From a bacterium (lineage in GTDB: Bacteria > CLD3 > SB21), in contig WBUR01000033.1 in the NCBI GenBank assembly GCA_008933615.1, positions 1 through 46,492 of the forward strand: a stretch of DNA of 46,492 nt. Direction: 5' to 3'. Every line of letters begins with the position of its first letter. Positions within the stretch are counted from its first letter, which is position 1. The translations under genes were made by a program, and so were the position numbers. The notes under the pieces are model-generated. The model saw only the letters and a program-made list of their open reading frames with translations, had not been told where the DNA came from and ran no database searches. Of the stretch, positions 1-46,492 are shown piece after piece.

Positions 1-11
1 GTTATTATCCA

Positions 12-785
12 TTATTCATTAACAAAATCCGTTACCAATTTGTAGAATCTTTCAGGGTTTTCGTGATGAATCCAATGCCCTGCGTGTTCAACCATTTCGA
101 TGCGCGCTTTCGGAAAATGTTTTTTGATCAGGCTCTCATCTTTTTTAAGATGATATTGAGAGTTTTCCCCGCCTATGAATAAAGTCGGCCCATTGAATTC
201 ATGGTAATCATGCGCTTTGAAACGCACGATCTCATGTTCGGCAAAATGTTTGAGGGCGGGCAAATTCACACGCCAGGACAAAACATCATGATGCCTAACA
301 AGATTTGTAATTACGAATTGACGGACTCCCCGATTTTTTATTTTGTTTTCCAGCGCAAGTTCAACCTGTTTTTTTTCTTTAAACTGCGAGAGTTTGATAT
401 CTTGCATAGCCTGGATGATCTCTATGAGCCCGGTTCCATAAGATCGCGGCGCGATATCCTCCACGATAAGTGAATGGAGCATCGCAGGATGATAGAATGC
501 GTAATTCATTGCTACGTGACCGCCCATCGAATGTCCAATCAAGTAAAACGGGTTATGTATATGTTCATCTATAAACACCTCAAGATCTTCCCTCATGGAC
601 ACGATCGAATGCACCGGATCGTGCGGCGATACACCGTGGTTACGGAGGTCGGGAATAAGCAGATGAAAAAGGTCTCCCATTCGCCGGGCAATCGTATGCC
701 AGTTGCGCTCCGACCCAAGAAGGCCGTGTAAGACGATTACCGTTTTCCTGTGGCCTTTGCCGTATTCAACATAATGAAGTTTCAT
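12..785 (-). CDS. alpha/beta hydrolase, YbfF-like esterase
   Basis: A 257-residue soluble alpha/beta hydrolase with no signal peptide, probably a cytoplasmic esterase acting on small acyl esters or thioesters. The sequence shows the oxyanion-hole segment HGLLGS at residues 20-25, the nucleophile elbow GHSMGGH with the likely catalytic serine at 86, and a C-terminal EHAGHWIHHENPE segment that places the catalytic histidine at about 237. Length and motif order fit the YbfF/abhydrolase_1 group. The acid residue cannot be assigned by eye. The gene is divergent from the lipase-like gene at 873 with only 87 bp between them, so both promoters must lie there. The family is clear; the substrate is unknown. 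Confidence 0.88.
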   Translation of the reverse strand: MKLHYVEYGKGHRKTVIVLHGLLGSERNWHTIARRMGDLFHLLIPDLRNHGVSPHDPVHSIVSMREDLEVFIDEHIHNPFYLIGHSMGGHVAMNYAFYHPAMLHSLIVEDIAPRSYGTGLIEIIQAMQDIKLSQFKEKKQVELALENKIKNRGVRQFVITNLVRHHDVLSWRVNLPALKHFAEHEIVRFKAHDYHEFNGPTLFIGGENSQYHLKKDESLIKKHFPKARIEMVEHAGHWIHHENPERFYKLVTDFVNE

Positions 786-872
786 GATGACGGTGTTATT
801 AAGCAGAGCGTATAATCTGTTATATTCAAATGAAAGATAGTATATTAGGCTGTTATATCAAATCCAATTCAT

Positions 873-1844
873 ATGCCTACTACAGAACACATCGTATTCA
901 TTCACGGCTTTGCCGATATTTCAAAGCTGTGGCATCGTTCCCGATCGTTCTTTGAAACTCATGGCTTTATCATACACTTTTATGATTACCGAACCATGGA
1001 GAATTATCTGGACATCCCGATGATTGTTAACGGATTGATTAAATTTATAAATGAAAACATTGGCCAGTCCCATTACCAGATTTTCGCTCACTCACAAGGC
1101 GGGCTAGTCGCTGAGTGGTTGGATTTTTTTAAAAGCGATCAAAGGCTTAAACGTATTATTACGATCGGCACTCCTTTTCAAGGAAATACCTTGCCCCTGA
1201 TTGCGCCCAAAAGCATTCTGAGGCATCTGCCGGTCGGCCGTAAGCAGATTGCTGATCTGGCATGTATGAGCTCGATTCTATCCGCTATCATTCGCGAGCG
1301 AATTGAAAACCGGCTGGACCTAACGCCTTATATCTCTCTAATAACTCATTCCTCAACAATACCAAAAATCCAAAGCGACGGAATCGTTTCCGTCTGTTCC
1401 GGAAACAGGAATGCAGAGTATTATGTGTTCAAAGAAGACAAAATTCAGTATCTACCGCCGACCAAGCCAACGGTTCTGACTTATGTGAAATCAAATCACT
1501 TGCCCCTGACCATGGTACGTTTACTGCAGCCGGCCGGCCGGCCAAATTCATTCTCGGCCCTTCTTCTCTCGGCTTTCAATGGCGAACCAATCATTCCGTA
1601 TGATGCTTTTAAGCCCTCACAATGCGTATTCGTTTTCCCGGCAAAGCTAAAAGAAGTGATACAAGTTGTTCATGATCTCCAAAAAATAAATTTCCGTTCT
1701 GCTCAGAACGGAAATTTTTTAATTGTCTACTACAATGTAAAGGGCAGCGAGCCGTTTATCAAGATTGGAGACCAATTCCTTCAACTTCAACCCGGAAAAT
1801 TCACATACTTGCTTGATTCCTCATTTCTTAATACAGGAACATAG
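873..1844 (+). CDS. alpha/beta hydrolase, lipase/PGAP1-like
   Basis: A 323-residue alpha/beta hydrolase of the triacylglycerol lipase/PGAP1-like kind. It has an N-terminal strand plus HGF at residues 11-13, a nucleophile elbow AHSQGGL with serine at about 74, and GTPFQGN at about 100, which is typical of lipases that recognise large acyl substrates. I see no clear signal peptide, so it is probably cytoplasmic. The last about 100 residues lack a recognised domain and extend beyond the hydrolase core. The 3' end overlaps the convergent phosphofructokinase gene by 17 bp (1828-1844), so the two transcripts are complementary at their ends. Substrate unknown. Confidence 0.8.
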
Positions 1845-2991
1845 GCTTGTGCATCACATTAAAAATTTTAGGACGATAATTCTCCACATCATATAATTCT
1901 TTAACGTCAACAATTCTTTTACCTTGAGTGATCGTATCGACAGGCACCACCGTGTATTTTCCGTCGCACAAAGCCGTCAGAAGCCCGAATTGTTTTTTCT
2001 TGAGCATATCAACGGCCAGTCCGGCGTAACTCATTGCGACCATACGGTCTAATGCGTCGGGCTCTCCGCTGCGCATAAGATAAGCTAACGATTGGTAAAT
2101 AATGTGCGTACCGGTGATTTTTTTTATTATGTCTGCGGTGATCTCTCCGATGCCTCCCAGCTTTTTATGTCCGTAAGCATCCTCTTCCCCGGACTCAATG
2201 ATCGTACCTTCGATCATCTGCGCGCCTTCAGAGATCGTCATGATCGCGTAATTGCTTGGGTTCGTGTTTTTATCTTCCATCAATAATCTGGCTAGCCGTT
2301 CAGGGTCGAATGGTACTTCCGAAATAATCGACCGGTCGGCATTGGCTAGGAGAGCCGATATCAAAGACGTTTCGCCGGAGTTTCTTCCGAAAAGCTCAAC
2401 CACTGCAATTCGCTCGTGCGATCCGGCCGGCGTACGCAGCATTTGAATAAAGTGCACGGAACGCGTTACCGCCGTCGAAAAGCCAATACAATAGTCTGTG
2501 CCATTCACGTCGTTATCCATGGTTTTAGGAATGGCCACCACAGGAAATTTTTCCTTGTTAAGTCGCACCGAATAACTCAATGTGTCGTCGCCCCCTATCG
2601 TCACAAGCGCATCGATCTTCAAGTGGTCCAACACTTTAAGAATGTGCGGTGTAAAATCCACTTTTGCCGTTTCTTCCAATTTGTCATAGTTTGCATCGCG
2701 CAAAAATTCGGGAATGTCGTTTTTATTAACTCTGCCCGGATTTGTCCTGGAAGTATGTAATACTGTTCCGCCGCTTCGGTCAATAGTGCGGGTGTTTGAT
2801 TTATTGAGGGGTAATACCCACTGATCGGAATTTTCGGGTTCATTTAGGTTGTATCGCAAAAGCCCGCCCCAGCCTTTTTTGATACCCACAACTTCATATC
2901 CTTCGTTAATTGCGTCGAACACAACGGATTTGATACACGGATTTAGCCCGGGAACATCGCCACCACCAGTCAGAATTCCTATACGTTTCAT
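1828..2991 (-). CDS. pfp: 6-phosphofructokinase, pyrophosphate-type motifs
   Basis: A 387-residue cytoplasmic phosphofructokinase that converts fructose 6-phosphate to fructose 1,6-bisphosphate. The N-terminus has the phosphate-donor loop [13 protein letters not shown] (residues 5-17). The decisive motifs are GGDDT at 133-137 and PKTMDND at 155-161. In the PFK family, ATP enzymes carry GGDGS/T and PGTIDND at these sites, whereas the second Asp and the Lys are the signature of pyrophosphate-dependent or group-III enzymes. PPi as donor is therefore inferred from these residues, which would make the step reversible. [10 protein letters not shown] at about 275 fits the long-form family. A run AGGAGAT lies just upstream of the ATG. 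Single gene, convergent with the lipase-like gene. Confidence 0.88.
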
Positions 2992-3123
2992 ATATCTCCT
3001 TTAAAATATTGTTACAGCGTAATTTATGTAAATCAAACCATTTTAAACAAGGGGAAAATATGTAAAAATATCATTTTTTTTCAATAAATTGAATTTTTTA
3101 CTTGCTTTTTCTTCAATGTCGTG

Positions 3124-3213
3124 TTAATTTGAAGTCCCCACAAAAGAAGTTACCCCCTAACTTCTTGGCTACGATAGAGACCCAAGGACTAACCTCCTTG
3201 GGTTTTATTTTTT
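3124..3213 (+). ncRNA. candidate small RNA with two hairpins
   Basis: No ORF covers this stretch, but it has the layout of a short independent transcript. Upstream are weak promoter-like hexamers (TTGAAT 3089, 17-bp spacer, TTCAAT 3112). Then comes a perfect 8-bp hairpin at 3144-3166 (AAGAAGTT / AACTTCTT) with loop ACCCCCT, then a terminator hairpin at 3181-3202 followed by a T-tract. The loop/stem region AACCTCCTT resembles the anti-Shine-Dalgarno tail of 16S rRNA, and the first loop is C-rich. C-rich single-stranded loops are known in sRNAs that pair with ribosome binding sites. It could equally be a leader fragment. No known Rfam family was recognised. Confidence 0.38.
3181..3213 (+). terminator. 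rho-independent terminator
   Basis: A perfect 7-bp stem CCCAAGG/CCTTGGG with an 8-nt loop is followed by TTTTATTTTTT on the plus strand. It ends a transcript arriving from about 3120, just before the promoter of the respiratory operon. No protein gene on this strand ends nearby, which is the main argument that a non-coding RNA is made here. Confidence 0.75.
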
Positions 3214-3228
3214 CTTCATTTTAAATTC

Positions 3229-3257
3229 TTGACAGTAGAGAAAAAACTAAATATATT
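3229..3257 (+). promoter_or_regulatory. sigma70-like promoter of the respiratory operon
   Basis: TTGACA at 3229-3234, a 17-bp spacer, and TATATT at 3252-3257. This is nearly consensus and lies about 120 bp upstream of the Rieske gene start. It is correctly placed to drive the four-gene operon 3377-7572 with a roughly 110-nt leader. Hexamers and spacing are read directly; activity is inferred. Confidence 0.65.
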
Positions 3258-3376
3258 CATTTCACACTTATCAAGTTCCCTTCATTGATGTCAACCCTAT
3301 TTTAATTGTTCTAATATTGCGGACGCTGCACGTAGTTACGCCATTCTTTTTATTTAAGTAAGAGGATTTTACGTTT

Positions 3377-3868
3377 ATGAGTATGACCAATGACTCCGAA
3401 CACACAGACAAACAAAAACTGCACTTGCCTGACAAAGAAACCGTTAGGAGGGATTTTTTGCGGACTCTTTTTGGCGGCGGTTTCTTGTTATGGATCGGGG
3501 CATTCCTTTATCCCGTTTTCCGCTACTTAAAACCGAGAGAAGAAGAGGATACATCCAATCAGATCCAATCTGTGATCGTAGGCAAAGTGGCAGATTTCGC
3601 GTCCAGCCGCGCTAAGTTGGTAAGATTTGGAACTAAACCGGTGTTGGTTCTAAAAAACGATCAGGGCGAAATTGTCGCTTTCGGAGCCACTTGTAAACAT
3701 CTCGGCTGCACGGTTCAATACCTTCCTGAAAAAAACAATATCTTCTGCGGCTGTCACGGAGGCGTTTATGATCTTACCGGAAAGAATATTTCCGGGCCTC
3801 CTCCTGCGCCCCTTGATAAATACAAAGTTGTCACTAACGGTGAAGATATAGTAGTATCTAGAGCATAA
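3377..3868 (+). CDS. qcrA: Rieske iron-sulfur protein of a bc-type complex
   Basis: A 163-residue Rieske [2Fe-2S] subunit. A twin-arginine-like/anchor stretch (RRDFLRTLFGGG, residues 24-35) runs into a single N-terminal membrane segment (about 31-50). The cluster-binding boxes follow: CKHLGC at 106-111 and CGCHGG at 124-129. Ligands are therefore C106, H108, C124 and H127, with C111/C126 as the usual disulfide. SGPPPAPLDKY near 138-148 is the Pro-loop. It passes electrons from quinol oxidised at cytochrome b to a c-type haem. First gene of the operon; 45 bp precede the cytochrome b gene. A second ATG lies two codons in; the annotated first ATG is kept. Confidence 0.93.
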   Translation: MSMTNDSEHTDKQKLHLPDKETVRRDFLRTLFGGGFLLWIGAFLYPVFRYLKPREEEDTSNQIQSVIVGKVADFASSRAKLVRFGTKPVLVLKNDQGEIVAFGATCKHLGCTVQYLPEKNNIFCGCHGGVYDLTGKNISGPPPAPLDKYKVVTNGEDIVVSRA

Positions 3869-3913
3869 TGCGATCAAGAAAAACGAAACCATATTAATCC
3901 AACAAAACATACT

Positions 3914-5020
3914 ATGAGCCAACACGATCATCCAAATTCACTCAACGATCCAACGACGGAATTTCTGCCGAAATTTATCCGTGAACGATTTGATCTAGGC
4001 TGGATCATTGCTTTTTTTAAACACAAGCAGGTTCCAGTTCATAAGCACTCCGTATGGTATTATATGGGCGGGATCGCGCTTTTCCTTTTTATTGTTCAGG
4101 TCATTACGGGTATTCTTCTGATGGTTCACTACAATGCAGGCGAACCTCACGCGAGCGTCATGGCGATCATGTCGCAGGTTGATTTTGGATGGCTCATTCG
4201 GTCAACTCACAGTTGGTCTGCAAATTTGATGGTCTTAGTCGTGTTCATCCACATGTTCAGTACTTTTTTCATGAAGTCCTATAAGTACCCGAGAGAAATG
4301 ACCTGGATGACCGGGTTCATGTTACTCGCTATTTGCCTCGGATTCGGTTTCAGCGGTTACCTGCTTCCGTGGGATCAATTAGCTTATTTTGCTACGCAGA
4401 TCGGCATAAAAACCAACGAAGCTATTCCTGTAGTTGGGCCGTTTATTGCAGATATGATGCGCGGTGGTAAAGAACTTGGAACACAGACCATTGAACGATT
4501 TTTTGCTTTGCATGTATGGGTCTTGCCGCTCATGTTCATCGGCATTCTGGGATTACACTTGCTTTTTATTCAATTACAGGGAATTCATGCCCCGCAGTTC
4601 TTTGAAAATCTTCCCGCCGAAAAGAAAAAATTCATGAAATTCTTTCCGGATTTCGCCATAAAAGATGTTTATGTCTGGCTGCTCGTGATGAATTTCCTAG
4701 GTTTACTTGCCGTGATGTTTCCCTGGGAACTCGGCAAAGAAGCCGACCCGCTTGCCCCGGCCCCGATCGGAATTAAACCTGAATGGTATTTTCTAGCGAT
4801 GTTTCAAGTACTCAAACTATTTCCACCTCATGTTGGCCCAATCGAAGGCGAACTTGTCGGCATATTATTATTCTCCGTTGTCGGTGTTTTATGGGTAGCA
4901 ATTCCGTTTATCGACTCACCCAATGCACCCGCATGGCGTTCACGGGCGGTATATTATTTCGGCATTGCATTGCTTGCCGGTATTATTGTTTTCACTATGT
5001 GGGGGCACTATTCTGATTGA
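3914..5020 (+). CDS. qcrB: cytochrome b, fused b6/subunit IV type
   Basis: A 368-residue cytochrome b, the quinol-oxidising membrane core of a bc/b6f-type complex. The haem ligands appear as two His pairs in helices B and D: THSWSANLMVLVVFIH (13 residues between) and HVWVLPLMFIGILGLH (14 residues between, as in b6-type proteins). The quinol-site motif is PEWY (IKPEWYFLAMF, about residue 288). About eight membrane helices are visible. The length lies between b6 plus subunit IV and mitochondrial cytochrome b. It follows the Rieske gene and precedes two bd-like subunits. No cytochrome c1 gene is present, so the c-type haem fused to the next gene product probably takes the electron. Confidence 0.94.
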   Translation: MSQHDHPNSLNDPTTEFLPKFIRERFDLGWIIAFFKHKQVPVHKHSVWYYMGGIALFLFIVQVITGILLMVHYNAGEPHASVMAIMSQVDFGWLIRSTHSWSANLMVLVVFIHMFSTFFMKSYKYPREMTWMTGFMLLAICLGFGFSGYLLPWDQLAYFATQIGIKTNEAIPVVGPFIADMMRGGKELGTQTIERFFALHVWVLPLMFIGILGLHLLFIQLQGIHAPQFFENLPAEKKKFMKFFPDFAIKDVYVWLLVMNFLGLLAVMFPWELGKEADPLAPAPIGIKPEWYFLAMFQVLKLFPPHVGPIEGELVGILLFSVVGVLWVAIPFIDSPNAPAWRSRAVYYFGIALLAGIIVFTMWGHYSD

Positions 5021-5065
5021 GACCAATGCTGAAAATGGTTTTCAGATAAAGAAAGGACAAATTTC

Positions 5066-6394
5066 ATGTTAGAATTTCCTGTATGGAATGTGAACGGCAT
5101 AGGCGGCGGATGGCTGATCGGCATCATTGCAACACTGCACGTCTATGTTGCGCAATTTGCAATCGGCGGGGGTTTGTATCTGGCTGTAACAGAGTACATT
5201 GCATTCAAGAATAATGACCAACCCCTGTTAGATTATATCCGAGGATTTTCAAACTTCTTAATGCTTCTGACGACGGTGTTCGGTGCATTGGGAGGGGTTG
5301 GAATCTGGTTTGTAGTTGGCAATGTAAATCCAACGGGCATTTCAGCGCTTATCCATAATTTTATGTTTTTTTGGGCTATCGAATGGGTCGTTTTTCTTGT
5401 TGAAATATCGATAGCGTTCTTTTATTACTATTCCTGGGGAAAAGTATCGAAGAAGTTCCACCTCCAGCTTGCGTGGCTTTATTACGGGATCGCCTTCATG
5501 TCACTCGTGGTCATTAACGGCATATTAACATTTATGCTTACGCCGGGCGACTGGATCACAACCGGTAATATCTGGGACGCTTTTTTCAACCCGTCATATT
5601 TGCCTTCTGTGGTATTGAGAACGGTCATCACATTTGCTATTGCGGGCGTATTTGCGATCGTAACGTCCTCACGAATTAAAGATGAGGCCATGCGCGTACG
5701 CATGCTGCATTATTCTGCTAAATGGCTGATGCCGTCTTTTTTCCTGCTTCCATTTATCGGCTATTGGTTTTTCAGTTCTCTGCCTGAAAGCGTAGCGAGT
5801 TTAGTTCTATCTGGAATTGCAAATATCGGATCAGGTAACCTTTCCATACTCACGCGTCTTTTGCTTCTAGTCATGTTACTGTCCGTTACCATATATCTCG
5901 TGAGCCTATTAGGGCCGTATTTTAATCCGAAAATGTTTACGTTCGGGTTTAGTATTGCGATCCTGATCCTGGGACTTTTTGTCACGGGCGCTACGGAAAG
6001 TATTCGTGAAATGCTCCGCAAACCGTATGTGATCTACGATTATCTTTATTCAAACGGAGTTCTAAAGTCCGTGGCTGCCGATTCGTCCAATTATAATATC
6101 ATCATGCATAACAAATGGATTGCCGAAAAGACAATTACTCCTGAAAATCAGAAAATTGTAGGAGAAAAAATATTTCGCGTGCAATGTCAAAGTTGCCATA
6201 CGACAACAGGATACCGATCACTGGAAGATCTTGCCGCGGGCTGGGATCGTGAATTTATATACCGACGCCTGAGTGCACTTACTGCAACCGGAATCATGCC
6301 GCCCTTTATGGGTAATGACGAGGAACGACGCGCACTCGCTGAATACATTGGCGATATAGTTAAAGCAAAGCCGCTGGTCGCGGAAAAAAAATAG
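5066..6394 (+). CDS. CydA-like membrane protein with C-terminal cytochrome c domain
   Basis: A 442-residue protein fusing a cytochrome bd subunit I-like membrane region to a mono-haem cytochrome c. The membrane part has about nine helices. It begins with the CydA-like helix containing H25 (haem ligand position in bd oxidases, LHVYVAQFAIGGG) and carries two acidic residues in one helix, E106 and E113 (WAIEWVVFLVEIS), comparable to the glutamates near the bd haems. The C-terminal domain has CQSCH at 374-378 and a likely axial Met in GIMPPFMG. It is shorter than quinol-oxidising CydA and I see no classical Q-loop. A good Shine-Dalgarno sequence (AAAGGA) precedes the ATG. It probably accepts electrons from the Rieske protein. 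Whether it reduces O2 is unknown. Confidence 0.82.
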   Translation: MLEFPVWNVNGIGGGWLIGIIATLHVYVAQFAIGGGLYLAVTEYIAFKNNDQPLLDYIRGFSNFLMLLTTVFGALGGVGIWFVVGNVNPTGISALIHNFMFFWAIEWVVFLVEISIAFFYYYSWGKVSKKFHLQLAWLYYGIAFMSLVVINGILTFMLTPGDWITTGNIWDAFFNPSYLPSVVLRTVITFAIAGVFAIVTSSRIKDEAMRVRMLHYSAKWLMPSFFLLPFIGYWFFSSLPESVASLVLSGIANIGSGNLSILTRLLLLVMLLSVTIYLVSLLGPYFNPKMFTFGFSIAILILGLFVTGATESIREMLRKPYVIYDYLYSNGVLKSVAADSSNYNIIMHNKWIAEKTITPENQKIVGEKIFRVQCQSCHTTTGYRSLEDLAAGWDREFIYRRLSALTATGIMPPFMGNDEERRALAEYIGDIVKAKPLVAEKK

Positions 6395-6441
6395 ATAATC
6401 TGCGTTGAGTCAAGAGTTTTTCATTAGAAGGAATATCCAAA

Positions 6442-7572
6442 ATGCCCGATCAATTACCTATCCCCAATCCCGATGTAATACCCGTTCCGGGTGATATCGG
6501 CATGATCCTGTTTTTGCTGTACCTGACGTTTTTTGTTCATGTCGTGTTAATGAATATACTCGTTGGCGGAACTTTTCTAACCTTTGTTTCGGAAATGATC
6601 TCGAAGTTTAGTTCAAATGATCAAAAACGCTCGCTTCACGAACATTTATCGGAAAAATTAGGGCACATCATGCCGTTTATGGTATCCATGACCATTACAT
6701 TCGGTATTGCGCCATTACTATTTGTACAGGGGATTTACGGACAGTTTTTTTATACATCATCGGTGTTGATGGCAACCGTCTGGTTATCGGTAGTCCTGCT
6801 AATTCTCATCGGCTACTACAGTTTATATTTTTACACGCGCGGTTTTGAAAAATATAAGAACCGACGTTATATATTTATTTCCATCAGTATGGTCATGTTT
6901 GCAGTCGTGGCATTTATTTATGTCAATAACCTTACGCTGATGCAAACTCCCCAAAAATGGTTAGCGATCTACACTAATACCAACGGATCAGGCTGGTATT
7001 TAAATACCGACGAGATTACTCTCATTCCCCGTTATCTGCATATTGCGCTTTCTGCCGTGGCGGTTTCCGGATTGCTGGTATTATATCTGGGCATGCGTGA
7101 AAAAACAAATGAACAACTCAAACCATTTGCCATCCGCTGGGGTGCAATATGGTTTATTGTTCCTACTTTGCTGCAAATCGGAGTTGGGCTTTGGTTCTAT
7201 TATGCCATTCCTGAAAATCTTAGATCCATTTTTTCGCAGGGAACTCCGGCGCTTTTATTTCATTCCTCGCATGTCTTGTTCTTTATCGGAACCGTTTGTA
7301 TCGCCCTGTCGGCAATAGGTAAACACAGAAACATAGCCGCATGGTTGGGCATCATTACCGTACTGGTAGGGGTATTAGGAAAAATAATTAACCGCGATCA
7401 ATTACGTCAGGCTTATTTGCGTGAGGTGAATTGGACATTAGACGTACTTAAAACCGCTCCTCAATACGATGTGATCGCGCTGTTTTTTATTTCTCTATTA
7501 GCCGGAATCGGATTGCTTATTTGGGTATTAAGAAAATATCAAAAAGAAGTCAAAGCCAACTCTCCGAAATAA
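6442..7572 (+). CDS. second CydA-like (bd-family) membrane subunit
   Basis: A 376-residue integral membrane protein with about nine helices, start supported by AGAAGGA upstream. The N-terminal helix FFVHVVLMNILVGGTFL places a histidine at about 33 in the same context as the haem-ligand His of CydA proteins. The overall look (paired helices, a soluble loop near 165-195) resembles the neighbouring subunit without the cytochrome c domain. It takes the position where cydB would normally lie, so the two CydA-like proteins probably form a heterodimer. Paired CydA-like subunits are known in the cytochrome bd superfamily. Last gene of the operon; the integron begins about 240 bp downstream. Confidence 0.7.
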   Translation: MPDQLPIPNPDVIPVPGDIGMILFLLYLTFFVHVVLMNILVGGTFLTFVSEMISKFSSNDQKRSLHEHLSEKLGHIMPFMVSMTITFGIAPLLFVQGIYGQFFYTSSVLMATVWLSVVLLILIGYYSLYFYTRGFEKYKNRRYIFISISMVMFAVVAFIYVNNLTLMQTPQKWLAIYTNTNGSGWYLNTDEITLIPRYLHIALSAVAVSGLLVLYLGMREKTNEQLKPFAIRWGAIWFIVPTLLQIGVGLWFYYAIPENLRSIFSQGTPALLFHSSHVLFFIGTVCIALSAIGKHRNIAAWLGIITVLVGVLGKIINRDQLRQAYLREVNWTLDVLKTAPQYDVIALFFISLLAGIGLLIWVLRKYQKEVKANSPK

Positions 7573-7579
7573 AATCAAA

Positions 7580-7774
7580 AGAAAAATAAGCACAACACCT
7601 ATTGCGTCGTATATTAGTCCAAATTGGTCAATAAACGCAATAGTTCGTTTCTGTGTACCGCTGACAGAGTATATTAAGTTTGAAGCTTTGTTTGTTTCAA
7701 TTGTTCACAGTAAAGAAGATTTGGATAAAACTATTAAGGCACATAGAGAATCTTCTGATGCGGTTTTCAGATAA
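7580..7774 (+). pseudogene. C-terminal remnant resembling a HemL-type aminotransferase
   Basis: There is no intact gene between 7573 and 7809, but one frame stays open and ends at the TAA 7772-7774. The last about 38 codons (from about 7658) read LTEYIKFEALFVSIVHSKED and continue LDKTIKAHRES. This looks like the C-terminal end of class-III aminotransferases of the glutamate-1-semialdehyde 2,1-aminomutase type (pattern FEa-FVS-aH-eEDiDkTieA). No start codon, active-site lysine or preceding domain is present, so it can only be a tail left by truncation. It lies exactly at the left edge of the integron. The match is by eye and short. Confidence 0.4.
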
Positions 7775-7809
7775 TCTAAAACTACAATTTTGTATTTTGG
7801 TTTTATTTA

Positions 7810-8940
7810 ATGAAGTCAAAAATAACGCTTAAATCCGGTAAACATCATAATAACGATGTGGTGTTCTTGATTTTTCCAAAAGATGCGCAACTAATTGCAG
7901 CAGTTAGAACATTGGGGGTTGCACATTGGAGCCAAACCCAAAGCAAGTGGTATGTTTCAAAAAACGAATTTGATTTAAGCAAGATATTTACCGTCTTAAA
8001 AGAAAAAGCAATTATAGATTATTCTGGATTAAAAGAAAAAAGTATTGTTAAAACAAGTGAGCAGAATAAAGAAACCTCAAAAACCAAAACTACTATTCCG
8101 TTCGAAATTGACCATGGTTTAAATAAATTAAAAATGTGGATGACGCATAAAAGATACAGTGAATCGACTATAAACACATATTTAGATGCAGCAAAATCAT
8201 TTCTAATGTTTGTATATCCAAAGCCAATTCAGAGTGTGACCATCGATGACGTCGTGCTTTATGTAAATGAATATATTATTAAACGAGGCCTGAGTTTTTC
8301 GTATCAAAATCAGGTAATTAATGCCGTTAAGTTGTTTTTTAGAGAGGTTGAACATTGCAGTTTAGATGTGGATAAGCTAGAAAGACCAAGACGCGAATAT
8401 AAATTACCCAATGTATTAAGTAAGGAAGAAGTTGCATCTATTCTGAAAGCGCACACTAATGTTAAACATAAAACCATGCTTAGTTTAATTTATGCATGTG
8501 GTTTGCGAAGAAGCGAGTTGTTAAACTTAAAGCCATCAGACGTTGATAGTAAGCGAGGTTTATTAATTATAAAGCAGGCAAAAGGAAGAAAAGACAGGAT
8601 AGCGCCAATTTCCGAAAAAGTTATTGAGATGCTTCGTGAATATTATAAAATGTACAAACCAAACGTTTGGTTATTCGAAGGACAAAATTCTGGAGAACAA
8701 TATAGTGAAAAAAGTTTACAGAATGTTCTTAAGCAATCGTTAGAAAAAGTACAAATAAAAAAACCGGTTACCTTGCACTGGCTGCGGCATTCTTATGCAA
8801 CACACTTGTTGGAAGCGGGAACGGATATTAGATATATACAAGAATTACTTGGACATAAAAGCAGTAAAACAACTGAAATTTATACGCATGTGTCAACTAA
8901 AAGTTTACAGAAAATAAAATCACCATTTGATGATTTATAA
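7810..8940 (+). CDS. tyrosine recombinase, integron integrase-like (Xer-related)
   Basis: A 376-residue tyrosine recombinase, inferred to insert and excise the adjacent cassettes. Residues about 1-75 form an extra domain with WSQTQSKWYVS, resembling small HARP-like modules. About 100-190 is a SAM-like core-binding domain. About 195-376 is the catalytic domain with all six positions visible: R in CGLRRSELL, K in AKGRKDR, HWLR (HxxR), H in LGHKSS, and the nucleophile Y in IYTHVS. The C-terminus ends IKSPFDDL, close to the RSPLDxL tail of IntI proteins. The segment between AKGRKDR and HWLR is short and seems to lack the additional helix that separates IntI from XerC/D. Hence a Xer-like rather than classical IntI enzyme. 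Confidence 0.85.
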   Translation: MKSKITLKSGKHHNNDVVFLIFPKDAQLIAAVRTLGVAHWSQTQSKWYVSKNEFDLSKIFTVLKEKAIIDYSGLKEKSIVKTSEQNKETSKTKTTIPFEIDHGLNKLKMWMTHKRYSESTINTYLDAAKSFLMFVYPKPIQSVTIDDVVLYVNEYIIKRGLSFSYQNQVINAVKLFFREVEHCSLDVDKLERPRREYKLPNVLSKEEVASILKAHTNVKHKTMLSLIYACGLRRSELLNLKPSDVDSKRGLLIIKQAKGRKDRIAPISEKVIEMLREYYKMYKPNVWLFEGQNSGEQYSEKSLQNVLKQSLEKVQIKKPVTLHWLRHSYATHLLEAGTDIRYIQELLGHKSSKTTEIYTHVSTKSLQKIKSPFDDL

Positions 8941-9050
8941 AGAAAATTTATTTGACTTTAATAAAATAAAGTCTCGATCTTATGAGACCTATACGGCTAA
9001 TGGTGGTTGTATAAGTCTAGTTTTATGAGACCTATAAACGAGTTGGTGGC
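8941..9050 (+). other. attI-like recombination region
   Basis: There is no ORF between the recombinase stop and the first cassette gene. The stretch has two direct repeats, TTATGAGACCTATA at 8980-8993 and 9023-9036 (14 identical bases, start-to-start 43 bp), each also flanked upstream by GTCT. The second repeat is followed after 5 bp by the crossover core G/TTGGTGGC (9042-9050). That core is the exact reverse complement of GCCACCAAC, the left core of the attC closing cassette 1. Direct repeats beside the crossover point are the known layout of attI sites. TTGACT at 8952 may be a -35, but no good -10 follows. Confidence 0.65.
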
Positions 9051-9106
9051 AAGGCTAACAAACGTGATAGTAATTAAAAACATTTTAAACATAAAAAAAT
9101 AAAAAC

Positions 9107-12100
9107 ATGGAATCAATATTCAAATTCTTACTGCACAGACCAGCAGTACGACAAGAAGAAAATTTAGTCATTAATTTGAGCCAGAACTCAAATTATCAAG
9201 CTGAATTAGCTAAATCAATTGGCAAAGATAATCCAAGAGAAATCTTGAAAACATTATCTAATGATTTTGTAGAAACGAAAAATTTCGTGAAATCAACATT
9301 AGAACTGAAAGTTTATGATAAGCTAATCATATTTCAATCTAAACTTGATGAACTTTCCAAAAAAGCGAATATCACTTCAGATGAAATGAAAAATGCTGTA
9401 AAAGATTCATTTGGTTCAACTGTTGCAACTGTAATAAAGGATAATGATTACATCAATTCAATTAAAAACCTTAAAGACAGTATTATTGCTATCAAACATT
9501 TACAAGAGCTACATGAAAAACCAATTGAGGAACTTACTAATGCCTTAAGGGACTTGGAACTATTAGGTTTAAATTTTCCAAAAACAGGAGTGGAATTAAA
9601 AAAATATAGAAAAAGAGTCCTTAGGCTTCCTTCTCAGGCGGATTTAAAAAGCGTTTTAACTCAAAGAGAAGAGGAAAAAAAGCGACAAGAAGAAATTGAG
9701 CGAAAACAGCTTGAGGAGAAAAAGAAAGAAATTCAAGAAAAAGCAGCATTGTATAGCAAGTTGAAAAATGCTATAAAAGAAATAATGAATTTAGATTATG
9801 GCAACCTCGAATCTACACCACAAAAGGCACATGATGGCTTTATACCCCCAAAAGAAGTAAGACCTTTAAATGTATTTATGGAAAGTATTCAAAGAATGAA
9901 TACATTAGGTCAGTTAGAGATACTAAATGCAAAAACTCAAATTGAAAAAGGGGTAAATGTTAAAAACCCCACATCACCTCAAACTCCATTAATAGAAAGT
10001 AAAACAATTGAAATCCAATCGAAAAGGCAATTTTTTACTGGCGTTGGAGAGTTCAAGCCTGTTTCAGAGTTATCAACCTTATTCAGGTTCAAAGTTGGTA
10101 CAGAGAAAAATCTGTCTGAAAACACTTTAGCATTGCTTAAAGAAAGAAAGCTTAGTATTACAGAAATGGGAATAGATAAAATTATTGCAAGGTTGAAATA
10201 TGAAATGGAAGACTTAGCAAACGAATTAGAATTGTTAACACAAACCCAAAAAACAAATTCAATAAGTCGGATCGGGAGTACCCTTGTAGTAACTTCAATA
10301 CCGATGAAGTCAATGTGGGGGTATTTACCCACATCCGAAGTTTTCCTAAGCCCCAACTTTCAATTTATAGATAATAGAATACCACAGACCAAAGGCAAGG
10401 CAGCCCCATCAGGCCTTGCTGATTTAATCATCGTGAAACAACAGTTAAAAGGCTATGAAGGGCGGGATGTAGCTCATATAGAAAACATATTAAAGGGTGA
10501 GCTTAAATCCAGGGAACACAGAAGATTTAATCAAACTATAAATGATAACTTAATAGAAACAGAAACCATTAAAACAGAAGAAAAAGAATTAGAGACCACC
10601 GATAGATTTGAATTAAGCAGAGAGGCCAGCAAAACAATACAGGAAGAGGCTGCTTTAAAAGCTGGACTTACCATATCAGGGTCTTACGGTCCAACTGTCA
10701 GTTTTTCCGCTAGTGCCGAAGGGTCGTTGAGTACCTCAAAAGAAGAATCCACAAAAATTGCTTCAACTTTCAGTAAAAGCGTAACTCAAAAAAGTGTTGA
10801 AAAACTTACTGAACGAATACTGCAGAGTAACAGGATAATAATAACTACAGAAGTTGAGGAAAAAAACATTCACAAGATAGACAATACAGGAGGAAGTGGC
10901 CACATATCAGGTGTATACCAGTGGGTTGAAAAAGTGTACGAGGCTCAAATGTTTAACTATGGGATGAGGATGATGTTTGATTTTATGATACCCGAGCCGG
11001 GAGCATACCTTGTGGCTGCTATGGAAAAAGCCCATGCCAGTAAATTAGTAATTCAAAAACCAGTTGAATTTACATTACTGCCTAACCAAATTACCGAAAC
11101 TAATTATAATTTTTGGATTCATGCATATGGAGCTGCAGGCATCACCCCACCGCCCGAAGAATACCTTACTAAGTCATTTAACTATAATGCAGGTGGTGGC
11201 GATGAAAAAGCAGACTATCATCATTCAGGCATAATACAAATTGACGAGGGATATCAAGCCATTCAAGCATCAGTTGGTGTGGTTTGTAATCAATGGAGTG
11301 GTAATCGTGTTGTGGATATGGTTATTGGGAGACGAACTCATAGATTTCCTGATGGGGATTGGCTTTGGATTACAAATTTGAATGATGAAAAAGAAAGTAT
11401 TCCGGTGGGATTTAAAACAAATGATGTTTCTGACATTGCATTGGCCCTTGAAGTGAAATGCCAAAGAACAAGTCGAGCTTATAAAAAATGGCAGTTAGAG
11501 ACCCATGGCAAAATAATGGATGCCTATAAAACAAAGGTTGCTGACTATGAAGAAAAGATTGCTGCTGCAGAGATGAGTGCAGGGGTTGAAATACAAGGCA
11601 AAAATCCTGCACTGAATCTTGAAATAATGAAAGATGAATTAAAGAAAAATTGTATTACCATTTTAACAGACCAACATTACAATTTATTCAATTCCATTGA
11701 AAGTAGTTCATATGGATTGCCACAAATAAACTTGTACGAAAACGAGGCAGAAGGCCCATATGTACGCTTTTTTGAACAAGCTTTTGAATGGGAACATATA
11801 ACATGGCTTACATACCCTTATTTCTGGGGAAGAAAAAGTAAGTGGGAAGAAAAGATTGCCTACGATGACCCTGATCCGCTTTTCAATCAATTTATCAAGG
11901 CGGGCTATTGCCGAGTTGTAGTTCCTGTAAGACTTGGCTTTGAAGGGGCAGTAGATCATTTTATGACATTTGGAGAAATATGGAATGGAGGTCCACTTCC
12001 TGCGATTTCAAACGAACTTTATTTACCAATTGCAAATGAATTAGCAGAAAGATTAGACCAACCTGGTGATGAGATCCCGCAAGGTGACCCATGGGAAGTA

Positions 12101-12190
12101 AGAATACCTACAAATTTGGTAAAATTAAGAGCGGACGATCAACTCCCCAATTGGGCAAAAGACGTGAACGGGAATTGGGTTCCATCCTAA
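9107..12190 (+). CDS. large uncharacterised cytoplasmic protein (cassette 1)
   Basis: A 1027-residue protein with no signal peptide and no membrane helices; I do not recognise a characterised family. Residues about 1-180 are helical. About 185-235 is a highly charged Lys/Glu coiled coil (EEEKKRQEEIERKQLEEKKK). About 480-590 is Ser/Thr/Glu-rich with a low-complexity stretch (SGSYGPTVSFSASAEGSLS). About 610-660 holds the conserved-looking YEAQMFNYGMRMMFDFMIPE. The C-terminal about 300 residues are aromatic-rich (WEHITWLTYPYFWGRKSKWE). First gene of a three-gene cassette, 24 bp before a lipoprotein gene. Size, a coiled coil and a secreted partner suggest a structural or toxin-like role, but the function is unknown. 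Such a long gene is unusual in an integron cassette. Confidence 0.8.
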   Translation: MESIFKFLLHRPAVRQEENLVINLSQNSNYQAELAKSIGKDNPREILKTLSNDFVETKNFVKSTLELKVYDKLIIFQSKLDELSKKANITSDEMKNAVKDSFGSTVATVIKDNDYINSIKNLKDSIIAIKHLQELHEKPIEELTNALRDLELLGLNFPKTGVELKKYRKRVLRLPSQADLKSVLTQREEEKKRQEEIERKQLEEKKKEIQEKAALYSKLKNAIKEIMNLDYGNLESTPQKAHDGFIPPKEVRPLNVFMESIQRMNTLGQLEILNAKTQIEKGVNVKNPTSPQTPLIESKTIEIQSKRQFFTGVGEFKPVSELSTLFRFKVGTEKNLSENTLALLKERKLSITEMGIDKIIARLKYEMEDLANELELLTQTQKTNSISRIGSTLVVTSIPMKSMWGYLPTSEVFLSPNFQFIDNRIPQTKGKAAPSGLADLIIVKQQLKGYEGRDVAHIENILKGELKSREHRRFNQTINDNLIETETIKTEEKELETTDRFELSREASKTIQEEAALKAGLTISGSYGPTVSFSASAEGSLSTSKEESTKIASTFSKSVTQKSVEKLTERILQSNRIIITTEVEEKNIHKIDNTGGSGHISGVYQWVEKVYEAQMFNYGMRMMFDFMIPEPGAYLVAAMEKAHASKLVIQKPVEFTLLPNQITETNYNFWIHAYGAAGITPPPEEYLTKSFNYNAGGGDEKADYHHSGIIQIDEGYQAIQASVGVVCNQWSGNRVVDMVIGRRTHRFPDGDWLWITNLNDEKESIPVGFKTNDVSDIALALEVKCQRTSRAYKKWQLETHGKIMDAYKTKVADYEEKIAAAEMSAGVEIQGKNPALNLEIMKDELKKNCITILTDQHYNLFNSIESSSYGLPQINLYENEAEGPYVRFFEQAFEWEHITWLTYPYFWGRKSKWEEKIAYDDPDPLFNQFIKAGYCRVVVPVRLGFEGAVDHFMTFGEIWNGGPLPAISNELYLPIANELAERLDQPGDEIPQGDPWEVRIPTNLVKLRADDQLPNWAKDVNGNWVPS

Positions 12191-12213
12191 AAAAATATTA
12201 ACACGATCTAAAG

Positions 12214-12585
12214 ATGCGAAATATTTTTTTTGTTTTATTAATAGCTTCATGTCTGTTCTATACTTGTCAAGATAGAGCAACCAAAAAAAGTTCATCGCAA
12301 GATTTCATCAAAGCAGAAAATGGAGCACATGAAGATGTAATTCAAAATAAAGAAAGTGAACAGATCTCTAAAGATTGTTATTTGAGGGGCATAATTGCAA
12401 TGGACTCTGAAAAAACATTGGTTCAAGCAATTAATGAATTTAACTGCTCAATTAGGTATGGCAAAAAATACAAAAAAGAATCATTGCAATATCTGGCAAA
12501 AATTTATGATAGGCTTGGTGACACGGTTCAATACAAGAGGTATGTTTTGCTTTTAAGTGAGATGGATTCGCTTAATCATAACTAA
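12214..12585 (+). CDS. small lipoprotein (cassette 1)
   Basis: A 123-residue protein with a short signal peptide and lipobox, MRNIFFVLLIASCLFYTC, so Cys18 is the likely lipidation site and the mature protein is membrane-anchored. The mature part is hydrophilic. Its second half (FNCSIRYGKKYKKESLQYLA, then IYDRLGDTVQYKRYVLLLS) resembles a single TPR-like helical pair. It lies between the 1027-residue gene and the possible caspase-like gene with gaps of 23 and 14 bp, so all three are probably co-transcribed. Function unknown; possibly a partner or immunity-like component. Confidence 0.72.
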   Translation: MRNIFFVLLIASCLFYTCQDRATKKSSSQDFIKAENGAHEDVIQNKESEQISKDCYLRGIIAMDSEKTLVQAINEFNCSIRYGKKYKKESLQYLAKIYDRLGDTVQYKRYVLLLSEMDSLNHN

Positions 12586-12599
12586 ATAGTTTTAATATT

Positions 12600-13652
12600 A
12601 TGGCTCAAAGATATATCATGGTTGCTGGTGTGGATTATGAATTCAAAGGAGTTGATTTTAGTATTTTTTGCAGAAGTCGTATCAAAAAAATAATCGCAAA
12701 AAACACAGCCAAAACAGATTTACATTTTACCACATTCGATATTCGAAAAGGAATGGTATCTGTGCTAGAGGTGACTTATCCTTCTGGAAACAAGAGTGAG
12801 GTTTCAAGTGTCCCAAATCCCTCTAAATATAAGTCGGTTTCAAAAACTAATTATAATGGAAAAGACTTCAAAGATGGTCAAAACAATATAATCTCAATTG
12901 TTGATATTTACAAAGAGGTGCAAAATATTGGGCTAAATTATCCAGGCACATTAATGGAGCTAAGTTTCTTTTCACATGCTTGGATGGGAGGTCCTATTCT
13001 TGTAAATAGTTATGATGATGGCAATTACACTTATCAACCACCTCCACCTGCTACGACTCCAATAACGATTGCGTTACCTTTAGGGCAGCGTGATCCAGAC
13101 GATTTAGACCCAAGAGGATATAAGGATTTTCTTCCACCTAATATGTCGAGTGTTGGTTTAGCAAATTTTCAAAATGCCTTTAATACAAATGGCTTTTCAT
13201 GGATATGGGGTTGTGCATTTCCTAGAGATGTACATGAAATTCTACACAAAATAGAAAATCACTCTAAATATAAAAGTTCTGGGTTAGTTGATAGTGAAGA
13301 TTTTAATTTTAGAAATATGAAATCAGCTCATGTTAGTTTGATCTCTAGCTATTTAGGCATTGTTATCTCTAATTACAAAAATTTCACTATTAAATTTGGT
13401 GATTTGAAAAGATTTATATGTATGATAACAATTGCGTCATATTCTCAGATTCTTGCAAATAATACAAAAAAAGAAGTAAGAGGTGGAGTTATGGGGACGT
13501 ATTCAGAGTATGATTCAGGAAGTCTACCTTTAATGCATGTACACAAGGGTTTTGCTAAGCATTTTACTTTTTATAAAAATTACATGGGTTTTTCTTTTGA
13601 TAATGAAGGTAGAAACTACGGAATTTATACTCCAAACAAAATTTGTCCATAA
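12600..13652 (+). CDS. uncharacterised protein, possible clan CD (caspase-like) fold
   Basis: A 350-residue protein without signal peptide. Two spaced motifs stand out: ELSFFSHAWMGG (His126) at the end of a hydrophobic strand, and GFSWIWGCAF (Cys205) at the end of another. A strand-His-Gly... then strand-Cys order is the pattern of clan CD cysteine peptidases (caspases, CHAT, gingipain-type), so a protease fold is plausible but unproven. A Pro/Asp-rich insertion (YQPPPPATTP, then QRDPDDLDPRG) lies between them. Last gene of cassette 1; its stop is about 50 bp before attC1. If active, it could be the effector of the three-gene unit. Otherwise it is a hypothetical protein. Confidence 0.68.
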   Translation: MAQRYIMVAGVDYEFKGVDFSIFCRSRIKKIIAKNTAKTDLHFTTFDIRKGMVSVLEVTYPSGNKSEVSSVPNPSKYKSVSKTNYNGKDFKDGQNNIISIVDIYKEVQNIGLNYPGTLMELSFFSHAWMGGPILVNSYDDGNYTYQPPPPATTPITIALPLGQRDPDDLDPRGYKDFLPPNMSSVGLANFQNAFNTNGFSWIWGCAFPRDVHEILHKIENHSKYKSSGLVDSEDFNFRNMKSAHVSLISSYLGIVISNYKNFTIKFGDLKRFICMITIASYSQILANNTKKEVRGGVMGTYSEYDSGSLPLMHVHKGFAKHFTFYKNYMGFSFDNEGRNYGIYTPNKICP

Positions 13653-13701
13653 TAATTCGGTAAAAGTGCAAAATAAATTAACTAAGATTGGAGAAAGCCC
13701 A

Positions 13702-13837
13702 GCCACCAACATCGTATTGGCAATAGTGGGGCTGATAGTTATAAACTCAAGATTTGTGCTTCTATCGGGCATTTGTGCAAATGTTGTGCAGACGTTTTTC
13801 AAATGCCCCACCATCGCCAATACGTAAACGTTGTAGC
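13702..13837 (+). other. attC1, closes cassette 1
   Basis: The left core GCCACCAAC (13702-13710) is the reverse complement of cassette 1's first bases GTTGGTGGC (9042). A long imperfect stem follows: CGTATTGGCAATAGTGGGGC near 13713 pairs with GCCCCACCATCGCCAATACG near 13805, 18 of 20 positions. The right core is AAACGTTGTAGC at 13827-13837. The variable terminal structure lies between. An ORF runs through it, but start choice for the next gene removes that overlap. Confidence 0.82.
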
Positions 13838-13855
13838 ACATTTGAAAACCAAACA

Positions 13856-14512
13856 ATGAATAACAAAACAATATTTTTAGTAGGAGTGGTTGGAGTAACT
13901 TTATTTGTAAGCAGCATTGTAGTCGGTGGACTTTTAATTGAAGATTACAGTATAGCTCGTCAATATATCAGTGAAACTTTTGCAGTAGATACTGAGTACG
14001 GAATAATGTTAAGAATCTTTGGACATATTCCAAGTGGCGTTTTATTCACAATTTTTAGTGTTCTTGCGTACAAATATTTTCCTCCTTCGAATTTAACCAA
14101 AATCGGGTTTTATGGACTTGCTCTATTCTATGGTATTGGAACCATTGTGGTTTCAATATTTCCCTGCGATAGTGGTTGTAATAAGGAATTTCTCGACCCT
14201 AGTATTTCACAGATGATTCATAATCTTGCGGCTCTGATTATATATATATTTACTCCTTTGAGTATTATTATAACTGGTATCGGGTTAAGCAAAACTATTA
14301 ATTATAGAAGCCTTTCAATTATAGCCATAGTATTGGGATTTCTAAGTGTTCTATTTGTCTATCTATTTATTTCTCAATTTAATTCGGAATATGGAGGTTT
14401 AAATCAACGAATTATTGAATCATTGATTTTAGCTTGGATTATTGTATGTGCATTAAAGATAAACAAGCAGAAAACATTTTATAAGCATTATGCTAGTGAA
14501 AATGCTAAATAG
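13856..14512 (+). CDS. DUF998-like integral membrane protein (cassette 2)
   Basis: A 218-residue membrane protein. The frame is open from 13754, but the ATG at 13856 lies just after the cassette core (13830) and gives a protein that starts with a membrane helix (MNNKTIFLVGVVGVTLFVSS), so it is chosen; the upstream part would read through attC1. Six hydrophobic segments are visible. The pattern of a first helix, DYSIARQYISE, then several helices with FPCDSGC in a loop resembles DUF998 proteins, whose function is not established. Only gene of cassette 2 (889 bp), a typical one-gene cassette. It ends about 75 bp before attC2. Confidence 0.75.
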   Translation: MNNKTIFLVGVVGVTLFVSSIVVGGLLIEDYSIARQYISETFAVDTEYGIMLRIFGHIPSGVLFTIFSVLAYKYFPPSNLTKIGFYGLALFYGIGTIVVSIFPCDSGCNKEFLDPSISQMIHNLAALIIYIFTPLSIIITGIGLSKTINYRSLSIIAIVLGFLSVLFVYLFISQFNSEYGGLNQRIIESLILAWIIVCALKINKQKTFYKHYASENAK

Positions 14513-14588
14513 GGATACAATAAACAAAAAATGGGCAAGTTCTTAGTTCCTTTTTTATTGTAGGATAAAGGAAGAATTTAATAAAAAC

Positions 14589-14727
14589 GTGCTACAACAG
14601 CACCTAAGAAGACATGGGGCGGACAGTGGTTTTCGGATGGTTTGTTCTTCGTGGCTACATTTGTCACAGGCGAATATGAAATCGCTTCGTAATGCCACAC
14701 GTTTCTTAGCTGCCAAACGTTACCTGC
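14589..14727 (+). other. attC2, closes cassette 2
   Basis: The left core GTGCTACAAC (14589-14598) is an exact 10-base reverse complement of the cassette 2 start GTTGTAGCAC (13830). The arms are CAGCACCTAAGAA and TTCTTAGCTGCC, with three unpaired bases on the left arm. The right core is AAACGTTACCTGC (GTT at 14719). The arm motif CAGCACCTAnnAGAA recurs in attC3, so attC2 and attC3 form one subtype. The whole 14513-14769 gap is attC plus short leader; no gene seen. Confidence 0.82.
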
Positions 14728-14769
14728 AAGTGTAACAAAACGACACAACTGACATAAAAGATAGACAAA

Positions 14770-15888
14770 ATGTATTCAATCAATAAGACAGGAATTACGA
14801 AAAGACTTGAGACTTGGCAACTAATAATTCCATTGGTTGACAATTCTGGCAACAAGTTTCCGCAGACCCAAATTGACGAAATTCTTGAAAATATTGGTGT
14901 GACATTTCCCGGTTATACAATGGTAAATTGTATGGGATTTTGGAAAGACCAAACACAAACATACAAGGACGAAAACTTACAGGTAATTATTGATACTCTA
15001 CCAAACGCAAGTGCAGACACTTCTTCATTTTTTAGTAATCTTAAAGACGAGTTGTGCAAAACACTTGGACAAGAAAAAATTTATGTAACGAAAACAGGCG
15101 ACAAAGTAGAACTAATTTCATTCAAAGAGTTTTTTTCTGAATTAGGGTTGGAATTAGAAACCACTAAAAATAGTGACGAAGAAAATTTAAAACTTGCGGG
15201 ACAACTTGTCGCAAACCACGACTTTATCCTAAAACGACTTGCTTACGAAACAGTTGTTTTACAAAGAGACCTGACAAGCAAGAAAATTATTTGGGAAAGA
15301 AAAATTTGTGGTATAAGATTAAGAACAGAATTTGAAGACAATTTTTCCCTAGATGTAATTCTTTGCGGAGCTGACCAACTCAACCAACTTGGAAATGCAA
15401 TTTTCCAAAACAAAGAAATTGTAATCGTAGGCGACTATGAATATCAAAAGTATTTTTTGGAAAAAGTTGCGTATAAGCCAATAGTTGAAGCGAAATTAGG
15501 AAATATAGAAAATGACATAGCATTTACAAACCAACAAGGTAATCCAATTACAACAAAGAAGTTTATTGAATTATTTACTATGACAGTCTTTAGCAATTAT
15601 ATGGTTCTAAGAGAAGAAAATTTTCAATCTTCTGAAATCAAAATTAATGTTGGTCAAGACGGTTCTATGCAAATCGGAGAAAACAAAATAAACGGAAATT
15701 ATTTGTTTCATTGTCCAGCTATAATAAAAAGCAAAGAAGTTCAGAAATTAATTTTGGTTTGCCTAAACCAAGCCATCTCACAATATGAAAACAATCAATT
15801 AGACACTATTGCTTTGTTGCAAACTAAAGCAAGGACAAAATATGTAAAGAATAGAGCAATGGTAAGAAATATGATAAATAACAGATAG
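14770..15888 (+). CDS. uncharacterised protein next to a tRNA-like RNA (cassette 3)
   Basis: A 372-residue soluble protein; no family recognised. There is no signal peptide or membrane helix. The middle (residues about 150-240) alternates short strands and helices (QLVANHDFILKRLAYETVVL, CGIRLRTEF). The C-terminus is strongly basic (TKARTKYVKNRAMVRNMINN), which could bind RNA. First gene of a two-gene cassette whose 129-bp intergenic gap is almost filled by a tRNA-like structure; a HEPN-type protein gene follows. The start is supported by its place 43 bp after the cassette core and by the next upstream ATG being absent. A role as partner or regulator of the HEPN protein is inference from order alone. 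Confidence 0.78.
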   Translation: MYSINKTGITKRLETWQLIIPLVDNSGNKFPQTQIDEILENIGVTFPGYTMVNCMGFWKDQTQTYKDENLQVIIDTLPNASADTSSFFSNLKDELCKTLGQEKIYVTKTGDKVELISFKEFFSELGLELETTKNSDEENLKLAGQLVANHDFILKRLAYETVVLQRDLTSKKIIWERKICGIRLRTEFEDNFSLDVILCGADQLNQLGNAIFQNKEIVIVGDYEYQKYFLEKVAYKPIVEAKLGNIENDIAFTNQQGNPITTKKFIELFTMTVFSNYMVLREENFQSSEIKINVGQDGSMQIGENKINGNYLFHCPAIIKSKEVQKLILVCLNQAISQYENNQLDTIALLQTKARTKYVKNRAMVRNMINNR

Positions 15889-15905
15889 TTAAAACCATAT
15901 AAAAA

Positions 15906-16005
15906 GAAGGATAAGCATTGCTGGTGATGCACAGGTATCAACGTGTGTTCGGACAAGGAACCCAAGTTAATGCCTGGCAGGTAGGTTCGAGACCTACATC
16001 CTTCA
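15906..16005 (+). ncRNA. tRNA-like RNA with elongated anticodon arm
   Basis: A 100-nt cloverleaf-like structure. Acceptor stem GAAGGAT (15906-15912) with ATCCTTC (15998-16004) is a perfect 7 bp, discriminator A at 16005. After a two-base linker comes the D-arm: GCAT/ATGC with the 8-nt loop TGCTGGTG, which holds the conserved GG. The T-arm is GTAGG/CCTAC (15981-15997) with loop TTCGAGA, adjacent to the acceptor. Between a single base and a 4-base variable loop lies a long hairpin (15932-15976): 19 paired positions (15 Watson-Crick, one wobble, three mismatches) and a 7-nt loop GGACAAG. No T33 or credible anticodon is present and no CCA is encoded. Hence a tRNA mimic, not a decoding tRNA. Confidence 0.65.
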
Positions 16006-16017
16006 CAAAAGACAGAA

Positions 16018-16767
16018 ATGATAAGAAGAACAGCTTCATATACAACATTGCAAACGCAAATCCAATCAATATTTGACTTTGCAGTTGTTGTGTGCCATTC
16101 CGTTCCTGCTTTAAAACTGCAAATGAAACTTTTGGACGATGGCAAAATCACTAAACTTCCTGACCCCGATTATTTTGAAGCAAATAATCCAACAACAAAA
16201 CTGAGAGAACAAGCAGACGGCTATAAGGACAAATTGGCGACTTATCTTTTTCTAAGTTCGTTTGCCTTTTTTGAAAACTATTTAGGAAGTGCTTTAAAAG
16301 AAGTTCTTGAATTAAGTGTCACTATCCCTGAAAAATCAGCCTTAAAAAGTAGTTTGACAAATAACACGAATACAAAACCAAAGAAAATTTTGCGTAGCAG
16401 TTTTGACCAAAGACACCTTCAACGATACGACAAATATTCAAGAGAACTGGATGCGACAAATTATATTCATCCTGACAGTTTAGTTTCAATTATATCAGTA
16501 GAAAATCTTCTCAAGACCATAATGGATTTAAAAGCAAATCAAATCCCTGACTTTTTAGTTAACACAATTAAAATGGACATTTTAGAAGCAGACAAAAATT
16601 CTTTTGGAACTTACCGACAATTAAGGAATGACATTGCACACGGTGACAATCCGACTGTTACTATGCGGAAAGTTAAGGAGGCAAATAAGTTTTTACGAAA
16701 GTTTGCAACTCATATTGACGAGTTTTTAATGGAACATTATGTAAAAATTGACAACTATAAACGATGA
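16018..16767 (+). CDS. HEPN-domain protein, putative ribonuclease (cassette 3)
   Basis: A 249-residue helical protein with the HEPN signature near its C-terminus: RQLRNDIAHGDNP, giving R203-x4-H208, the RNA-cleavage motif of HEPN nucleases. An upstream helix LFLSSFAFFENYLGSALKE (about 77-95) matches the RiboL-PSP/MAE_28990-type HEPN layout. There is no signal peptide, so it is cytoplasmic. HEPN RNases are common toxins and defence effectors, several of which cut tRNA anticodon loops. It starts 12 bases after a tRNA-like RNA in the same cassette, so that RNA may be its inhibitor, substrate or sensor (inference). No clear Shine-Dalgarno sequence precedes the ATG. attC3 begins 17 bp downstream. 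Confidence 0.8.
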   Translation: MIRRTASYTTLQTQIQSIFDFAVVVCHSVPALKLQMKLLDDGKITKLPDPDYFEANNPTTKLREQADGYKDKLATYLFLSSFAFFENYLGSALKEVLELSVTIPEKSALKSSLTNNTNTKPKKILRSSFDQRHLQRYDKYSRELDATNYIHPDSLVSIISVENLLKTIMDLKANQIPDFLVNTIKMDILEADKNSFGTYRQLRNDIAHGDNPTVTMRKVKEANKFLRKFATHIDEFLMEHYVKIDNYKR

Positions 16768-16784
16768 CAGACGATAAAACACCA

Positions 16785-16921
16785 GCAGGTAACAGCACCT
16801 ACAAGAAATTGGCGGTTCAGTGGTTAAATGAAACGTTGTGCCTCGTATCAAACTTAATAATGGCAGACAGTTTACGTCTCCGAAATCGCCAACTTCTTGT
16901 AGCTGCAAACCGTTATCTGAC
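16785..16921 (+). other. attC3, closes cassette 3
   Basis: The left core GCAGGTAAC (16785-16793) is the exact reverse complement of the cassette 3 start GTTACCTGC (14719-14727). This proves that both protein genes and the tRNA-like RNA lie in one 2193-bp cassette. The arms are CTACAAGAAATTGGCG and CGCCAACTTCTTGTAG, one mismatch, with unpaired bases between core and stem. The right core is GTTATCTGAC at 16912. Confidence 0.84.
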
Positions 16922-16944
16922 ATCCGCCTGGAAGGAAATACGAC

Positions 16945-17559
16945 ATGACAATAAAAAGTTGGTACATATACTTGTTTGTAATGATGTGCACGTTCCCGAC
17001 ATTAGGCTGCGCACAATCAACTTCCATCAGCACAAACATTCCATCCTCTCGATTGAATGACGAGAGGTATATGTCACCAGATCAAGCTTTTACTCTTAAA
17101 GTCCCATACTTACTCAAGCCTGGTGCCAAAATTCATGAAGAAACTCCTGAAGGCGGGACATTAATTGTAACTTTCTCGGATGACTTTGGTCAAGTGTACT
17201 ATTTCGTTCGAAGTAATAACACCAAACGAAATTGGACAATTGACACAATGGCTTCGATGTTGGAAATTGGGGATGTAGTTCAGGATACCCAGTTTGTTAA
17301 AACAAAACTTGGCATCCAGCTTCACTTTCAAGCAATTCGTAAAGGATCCGGGCTGCTACGAGGCACGAAGACTGAAGGAGCCGTAACATCCGATATCATT
17401 ACTGATCTTGTCGAAGCCAAGTGTATCTTTTTTGACGCTCAGAATATGTATGACATTACCGCTGGTTGGAGTGTTGATGATTCGACAAAGTATAAAAGTT
17501 CAATGAAGAATGTAATACAAAGACTTGAGAAATTTCTGTCAGGATTGCAATTTCAATAA
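16945..17559 (+). CDS. putative secreted lipoprotein (cassette 4)
   Basis: A 204-residue protein with an N-terminal hydrophobic segment ending in a lipobox-like TLGCAQ (Cys about 22), so probably a lipoprotein. The mature part (residues about 40-200) has a globular alternating pattern with LKVPYLLKPGAKIHEETPEG and VYYFVRSNN, resembling small periplasmic beta-sandwich or PsbP-like proteins. Family not recognised. Sole gene of cassette 4 (771 bp). A second start is possible in the overlapping ORF at 16764, but that frame runs through attC3 and has no protein character. Function unknown. Confidence 0.72.
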   Translation: MTIKSWYIYLFVMMCTFPTLGCAQSTSISTNIPSSRLNDERYMSPDQAFTLKVPYLLKPGAKIHEETPEGGTLIVTFSDDFGQVYYFVRSNNTKRNWTIDTMASMLEIGDVVQDTQFVKTKLGIQLHFQAIRKGSGLLRGTKTEGAVTSDIITDLVEAKCIFFDAQNMYDITAGWSVDDSTKYKSSMKNVIQRLEKFLSGLQFQ

Positions 17560-17572
17560 TTTTCAGGCGGAC

Positions 17573-17692
17573 GTCAGATAAGAGATTGTGGGCGTCGCTC
17601 GCCAGTAGCTCGCTCACGACTTAGAATGTTCTTAATTAACTTTAATTTCTCGCGTGCGAGCTACTGCGTGTAGCCGCCGAGCGTTACCAGCA
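17573..17692 (+). other. attC4, closes cassette 4
   Basis: The left core GTCAGATAAG (17573-17582) complements the cassette 4 start GTTATCTGAC at 9 of 10 bases; the change is in the last base of the usually invariant AAC. Complementarity extends upstream: CAGGCGGACGTCAGATAAG (17564-17582) matches the first 19 bases of the cassette in 17 positions. The stem is CAGTAGCTCGC/GCGAGCTACTG (11 bp, exact). The right core is GTTACCAGCA at 17683. No further gene is seen between 17560 and 17757. Confidence 0.78.
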
Positions 17693-17757
17693 ATGTTAGA
17701 CAACCGGGCTCAATCACGACTGACTACGATTTCAAAGATAGAATTAAAACATGCGAT

Positions 17758-18120
17758 ATGAAAACAGCTCCCGAACACAATGAGCGAATTGCAAAAATGA
17801 CATTTGCATCTGTGTATCCGCACTACATCATTAAGGTTAAGAGCAAAGGCAGGACAATAGAAGAATTACATCAAATAATAGAATGGCTGACAGGTTTTGA
17901 CACCAAAAAATTACAAGAACTCATTGATGATAAAGTAACTTTTGAAACTTTTTTTAAGAAGGCAAAATTGAACCCCAATGCACAACTAATAACGGGAGTA
18001 ATTTGCGGCTACCGTATAGAAGAAATTGAAAACCCATTGACAAAACAAGTGAGGTGTTTAGACAAGTTGGTAGACGAATTGGCGAAAGGCAAAAAGATGG
18101 AAAAGATTTTAAAACAATAA
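17758..18120 (+). CDS. DUF2200 family protein (cassette 5)
   Basis: A 120-residue cytoplasmic protein that fits the DUF2200 family along its whole length: ERIAKMTFASVYPHYIIKV at the start, IIEWLTGFD in the middle, FETFFKKAKLNPNAQLI, then ITGVICGYRIEEIENPLTKQ and LDKLVDELAKGKKMEKIL at the end. Length equals that of the family. The biochemical role is not known; these proteins are frequent in stress-response and horizontally moved gene sets. First gene of cassette 5, 14 bp before a DUF1801 gene, so probably co-transcribed. Confidence 0.88.
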   Translation: MKTAPEHNERIAKMTFASVYPHYIIKVKSKGRTIEELHQIIEWLTGFDTKKLQELIDDKVTFETFFKKAKLNPNAQLITGVICGYRIEEIENPLTKQVRCLDKLVDELAKGKKMEKILKQ

Positions 18121-18134
18121 TTAAAGTCAGAATT

Positions 18135-18572
18135 ATGGCAAAAACAAAGACAACTTACTCAGGGCAAAACGTAATAGAGTTTGTAAACTCATACGTTGAC
18201 AACGAGCAGAAAAAAGCGGACAGTTTTCGACTGATTGAGCTAATGAAAGCGTGGTCTGATTCTGAACCTAAAATGTGGGGACCGAGCATTATTGGGTTTG
18301 GAAATTACCATTACAAATATGCAAGCGGACACGAAGGAGATGCACCAGTTCTTGGATTTTCTCCCAGAAAAGCAGCACTTACGTTTTACGTTTATTCAGA
18401 CACAGAAAGAAGTAAATTAGTTTTAGCTGACCTTGGTAAATTCAAAATGAGTAAAGCCTGTATATATGTGAAAAAACTTTCCGACATCAATTTATCAGTT
18501 TTAAAGGAGATCTGTATAGAATCAATAAAATACATTAGCGAGCATCACGAATGTTCTTGCAGAGTAAAATAA
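18135..18572 (+). CDS. DUF1801 domain protein (cassette 5)
   Basis: A 145-residue DUF1801 (YdhG-like) protein. The ORF is open from 18054, overlapping the previous gene, but the ATG at 18135 starts the family-like sequence MAKTKTTYSGQNVIEFVNSY and leaves a 14-bp gap, so it is chosen. Family features: MKAWSDSEPKMWGPSIIGFG, YHYKYASGHEGDAPVLGFSP, ALTFYV, and a C-terminal helix LKEICIESIKYI. The fold is a small alpha/beta domain of unknown function, cytoplasmic. Second gene of cassette 5. DUF2200 and DUF1801 together suggest a small stress-type pair, but this is inference. Confidence 0.87.
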   Translation: MAKTKTTYSGQNVIEFVNSYVDNEQKKADSFRLIELMKAWSDSEPKMWGPSIIGFGNYHYKYASGHEGDAPVLGFSPRKAALTFYVYSDTERSKLVLADLGKFKMSKACIYVKKLSDINLSVLKEICIESIKYISEHHECSCRVK

Positions 18573-18600
18573 CAGATACATTGACGAAAGACAGAAACAC

Positions 18601-18737
18601 TGCTGGTAACAGCGGTTTTGCGTCAGGCGGGGTGACGTGGTAAATTAGACATCAGTTCTTTTTATTAACTTTGGTGCAAGGTTGAAAGTTTGTGCTTCTA
18701 ATCCCGCCCGAACGCAAAGCCCGAAAACGTTATGCGA
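18601..18737 (+). other. attC5, closes cassette 5 and the array
   Basis: The left core TGCTGGTAAC (18601-18610) is the exact reverse complement of the cassette 5 start GTTACCAGCA (17683-17692). The arms TTTTGCGTCAGGCGGG and CCCGCCCGAACGCAAAG pair with one extra, unpaired base, as in the extrahelical bases attC sites need for strand choice. The right core is AACGTTATGC (GTT at 18729). No complement of that core is seen downstream, so the array ends here. 18738-18887 is host leader with no gene seen. Confidence 0.84.
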
Positions 18738-18887
18738 CCATGTAATTCCATTAATCTTTCCACCCATCTCTCCGTCTTAATAGTCCCCCGCCTTCAATAA
18801 TCATTGCGTATTATGCCGGATTGAATTAAATTTTCAGCCGTCTGTAATAAGTTGCCTGAATGGCACAAAAACAATCATAGGAGATTT

Positions 18888-20924
18888 ATGAAACGATTAA
18901 CCCAAGGCCTTGCACTATTGATCATGCTGGTAATGATTGGATGTGCGAAGAAGGCAGAGCACAAAGACTTTGTTTTTCAAACGGAACAATTTGCCGATTT
19001 GAAAATCATTCGTTACCAGGTTCCCGGATTTGAGCAATTGACCCCGAAACAAAAAGAAATGGTGTATTATCTCTATGAAGCCGGTTTGTCCGGAAGGGAT
19101 ATCATTTGGGATCAGAATTATAAAAATAATCTACTGGTACGCAGAACACTGGAATCGATCGTAGCCAATTACAAGGGCGACCGTAATACAGAGGATTTCA
19201 AAAAATTCATGGTCTACACCAAGCGGGTTTGGTTTTCAAACGGAATTCACCATCATTACGGAAGCAAGAAATTTGAACCCGGTTTTTCATCGGATTACTT
19301 CGATCAACTGATTAAGAATTCTCCCGGCACATATCCCCTTGCAAAGGATGAAACCGTAGATCAGCTCATTGCTAAACTGACGCCAATCTTGTTTGACCCT
19401 AACCTGGATGCAAAACGGGTCAACCTTGACGCTAAAGACGATATCATCAAAACGTCCGCAATGAATTTCTATGAAGGGCTAACGCAAAAAGAAGTCGAGG
19501 CTTATTACGCGAAAGTCATTGATACGAAAAACCCGCAACCCATTTCGTACGGATTAAATTCAAAACTCGTAAAAGAGAACGGCGCTATCCAGGAAAAAGT
19601 CTGGAAAGTCGGCGGGATGTATTCTCCCGCCATTGAGAAGATAGTATACTGGCTTGAAAAAGCGAGTTCGGTTGCTGAAAACGAAACGCAGAAAGCTGCA
19701 TTGGATAAATTAATCGAATATTACAAGACGGGCGATCTTAAGAAATTTGACGAGTATAATATCCTCTGGGTCAAGGACACGGAGTCCATGATCGACGTGA
19801 ACAACGGATTTATTGAAGTATACGGAGATCCGTTGGGCTACCGAGGCTCTTTTGAGGCCATTGTCTCAATCAAAGACATGGAAGCCAGCAAACGTATTGA
19901 CGCGATCAGCAACCAAGCACAATGGTTTGAGGATAATTCTCCATTGGCGTCCGAACATAAAAAGAAAAATGTGACAGGCATCTCAGCCAAAGTCATTACC
20001 GTAGTAGTTGAATCGGGCGATGCCTCTCCTACTACGCCTATTGGTATCAACCTTCCCAATGCAAACTGGATTCGTAAGGAATATGGTTCCAAATCAGTCA
20101 ACCTTGGCAATATTGTTTATGCCTATGCCAAGGCCGCCGAAGGATCGGGTTTTCTTGCAGAGTTTGCTTATACACAGGAAGAGATTGACAGAATAAAAAA
20201 ATACGGTGCGCTGGCAAGCGATCTTCACACGGATATGCATGAAGTCATCGGACATGCTTCGGGACAAATTAACCCCGGCGTCGGCACACCGAAACAATCG
20301 CTAAAAAACTACGCGTCAACGATCGAAGAAGCCAGAGCCGATCTTGTTGGACTCTACTATATCATGGATCAGAAACTGATCGATATCGGCGTTATGCCTA
20401 ATTTTGATGTAAGCAAAGCAGCATACGATGGGCAGATGCGCAACGGCTTAATGACCCAGCTTACGCGTTTACAGTTGGGAGACGATATTGAACAAGCGCA
20501 TATGCGCAACCGCCAGCTGATCGCAAAATGGGTCTATGAAAAAGGGCTGCCGGAAAATGTAATCGAAAAAAAGGTCAAAGAAGGCAAAACGTATATTGTA
20601 ATCAACGACTATATGAAATTGCGGACCTTGTACGGCCAACTTTTGAAAGAAACGCAGCGCATCACTTCCGAAGGTGATTTCAAAGCAGCCCAGGAGTTAG
20701 TCGAAAATTACGGCGTAAAAGTGGATCATGAACTGCACAAAGAGGTTAAAGAACGCTATGACAAGCTCAACATCTCTCCGTACGGCGGGTTTATTAATCC
20801 CAAGCTTGCGCCGGTCATGCAGGGCGATAAATTGGTCGACGTCAAGATTGAATATCCGGCAGACTTCACGGAACAGATGATGTTTTACGCAAAAGAATAC
20901 TCTTTTCTGCCGACGTTTAACTGA
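18888..20924 (+). CDS. M49 family metallopeptidase (DPP III-like) lipoprotein
   Basis: A 678-residue zinc peptidase of family M49 (dipeptidyl peptidase III), which removes dipeptides from the N-terminus of short peptides. The start is placed at 18888 because AGGAG precedes this ATG; the ORF is open 12 codons further up. A lipoprotein signal (MKRLTQGLALLIMLVMIGC, Cys about 19) predicts membrane anchoring outside the cytoplasm. The zinc motif HEVIGH is at about 451-456 and the third ligand in EEARADLVGLYY at about 480, spacing as in DPP III. First host gene right of the integron; a strong terminator follows. Substrate specificity is not deducible. Confidence 0.9.
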   Translation: MKRLTQGLALLIMLVMIGCAKKAEHKDFVFQTEQFADLKIIRYQVPGFEQLTPKQKEMVYYLYEAGLSGRDIIWDQNYKNNLLVRRTLESIVANYKGDRNTEDFKKFMVYTKRVWFSNGIHHHYGSKKFEPGFSSDYFDQLIKNSPGTYPLAKDETVDQLIAKLTPILFDPNLDAKRVNLDAKDDIIKTSAMNFYEGLTQKEVEAYYAKVIDTKNPQPISYGLNSKLVKENGAIQEKVWKVGGMYSPAIEKIVYWLEKASSVAENETQKAALDKLIEYYKTGDLKKFDEYNILWVKDTESMIDVNNGFIEVYGDPLGYRGSFEAIVSIKDMEASKRIDAISNQAQWFEDNSPLASEHKKKNVTGISAKVITVVVESGDASPTTPIGINLPNANWIRKEYGSKSVNLGNIVYAYAKAAEGSGFLAEFAYTQEEIDRIKKYGALASDLHTDMHEVIGHASGQINPGVGTPKQSLKNYASTIEEARADLVGLYYIMDQKLIDIGVMPNFDVSKAAYDGQMRNGLMTQLTRLQLGDDIEQAHMRNRQLIAKWVYEKGLPENVIEKKVKEGKTYIVINDYMKLRTLYGQLLKETQRITSEGDFKAAQELVENYGVKVDHELHKEVKERYDKLNISPYGGFINPKLAPVMQGDKLVDVKIEYPADFTEQMMFYAKEYSFLPTFN

Positions 20925-20950
20925 TTAAAGACACTGCTAATTCATTTATA

Positions 20951-20989
20951 ATAACTCCTCGTTTCTAAACGGGGAGTTATTCTTTTTTT
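20951..20989 (+). terminator. rho-independent terminator after the M49 gene
   Basis: A 13-bp stem, ATAACTCCTCGTT with AACGGGGAGTTAT (one T-G wobble), has a tight 4-base loop and is followed by TCTTTTTTT. It lies 26 bp after the peptidase stop. Confidence 0.85.
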
Positions 20990-21019
20990 GGATGAATGAT
21001 TATGAGAAGGAGGAAATGT

Positions 21020-21589
21020 ATGATTGAAAGAATTCTGAAAACAGTATGGCTGGCGTGTATGTTGCTCTTCGTTGGCTGTCTCGGCGTGGAGAAAAAGGAA
21101 TATACGATCAAACTAAAGGACGGCCAATCCGGTACGGCCACGGTCAAATACATAAATATTTTCTCTAATGATGACGATGAAAAGGACGTGTCGTTTAAAG
21201 ATTTCGGAGAATTAGTCAGCGATTACCTTCAGGGCGATAAGATTGAAAAAGATTACCCTGGAATTCGTGACGTAAAAAAACGGCTCTTTATTGAAAATAA
21301 TGCTGTATGCGGTGAAATCACGTTTACATTTGACAGCCTAAGCCAAATAAGAATATTCCGATATGACGATGGACCTTTCATGTTCTACGTAAATTCCGGC
21401 TCCAGCCCGTCTGAAAAATTTGATTCATCTAACGGCATATTTGGAGGCGACATTATGCCTGTTATCTTTTGGAATAAGAGTATGAAAGAATTACTATTTA
21501 AGACACGGGTAACAGAAGATACCGGCGGCAAACGAAACCTAGCCAACTGGTACAAAATGTGGCAAAGCAACCAAGACGCAACCAAGTAA
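21020..21589 (+). CDS. hypothetical lipoprotein
   Basis: A 189-residue lipoprotein of unknown function. The frame opens at 20996, but AAGGAGG lies six bases before the ATG at 21020, which therefore is the likely start. The signal peptide MIERILKTVWLACMLLFVGC has a lipobox (LFVGC). The mature part is acidic and shows no domain I recognise; aromatic pairs and alternating strands suggest a small beta-rich domain. It lies between the terminator at 20951 and a promoter at 21615, so it is probably a single-gene unit. Confidence 0.72.
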   Translation: MIERILKTVWLACMLLFVGCLGVEKKEYTIKLKDGQSGTATVKYINIFSNDDDEKDVSFKDFGELVSDYLQGDKIEKDYPGIRDVKKRLFIENNAVCGEITFTFDSLSQIRIFRYDDGPFMFYVNSGSSPSEKFDSSNGIFGGDIMPVIFWNKSMKELLFKTRVTEDTGGKRNLANWYKMWQSNQDATK

Positions 21590-21614
21590 AGGCACTTTTG
21601 AGCGGTTTCTTTAC

Positions 21615-21643
21615 TTGACTTTAGAACAAAAAAATACTACAAT
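21615..21643 (+). promoter_or_regulatory. sigma70-like promoter of the TPR gene
   Basis: TTGACT (21615-21620), an exact 17-bp spacer, and TACAAT (21638-21643), 60 bp upstream of the ATG at 21703. It is the only strong promoter pattern in the gap and probably serves the genes to 23775. Confidence 0.68.
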
Positions 21644-21702
21644 ATTATCACTCTAAGTTCTTGTAATGCGTTGTTGTACCAAGACTTAACCGCCTAATTA
21701 TA

Positions 21703-22536
21703 ATGAACATCTTAGTTAAGTCTGATCAGCTAAGGACAATGATAAGCACGATCGTGTTCTTTGTCACAATAGCGTTTACAAGTGGCCGACCAATCGATGC
21801 GCAGACTGTGAGTGAATTGATTGCGCAAGGAGATGCACTCCATAATCAATTTGATACATACGGTGCGTTTAAAGCGTATAAGGCTGCTTCAATTCTCGAC
21901 AGCACAAATTTTGATGTGTTATGGAAAATGGCCGGCGAACTTATTGACATGGGAAATGAATTACCGAAAAGCAATGATCAGGCGGCTAAATATCGTGAAG
22001 CTGAAGTCATATCGCGCAAAGCCATTTATCTCAATCCCAACCATACCAAAGGACACGTCATGCTGGCTCTGGCTCTTGAGAAGACGGCTTTAGGTTATAC
22101 AGGTACGGATCGGGTCAAAACTCTGAATCAATCGCGCATAGCTGCTGAAAAGGCAATTGAGATCAATGCGGAAGAAGATTTAGCTCTTTCACTTTTAGGG
22201 CGCTGGAATAGGGAAATGACAAATACCGCATGGATAACCAGAACTTTTTCAAAACTCTTTGTTGTGAGCACGCCTCCTGCAACTTATGAAAAGGCGGCCG
22301 ACCAATTCGCCAAAGCCATCGCTATCAATCATAACTGCATATCTCACTATTTGGAATTAGGCAAAACGTTGGTTCTATTAGAGAAATGGACAGAAGCCGA
22401 CGAGGCCTTTCAGAAAGTTATGGATTTACAGGTTACGCAGAAAAGCGATAGTAAATGGCAACGTGTGGCTAAACATTATTTGCAGTTGCTTCAGCAAGGA
22501 AATCATTCGGAACTAGTTGATTCAATCGAAGAATAA
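21703..22536 (+). CDS. secreted TPR-repeat protein
   Basis: A 277-residue protein with an N-terminal signal-like segment (STIVFFVTIAFTSGRPIDAQ) and tetratricopeptide-like helical repeats over the rest (YGAFKAYKAASILDSTNFD, AEVISRKAIYLNPNHTKGH, AAEKAIEINAEEDLALSLLG, ADQFAKAIAINHNCISHYLE). The last segment, WTEADEAFQKVMDL, is a further TPR. Overall it resembles RMDN-like TPR proteins. An export signal places it in the periplasm, where it would act as a protein-protein scaffold. A later start at the second Met (21739) would still keep the signal. The partner is unknown. Confidence 0.78.
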   Translation: MNILVKSDQLRTMISTIVFFVTIAFTSGRPIDAQTVSELIAQGDALHNQFDTYGAFKAYKAASILDSTNFDVLWKMAGELIDMGNELPKSNDQAAKYREAEVISRKAIYLNPNHTKGHVMLALALEKTALGYTGTDRVKTLNQSRIAAEKAIEINAEEDLALSLLGRWNREMTNTAWITRTFSKLFVVSTPPATYEKAADQFAKAIAINHNCISHYLELGKTLVLLEKWTEADEAFQKVMDLQVTQKSDSKWQRVAKHYLQLLQQGNHSELVDSIEE

Positions 22537-22575
22537 TTTTTTAATCAGATCGAACATTTAGCATAGGAGGTTAAC

Positions 22576-22791
22576 ATGACCATCCGGGTTACCAATGCAG
22601 AAAACGGAATAGTTGAAGATTTCAAATCGAACAATTTGGATTTCATTCGGCGGAGTTATACAGAATTTGATGCAGTTGAGACGATGAGCGAGGAGGACTA
22701 TAAAAAACTATCATTGTTAATCGTAAAAAAACGTTATACGGATACACGGTTTGATAATCTCGAGTGGACTATCGAAACGTTACCGGACTAG
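22576..22791 (+). CDS. small hypothetical protein
   Basis: A 71-residue acidic cytoplasmic protein with a good Shine-Dalgarno sequence (AGGAGG, 6 bp before the ATG). No recognised family. EDYKKLSLLIVKKRYTDTRF in the C-terminal half is helix-like. It ends 3 bp before the peroxiredoxin start codon, so the two are translationally coupled. Confidence 0.6.
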   Translation: MTIRVTNAENGIVEDFKSNNLDFIRRSYTEFDAVETMSEEDYKKLSLLIVKKRYTDTRFDNLEWTIETLPD

Positions 22792-22794
22792 ACC

Positions 22795-23253
22795 ATGTTG
22801 AAAGTTGGACAAAAAGCACCGGACTTCAAGTTATCGGATACGAACGGCAACGTGATAGTACTTTCAAGTTTCATAGGCAGAAAAGTTGTGTTGTTCTTTT
22901 ATCCTAAAGACGACACGCCGGGCTGCACTAAAGAGGCCTGTAGTTTTAACGCCGGAATTAAGAAATTTGAAAAGCAAAAAATTGCCGTATTCGGTATCAG
23001 CCCCGACGATATGAAATCTCACCGGAAATTTACTGAAAAATTTAATTTATCATTCCCCCTTTTATCCGATATCGGTCATAAAGTCGCTGAAAAATACGGC
23101 GCATGGGGAAAGAAGAAACTATACGGGCGGGAATACGAAGGCGTGATCCGATCAACATTCCTCATAGATGAAAAAGGAAATGTTGAATACATTTTTGATA
23201 AAGTTAAGGTTGACATACACGCTGATGAAGTTCTGGAAGCTATGAAATGGTAA
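22795..23253 (+). CDS. bcp: thioredoxin-dependent peroxiredoxin, BCP family
   Basis: A 152-residue peroxiredoxin of the BCP/PrxQ group, which reduces hydrogen peroxide and organic peroxides using thioredoxin. The motif DDTPGCTKEACSF gives peroxidatic Cys44 and a resolving Cys49 five residues later, the PrxQ arrangement. FFYPKDDTPG and the C-terminal STFLIDEKGNV segment are typical, and the length equals that of the family. It is cytoplasmic, with no signal peptide. It follows the 71-residue gene by 3 bp and is followed after 18 bp by a small secreted protein, suggesting one operon. Confidence 0.94.
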   Translation: MLKVGQKAPDFKLSDTNGNVIVLSSFIGRKVVLFFYPKDDTPGCTKEACSFNAGIKKFEKQKIAVFGISPDDMKSHRKFTEKFNLSFPLLSDIGHKVAEKYGAWGKKKLYGREYEGVIRSTFLIDEKGNVEYIFDKVKVDIHADEVLEAMKW

Positions 23254-23271
23254 ATTCTAACTAGTCGTCTG

Positions 23272-23775
23272 ATGCAAAAAAAAACCGTGTTATTAATTCT
23301 CTTCTTCGTCTTGTCCCTTCAGCCTCTGTATTCCCAGAATCCTCAATGGGAAAAACATACGTTCGAAAACTATGAATTTGAATTTAAGACGCCGTCTAAC
23401 TGGAATGTGACCATCAATGACCGTGCCTCACAAATTTATGTCGAATGTTACAGCCCGGATAACCAAATTTACTTTTTCATAACCTCTGCCGAGAATGAGA
23501 AAAAATCTTCCCCCGACATCGTCTTATCGTATCTTAAAGTAACCTATGAAAACTGTGAGTTCATTCGTGAAGAAACAAAAAAAATCAACAATGTGGATTT
23601 TGTATTCAGTTCCGGAATCAACCGTATGTCTGAAATTCAGACCTATATTAAACTGGGCGTCGGAAAACACAAAGACCGCATTTATATGATTGACAGCGGC
23701 TATAGTGAAGTCAACAGTGAAGACGCCGATGACCTTCTGAATGACATTATTAACAGCGTCAAAGCGATCCACTAA
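23272..23775 (+). CDS. secreted PsbP/MOG1-like hypothetical protein
   Basis: A 167-residue exported protein. MQKKTVLLILFFVLSLQPLYSQ is a signal peptide with a likely cleavage after YSQ. The mature domain begins WEKHTFENYEFEFKTPSNWN, a pattern seen in small PsbP-like or DcrB-like beta domains, with matching strands in the middle and the tail NDIINSVKAI. It is probably periplasmic. Last gene before the bidirectional terminator at 23826. Function unknown. Confidence 0.72.
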   Translation: MQKKTVLLILFFVLSLQPLYSQNPQWEKHTFENYEFEFKTPSNWNVTINDRASQIYVECYSPDNQIYFFITSAENEKKSSPDIVLSYLKVTYENCEFIREETKKINNVDFVFSSGINRMSEIQTYIKLGVGKHKDRIYMIDSGYSEVNSEDADDLLNDIINSVKAIH

Positions 23776-23825
23776 TCCCCTCTTCCCATATCTCCTGGAC
23801 ATCAAAAATAATTTAAATAAAAAAA

Positions 23826-23850
23826 TCTCCGTTTTTGGCGGAGACTTTTT
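23826..23850. terminator. bidirectional terminator between convergent genes
   Basis: A stem TCTCCG/CGGAGA with a 7-nt loop, preceded by A-runs and followed by CTTTTTATTT, so both strands carry a T-tract. It lies between the convergent genes ending at 23775 and 23870. Confidence 0.8.
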
Positions 23851-23869
23851 ATTTATCTAATCTACAACA

Positions 23870-24430
23870 TTAATCGTATTCCTGCGTGAGCGATTGCAGT
23901 TTTGCGAGCAAGATATTTTGCAGTTGCGGGTCGTTCAGCGCTATTGAAAAGGACGGGTCTATTCTCTGGATGATATTAATACATGCCGAAAAATTTAGAG
24001 TATGATAATAACTAAACCCTTCATGTAATAACAAATCATGGTAGGTGATCGTAGGATCATATGGGAAAACGAAGAAGCTATATCCCCCGGCATTTCGAAA
24101 AACATATTCGGCGCGGTCTATGCACAAAACATGTTGCCCTTGAAGCCACGCCAGGATAGACCATCCAGCAAACCCTTCCAGTAAGGAATCCCCGGATGCC
24201 AACCCAAAATACGTGTCTGATTCCGGCAGTGAATCCATCTTCATGGCCGTCCAGCCAAGCCCAACGTAGGCGCCGGACCCTTCGCTGCCCACAAGCGAAC
24301 TGAATTCCGCATGCGCGCCCGGATAATCACCGGCTCCAAACTTGCTCCAGGCTGCATCCAGCGGATTCGGATCGTCACAGCTCATCGCGATCAGTGATAA
24401 ACCTAGTAAATATCTTATTGCTCTCTTCAT
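23870..24430 (-). CDS. small lipoprotein following the giant surface protein
   Basis: A 186-residue lipoprotein: signal MKRAIRYLLGLSLIAMSC with Cys18 in the lipobox. The mature part resembles a TPR-like chain with GLGWTAMKMDSLPESDTYFG (about residue 58-77), and the C-terminus has the helix NDPQLQNILLAKLQSLTQE. It is clearly homologous to the truncated protein at the right end of the window (GLGWTTLKMDSLPKSQIYFA; NDPAIAQILINKLNLLS). It starts 49 bp after the giant gene on the same strand, so it is probably co-transcribed. It may be a periplasmic partner of the giant protein, but function is unknown. Confidence 0.75.
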   Translation of the reverse strand: MKRAIRYLLGLSLIAMSCDDPNPLDAAWSKFGAGDYPGAHAEFSSLVGSEGSGAYVGLGWTAMKMDSLPESDTYFGLASGDSLLEGFAGWSILAWLQGQHVLCIDRAEYVFRNAGGYSFFVFPYDPTITYHDLLLHEGFSYYHTLNFSACINIIQRIDPSFSIALNDPQLQNILLAKLQSLTQEYD

Positions 24431-24479
24431 GACTGCACCTTGTTTTATTTATTGACCGTTGTTCAAAATTTATAATTTC

Positions 24480-27400
24480 TTACTTGATAAGCAGCATCTT
24501 CTTCGACTGCACGCCCTTCAGTGTCTCCAGACGGTAGATATAAAGCCCGCTGGATACCTGCTGACCCATATCGTTCTTGCCGTTCCAAATCGCAGTATGG
24601 AATCCTGCTTCACGTGATTCGTTGATCAATTCTCTTACCTTTTGTCCGAGCACATTGTAGATCACGAGCTTAATCTTACCTTCATCCGGCAAGCCAAATT
24701 TGATAGTGGTGCTTGGGTTAAACGGATTCGGATAATTCTGAACAAGCTCGATTCGCGTCGGCAATTCAACATGTTCCGGATTATAGAACATGGCCAGCGT
24801 GCCTGATTTACCAATCTTGGCGGTAACCGTTTCCCGATTGCCTTCGCCGCCCTCATATATCCATTGTCCGTTATCTTCCCTGTAAATTCCAATCTTGTTC
24901 TCGGAATAGTCCGGATACCGCTGTGACAAGGCATCTATCATGCTTTGATCATACTTCAATGTCACGGTCAATGATTTCTTAATCTCAACGGTGCTCAAAA
25001 TCTTCACGGATTCACCTATTTGAATCCATGCCGATACCGCTTCCGTTAACAATTCTTTCGGAAGAAGATTCTGACTCGATATCACTTTAGCTAGTGATGC
25101 CGACATCTGTTTCTCGCCGCTTACACGCGTGACGAGAATATATCCGGGACGATCCACACTCTCTTTTGCGCCACTCAAGGTAACGTAACCGTCTACCGAT
25201 TTCAACGCAATCGCCGTCTTCGCGCTAACTGTCGTGATGTTGTAAACCTGAATTGATGTCGTGCTGTTGCCCACCGTATCCACGCCGGTGATCGACATCG
25301 TTAATTCACCGCTAACGGATAATTTATACGGAACCGAATAGAGCAGGCCGGAAAGATTTGCAACCGTAAGCGTATCATTAGCTACGACGGCGTTCGATGC
25401 ATCACGCAGAATAAAAATACCCGTGAGCAAATTGAGCGCCTCATCACTGTGAACATACACTTCGATATAATTCTGCAATATGGTACTTGCAAGAACGCCT
25501 ACGAATAATCCAGGGTTCACAGCATCTACATTGAACGATAACGCATTGGTCACCGTAATTCCGCCTTGATTGTCATTAGCGCTCACGCGCCAGTAATATG
25601 TACCCAAGCTATCAAGCGGCGAACTCAATGTAAACGCAGTATCAGCAATGTTCGAGAACTGAACCATGCTGCTGAAATTGCTTGTTTTACTGATCTGTAA
25701 AGTGTATCGCAGTGTATCGCCGTCTGCATCTCCACGTCCTTCCCACGTGAAAGTTGGCGTCCTGGTACTCACCACTACATTATTTGCCGGCTGTTTACCC
25801 GCAAAAGCTATCGGGGCTGAATTCAGAACTCCAAAACCGGACAAATCGATGATGTAGTTTGAGACCACAGAATTGTTGCCAACATACACCGTATCTAATA
25901 TCGTTCCTCCGCCGGACGGTGTAAATCTAGCAGTCACAACGAGCGTATCGCTGGCATTCAATATCGCCGGCAATAGAACAGAATAGGTCAAAGCATAACG
26001 TCCGCTCGTTCCAATCGCAAGACTGCTAATGATTACCTGACCTGCCACCGGATATAATTTGATGTTCGTCTGTGCGTTGCTGCCCACCTTAATATTGCCG
26101 AAATTGTACGCCGCAACATTTGACGATAAACCACCGGATTGTCCCGTTCCGTCAAACCCAAGGCTTAATGAACTTACCTGTGAATTATTGCCGATCCTCA
26201 ACGTATCACGTATAATTCCGGTCACACTGGGTCTGAACTTTACTAATGCAACCAGCGTATCACCGGTAGCCAATGTATCCGGCAGGCTTCCAGCACTCGT
26301 CGTAAACTGGATACCGTTGTCCAGCGAAAGATTATTAACAATAACCCTGCCTGTCGCTGCGTAAATCTTTATAGACTGTTGTGAACTATCGGTAACGAGA
26401 ACATTCCCAAAATTATAGCCTAACGGACTTGCCGCTATAGTTCCAGCCGTTCCAGTCCCCGTCACATTGATCTTAACGGGATTCAGCAGTGAGTTATTCG
26501 TTATTATAAGTCTATCACTCAGCGGACCAAACGTAGAAGGCTTGAATTTAACATCCACAAACAAAGTATCCACGCCGGCTACCAGCGTCACAGGAATACC
26601 CGATGTAGAAACGACCGTGAAGTCCCCTCCTGTTTCCATCGAACCGGCGTTAACAATGATATTCGCTCCTGTTGCATAGACTTTTAATGTCTGTAGCGCA
26701 CTATCACCAACCAGCACATTTCCGAAATTAGCGCTTGTCGGTACTACCACCAAGGTTCCTGAATTTCCCACGCCGTTTAACCTCACATTAAACACGCTTT
26801 GCGATGAATTATTAAATACCCTAATGGTGTCGCTGGTAGTGGCGAACGTGAGCGGCTTGTATTGAACGCCCATGAATAACGTATCACCGGGAAATACCGT
26901 GTCCGGAAGTGAATTTGCCGTCGTGAACTTGAACTCAGTTCCAAAATCGAACTTCAAGCTGTCTACAATAACAGCGCCTGAATTAGTATAAAGTTTCAAC
27001 ACGCGCTGCGCACTGTCGCCTATAGTAACCAACCCAAAGTTCGCAGAAAGCGGCGCGAGAATACCGGTCGATCCGGTACCGCTAAGCGAGATCAATAAAG
27101 GATTATTAACGGAAATATTAATGATCTGCGCCGTGTCAACTATCGCCGCAAATGTTTTCGGCTTAAACCGGATCGTGGCTAAGAGTGTATCGCCGATGTT
27201 CAATGTTACAGGCAGCGACTGGTTTGGAATTATTACAAAATGAACGCCTGACGTTAGCGTGGCATTGGTAACATCGATGCCGTTGGAGGAACCGTATATT
27301 TTCACCGATTGTTGTGCACTGTCGCCGATCTGAACCGATCCAAACGTCAATGAATTTGCGGAAACAAACAAACTACCCAAAGAACCTGTACCGCTGACGG

Positions 27401-30400
27401 CTAACTTGAATGGAGATACTCCGGAATTATTTAGAATCCGAATGGTATCGTTCTTCAACCCAACAGTTAACGGCTTGAACTTAAGATTAACAATCAGTGT
27501 ATCTCCGCTAAACAATGTCGACGGGCCGGCCGTGGATACAATTGAGAACTGAGTTCCGGCAAACAGACTCGTTCCCGTTAAAGCAACAGCGCCGCCAACC
27601 GAGTATACCTTGAATGTGCTCTGTAGGCTATCCCCAGCTTGCAGATTTCCAAAATTGAATGATGACGGCGAAGCGGCAAGTGTTCCGGAAATTCCATTTC
27701 CATCAAGCGCAACCTTGAATACCGGCACGCCAGAGTTATTGATCACAGATAATGTATCCGTGAGCGCTCCAAATGCTGTTGGTGCAAACTGAACGTTTAT
27801 TGAGAGTGTGTCACCCATAAACAATGTATCCGGCAATGTCAGAGCATTTGTGATCGTGAAGTTTGTGCCTGCTAAGATACTTGCAGCACTTACCCTTACT
27901 GCTCCGCCGTTAGAGAATACTTTGATCGTCTGCGTCGCATTGTTCCCTACCGCAACATTGCCGTAATTAGCCGGATTGAAGTTAGAGGCAATTGAACCAC
28001 TGACGCCCGTGCCATTGAGCGCAACCTTGAATGCCGGTACGCCGGAGTTGTTATTCACAACTAATGTATCCGTCAAGCTGCTAAATGCCCTAGGCGTGAA
28101 CTGCACGTCTACAGCCAATGTATCGCCGTAATTTAAGGTTACCGGTAATACGACCTGAGGTACAGCTGTGAAGTTGGCTCCGAAATCCAACGATGTACTA
28201 TTGACCGTCACCGAACCTGCAGTTGCAAAGACTTTGACAGTCTGCGTGACGCTGTCCCCGACTGCTACATTTCCATTATTAACTGCAGGCGTGAGGGTGG
28301 CCAGGGTCGCAGGCAAGTAAGTAATGATCAACTGCGGCCGTCGAGCATTGTCCGGAGCCCCTTCCCTGGAGTAATAATTATTGTAGTAAGCGCCTGCGCC
28401 GTTGTTGACGTTGAAAGAAATCTTTCCGTCCGCCTGGCGCTGATTTCTGACCGAATCTCTCAATACATTCGATGTGGCCGAGAAAGTATAGTCATAAGTA
28501 CCCGCCATCCACGCAAACCACGAGGCCGCCGGAGGATTGGTCACCGCGGGACGCGTATTCCATGTAATCGTCGCCTCGTTCCAACTATCGTCACTCACGA
28601 AATGCAGGTAATCGTTAGGGTCGTAATTGTATGCAAACCCATCCGAGTTAGCGATCTGGAATGTCGCTTGTGTCACATCTGCATCCGCAGGAATTAAAGA
28701 AAGATCAAACCGCAAGTAACCATGGGACTCATTGTTCTGGTAATTCGTATTGGATCCAAAAACATAAATCCTCGGATCCGAACCGTAATTGGTCGTCGGG
28801 TTCACCGCGCTGACACGCGCATCCGCCTCGGGATAGATCACGATGGTCACGGGCGTCACCGGTTTGACCAAACTGCTTCCTTCTAAACTGACGATTAGCG
28901 GGCTGACAGTTGAGTTATTCACAAAGATCGCCGCATCGGCTAACGAAGAAGCTACGACAAGCGGCTTGAATTGGATCGTGAAATTAAGTGTGTCGCCTGT
29001 AAACAATGTATCGGGTAACACCGCCGCAGATGATACAGTGAAATGAGTTCCTACCAACAGGTTGAGATTATTGACAACGACAATTCCGTTTGCGGCAAAA
29101 AGCTTGATATCCTGCGAAACGCTGTCACCCACAACCACTTCTCCGAAATTCACAGTGGGATTAAGAGTAGCCAGAGTGCCCGCATTACCGTTCCCGTCCA
29201 GCGTGATCTTGAGCGGATTGATTGATGAATTGTTGCTTAACCTGACCGTATCCGAAAGAATGCCGAATGCAGTTGGTTTGAATTTAATGTCAAATACTAG
29301 TGTATCGCCGTCAAATAAAGTATCCGGCAACAACGGCGCATTCTCAAGAATAAAATCAGAACCGGAGTCCAAGGTGGAAGAATTTACTGCAACAGCGCCG
29401 CCGGTCGAATATACCTTAAAGGTCTGCGAAAGGCTGTCTGAAACCAGTACATTTCCGAAATTGAATGATGCCGGTGATACGGCCAGGACCCCGGTTATGC
29501 CGGAACCATTTAGCGCAACTTTGAATACCGGCACTCCGCTGTTATTGGTTACCGATAGCGTATCAGTTAGTACTCCAAATGCTGTTGGTGCAAACTGAAT
29601 GTCAACGGCCAATGTGTCGCCTGCGAACAGCGTGTCAGGGAAGGTCAGAGCGTTGGTGATAGTGAAGTCAGTGCCTGCTAAGATAGATGCAGCACTTACG
29701 CTCACTGCACCGCCGTTTGAGTAAATCTTGATAGTCTGTGTCGTATTATTTCCGACAGTAACATTTCCGTAATTAGCCGGATTGACGTCCGATGCGATAG
29801 TTCCAGAAACGCCGTTGCCGTCTAATGCAATCTTGAATACAGGTACACCTGAATTATTAGTTATCGATAGAGTATCGGTGAGTGCACCAAATGCCGTAGG
29901 CGTAAATTGCACATCAACAAATAAGGTATCACCTACGAACAATGTATCCGGGAATGTCAGAGCGTTAATGATAGTGAAGTTCGTTCCCGACAAGATATTT
30001 GCAGAGCTCACTTCAACTGCGCCGCCGTTTGAGAATACTTTGATTGTCTGTGTTGTGTTTGAACCGACAGCAACATTACCGTAGTTCTCGGGATTATTAA
30101 GTGCAGCAATTATTCCTGATGTTCCCGTTCCGTCCAATGCGATGACGAACGGATTAACGGATGTGTTGTTTGTCAAACGTAGGGTATCGGTTAACACGCT
30201 AAATGCAGTCGGTGTGAATCTTACGTCAACCAATACGGTATCACCGGCTAACAAGGTGTCGGGAAGTGTTAACGGAGTTGCTAGCGTGAAGTCGGTACCA
30301 AAATCAAAACTCGATCCTGTGATCTCCGCCCATCCTCCATTGACGAATACTTTTGTCTGTATCACGGCGTTATTTCCGAGCGAAACGTTTCCGAAGTTGA

Positions 30401-33400
30401 TTGCAGGAATTGACGCGGAAAGAGTTCCGACTGGGAACGAACCTGCAACCTGATTTGAATACTGACCTATCTGATAACTGCTGTCGACGCCTGAAATACG
30501 GTAGTAGTAGGTATAGCCAATCAGTGCAGTCAAATCTGTAAACATGCTATCCGGTTTTGTCACTCGTCCGATGGAATCGGATGGCGAAGGAGTGAAACCA
30601 CTTGTAACACTTCTGTAGACAATGTAGTGACTCAAATCGGATTCTTGATTTCCGTTCCATGACACACCGATTGAATCTGGAACAAAGGGAATTACCGATA
30701 GTCCCTGCGGAGCAAGCGGCGAAAGTGCGCCGGAATTCGAAACGAACTGCGTACTACCTGCCACCGTTCCATTGTATGCGTTAGCGGTGCCATCAAACGC
30801 TGTCAATGTGCCTGTCGGCTCATCCAGATGATAGAGTGCCTCGAGGCCGGTCTCGTCACCTTTCCATGGCCTGCTGAGCCCTTGAAGAACTTGAACCGGT
30901 GACAAGGCAAAATTCCAGATGCCTAATTCATCAATTTCCGCATCTGCATTTCCCCATCCGTTATTGTATACGCCTATCGCCGCGTTCACACCTGACGCAG
31001 TTCTGGAATACGCACCATTCGCTTGTTCAATGCCGTTAATATAGATGCGTGCAACAGAACCATCCAGAGTTGCTGTGATATACGTCCATTCCCCCGCTCG
31101 AACTTGATTCGGCGGAGTACTAATACCGCCATTAGGTACGCCCCATTCAATATAGGCCGTTCCATCTCCGAGAATTCCTAAAGCCCATCCATCCTCATTC
31201 GTACCCGCACTTCCGCGATTCGCCCAAATCGCCTGCTGTTGCATGGTGATCGGTTTGACCCAGGCGCTGATGGACATGGTCAAATTTTCAAACGTGCTTG
31301 GCAGCCCTACATAGTCGTAATTAATTGAAACTGCATTCCCCGCCTCGACCACCGGCACCGCCGCGTCTTCATTGGAGAATCCGCTTTCTTGTCCTATTGA
31401 GTTTACGGCGGCAACGCGGAAATAGTAGATCTGTCCGTTAGTCAAACCTGTAATCGTTTTTGACGTATCAGAAGCTCCGCCGATTGTGCTGTCTTGCAGT
31501 GTAGTGGGTAACGTTGTTATATCATAATAGATCCGATATTTTGTGGTCAGCCCATCAGTGTTGGCGTTCCACTTAAGTTCTACCTGTCCGTTACGCGCGA
31601 TCACATAGAGGCCGTTTGGCGCGGAAGGAGCAAAACTTGGAATAAATGGCGCGGAGAAATTGGATGTATTGCCAAGACTGTCCTGCATCGCCGTTAAAGC
31701 CATGCCGGCGAACAACGGAACTTTTTTCAACCACAATCCGGCGCCATTTGCATAGGTAGTATCAAGAAATATCTGTCCGTCATTCGAACTATCCGCGAAG
31801 ATCTGCACCAGTGCATTCGGAGCTGCATTTCCCAACACCGTAGAATCGGGCAGAACGAGCGTGATTCGCGGCGGCTGCACGCCTAATTGCGCCAAAGCGT
31901 TTATGCTGATGTCACCAAAGTTGTGGTGAATCTTGTTTCCATAAAATGTGATACTGTCGGTCGGAGCATCCTGAATTATAAGAGGACTGCTGAGCAAGTA
32001 TGCAATGGTATTTCCGACGAGACTATCCCTGCGCGAAGATCCTGTAATATAGAACCCGCTTGAAGTTCCGGCGATAGGAACGCCGGCCGCCGTAACACCC
32101 ATGAAATTTCCAGCAACCAGATTATCCGTTGAATTACCTAACGCAACCGTATAACCGATTCCGCCGCCGAGTACATTTCCCTGGCCGGGTTGATAACCGC
32201 CAATTCGATTGAATGGCCCGGACACATTGACACCGACAATGCTGTAACCGACGCCTGTTGTACCTGCAGAATCCGTTCCGAAAACATTACCGATGACGGT
32301 ATTTGAATCCGCAAGGAATTGGATATCCACTCCCCAGTTGTCATTGCCGGAAATAAAATTACGTCCGTTTAACGTACCGTTACCAATCGTATTTCCGCTG
32401 GCATCATCAATTTCGATTCCGTTGGTACCGTTACCAAGGTCGGCTTGCCCGTCCGCCGAGAGGCCGACATAATTTCCGAGAACCGATATATTTCTTGCAC
32501 CGTTTTCAATTCGCAATCCTGACGTAGTGTTTCCTGAAATCACGTTTCTATCGGCAAATGTCGTTCCGCCGATGAGCGATCCGAATGCAACATTGGTGAG
32601 TGTTATACCTGCAAGGTTAGGCAGAGCGACATTTCCTGTCGAGTCGGTTCCGATGAAATTACCGGTGACAACGTGATTGTCCGTACCGGCTATATAGACT
32701 CCCGCGTTATCATTTCCGGAGATAACGTTATTGATAATTTTAGTATTGGATCCGTACAGATACGCGCCAAAAGCGACGTTTCCAAGATCTGCGGTACCGG
32801 TAGCGTCCGTTCCGATAAAATTTCCGTTAACTACATCGGGCCCAAATAGGTACAAACCGTGTGCGCTGTTTGCCGAAATGATGTTTCTGCCTGCAGGTGT
32901 TCCGTCGCCGATGAAATTCGGCCCGGTCGTTGACTGCGTTGCAATGCCGATCGCATTTCCTAAAGATACGGTACCTGTTATATCCGTTCCGATCTTGTTT
33001 GCCAAAACATAATTTGAATCGGCGCCGTTGTTCTGAATATTGATGGCAAAATTGGTATTGCCTGAGATCACATTTCCAGCACCCGGTAAACCGATCTGGT
33101 TGTACTTCGATAGTGAATCAACGATAATTCCGTAATCGTTTGGAATAGCGGCCGTTGCACTGACATCCGTTCCGATGCCGTTATTGAAAATCGTATTGTA
33201 ACTGCTCTCTACAATTTGAATACCGGCTACGCTGTGTCCGGAAATGAGGTTCTGGCTGATCGTAATCCCGCCGTACGCCTGGATGCCTATACCGAGTCCT
33301 TGTGGAACTCCGTAAGCCGCGCCTCCGCCTGCATCCGTACCGATAATATTATTACTTAAGAACCACAAGATCCCGGGCGCGATGCCGGCCAACGTATTGC

Positions 33401-36400
33401 CTGCGATGTGGCTATTGATGATCGTATCTCGAACTGCATCGCCTTGAATACCGATCACCGTGAATTCCAGAGCGTCCACATTATCCAGCTTGCTGTTATT
33501 TCCGCCGGCGCCGGCATTATCCAGGAATATACCGCGCTGAGCCATACCGCGGCCGAACATGTTGAAATTTCGTAATTGACTGAACGGCGCTCTCAAGCTG
33601 AACATCGCAAACCCAGTATAGCCGGAAACTGCGCTCACCGTCACATTGGAAGCTTGCCCGTCAATATCAAGCGTGTCGGTAATGTTTGGCATCGGCCTGG
33701 TTACAAATATCGTGTCATTCACAGGCAAACTAAATGTAATAAGGTTTCTTCCGACCATAGCGTTTGCACGTCCAATAGCGTACCGCAAAGTGCCGGCTGA
33801 ACTGTCATCCAGCGTACTGGTTACAACGAACGGATCTGCCGGAATCGCGGCGAACGGCGCAGAGAATCCAGATGTGCTCCGAGCGCTGTCTTGTAATGCC
33901 GTCAAATTTAATCCCGGAAGCAACGTCACTTTACGAGCCCAATTACCTGAGCCGTTCGCGTACGTGGAATCAAGAAAGTATTGACCTTCATCCGTCGAAT
34001 CTGCGTAAATTTGCACCAGCGCAAAAGCCGCGGCGGTTCCGTGAACAGTAGAATCCGGATCAATCGTTGTAATGGAGGGAGAAATTACTCCGCCTTGAGC
34101 CCCGCCAGTGAAAATGATCCCGGCACCGAGATTATTATGAATACTGTTTTTTAATATTGTATTTGAGTCCGAGTTTGCGCCGTCAATTGAAATACCGGCC
34201 GCATTATTCGCAATAGTATTGAATCCCAAAGTATCCATAGATTCATCAGAGACCAGAACGATTCCTGTTCCGCCATTGCCCAGAGCTAAGCCACCTTGGC
34301 CAATGCCTATGAAGTTCCCGATTACAACGTTATTGCTACCCGCCGTCAATCGAACACCTCCAACCAAGTTACCCGAAATAATATTTTTCTGTGTTCCGCT
34401 GATCGTATCTCCAATGATATTGCGATGACCATTAAGGATATCAATGCCGTAAACCGGGTTCGAAACGGCTACCGTCCCGGTGGAATCCGTTCCTATAAAG
34501 TTACCCAACACTATATTGGAATCGCCGTTTTGAATGAACACGGCAAACAATGCGTTTCCGGAAATCACATTTCTGCCCAGGAAACTTCCGTCACCAATTT
34601 GATTATATTTTCCGTACACCTGAATGCCCGCTGAACTATTGGCGAGTGCGGCGATACCGGTCACATCAACGCCTATAAAATTTCCTTTGATCGTGTTTCC
34701 GAACCCTCCGACCTGCATACCGTAATTGTTACCCGAGATGAGATTACGTCCGCCAACGGAGCTGTTGCCGATCACATTGCCGTCAGAAGTTGCAACGATG
34801 TTTATACCAACCGTTCCGTTAGGAATCGCGGTAGTTCCTGTAGCGTCCGTACCCACAAAATTTCCCAGAACCACGTTACTATCTGCACCCTGGAAATACA
34901 AACCATTTTGAGTATTTCCCGAAAGAATATTCCGGCCGCCCGTCGTGCCGTCACCTATCTGATTATACATAGCAAATACGCCGATACCGCTTGCGTTAGG
35001 CAAGGCCAGCAATCCGGTCACATCCGTACCGAGATAGTTACCAAGCACGTGATTATTTGTTCCGCCTATTTCGATTCCCTCATCACCGTTACCGGAAATA
35101 ATGTTACGTCCTCCGATCGTGCCATTACCGATCCAATTACCTGAAGGTCCGGTAACAAGCGCAACGCCCTCTGCCGTATTTGGAATAGCGGTTGTACCGT
35201 TAATATCTGTACCAATATAGTTTCCTAAAATTCGATTATTCTGAGAACCCGGTCCGGCAATTAGAATTCCGCGTAAATTACCTGAAATAATATTTCTGCC
35301 GTTTTGCTGACCGTTACCGATGTAATTCGCGCTCGGACCATAATCGATGATAATTCCTGCCGCCGGATTACCTATCGCGGTTGTTCCTGCAGAATCCACA
35401 CCGATATGATTTCCGATAACAAAGTTGCTATCGGAATTATTTTGAAATACAATTCCATATTGCGCATTGCCGGAAATCACGTTTCGTCCTGAGTTTAACG
35501 TGTCGCCGATCGTATTGTATTTGGCGCCGCTGGCGATCTGTATACCGTAGTAATTGGCAACGCCGGCAGCCGTTCCGTTTAAATTCGTCCCGAACGTATT
35601 TCCGCGTGCCGTACTATAGCGAGAACCGTTCATAAAAAGTCCTGCACCGCTATTGAAGTTCTGGAAATTGAGATATTGAACCGTGTTGTTTTTACCGTTG
35701 ATCTCAATGCCCCAATTGGCAACGTCACCGGTTTGAGAAATGGTCACGCTGGGCATTTGATCGCCGTTGATATCTCCGTCAACAACGGTAGAATCTGATA
35801 TGATTCCGACCTGGGCCGTCGTCAGCAGGATCGTTTGGCCCAAAAGTGCCGGTGAAAACCGAACCGTATCAGGGCCGGGATGGGTATTGGCATAATTGAT
35901 AACATCACGCAATGATCCAGCGCCGGCATCGTTTGTATTGGTAACCAAAAGCGAATCGACATAGACCGCCGAAATTGGCAATGAGAACATTGATGTATTT
36001 CCGGCGCTGTCCTGAAGCGCTGTTAAATTCACACCTGCAAATAAAGGTACTTTCTTAGACCAGTTACCTGATCCATTCGCTCGCGTTGTATCGAGATAAA
36101 ATTCTCCCTGGTTTGTTGTGTCCGCATAGATATGCACCAACGCATTCGGCGAAGATGTGCCTTGAACCGTTGAGTCAGATAATATCCCCGTGATCTTCGG
36201 GTTACCTACAAAACCCTGCGCGGTCGCAACCAGATTGATGCCGCCGTTGGTGTTTTTGAAAATGGAGTTTTGAAATACAATATTACTGTCGGCTTTCGGA
36301 CCGTTACCTTCGATCTCAACTGCCCAAGTACTGTAGGCAACCATATTGGATGTAACGGAATTATCGGATGCATTACCGGAATTGGCATAGATACGAACGC

Positions 36401-39400
36401 CAAGTACCGAATTCCCCAATGGCGTCGTGCCGTTCTGCGCAGTACCGATCTTATTAAAACTGATTTTATTTTCGCGTGCATCTCCTGAGCTGGCCATTAT
36501 CCAAACGCCCCACGATGAATTTGCTGAGATAACATTTCCGGCATTTAGAGCGCCAATGGTATTCCGATTGGAATTTTGAATTAAAATACCCTGATAGTTG
36601 GCGACACCCAGATTACCGCTGACATCCGTTCCGATATAATTACCAACGACCACGTTCGAGTCAGCACCCGGACCGATGGTAACGCCGGTGTTATTGCCTG
36701 ATAGGATATTCCTGCCCGTGGCCGTCCCGCTGCCAACTTGATTGCGAACGGCTCCTCCATTGATCAGAATACCGCTATTCGTATTACCCAGAGGAGTCAC
36801 GCCGTCAATCGCAAGACCAACCAGATTATTCATAATGATATTGTCACTAGAACCGCCGGTCAGAATAATTCCATCAAAACTGCTTCCTGAAATGATATTG
36901 GATGCACCTGCTAAAGAGTCGCCGATAGTATTAAGATAGGCGCCGGCTTGAAGATGAATACCATTATTATTAGTTGTGCCGGTAGTATCATTACCGGAAA
37001 GATTCGTACCGATATAGTTGCCGATAAAACGGCTATGATGCGTCGTCACGCCCGAAGCCGCAATTGCAATGTTGAAATTCTGGAAATTGAGATGTTTGAT
37101 AATATTGTGGGCGGAAGCAACAACCACTGCCGAAAACATTCTATCGCCTCTTAACGTGATGCTCGGCGCATTATCCGCATTGATATCTCCGTCAATCATA
37201 AGCGAGTCTCCAGAGATGACCAAAGAAGAGAATAGATTGATTGTTTGCCCGATCAACGTGTTGTCAAAGCGTACCGTATCCGGACCGGCGTGTGAATTTG
37301 AATAAGTGATTGCGTCGCGTAACGAACCGGGGCCTGCATCATTGGTATTCGTTACCAAAAGAGGATCTGGAGCAACTGCTGCCAGAGGCGCGGAAAATTG
37401 CGAAGTATTTCCAGCGCTATCCTGAAGTGCGGTCAAATTCATACCCGGGAGTAACATTACTTTCTTCGACCAATTTCCAAGGCCATCGGCTATCGTAGTG
37501 TCCAGAAATACCTGACCTTCGTCTGACGAATCAGCATAGATATGCACGAGAGCGCTGGGCGCAGCTTTACCTTGCACCGTCGAATCAGGCAAAATGCCGG
37601 TAATAACGGGAGCCAGAATGTCTTCCTGTGACCCATTGAAGTAAGAAATTCCGAAATTCACATTGGAGTAAATAGAATTACCAAATAAAATATTCTTTTT
37701 AAGATTAGCATCTCCGTCGAACTGCACGCCGTCATCATTATTAAAAGCGATGACATTATACATAAATGTATCCAACTGCACTTCCGAAAAGGAAGGATCA
37801 AAATTGTAACCGTAGACGCCCACCGTGGAGTTACCGAGAGGCGATGCCCCGTCGGCCTGCGTTCCTATATAGTTACCGATAATCTTGTTCTTATTTGAAG
37901 ATACGTATTGCGTATTGGTTGTAAGTCCAATGCCGGCATTGTCGTTTCCGGAAATGACGTTTCTCCCCAAAAGTGAATTTTCTCCGATCGTATTCACATT
38001 GGAGTTTTCAATCAAGATACCAAAACCGCCATTCCCAACATCGGAAGTTCCGCTGCTGTCCGTTCCGATATAATTTCCGAAAATCAAATTGCTATCCGAG
38101 CCGGAGAACAGTATTCCAAAGTTTGTATTTCCTGAAAAAATGTTGCGTTCTCCAAGCTGATTCCCGCCAATCTGATTATAGCGGCTTTCGAACAAATTGA
38201 TACCCAAGTTGTTCGCAAGGCTTGCGTCGCCATCCGCATTGATTCCAACCAAGTTACTTGTAATTTGATTATTGTTGGATTGATACAGATAAATTCCTTC
38301 ATTCGAATTACCAGAAAAAATATTACCGAACCCTGGCGTACCGATCTGATTAAAATGACTTGTCTCGATCCGAATACCCGCAGCATTGGGAATCGCCGCA
38401 AGGCCGGAGACGTCGGTTCCAATAAAATTATTGATCACGACCGTCGAGTCCGACAAATAGAGGTTAACGCCGTTCCCGCTAATACCGGAAATCATTTGTG
38501 GTTGACCCGAAGCGCCAATTTGATTTCCGATTGATCCGGAAATCATTACGCCATTGTCCATGCTGCCGCCCAAGGTCGCTGCACCGGTCGAGTCTGTTCC
38601 AATGTAATTTCCTGCAACCGTGTTGTAGTTTGAACCGTTAGTAATAACTATTTCATTCGACGCATCGCCGCCTGATCCGTTCTGGCCCAAAACATTTCTT
38701 CCGCCGGCAGTTCCATCACCGATGAGGTTATTGAATGAGCCGTTGTCTAGCAGAATTCCAGCGCCGCCGCCGCCGCCGGACAGATTAGGCAGCGGTACTA
38801 TTCCGGTGATGTCCGTACCAATGAAGTTGCCAAGTACGGAATTGCCGTGTGAATTGTCGATCATGATCGCGGCGCCGCTTAATATGAAGGCAGAGTTGTC
38901 CGCCAGAATGTTTCTGCCCGCCGGTGTACCGTCACCGATCATATTTCCAAAGGCGTTGAGAATATGAATACCATAACCCTGATTGCCCATGGCCACGGTG
39001 CCGGTAGAATCGGTTCCGATCAGATTTCTTACCACCATATTGCTATCGGATTCGATCAGGATACCATGATTGGTATTAGCGGAAATCACGTTGTAAACTT
39101 GCGCGTTCGCATCGCCGATCTTGTTATATTTGGCGCCAAAGCGAACAATGACTCCCTCGGCCCCATTTCCACTGCCCGTAACGCCATCCTCGGTTCCGAT
39201 AAAATTACCGGCAACGATATTTGAATCCGAACCAACATGTTCGATTATAATACCCGGGGATGCGTTATACGTATTATTGAAAATGAAATTTCTTCCCGAT
39301 ACCGTGCCGTCACCGATTCGATTGCCTCGGCCGCCATTCAGAATATGAATACCTACTTCATTGTCATCGACGTAACATCCCGTGATGATATTATAATTAC

Positions 39401-42400
39401 CGCCGTCGATGTCAATGCCGCTGGCATTATTGAAAAAATTCGAAATTCGTAAATTTCGGATTTCATTATAGGAAGATAAAATATTTATTCCTTTGTCCGC
39501 AGTCGGGTCAAGGCCATACAACTGAACATCCGCGGTATTATTGCCATCCACATCGCCATTGATCACCGTATAATCATCGGTGATGTCCGGCAAATTACTA
39601 TTCAAGTTGATCGTCTGACCGAGAAGGGATATGTCAAAATAAATCGAATCGGGACCGGCATTGAGATTGGCCAGATCGATGGCCTCTCGCAATGATCCGG
39701 GACCGGCGTCATTCGTATTATTAACAATCATAAGTGAGGGTCCGGGCATCGCGCCGGAAGGTACAAAATTGGAACTAAAAATAGGATAAGCGTCTTCGCC
39801 TTTTGGACTGGCGTCGTAGATTGTTGAAGTTCCGAACGGCTCGTCAAAATGCCACAAGGCTGCCATGCCCGCTTCATCTCCGCGCAGCGGAGCGCCCAGT
39901 GCACTTTGGATTTCCGCTTGAGTACGCGCTACATTCCAGATTCGAATTTCGTCCAACTGCCCGCCAAATGGCTCCGAACCGTTGTCGGCCCCGATATACG
40001 TTGAGCCCGTGGGAATATTAGGACTAGAAGTATTATTGGTCAATGCAAATATTTGCCCGTTCACATAAAGACTCCAGATACCGGCATCACGCACCAAGGC
40101 AACATGGGTCCAAATATTAACCGGCATAAAAGCCGACGACTGCATCGCTACCACGTGGTCGACAGTTCCACCAATCGTGTATCCATTTTGCCAATCTATA
40201 AAAAGTCCGTAGCCATTGGTGAATGTGTTTCCGTTATACAAAAACAATTCGTCGGTCCCGTCCTGAACACCGTCCCACTTCACCCATGCTTCCAGCGTAA
40301 CATTATCTGTCACCGTGGAGGCGATATTGGAGTAGGCGTAATCGCTTAACCCGTCGAATATCATGGCATTTCCCGCCCTCACGACAGGAACGGCAACGTC
40401 TTCATTGGAATAACCGCTTTCACCTGCGGGATTAACAGCCGTGACGCGAAAATAATATAACGTTCCATTCGATAGTCCTATGATCACAAATGTCGTGTCA
40501 TTTGATCCGCCGGTTGTATTTCCTACAAAGGTTGTCGGATTAGAAAAATTATCGCTGTAAACATTATACGCCGTGATGCTTGGATCCTTCAGATCACGCC
40601 ACTTGAGTTCTACCTGCCCGTTTTGCGCGACCGCGTAAAGCCCCGTCGGAGCAGCCGGCGGCGCTTCATTCAGCACAATCGAAACATCATTAGAAGTATT
40701 ATTCGCCGTTGCGATATCCATGTCCCCGTCCCCATCAAAGTCCGCTGCAAAAACGGATGTCGCATCTGTCCCGACCGCGATATCGGTGGTTCCGGAAAAA
40801 TTACCTGCACCGTCATTTAATCGTATCGAAACATTGATTGAATTGGTGTTCGCTGCCGCGATATCCATATCCCCGTCGCCGTCAAAATCGGCTGCAAAAA
40901 CGGATTGTGGACTCGTCCCCACTAGGACATTGGTGCTTCCGGAAAAATTACCCGAGCCGTCATTTAGACGTATTGAAACGGAATTTGAACCCTGATTAGT
41001 CGCGGCGATATCAGCATAACCGTCTCCGTTAAAATCTGTCGCATATACAGAATTAGGATTTGTCTGAACTGCGACATTGGTAGTTCCTGAGAAATTTCCA
41101 TTGCCGTCATTCAGGCGTATTGAAACGTTAGCTGACCCATAGTTCGCCGTCGCGATATCCATATCCCCGTCACCGTCAAAATCCGATGCGTAGATGGATA
41201 AAGGATTTACTCCAACTGGAACTGAGGTACTTCCGGAAAAATTTCCAAAGCCGTCATTCAACCGTATTGAAACATCATTTGAACCCTGATTTGCCGACGC
41301 GACATCCATATCCCCGTCACCGTCAAAATCCGCTGCATATACTGAATACGGAAACGTCCCAGCCGCAACATTTGTGGTTCCGGAAAAGTTGCCTGCGCCG
41401 TCATTTAATCGTATCGAAATGACGTCAAGACCAAAATTTGCTACTGCGATATCCATATCACCGTCACCGTCAAAATCGGTTGCAACGACTGAAAAAGCGT
41501 TTCCCCCAACTGCGACCGTACCGCCTGCGGAAAAACCGCCTGCGCCATTATTCAGAAGAATCGAAACATCGTTTGAAGAAATATTCGCTATGGCGATATC
41601 CATATCCCCGTCACCGTCAAAATCTGCTGCATAAACTGATTGTGGAGCGGTCCCGGCCGCAAAGGTAGTCGGCGCCAGCGGAAATGATGCAGTCGCAATA
41701 TCAGATGCAACTGTGAATAGCGTAATATATGTTTTCAGTGTATCCGTGTCCGTTGCTCTGATCCCTTTGGTCAGGATGACCGAAACCACCTCACCGGGTT
41801 TGAAATCAACATCCGGATTGATCGTCACTACCAAGGCGCTGGGTGTGTATGTAGCAGAGTGAAGCCCGCTCTGAGAACCGTATACTTTTATGTTTGAGGC
41901 CGTCAGGGTTGCAACATTGACGACTTGTGAAAAAGTTACGGTAATATCACTGTTTGAACTGATATTTCGTGCGTTCTGTCCGGGCGCCGTGGACGCTACG
42001 GTGAAATAGGGATTGTTGACGCCAAGGTCGCCCTGCGACGTCATGAGCTGAGCATAGATATCCCAATTCCCGCTCCTCTGATCTGACCAAATAACAATCG
42101 CGTTGCCGGAACCATCGTACACCATCGTATGCCAGAATTGAAAACCGTTTGCGGAACAAACAACATTACCGTTTGGCGACCACAGAATATTACCGGAACC
42201 ATCTATGCGTTGCGCGAAAATATCTGCGCTCGGGCCCGGAGTAGCGTACCAGGAAACAAAGATCCCGCCTGCACCATCGGAAGTGATGATGGCTTCATCA
42301 GGAGAACCGTTCGTACTGGCGGCGACGCCGTTGGCCGTCCACAGGGCGACACCGGAAGAATTAAGTCTTTGTGTATAGATCCCCGCGCCGGCGCTTCGGG

Positions 42401-43502
42401 TATCATACCATCCGATAAATACTCCGCCCGAACCGTCCGCGACAAGGCTTGGAATCTGTTGAAATCCGTCTGCAACGGCAACGGCAACGCCGTTCACACC
42501 CCATTGCAAAGAGCCCGCGTTGCTGATACGCTGGGCAAACAAATCAAAATCTCCGTTGCGCAAATCCCGCCATGCAATAAAGGCTCCACCTGATCCGTCG
42601 GAAGTAATTGAAGGGTAGTCTTGAAAGCTTGCGAAGGTACTGACAGCTTCACCGTCGACCGTCCATTGCGTAATGCCTGCACTGCTGATTCTTTGCGCAT
42701 AAATCCGATTGTCCGTACCATTTCGAAAATCATGCCATGTGATAATTGCACCGCCGCTACCATCATCGGTTATACCTCCAATGGTTTGATTATCCGGCGC
42801 AACGCAAATAGAAACACCGTCGGCCGTCCATTGAACAACGCCGCTCGCGTTGACTTTCTGAGTGTAAATATCTGTGGCTCCGCCCCTTGCGTCGTTCCAT
42901 GCGATGATTGCGCCGCCTGAACCGTCTACGGCGATTCGTGCATCCGTCTGGTTACCGCTCGCACCGGTTATCTGCACGCCGTTGGCCGTCCAAAGTGCGG
43001 CGCCGCCGGCGTTGATCCGTTGCGCATATATGTCGTAGTTAGCACCGCCATTCCGGTTATCCGTCCACGTAATGATAGCGCCTCCGCTGTTGTCGCTCAC
43101 GATCTTAGGACTAGACTGGCCATTAGCCGCGTTACTAATAACCACACCGTCAAGCGTCCAAAGAGGCGCGCCGGCTCCATCTAACCGCTGCGCGTAGACG
43201 TCGGGGTTGGGTCCGCTGCGGTAATCTTCCCATACAATGAAAACCCCGCCGCTGCCGTCCGGAATACTCTGAGGATACCTTTGATCGCCAGACGTCGTAG
43301 ATACCGGATTATTTACTCCCGGATTCGTTGACCACTGCGCCGAAAGGCTTCCCACTGAGACAATCCCCATGACCGCTGCGGACATGGTTATGCGGATAAA
43401 TACGCGGGCAAGCTTCATCCTTGAAGTGGGGATCGGTCGGGAAGGAATCAATATGTTAAAAATTGTAATAAACATCTGGAAGAATCGTGACAATCCGTTC
43501 AT
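24480..43502 (-). CDS. giant multi-domain type IX-secreted surface protein
   Basis: 6340 residues. A signal (MKLARVFIRITMSAAVMG..., ending SLSAQ) is followed by about ten propeller-like repeats with DGSGG...W.D.R (about 57-495), then an Ig-like/Big_5 domain (500-600) and seven FG-GAP repeats with DFDGDGDMDIA (604-940). FN3 and LamG domains (948-1240) lead into four long beta-helix blocks, each opening with a VTNTNDAGPGSLRDAI-like strand and built of GNYIGTD...NxIG repeats (about 1255-3955). Then come FN3, LamG and FN3 again, thirteen ASH-type repeats (NFGNVxVGDS...) with a DNRLRE-type domain after the fifth, an FN3-like domain, and a C-terminal sorting signal NYPNPFNPSTTIKFGLP. The frame has no break. 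It is probably an adhesin or surface coat. Confidence 0.9.
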   Translation of the reverse strand: MNGLSRFFQMFITIFNILIPSRPIPTSRMKLARVFIRITMSAAVMGIVSVGSLSAQWSTNPGVNNPVSTTSGDQRYPQSIPDGSGGVFIVWEDYRSGPNPDVYAQRLDGAGAPLWTLDGVVISNAANGQSSPKIVSDNSGGAIITWTDNRNGGANYDIYAQRINAGGAALWTANGVQITGASGNQTDARIAVDGSGGAIIAWNDARGGATDIYTQKVNASGVVQWTADGVSICVAPDNQTIGGITDDGSGGAIITWHDFRNGTDNRIYAQRISSAGITQWTVDGEAVSTFASFQDYPSITSDGSGGAFIAWRDLRNGDFDLFAQRISNAGSLQWGVNGVAVAVADGFQQIPSLVADGSGGVFIGWYDTRSAGAGIYTQRLNSSGVALWTANGVAASTNGSPDEAIITSDGAGGIFVSWYATPGPSADIFAQRIDGSGNILWSPNGNVVCSANGFQFWHTMVYDGSGNAIVIWSDQRSGNWDIYAQLMTSQGDLGVNNPYFTVASTAPGQNARNISSNSDITVTFSQVVNVATLTASNIKVYGSQSGLHSATYTPSALVVTINPDVDFKPGEVVSVILTKGIRATDTDTLKTYITLFTVASDIATASFPLAPTTFAAGTAPQSVYAADFDGDGDMDIAIANISSNDVSILLNNGAGGFSAGGTVAVGGNAFSVVATDFDGDGDMDIAVANFGLDVISIRLNDGAGNFSGTTNVAAGTFPYSVYAADFDGDGDMDVASANQGSNDVSIRLNDGFGNFSGSTSVPVGVNPLSIYASDFDGDGDMDIATANYGSANVSIRLNDGNGNFSGTTNVAVQTNPNSVYATDFNGDGYADIAATNQGSNSVSIRLNDGSGNFSGSTNVLVGTSPQSVFAADFDGDGDMDIAAANTNSINVSIRLNDGAGNFSGTTDIAVGTDATSVFAADFDGDGDMDIATANNTSNDVSIVLNEAPPAAPTGLYAVAQNGQVELKWRDLKDPSITAYNVYSDNFSNPTTFVGNTTGGSNDTTFVIIGLSNGTLYYFRVTAVNPAGESGYSNEDVAVPVVRAGNAMIFDGLSDYAYSNIASTVTDNVTLEAWVKWDGVQDGTDELFLYNGNTFTNGYGLFIDWQNGYTIGGTVDHVVAMQSSAFMPVNIWTHVALVRDAGIWSLYVNGQIFALTNNTSSPNIPTGSTYIGADNGSEPFGGQLDEIRIWNVARTQAEIQSALGAPLRGDEAGMAALWHFDEPFGTSTIYDASPKGEDAYPIFSSNFVPSGAMPGPSLMIVNNTNDAGPGSLREAIDLANLNAGPDSIYFDISLLGQTINLNSNLPDITDDYTVINGDVDGNNTADVQLYGLDPTADKGINILSSYNEIRNLRISNFFNNASGIDIDGGNYNIITGCYVDDNEVGIHILNGGRGNRIGDGTVSGRNFIFNNTYNASPGIIIEHVGSDSNIVAGNFIGTEDGVTGSGNGAEGVIVRFGAKYNKIGDANAQVYNVISANTNHGILIESDSNMVVRNLIGTDSTGTVAMGNQGYGIHILNAFGNMIGDGTPAGRNILADNSAFILSGAAIMIDNSHGNSVLGNFIGTDITGIVPLPNLSGGGGGAGILLDNGSFNNLIGDGTAGGRNVLGQNGSGGDASNEIVITNGSNYNTVAGNYIGTDSTGAATLGGSMDNGVMISGSIGNQIGASGQPQMISGISGNGVNLYLSDSTVVINNFIGTDVSGLAAIPNAAGIRIETSHFNQIGTPGFGNIFSGNSNEGIYLYQSNNNQITSNLVGINADGDASLANNLGINLFESRYNQIGGNQLGERNIFSGNTNFGILFSGSDSNLIFGNYIGTDSSGTSDVGNGGFGILIENSNVNTIGENSLLGRNVISGNDNAGIGLTTNTQYVSSNKNKIIGNYIGTQADGASPLGNSTVGVYGYNFDPSFSEVQLDTFMYNVIAFNNDDGVQFDGDANLKKNILFGNSIYSNVNFGISYFNGSQEDILAPVITGILPDSTVQGKAAPSALVHIYADSSDEGQVFLDTTIADGLGNWSKKVMLLPGMNLTALQDSAGNTSQFSAPLAAVAPDPLLVTNTNDAGPGSLRDAITYSNSHAGPDTVRFDNTLIGQTINLFSSLVISGDSLMIDGDINADNAPSITLRGDRMFSAVVVASAHNIIKHLNFQNFNIAIAASGVTTHHSRFIGNYIGTNLSGNDTTGTTNNNGIHLQAGAYLNTIGDSLAGASNIISGSSFDGIILTGGSSDNIIMNNLVGLAIDGVTPLGNTNSGILINGGAVRNQVGSGTATGRNILSGNNTGVTIGPGADSNVVVGNYIGTDVSGNLGVANYQGILIQNSNRNTIGALNAGNVISANSSWGVWIMASSGDARENKISFNKIGTAQNGTTPLGNSVLGVRIYANSGNASDNSVTSNMVAYSTWAVEIEGNGPKADSNIVFQNSIFKNTNGGINLVATAQGFVGNPKITGILSDSTVQGTSSPNALVHIYADTTNQGEFYLDTTRANGSGNWSKKVPLFAGVNLTALQDSAGNTSMFSLPISAVYVDSLLVTNTNDAGAGSLRDVINYANTHPGPDTVRFSPALLGQTILLTTAQVGIISDSTVVDGDINGDQMPSVTISQTGDVANWGIEINGKNNTVQYLNFQNFNSGAGLFMNGSRYSTARGNTFGTNLNGTAAGVANYYGIQIASGAKYNTIGDTLNSGRNVISGNAQYGIVFQNNSDSNFVIGNHIGVDSAGTTAIGNPAAGIIIDYGPSANYIGNGQQNGRNIISGNLRGILIAGPGSQNNRILGNYIGTDINGTTAIPNTAEGVALVTGPSGNWIGNGTIGGRNIISGNGDEGIEIGGTNNHVLGNYLGTDVTGLLALPNASGIGVFAMYNQIGDGTTGGRNILSGNTQNGLYFQGADSNVVLGNFVGTDATGTTAIPNGTVGINIVATSDGNVIGNSSVGGRNLISGNNYGMQVGGFGNTIKGNFIGVDVTGIAALANSSAGIQVYGKYNQIGDGSFLGRNVISGNALFAVFIQNGDSNIVLGNFIGTDSTGTVAVSNPVYGIDILNGHRNIIGDTISGTQKNIISGNLVGGVRLTAGSNNVVIGNFIGIGQGGLALGNGGTGIVLVSDESMDTLGFNTIANNAAGISIDGANSDSNTILKNSIHNNLGAGIIFTGGAQGGVISPSITTIDPDSTVHGTAAAFALVQIYADSTDEGQYFLDSTYANGSGNWARKVTLLPGLNLTALQDSARSTSGFSAPFAAIPADPFVVTSTLDDSSAGTLRYAIGRANAMVGRNLITFSLPVNDTIFVTRPMPNITDTLDIDGQASNVTVSAVSGYTGFAMFSLRAPFSQLRNFNMFGRGMAQRGIFLDNAGAGGNNSKLDNVDALEFTVIGIQGDAVRDTIINSHIAGNTLAGIAPGILWFLSNNIIGTDAGGGAAYGVPQGLGIGIQAYGGITISQNLISGHSVAGIQIVESSYNTIFNNGIGTDVSATAAIPNDYGIIVDSLSKYNQIGLPGAGNVISGNTNFAINIQNNGADSNYVLANKIGTDITGTVSLGNAIGIATQSTTGPNFIGDGTPAGRNIISANSAHGLYLFGPDVVNGNFIGTDATGTADLGNVAFGAYLYGSNTKIINNVISGNDNAGVYIAGTDNHVVTGNFIGTDSTGNVALPNLAGITLTNVAFGSLIGGTTFADRNVISGNTTSGLRIENGARNISVLGNYVGLSADGQADLGNGTNGIEIDDASGNTIGNGTLNGRNFISGNDNWGVDIQFLADSNTVIGNVFGTDSAGTTGVGYSIVGVNVSGPFNRIGGYQPGQGNVLGGGIGYTVALGNSTDNLVAGNFMGVTAAGVPIAGTSSGFYITGSSRRDSLVGNTIAYLLSSPLIIQDAPTDSITFYGNKIHHNFGDISINALAQLGVQPPRITLVLPDSTVLGNAAPNALVQIFADSSNDGQIFLDTTYANGAGLWLKKVPLFAGMALTAMQDSLGNTSNFSAPFIPSFAPSAPNGLYVIARNGQVELKWNANTDGLTTKYRIYYDITTLPTTLQDSTIGGASDTSKTITGLTNGQIYYFRVAAVNSIGQESGFSNEDAAVPVVEAGNAVSINYDYVGLPSTFENLTMSISAWVKPITMQQQAIWANRGSAGTNEDGWALGILGDGTAYIEWGVPNGGISTPPNQVRAGEWTYITATLDGSVARIYINGIEQANGAYSRTASGVNAAIGVYNNGWGNADAEIDELGIWNFALSPVQVLQGLSRPWKGDETGLEALYHLDEPTGTLTAFDGTANAYNGTVAGSTQFVSNSGALSPLAPQGLSVIPFVPDSIGVSWNGNQESDLSHYIVYRSVTSGFTPSPSDSIGRVTKPDSMFTDLTALIGYTYYYRISGVDSSYQIGQYSNQVAGSFPVGTLSASIPAINFGNVSLGNNAVIQTKVFVNGGWAEITGSSFDFGTDFTLATPLTLPDTLLAGDTVLVDVRFTPTAFSVLTDTLRLTNNTSVNPFVIALDGTGTSGIIAALNNPENYGNVAVGSNTTQTIKVFSNGGAVEVSSANILSGTNFTIINALTFPDTLFVGDTLFVDVQFTPTAFGALTDTLSITNNSGVPVFKIALDGNGVSGTIASDVNPANYGNVTVGNNTTQTIKIYSNGGAVSVSAASILAGTDFTITNALTFPDTLFAGDTLAVDIQFAPTAFGVLTDTLSVTNNSGVPVFKVALNGSGITGVLAVSPASFNFGNVLVSDSLSQTFKVYSTGGAVAVNSSTLDSGSDFILENAPLLPDTLFDGDTLVFDIKFKPTAFGILSDTVRLSNNSSINPLKITLDGNGNAGTLATLNPTVNFGEVVVGDSVSQDIKLFAANGIVVVNNLNLLVGTHFTVSSAAVLPDTLFTGDTLNFTIQFKPLVVASSLADAAIFVNNSTVSPLIVSLEGSSLVKPVTPVTIVIYPEADARVSAVNPTTNYGSDPRIYVFGSNTNYQNNESHGYLRFDLSLIPADADVTQATFQIANSDGFAYNYDPNDYLHFVSDDSWNEATITWNTRPAVTNPPAASWFAWMAGTYDYTFSATSNVLRDSVRNQRQADGKISFNVNNGAGAYYNNYYSREGAPDNARRPQLIITYLPATLATLTPAVNNGNVAVGDSVTQTVKVFATAGSVTVNSTSLDFGANFTAVPQVVLPVTLNYGDTLAVDVQFTPRAFSSLTDTLVVNNNSGVPAFKVALNGTGVSGSIASNFNPANYGNVAVGNNATQTIKVFSNGGAVRVSAASILAGTNFTITNALTLPDTLFMGDTLSINVQFAPTAFGALTDTLSVINNSGVPVFKVALDGNGISGTLAASPSSFNFGNLQAGDSLQSTFKVYSVGGAVALTGTSLFAGTQFSIVSTAGPSTLFSGDTLIVNLKFKPLTVGLKNDTIRILNNSGVSPFKLAVSGTGSLGSLFVSANSLTFGSVQIGDSAQQSVKIYGSSNGIDVTNATLTSGVHFVIIPNQSLPVTLNIGDTLLATIRFKPKTFAAIVDTAQIINISVNNPLLISLSGTGSTGILAPLSANFGLVTIGDSAQRVLKLYTNSGAVIVDSLKFDFGTEFKFTTANSLPDTVFPGDTLFMGVQYKPLTFATTSDTIRVFNNSSQSVFNVRLNGVGNSGTLVVVPTSANFGNVLVGDSALQTLKVYATGANIIVNAGSMETGGDFTVVSTSGIPVTLVAGVDTLFVDVKFKPSTFGPLSDRLIITNNSLLNPVKINVTGTGTAGTIAASPLGYNFGNVLVTDSSQQSIKIYAATGRVIVNNLSLDNGIQFTTSAGSLPDTLATGDTLVALVKFRPSVTGIIRDTLRIGNNSQVSSLSLGFDGTGQSGGLSSNVAAYNFGNIKVGSNAQTNIKLYPVAGQVIISSLAIGTSGRYALTYSVLLPAILNASDTLVVTARFTPSGGGTILDTVYVGNNSVVSNYIIDLSGFGVLNSAPIAFAGKQPANNVVVSTRTPTFTWEGRGDADGDTLRYTLQISKTSNFSSMVQFSNIADTAFTLSSPLDSLGTYYWRVSANDNQGGITVTNALSFNVDAVNPGLFVGVLASTILQNYIEVYVHSDEALNLLTGIFILRDASNAVVANDTLTVANLSGLLYSVPYKLSVSGELTMSITGVDTVGNSTTSIQVYNITTVSAKTAIALKSVDGYVTLSGAKESVDRPGYILVTRVSGEKQMSASLAKVISSQNLLPKELLTEAVSAWIQIGESVKILSTVEIKKSLTVTLKYDQSMIDALSQRYPDYSENKIGIYREDNGQWIYEGGEGNRETVTAKIGKSGTLAMFYNPEHVELPTRIELVQNYPNPFNPSTTIKFGLPDEGKIKLVIYNVLGQKVRELINESREAGFHTAIWNGKNDMGQQVSSGLYIYRLETLKGVQSKKMLLIK
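25900..30440 (-). repeat. thirteen ASH-type repeats within the giant gene
   Basis: About 100-residue units, each opening with a variant of NFGNVLVGDSxxQTxKVYxxGGAV and followed by TDFTITNALTLPDTLFAGDT-like and VxFxPTAFGxLTDTL segments. Five units precede the DNRLRE-like domain at 28310-28860 and eight follow. Units at about 27880, 29680 and 29980 are nearly identical at the DNA level too, which may allow recombination or expansion. Assembly errors are therefore a risk here. Confidence 0.75.
40680..41690 (-). repeat. seven FG-GAP/VCBS-type repeats within the giant gene
   Basis: Seven units of about 48 residues containing DFDGDGDMDIA, an EF-hand-like calcium-binding loop, followed by ANxxSNDVSIRLNDGAGNFSG. 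The DNA units are similar to each other (recurring CCATATCCCCGTCACCGTC on the plus strand). The fifth has the variant DFNGDGYADIA. Calcium binding is expected from the family. Confidence 0.8.
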
Positions 43503-43881
43503 GGATAACTCCGCTGGTAAGGTGATAATGTGGTCTATAAAATTTTAAGAAATCTAGTATTCAGGAATGATGTTCAAGTAATTTTTCAATCGCCTAGGTG
43601 TATAGTGAGTCACACCGAAAACGGCTTAAGACCGGTTTGCAAGACCGATCTTTGAAATAATGATATTGAAAATAAGGGGAATTTTACATCGCAAAGTAAT
43701 TAAAACGTTACGCGTTGTCAACCCATATTATTCTGTCAAACATTGGCGTTGTTACGAAATTCACATATAATGCGCGTTTGCAGACAGTGCATGTCAAAAT
43801 GAAATTGATAAAAAGTTTGTACAATAAATTTGAAATTTTCGTTTTGACTATCTGATTTCACCTGATTATGTTTACTTCATC
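43503..43881. promoter_or_regulatory. 379-bp divergent intergenic region
   Basis: No gene is seen. On the plus strand TTGGCG (43743), 17 bp and TATAAT (43766-43771) form a likely promoter for the DUF2723 gene at 43882. An imperfect hairpin AAGACCGGT/ACCGATCTT lies at 43628-43652 and may sit in the leader of the giant gene, but no riboswitch class was recognised. GGAG lies six bases before the minus-strand ATG at 43502. Confidence 0.5.
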
Positions 43882-45894
43882 ATGAAAAAAATAAAAAAAC
43901 AACCGCCCATACTTCTTCTTCCAGCTGAACCGAATGAAAATACCGGATTATATTTACGGGCCGCTATGATGTTGGCGTTTCTTACCAGTTTCGCCATGTA
44001 TGTGATGACTTTAGCCCCCACGGTAACTTTCGAGGATAGCGGTGAACTCACGGCCGCGGCCTACCTGCTGGGTGTGCCGCATGAACCGGGCTATCCGCTT
44101 TTCACGATGCTTGGCCATCTTTTTACCTATTTGCCGTTCGGTAATATCGCATATCGTGTCAATCTTATGTCGGCTTTCTTTTCGGCGTTGGGCGCTGCGT
44201 TCATCACCTGGTCAACAATTCTGTTAATTGAAAATACATTTAATGAAAAAACCAGAAACAACAAAACCTCTTCGCCGGTACCGTATTATTTTGTTTCATT
44301 AAAATATGCGTGTGCACTCTCCGCCGGTCTGTTTGCGGCAACATCCTACGAAAACTGGGAGCAATCAATCATCACCGAAGTGTATGGGCTTAATACTTTT
44401 TTTGTATCGGTCGCGTTGACCATGACGTTGTTGTGGGGCCGGCAGTCGGAATCGGGGAAACGGATCAAAAACTTTTACGTTATTTGTTTTGTGATCGGTT
44501 TGGCTTTAACCAATCACCCGACCTTTGTCTTGATCATCCCGATTCTGTTCATTTACGTTCTAATTTCCGATAGAAAATTTATTTTAAATGTTACTAGGCT
44601 GATTAGGGGCGCCGGATGCCTGCTAGCCGGGCTTCTTCCGTATGCTTACTTACCGATTGCTTCCGCTCGTGACCCGCAAATGGATTGGGGCAACCCGGAA
44701 ACACTTACCAATTTTTTCCGCGTTATTATGCGGCATCAGTATCAACTTGGCGACACCCAGACTTTGAAGAAATTTTTATCGCAACTATCCGCCTACGGTA
44801 ATATGATAATTGAACAATGGTGGCCTGCAATTCTTTTTCTGGCTGTGATTGCAATGTGGGCGCTCTTCAAAAATAATAGAAATTATTTCTATCTGGCGCT
44901 CACTTTCCTGATTTTTACTGGACCGCTTACAACTTTCCTGACCAATTTTGACGTAATAACAGCAAACCCGGTGATTAACGCAGAAAACAAAGCGCTGGTT
45001 TCTGTCTTTTATATTCCGTCATATCTTATGATAGCTATCTTGCTTGCCCTTGGCGTGTATTATCTCTCATATATTTTTTTACTGCACAGTAAATTTGTCG
45101 TTACCGTCGTTCCGGCCATTCTTTTACTGCCGCTGGTGTTTGCGTTTTCAAATTACAAAAAAGTCGACATGAGCCAATACGTATTTACTGAAGACTATGT
45201 TGACAACCTTTTTACCGTTGTACCGGACAATGCGGTGGTTTTTGTAAACTGGGATCCGTTTATTTTTCCATTTAATTATTATCAATACGTTGAAGGTAAG
45301 CGAACCGATGTCACGGTGGTTGACCAGGAGTTGCTGCGCAGAAGCTGGTATATTCATAGTTTACAAATTCATCATGCACAATTCATGTCGCGCTCGGAAA
45401 AGGAGGTCGGAGAATTTCTTGAAGCGGTCAAACCATTTGAGAACAAGGACAAATTTGACGGCAATTTTATTCAAGCCAAATATATCGCGATGATTAATGC
45501 TCTTATTGATAAATCTTATGCCAACGGTAACCACGTTTTTCTGACTTACGATCCGCCTGCGGGAGTCGCGGAAAAGTACTTTAAAGAATCTGTAATCGCA
45601 GCGGTAAAACTTAGAAAAGAAATGAATACCTTAACGCCAATTCATGTTGATTCACTGCGGTTCAGGCATTTTTTCGAGGAGGCTGTTCCCTTGGACCGAA
45701 TGGCGAAATTTTTTAAGACATACTACGGACGATTATTTTTTGCAAGAGGGTTTGTCGCGGAAAAGCTGAAACAGACGGATGAGGCGGCTCGTTTGTATGA
45801 AAAATCAGCTCAATTTCTTAATGATAATCCCGGTTATCTTGCGCCGGTTAACGAGGCTCGCCAACGGCTTTCGAAAGAACAGCCGATACAATAA
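43882..45894 (+). CDS. DUF2723 family membrane glycosyltransferase-like protein
   Basis: A 670-residue polytopic protein of the DUF2723 family, related to GT-C glycosyltransferases (the eukaryotic TMEM260 member transfers mannose to proteins). About ten to twelve membrane helices lie in residues 27-420. The conserved luminal motif is TFEDSGELTAAAYLLGVPHE then PGYPL (about 50-75), with DSGE as the likely catalytic Asp/Glu. LTNHP (about 211) is another family motif. The C-terminal about 230 residues are soluble with a TPR-like end (AARLYEKSAQFLNDNPGYL). Divergent from the giant surface protein, so a role in glycosylating it is possible but unproven. Confidence 0.85.
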   Translation: MKKIKKQPPILLLPAEPNENTGLYLRAAMMLAFLTSFAMYVMTLAPTVTFEDSGELTAAAYLLGVPHEPGYPLFTMLGHLFTYLPFGNIAYRVNLMSAFFSALGAAFITWSTILLIENTFNEKTRNNKTSSPVPYYFVSLKYACALSAGLFAATSYENWEQSIITEVYGLNTFFVSVALTMTLLWGRQSESGKRIKNFYVICFVIGLALTNHPTFVLIIPILFIYVLISDRKFILNVTRLIRGAGCLLAGLLPYAYLPIASARDPQMDWGNPETLTNFFRVIMRHQYQLGDTQTLKKFLSQLSAYGNMIIEQWWPAILFLAVIAMWALFKNNRNYFYLALTFLIFTGPLTTFLTNFDVITANPVINAENKALVSVFYIPSYLMIAILLALGVYYLSYIFLLHSKFVVTVVPAILLLPLVFAFSNYKKVDMSQYVFTEDYVDNLFTVVPDNAVVFVNWDPFIFPFNYYQYVEGKRTDVTVVDQELLRRSWYIHSLQIHHAQFMSRSEKEVGEFLEAVKPFENKDKFDGNFIQAKYIAMINALIDKSYANGNHVFLTYDPPAGVAEKYFKESVIAAVKLRKEMNTLTPIHVDSLRFRHFFEEAVPLDRMAKFFKTYYGRLFFARGFVAEKLKQTDEAARLYEKSAQFLNDNPGYLAPVNEARQRLSKEQPIQ

Positions 45895-45916
45895 TTTGCA
45901 CAACGCAAAACAAGAA

Positions 45917-45995
45917 CGTCCCGTAAATAAGCTGTGGGCTTACTCACGGGACGCCTGATAACTTCAAGGACGTTTCGTAATTCGAAAAAACGTCC
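45917..45995. terminator. two hairpins between convergent genes
   Basis: The first hairpin pairs CGTCCCGTAAATAAGC (45917) with GCTTACTCACGGGACG (ends 45953), 14 of 16 positions, loop TGTGG, with no T-tract. The second pairs GGACGTTT (45968) with AAACGTCC (ends 45995), with A-rich sequence on the plus strand that reads as T-rich for the minus-strand gene. Together they probably separate the genes ending at 45894 and 46011. Confidence 0.55.
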
Positions 45996-46010
45996 GCCGG
46001 TGGCTTCTCT

Positions 46011-46492
46011 TTAACTGCCGGTACCGCTCAAGAGATTCAGCTTGTTGATCAGTATCTGCGCAATTGCCGGATCGTTCACATTCGCAGTAAATGCGTTGTC
46101 TATCTGCTGTATGGATGTTATGCAATTCGCATACTGTAGCAGATGATACTCATCATACGCCTTAGCTAGCAGCACGGTGTTCTTCGTTATAGTTACATCA
46201 TGCGTAAAAATGTAATTCGGAGCCTTGCGAAGAACATAATTCGCCGCCATCAGACTCGTGTCATGATTCGCCTGCTGCCATGCTACGATCGCAAGTCCTG
46301 CCGCCGCATCCGTCAGTGTATCGCTTCCTCCCACCGCCGCCAATGCAAAATATATCTGAGACTTCGGCAGTGAATCCATCTTCAGCGTCGTCCACCCCAG
46401 GCCGTTCAGCCCTTCCACTCCCCCTGCCTCTGTGAACTTCTCATGTGCGGTGGCATATAATCCATTCTCCCACGCCGTCCACCCTTCATCCA
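46011..46492 (-). CDS. paralogue of the small lipoprotein, cut by the window end
   Basis: Partial gene: the frame stays open to the window end. Residues read DEGWTAWENGLYATAHEKF and continue without a stop into GLGWTTLKMDSLPKSQIYFA. It aligns with the lipoprotein at 23870 along its visible length (for example DAAWSKFGAGDYPGAHAEF in that protein). A GTG at 46416-46418 could be mistaken for a start, but homologous sequence continues upstream, so the real start lies outside the window. Signal peptide not visible. By analogy with the other copy it may follow another large surface protein gene to the right. Confidence 0.75.
   Translation of the reverse strand, partial: DEGWTAWENGLYATAHEKFTEAGGVEGLNGLGWTTLKMDSLPKSQIYFALAAVGGSDTLTDAAAGLAIVAWQQANHDTSLMAANYVLRKAPNYIFTHDVTITKNTVLLAKAYDEYHLLQYANCITSIQQIDNAFTANVNDPAIAQILINKLNLLSGTGS

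Follow-up and report, generated by a model that had tools for sequence, protein, structure and literature searches.

The window, by which we mean the whole 46,492-nucleotide stretch of bacterial DNA analysed here, carries a tRNA-like RNA on its forward strand at positions 15906-16005, as judged from its fold, from cloverleaf scans, from homologues and from covariation. It lies between two open reading frames of the same strand. The upstream frame (14770-15888, including the stop codon) encodes 372 aa, and the downstream frame (16018-16767), whose ATG lies 12 nt past the RNA end, encodes a 249 aa HEPN RNase of the HEPN_RiboL-PSP family. The RNA fills 100 of the 129 bases of the gap, which is the figure given in the original prediction, and the cloverleaf parts listed there are all present. 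They comprise an acceptor stem of seven Watson-Crick pairs (GAAGGAT, 15906-15912, with ATCCTTC, 15998-16004) followed by the discriminator A at 16005, a D-arm (15915-15930, GCAT-TGCTGGTG-ATGC) holding the equivalent of G18G19, a 4-nt variable loop (GCAG) and a T-arm (15981-15997, GTAGG-TTCGAGA-CCTAC), with AA at positions 8-9 and A at position 26. The anticodon arm is replaced by an extended 45-nt hairpin (15932-15976) with the sequence CAGGTATCAACGTGTGTTC-GGACAAG-GAACCCAAGTTAATGCCTG and it reads as claimed, with 19 opposed positions, three mismatches (C.A, G.A and U.C), one U.G wobble and the 7-nt loop GGACAAG at 15951-15957.

The window RNA has a minimum free energy of -37.9 kcal/mol (z -3.96) that was equalled by none of 200 shuffled sequences. 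Its free fold retains the acceptor stem, the T-arm and the long hairpin and gives another D-arm, so that the D-arm rests on comparison between relatives. A cloverleaf scan with a free anticodon-arm length (17 to 70 nt) matched the window at this RNA only. Random sequence of the same dinucleotide make-up yielded nine matches in 853 Mb, even under a filter looser than the cloverleaf of the window RNA itself, and all nine had wobble pairs in the acceptor stem while seven had a 3-bp D-stem. A chance origin had been called unlikely in the original prediction. ARAGORN in its default mode and Rfam at gathering cut-offs gave no match on the window RNA; with introns allowed, ARAGORN recovered the same tRNA body and called an anticodon TTA with a 28-nt "intron".

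The HEPN protein of the window matches PF18735 with an E value of 2.4e-13 and 50.8 bits (Pfam gathering score 28.4), and Ribo L-PSP-HEPN has been counted among the distant relatives of AbiF/AbiD (PMC3710099). Its Rx4H motif is RNDIAH (residues 203-208), of which R203 and H208 are invariant among 20 diverse HEPN proteins. When an AlphaFold model of the protein (mean pLDDT 77.5) was compared with the PDB, all matches had E > 0.6 and none was meaningful, so that this search provides no structural link to AbiF or Cas13; sequence searches of the PDB found none.

Five relatives of the window HEPN were found, sharing 87, 80, 62, 34 and 34% identity with it. The three closest, all from Bacteroidota, were located by scanning GTDB contigs with the window protein and occur in Dyadobacter sp. 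SG02 (L060, 87%), a Chitinophagales MAG (L059, 80%) and Paucihalobacter ruber (L061, 62%). Each carries the tRNA-like RNA immediately upstream of the HEPN gene, at L060:4890-4989, L059:4888-4987 and L061:4889-4987, respectively. At L069 (G890), which encodes a 314 aa HEPN (34%), the RNA lies on the minus strand (L069:1501-1600) and the HEPN gene starts 11 nt downstream. L072 (G1161), with a 270 aa HEPN (34%), was found with a HEPN alignment search of 175 genomes of the order containing the Chitinophagales MAG, and here the RNA (L072:2312-2410) lies directly downstream of the gene, sharing bases with its stop codon. The RNA therefore adjoins the HEPN gene in all six members of the subfamily, being upstream in four of the five relatives and downstream in one, and in five of the six loci, the window included, its end lies 11-13 nt before the HEPN start.

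This unit is conserved where its surroundings are not. By blastn, the DNA similarity between the window and the Dyadobacter locus extends over 15896-16784 of the forward strand (83% over 889 columns), covering the RNA and the HEPN gene and nothing else, and it begins at 15899 against L059 and at 15901 against L061. In a scan of 170 genomes from the family to which Dyadobacter belongs, a covariance model of four RNAs matched two places, L060 and L069 (47.9 bits), and both lie beside a HEPN gene of the subfamily; minus-strand matches of the model were discarded as mirror images of a palindromic structure. At 23 loci encoding HEPN_RiboL-PSP proteins outside the subfamily the model had no match, nor did a loose cloverleaf scan of such loci give a convincing cloverleaf adjoining the gene. 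Searching 395 Bacteroidota genomes for the HEPN protein returned only the Dyadobacter locus already known, and the RNA-HEPN system, with six members in total, is thus rare. Phages, plasmids and viral contigs yielded no relatives of the window HEPN, nor did plasmids and viral contigs yield the RNA. The nine genomes of the window's own phylum held no further copy, and one ordinary tRNA-Lys appeared there as a weak match; a likeness to the host tRNA-Lys in the T-arm was not counted as evidence of identity because the acceptor stems differ between members. An alignment of diverse HEPN family members was also tried as a search query and dropped as too divergent.

Four of the five relatives (L059, L060, L061 and L072) exceed the PF18735 gathering score, L069 falls below it, and the remaining Pfam matches of the six proteins are weak ones to PF18737 and DUF4145. 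The catalytic arginine and histidine are kept in all six. The RNA-linked subfamily has its own N-terminal stretch, FDFAVVV..P..K....LPDPDYF, which is missing from the other aligned HEPN_RiboL-PSP members and is a candidate for the RNA-binding part of the protein.

A search for homologues with compensatory changes had been set beforehand as the check on the fold, and the stems proved to be conserved with such changes. Among four RNAs 92% of the stem cells pair and three pairs have both partners altered; a shift of the partner strand by one to three columns lowers the pairing to 29-44%. For all six RNAs, aligned by eye one structural element at a time, a procedure that leans towards the structure, 129 of 132 cells of the acceptor, D, basal limb and T stems are paired and 15 of 22 pairs show a double change. 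Exchange of whole 3' strands among the six RNAs reached the observed pairing in nine of 2000 permutations, a count that includes the identity and swaps of near-identical rows. The D-loop GG is present and the T-loop TTCGA is invariant in every member, with double changes in two of four D-stem pairs and three of five T-stem pairs, while acceptor stem sequences differ. The extended limb has the same length and stem in the window, L059, L060 and L061. It comprises 46 nt with helices of 6, 4 and 6 bp in L072, whose RNA folds freely into the full cloverleaf, and 45 nt with a 5-bp basal stem and a weak inner hairpin in L069, such that the outer limb forms a long hairpin in five of the six. The canonical U8-A14 tertiary pair is A8-U14 in the window (15913 and 15919) and in L060, and U8-A14 in L069 and L072.

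Bacteroidota-type -7 boxes (TAnnTTTG) occur upstream of the RNA in L059, L061 and L069, at distances from 14 to about 200 nt, the nearest being that of L069 (TAAATTTG, 14 nt before the RNA); neither the window nor L060 showed a clear promoter in front of the RNA. In L072 a -7 box precedes another structured element, situated before the HEPN gene (L072:1334-1483, forward strand). This element is 150 nt long with a closing helix of 9-10 bp, a cloverleaf-like free fold (z -4.77) and a T-arm-like TGCGAGT loop, and it matches neither the RNA model nor Rfam. The Paucihalobacter module is followed by a GmrSD_N (DUF262) gene and by a gene of weak similarity to HEPN_Swt1 (L061:5861-6862 and 6970-7473), a defence-like setting.

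The original prediction placed the RNA between two ORFs of one cassette, and this view now has to be divided: the RNA and the downstream HEPN gene constitute a conserved unit, and the 372 aa ORF falls outside it. The latter is absent from the upstream DNA of the relatives, and searches of GTDB contigs, viral contigs, plasmids and 386 genomes turned up no protein related to it, so that it is a passenger; a partnership between it and the RNA was dropped on the same grounds. Its N-terminal residues 17-110 weakly match phrog_3543 (E 4.6e-7), a family of unknown function found in Staphylococcus phages, and it shows a weak similarity to DUF3574. Long imperfect hairpins ending in CGTTR (13700-13835, 14590-14735, 16785-16925, 17585-17700 and 18600-18735) alternate with small ORFs on the same strand in a manner resembling an integron cassette array, and a stretch similar to window positions 16807-16915 also follows the HEPN gene in L069 (positions 406-514). 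Further upstream, at 9107-12190, the window encodes a 1027 aa protein that neither Pfam nor NCBIfam places convincingly in a family.

The HEPN toxin AbiF is neutralised through direct binding by an RNA of about 100 nt that is encoded just upstream and co-transcribed (PMC12373285); a review describes the protein as an RNase, names its RNA antitoxin AbiFr and places AbiF at the root of Cas13 (PMC12737573). Since the present module shares the anatomy of AbiF, with a different RNA, we favour the interpretation, which on balance we hold to be probable, that the tRNA-shaped RNA is an antitoxin for the HEPN RNase and works as in AbiF/AbiFr. The two would then form a toxin/RNA-antitoxin module of two components, in which the protein, a HEPN endoribonuclease, has its Rx4H motif intact. 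They would be transcribed together, and the RNA ends coincide with the expected cleavage points of RNase P and RNase Z, so that processing by these enzymes would provide many RNAs per toxin. Both such maturation and a nuclease that recognises tRNA-like shapes, with tRNA as its presumed target, are suggested by the tRNA fold. The RNA may bind the HEPN protein through the tRNA elbow and acceptor together with the long duplex of the anticodon limb and thereby inhibit the nuclease, perhaps as a mimic of its substrate in which the cleavable anticodon loop has been replaced. Should the RNA level drop below that of the toxin, as might happen if a phage shut off transcription or attacked tRNA-like RNAs, the nuclease would be freed and presumably become toxic.

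Several results argue for an antitoxin: the presence of the adjoining RNA in every subfamily member and the limitation of the DNA similarity to the RNA and HEPN gene; the occurrence of RNA model matches in 170 genomes only beside such a gene, and the absence of the RNA at 23 loci from the rest of the HEPN_RiboL-PSP family; the covariation of the stems and the retention of R203 and H208; and the -7 box close to the RNA in L069. Against it are the failure of Pfam Abi_2 and RF03085 to match and of the HEPN model to find a meaningful PDB counterpart, the second structured element in L072, which is also a candidate RNA at that locus, and the lack, in the window and L060, of a clear promoter preceding the RNA.

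It is possible, with a lower probability, that the RNA represents a new class of antitoxin derived from a tRNA and acts as a decoy, its anticodon arm having been exchanged for a long hairpin so that an anticodon-cutting HEPN nuclease would bind it without productive cleavage. As the decoy would mature by the host tRNA pathway, a phage acting against either tRNAs or this route would remove it and free the nuclease.

The main rival of the RNA antitoxin, which we consider unlikely, is a cis-acting operator, whereby the HEPN protein or a tRNA enzyme would bind the tRNA-like fold and repress translation of the HEPN gene, and a tRNA-like leader is known to control E. coli thrS. Processing by RNase P and RNase Z would, in addition, sever the mRNA of the toxin. 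The short distance of 11-13 nt from RNA to HEPN start in five loci would suit such a leader, as would the separate structured element upstream of the gene in L072, and both roles are compatible and could operate together. However, the matching RNA of L072 sits downstream of the gene, which fits a trans-acting RNA better than a leader. Moreover, a leader would have no need to retain a complete cloverleaf with T-loop, G18G19 and acceptor stem.

We regard it as more doubtful still that the RNA is a positive cofactor or guide by which the HEPN protein recognises a target RNA or a phage signal. In its favour, AbiF/AbiFr is considered to be the root of Cas13 and its crRNA (PMC12737573), and the apical loop of the long hairpin differs between members. 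The hairpin stem, however, is conserved among the close members, and there is neither a repeat array nor a variable, spacer-like segment long enough to be useful.

It is very improbable that the RNA is a suppressor tRNA or a decoding tRNA interrupted by an unusual intron (28 nt according to ARAGORN, with the anticodon TTA). The acceptor, D- and T-arms with GG and TTCRA loop signatures occur in all six RNAs, ARAGORN with introns fits a tRNA body to each of them, and the L069 RNA, alone among the six, exceeds the Rfam tRNA cut-off (RF00005, 48.9 bits against 29). Nevertheless, no anticodon loop is retained. The long limb, a continuous hairpin in five members, takes the place of a loop of 7 nt with U33 and a constant anticodon. 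The implied anticodons are inconsistent (TTA in three members, then TAC, GAC and CAT), their insertion points move (34, 31, 36 and 40), acceptor stems vary, and strict linkage to a single HEPN gene would be unexpected for a tRNA. Because the would-be anticodon is not conserved, the RNA does not appear to be a decoding tRNA, and with the acceptor stems synthetase identity, too, probably differs between members. The only Rfam match over the window RNA up to E 10 was to tRNA-Sec (RF01852), and this identity was rejected as weak at 21 bits, compared with the 47 needed. The absence of a normal anticodon, asserted from the window alone, is thus borne out, and what was called a tRNA mimic is better read as tRNA-derived or tRNA-shaped, since one member passes the tRNA cut-off. 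Least credible of all is that the hairpin is an integron attC-like recombination site or a remnant of the cassette-like array in which the gene sits. The CGTTR hairpins mark the ends of the cassette (about 14590-14735 and 16785-16925) rather than the position of the RNA, which has been conserved together with its gene despite differing neighbours and carries tRNA T-loop and D-loop sequences in all six loci.

Among known systems, AbiF/AbiFr (RCd22) is similar in combining a HEPN RNase carrying the Rx4H motif with an adjacent structured RNA of about 100 nt, mostly just upstream. The present module differs in that its RNA forms a full tRNA cloverleaf whose anticodon limb is extended and its protein belongs to PF18735, the six HEPN proteins having no Abi_2 match at E 0.01 and the window and its five relatives no match to the abiF RNA motif RF03085 at gathering. 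Type III toxin-antitoxin systems (ToxIN, CptIN and TenpIN) also unite an RNA, encoded upstream, with an endoribonuclease, whereas the RNA here is a single 100-nt element lacking tandem repeats and the protein is of the HEPN family rather than the ToxN fold. HEPN/MNT (type VII) systems pair a HEPN toxin with an adjacent partner, which here is an RNA, and the neighbouring genes scanned contained no MNT nucleotidyltransferase. Within HEPN_RiboL-PSP the subfamily stands apart by its N-terminal stretch and its RNA. The RNA resembles tRNA and tRNA-Sec in its acceptor, D- and T-arms and is distinguished by a limb of 45-46 nt in place of the anticodon arm and by its tie to one protein gene.

By sequence, then, the module falls outside AbiF, and by RNA architecture outside type III. 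If the inferred function holds, it works in the manner of both with a new class of RNA. To our knowledge, known RNA antitoxins are short repeats or the abiF-type motif, and a literature search of open-licence papers, which is no proof of absence, found no description of a tRNA-like or tRNA-mimic antitoxin, in agreement with the earlier statement that no such family had been described. A complete tRNA fold without its anticodon would then have been recruited as the partner of a HEPN RNase toxin, hinting at what HEPN nucleases of this kind recognise and making tRNA-processing enzymes possible players in defence, and the module would represent a second RNA-bound lineage, beside AbiF, in the HEPN group thought to have given rise to Cas13.
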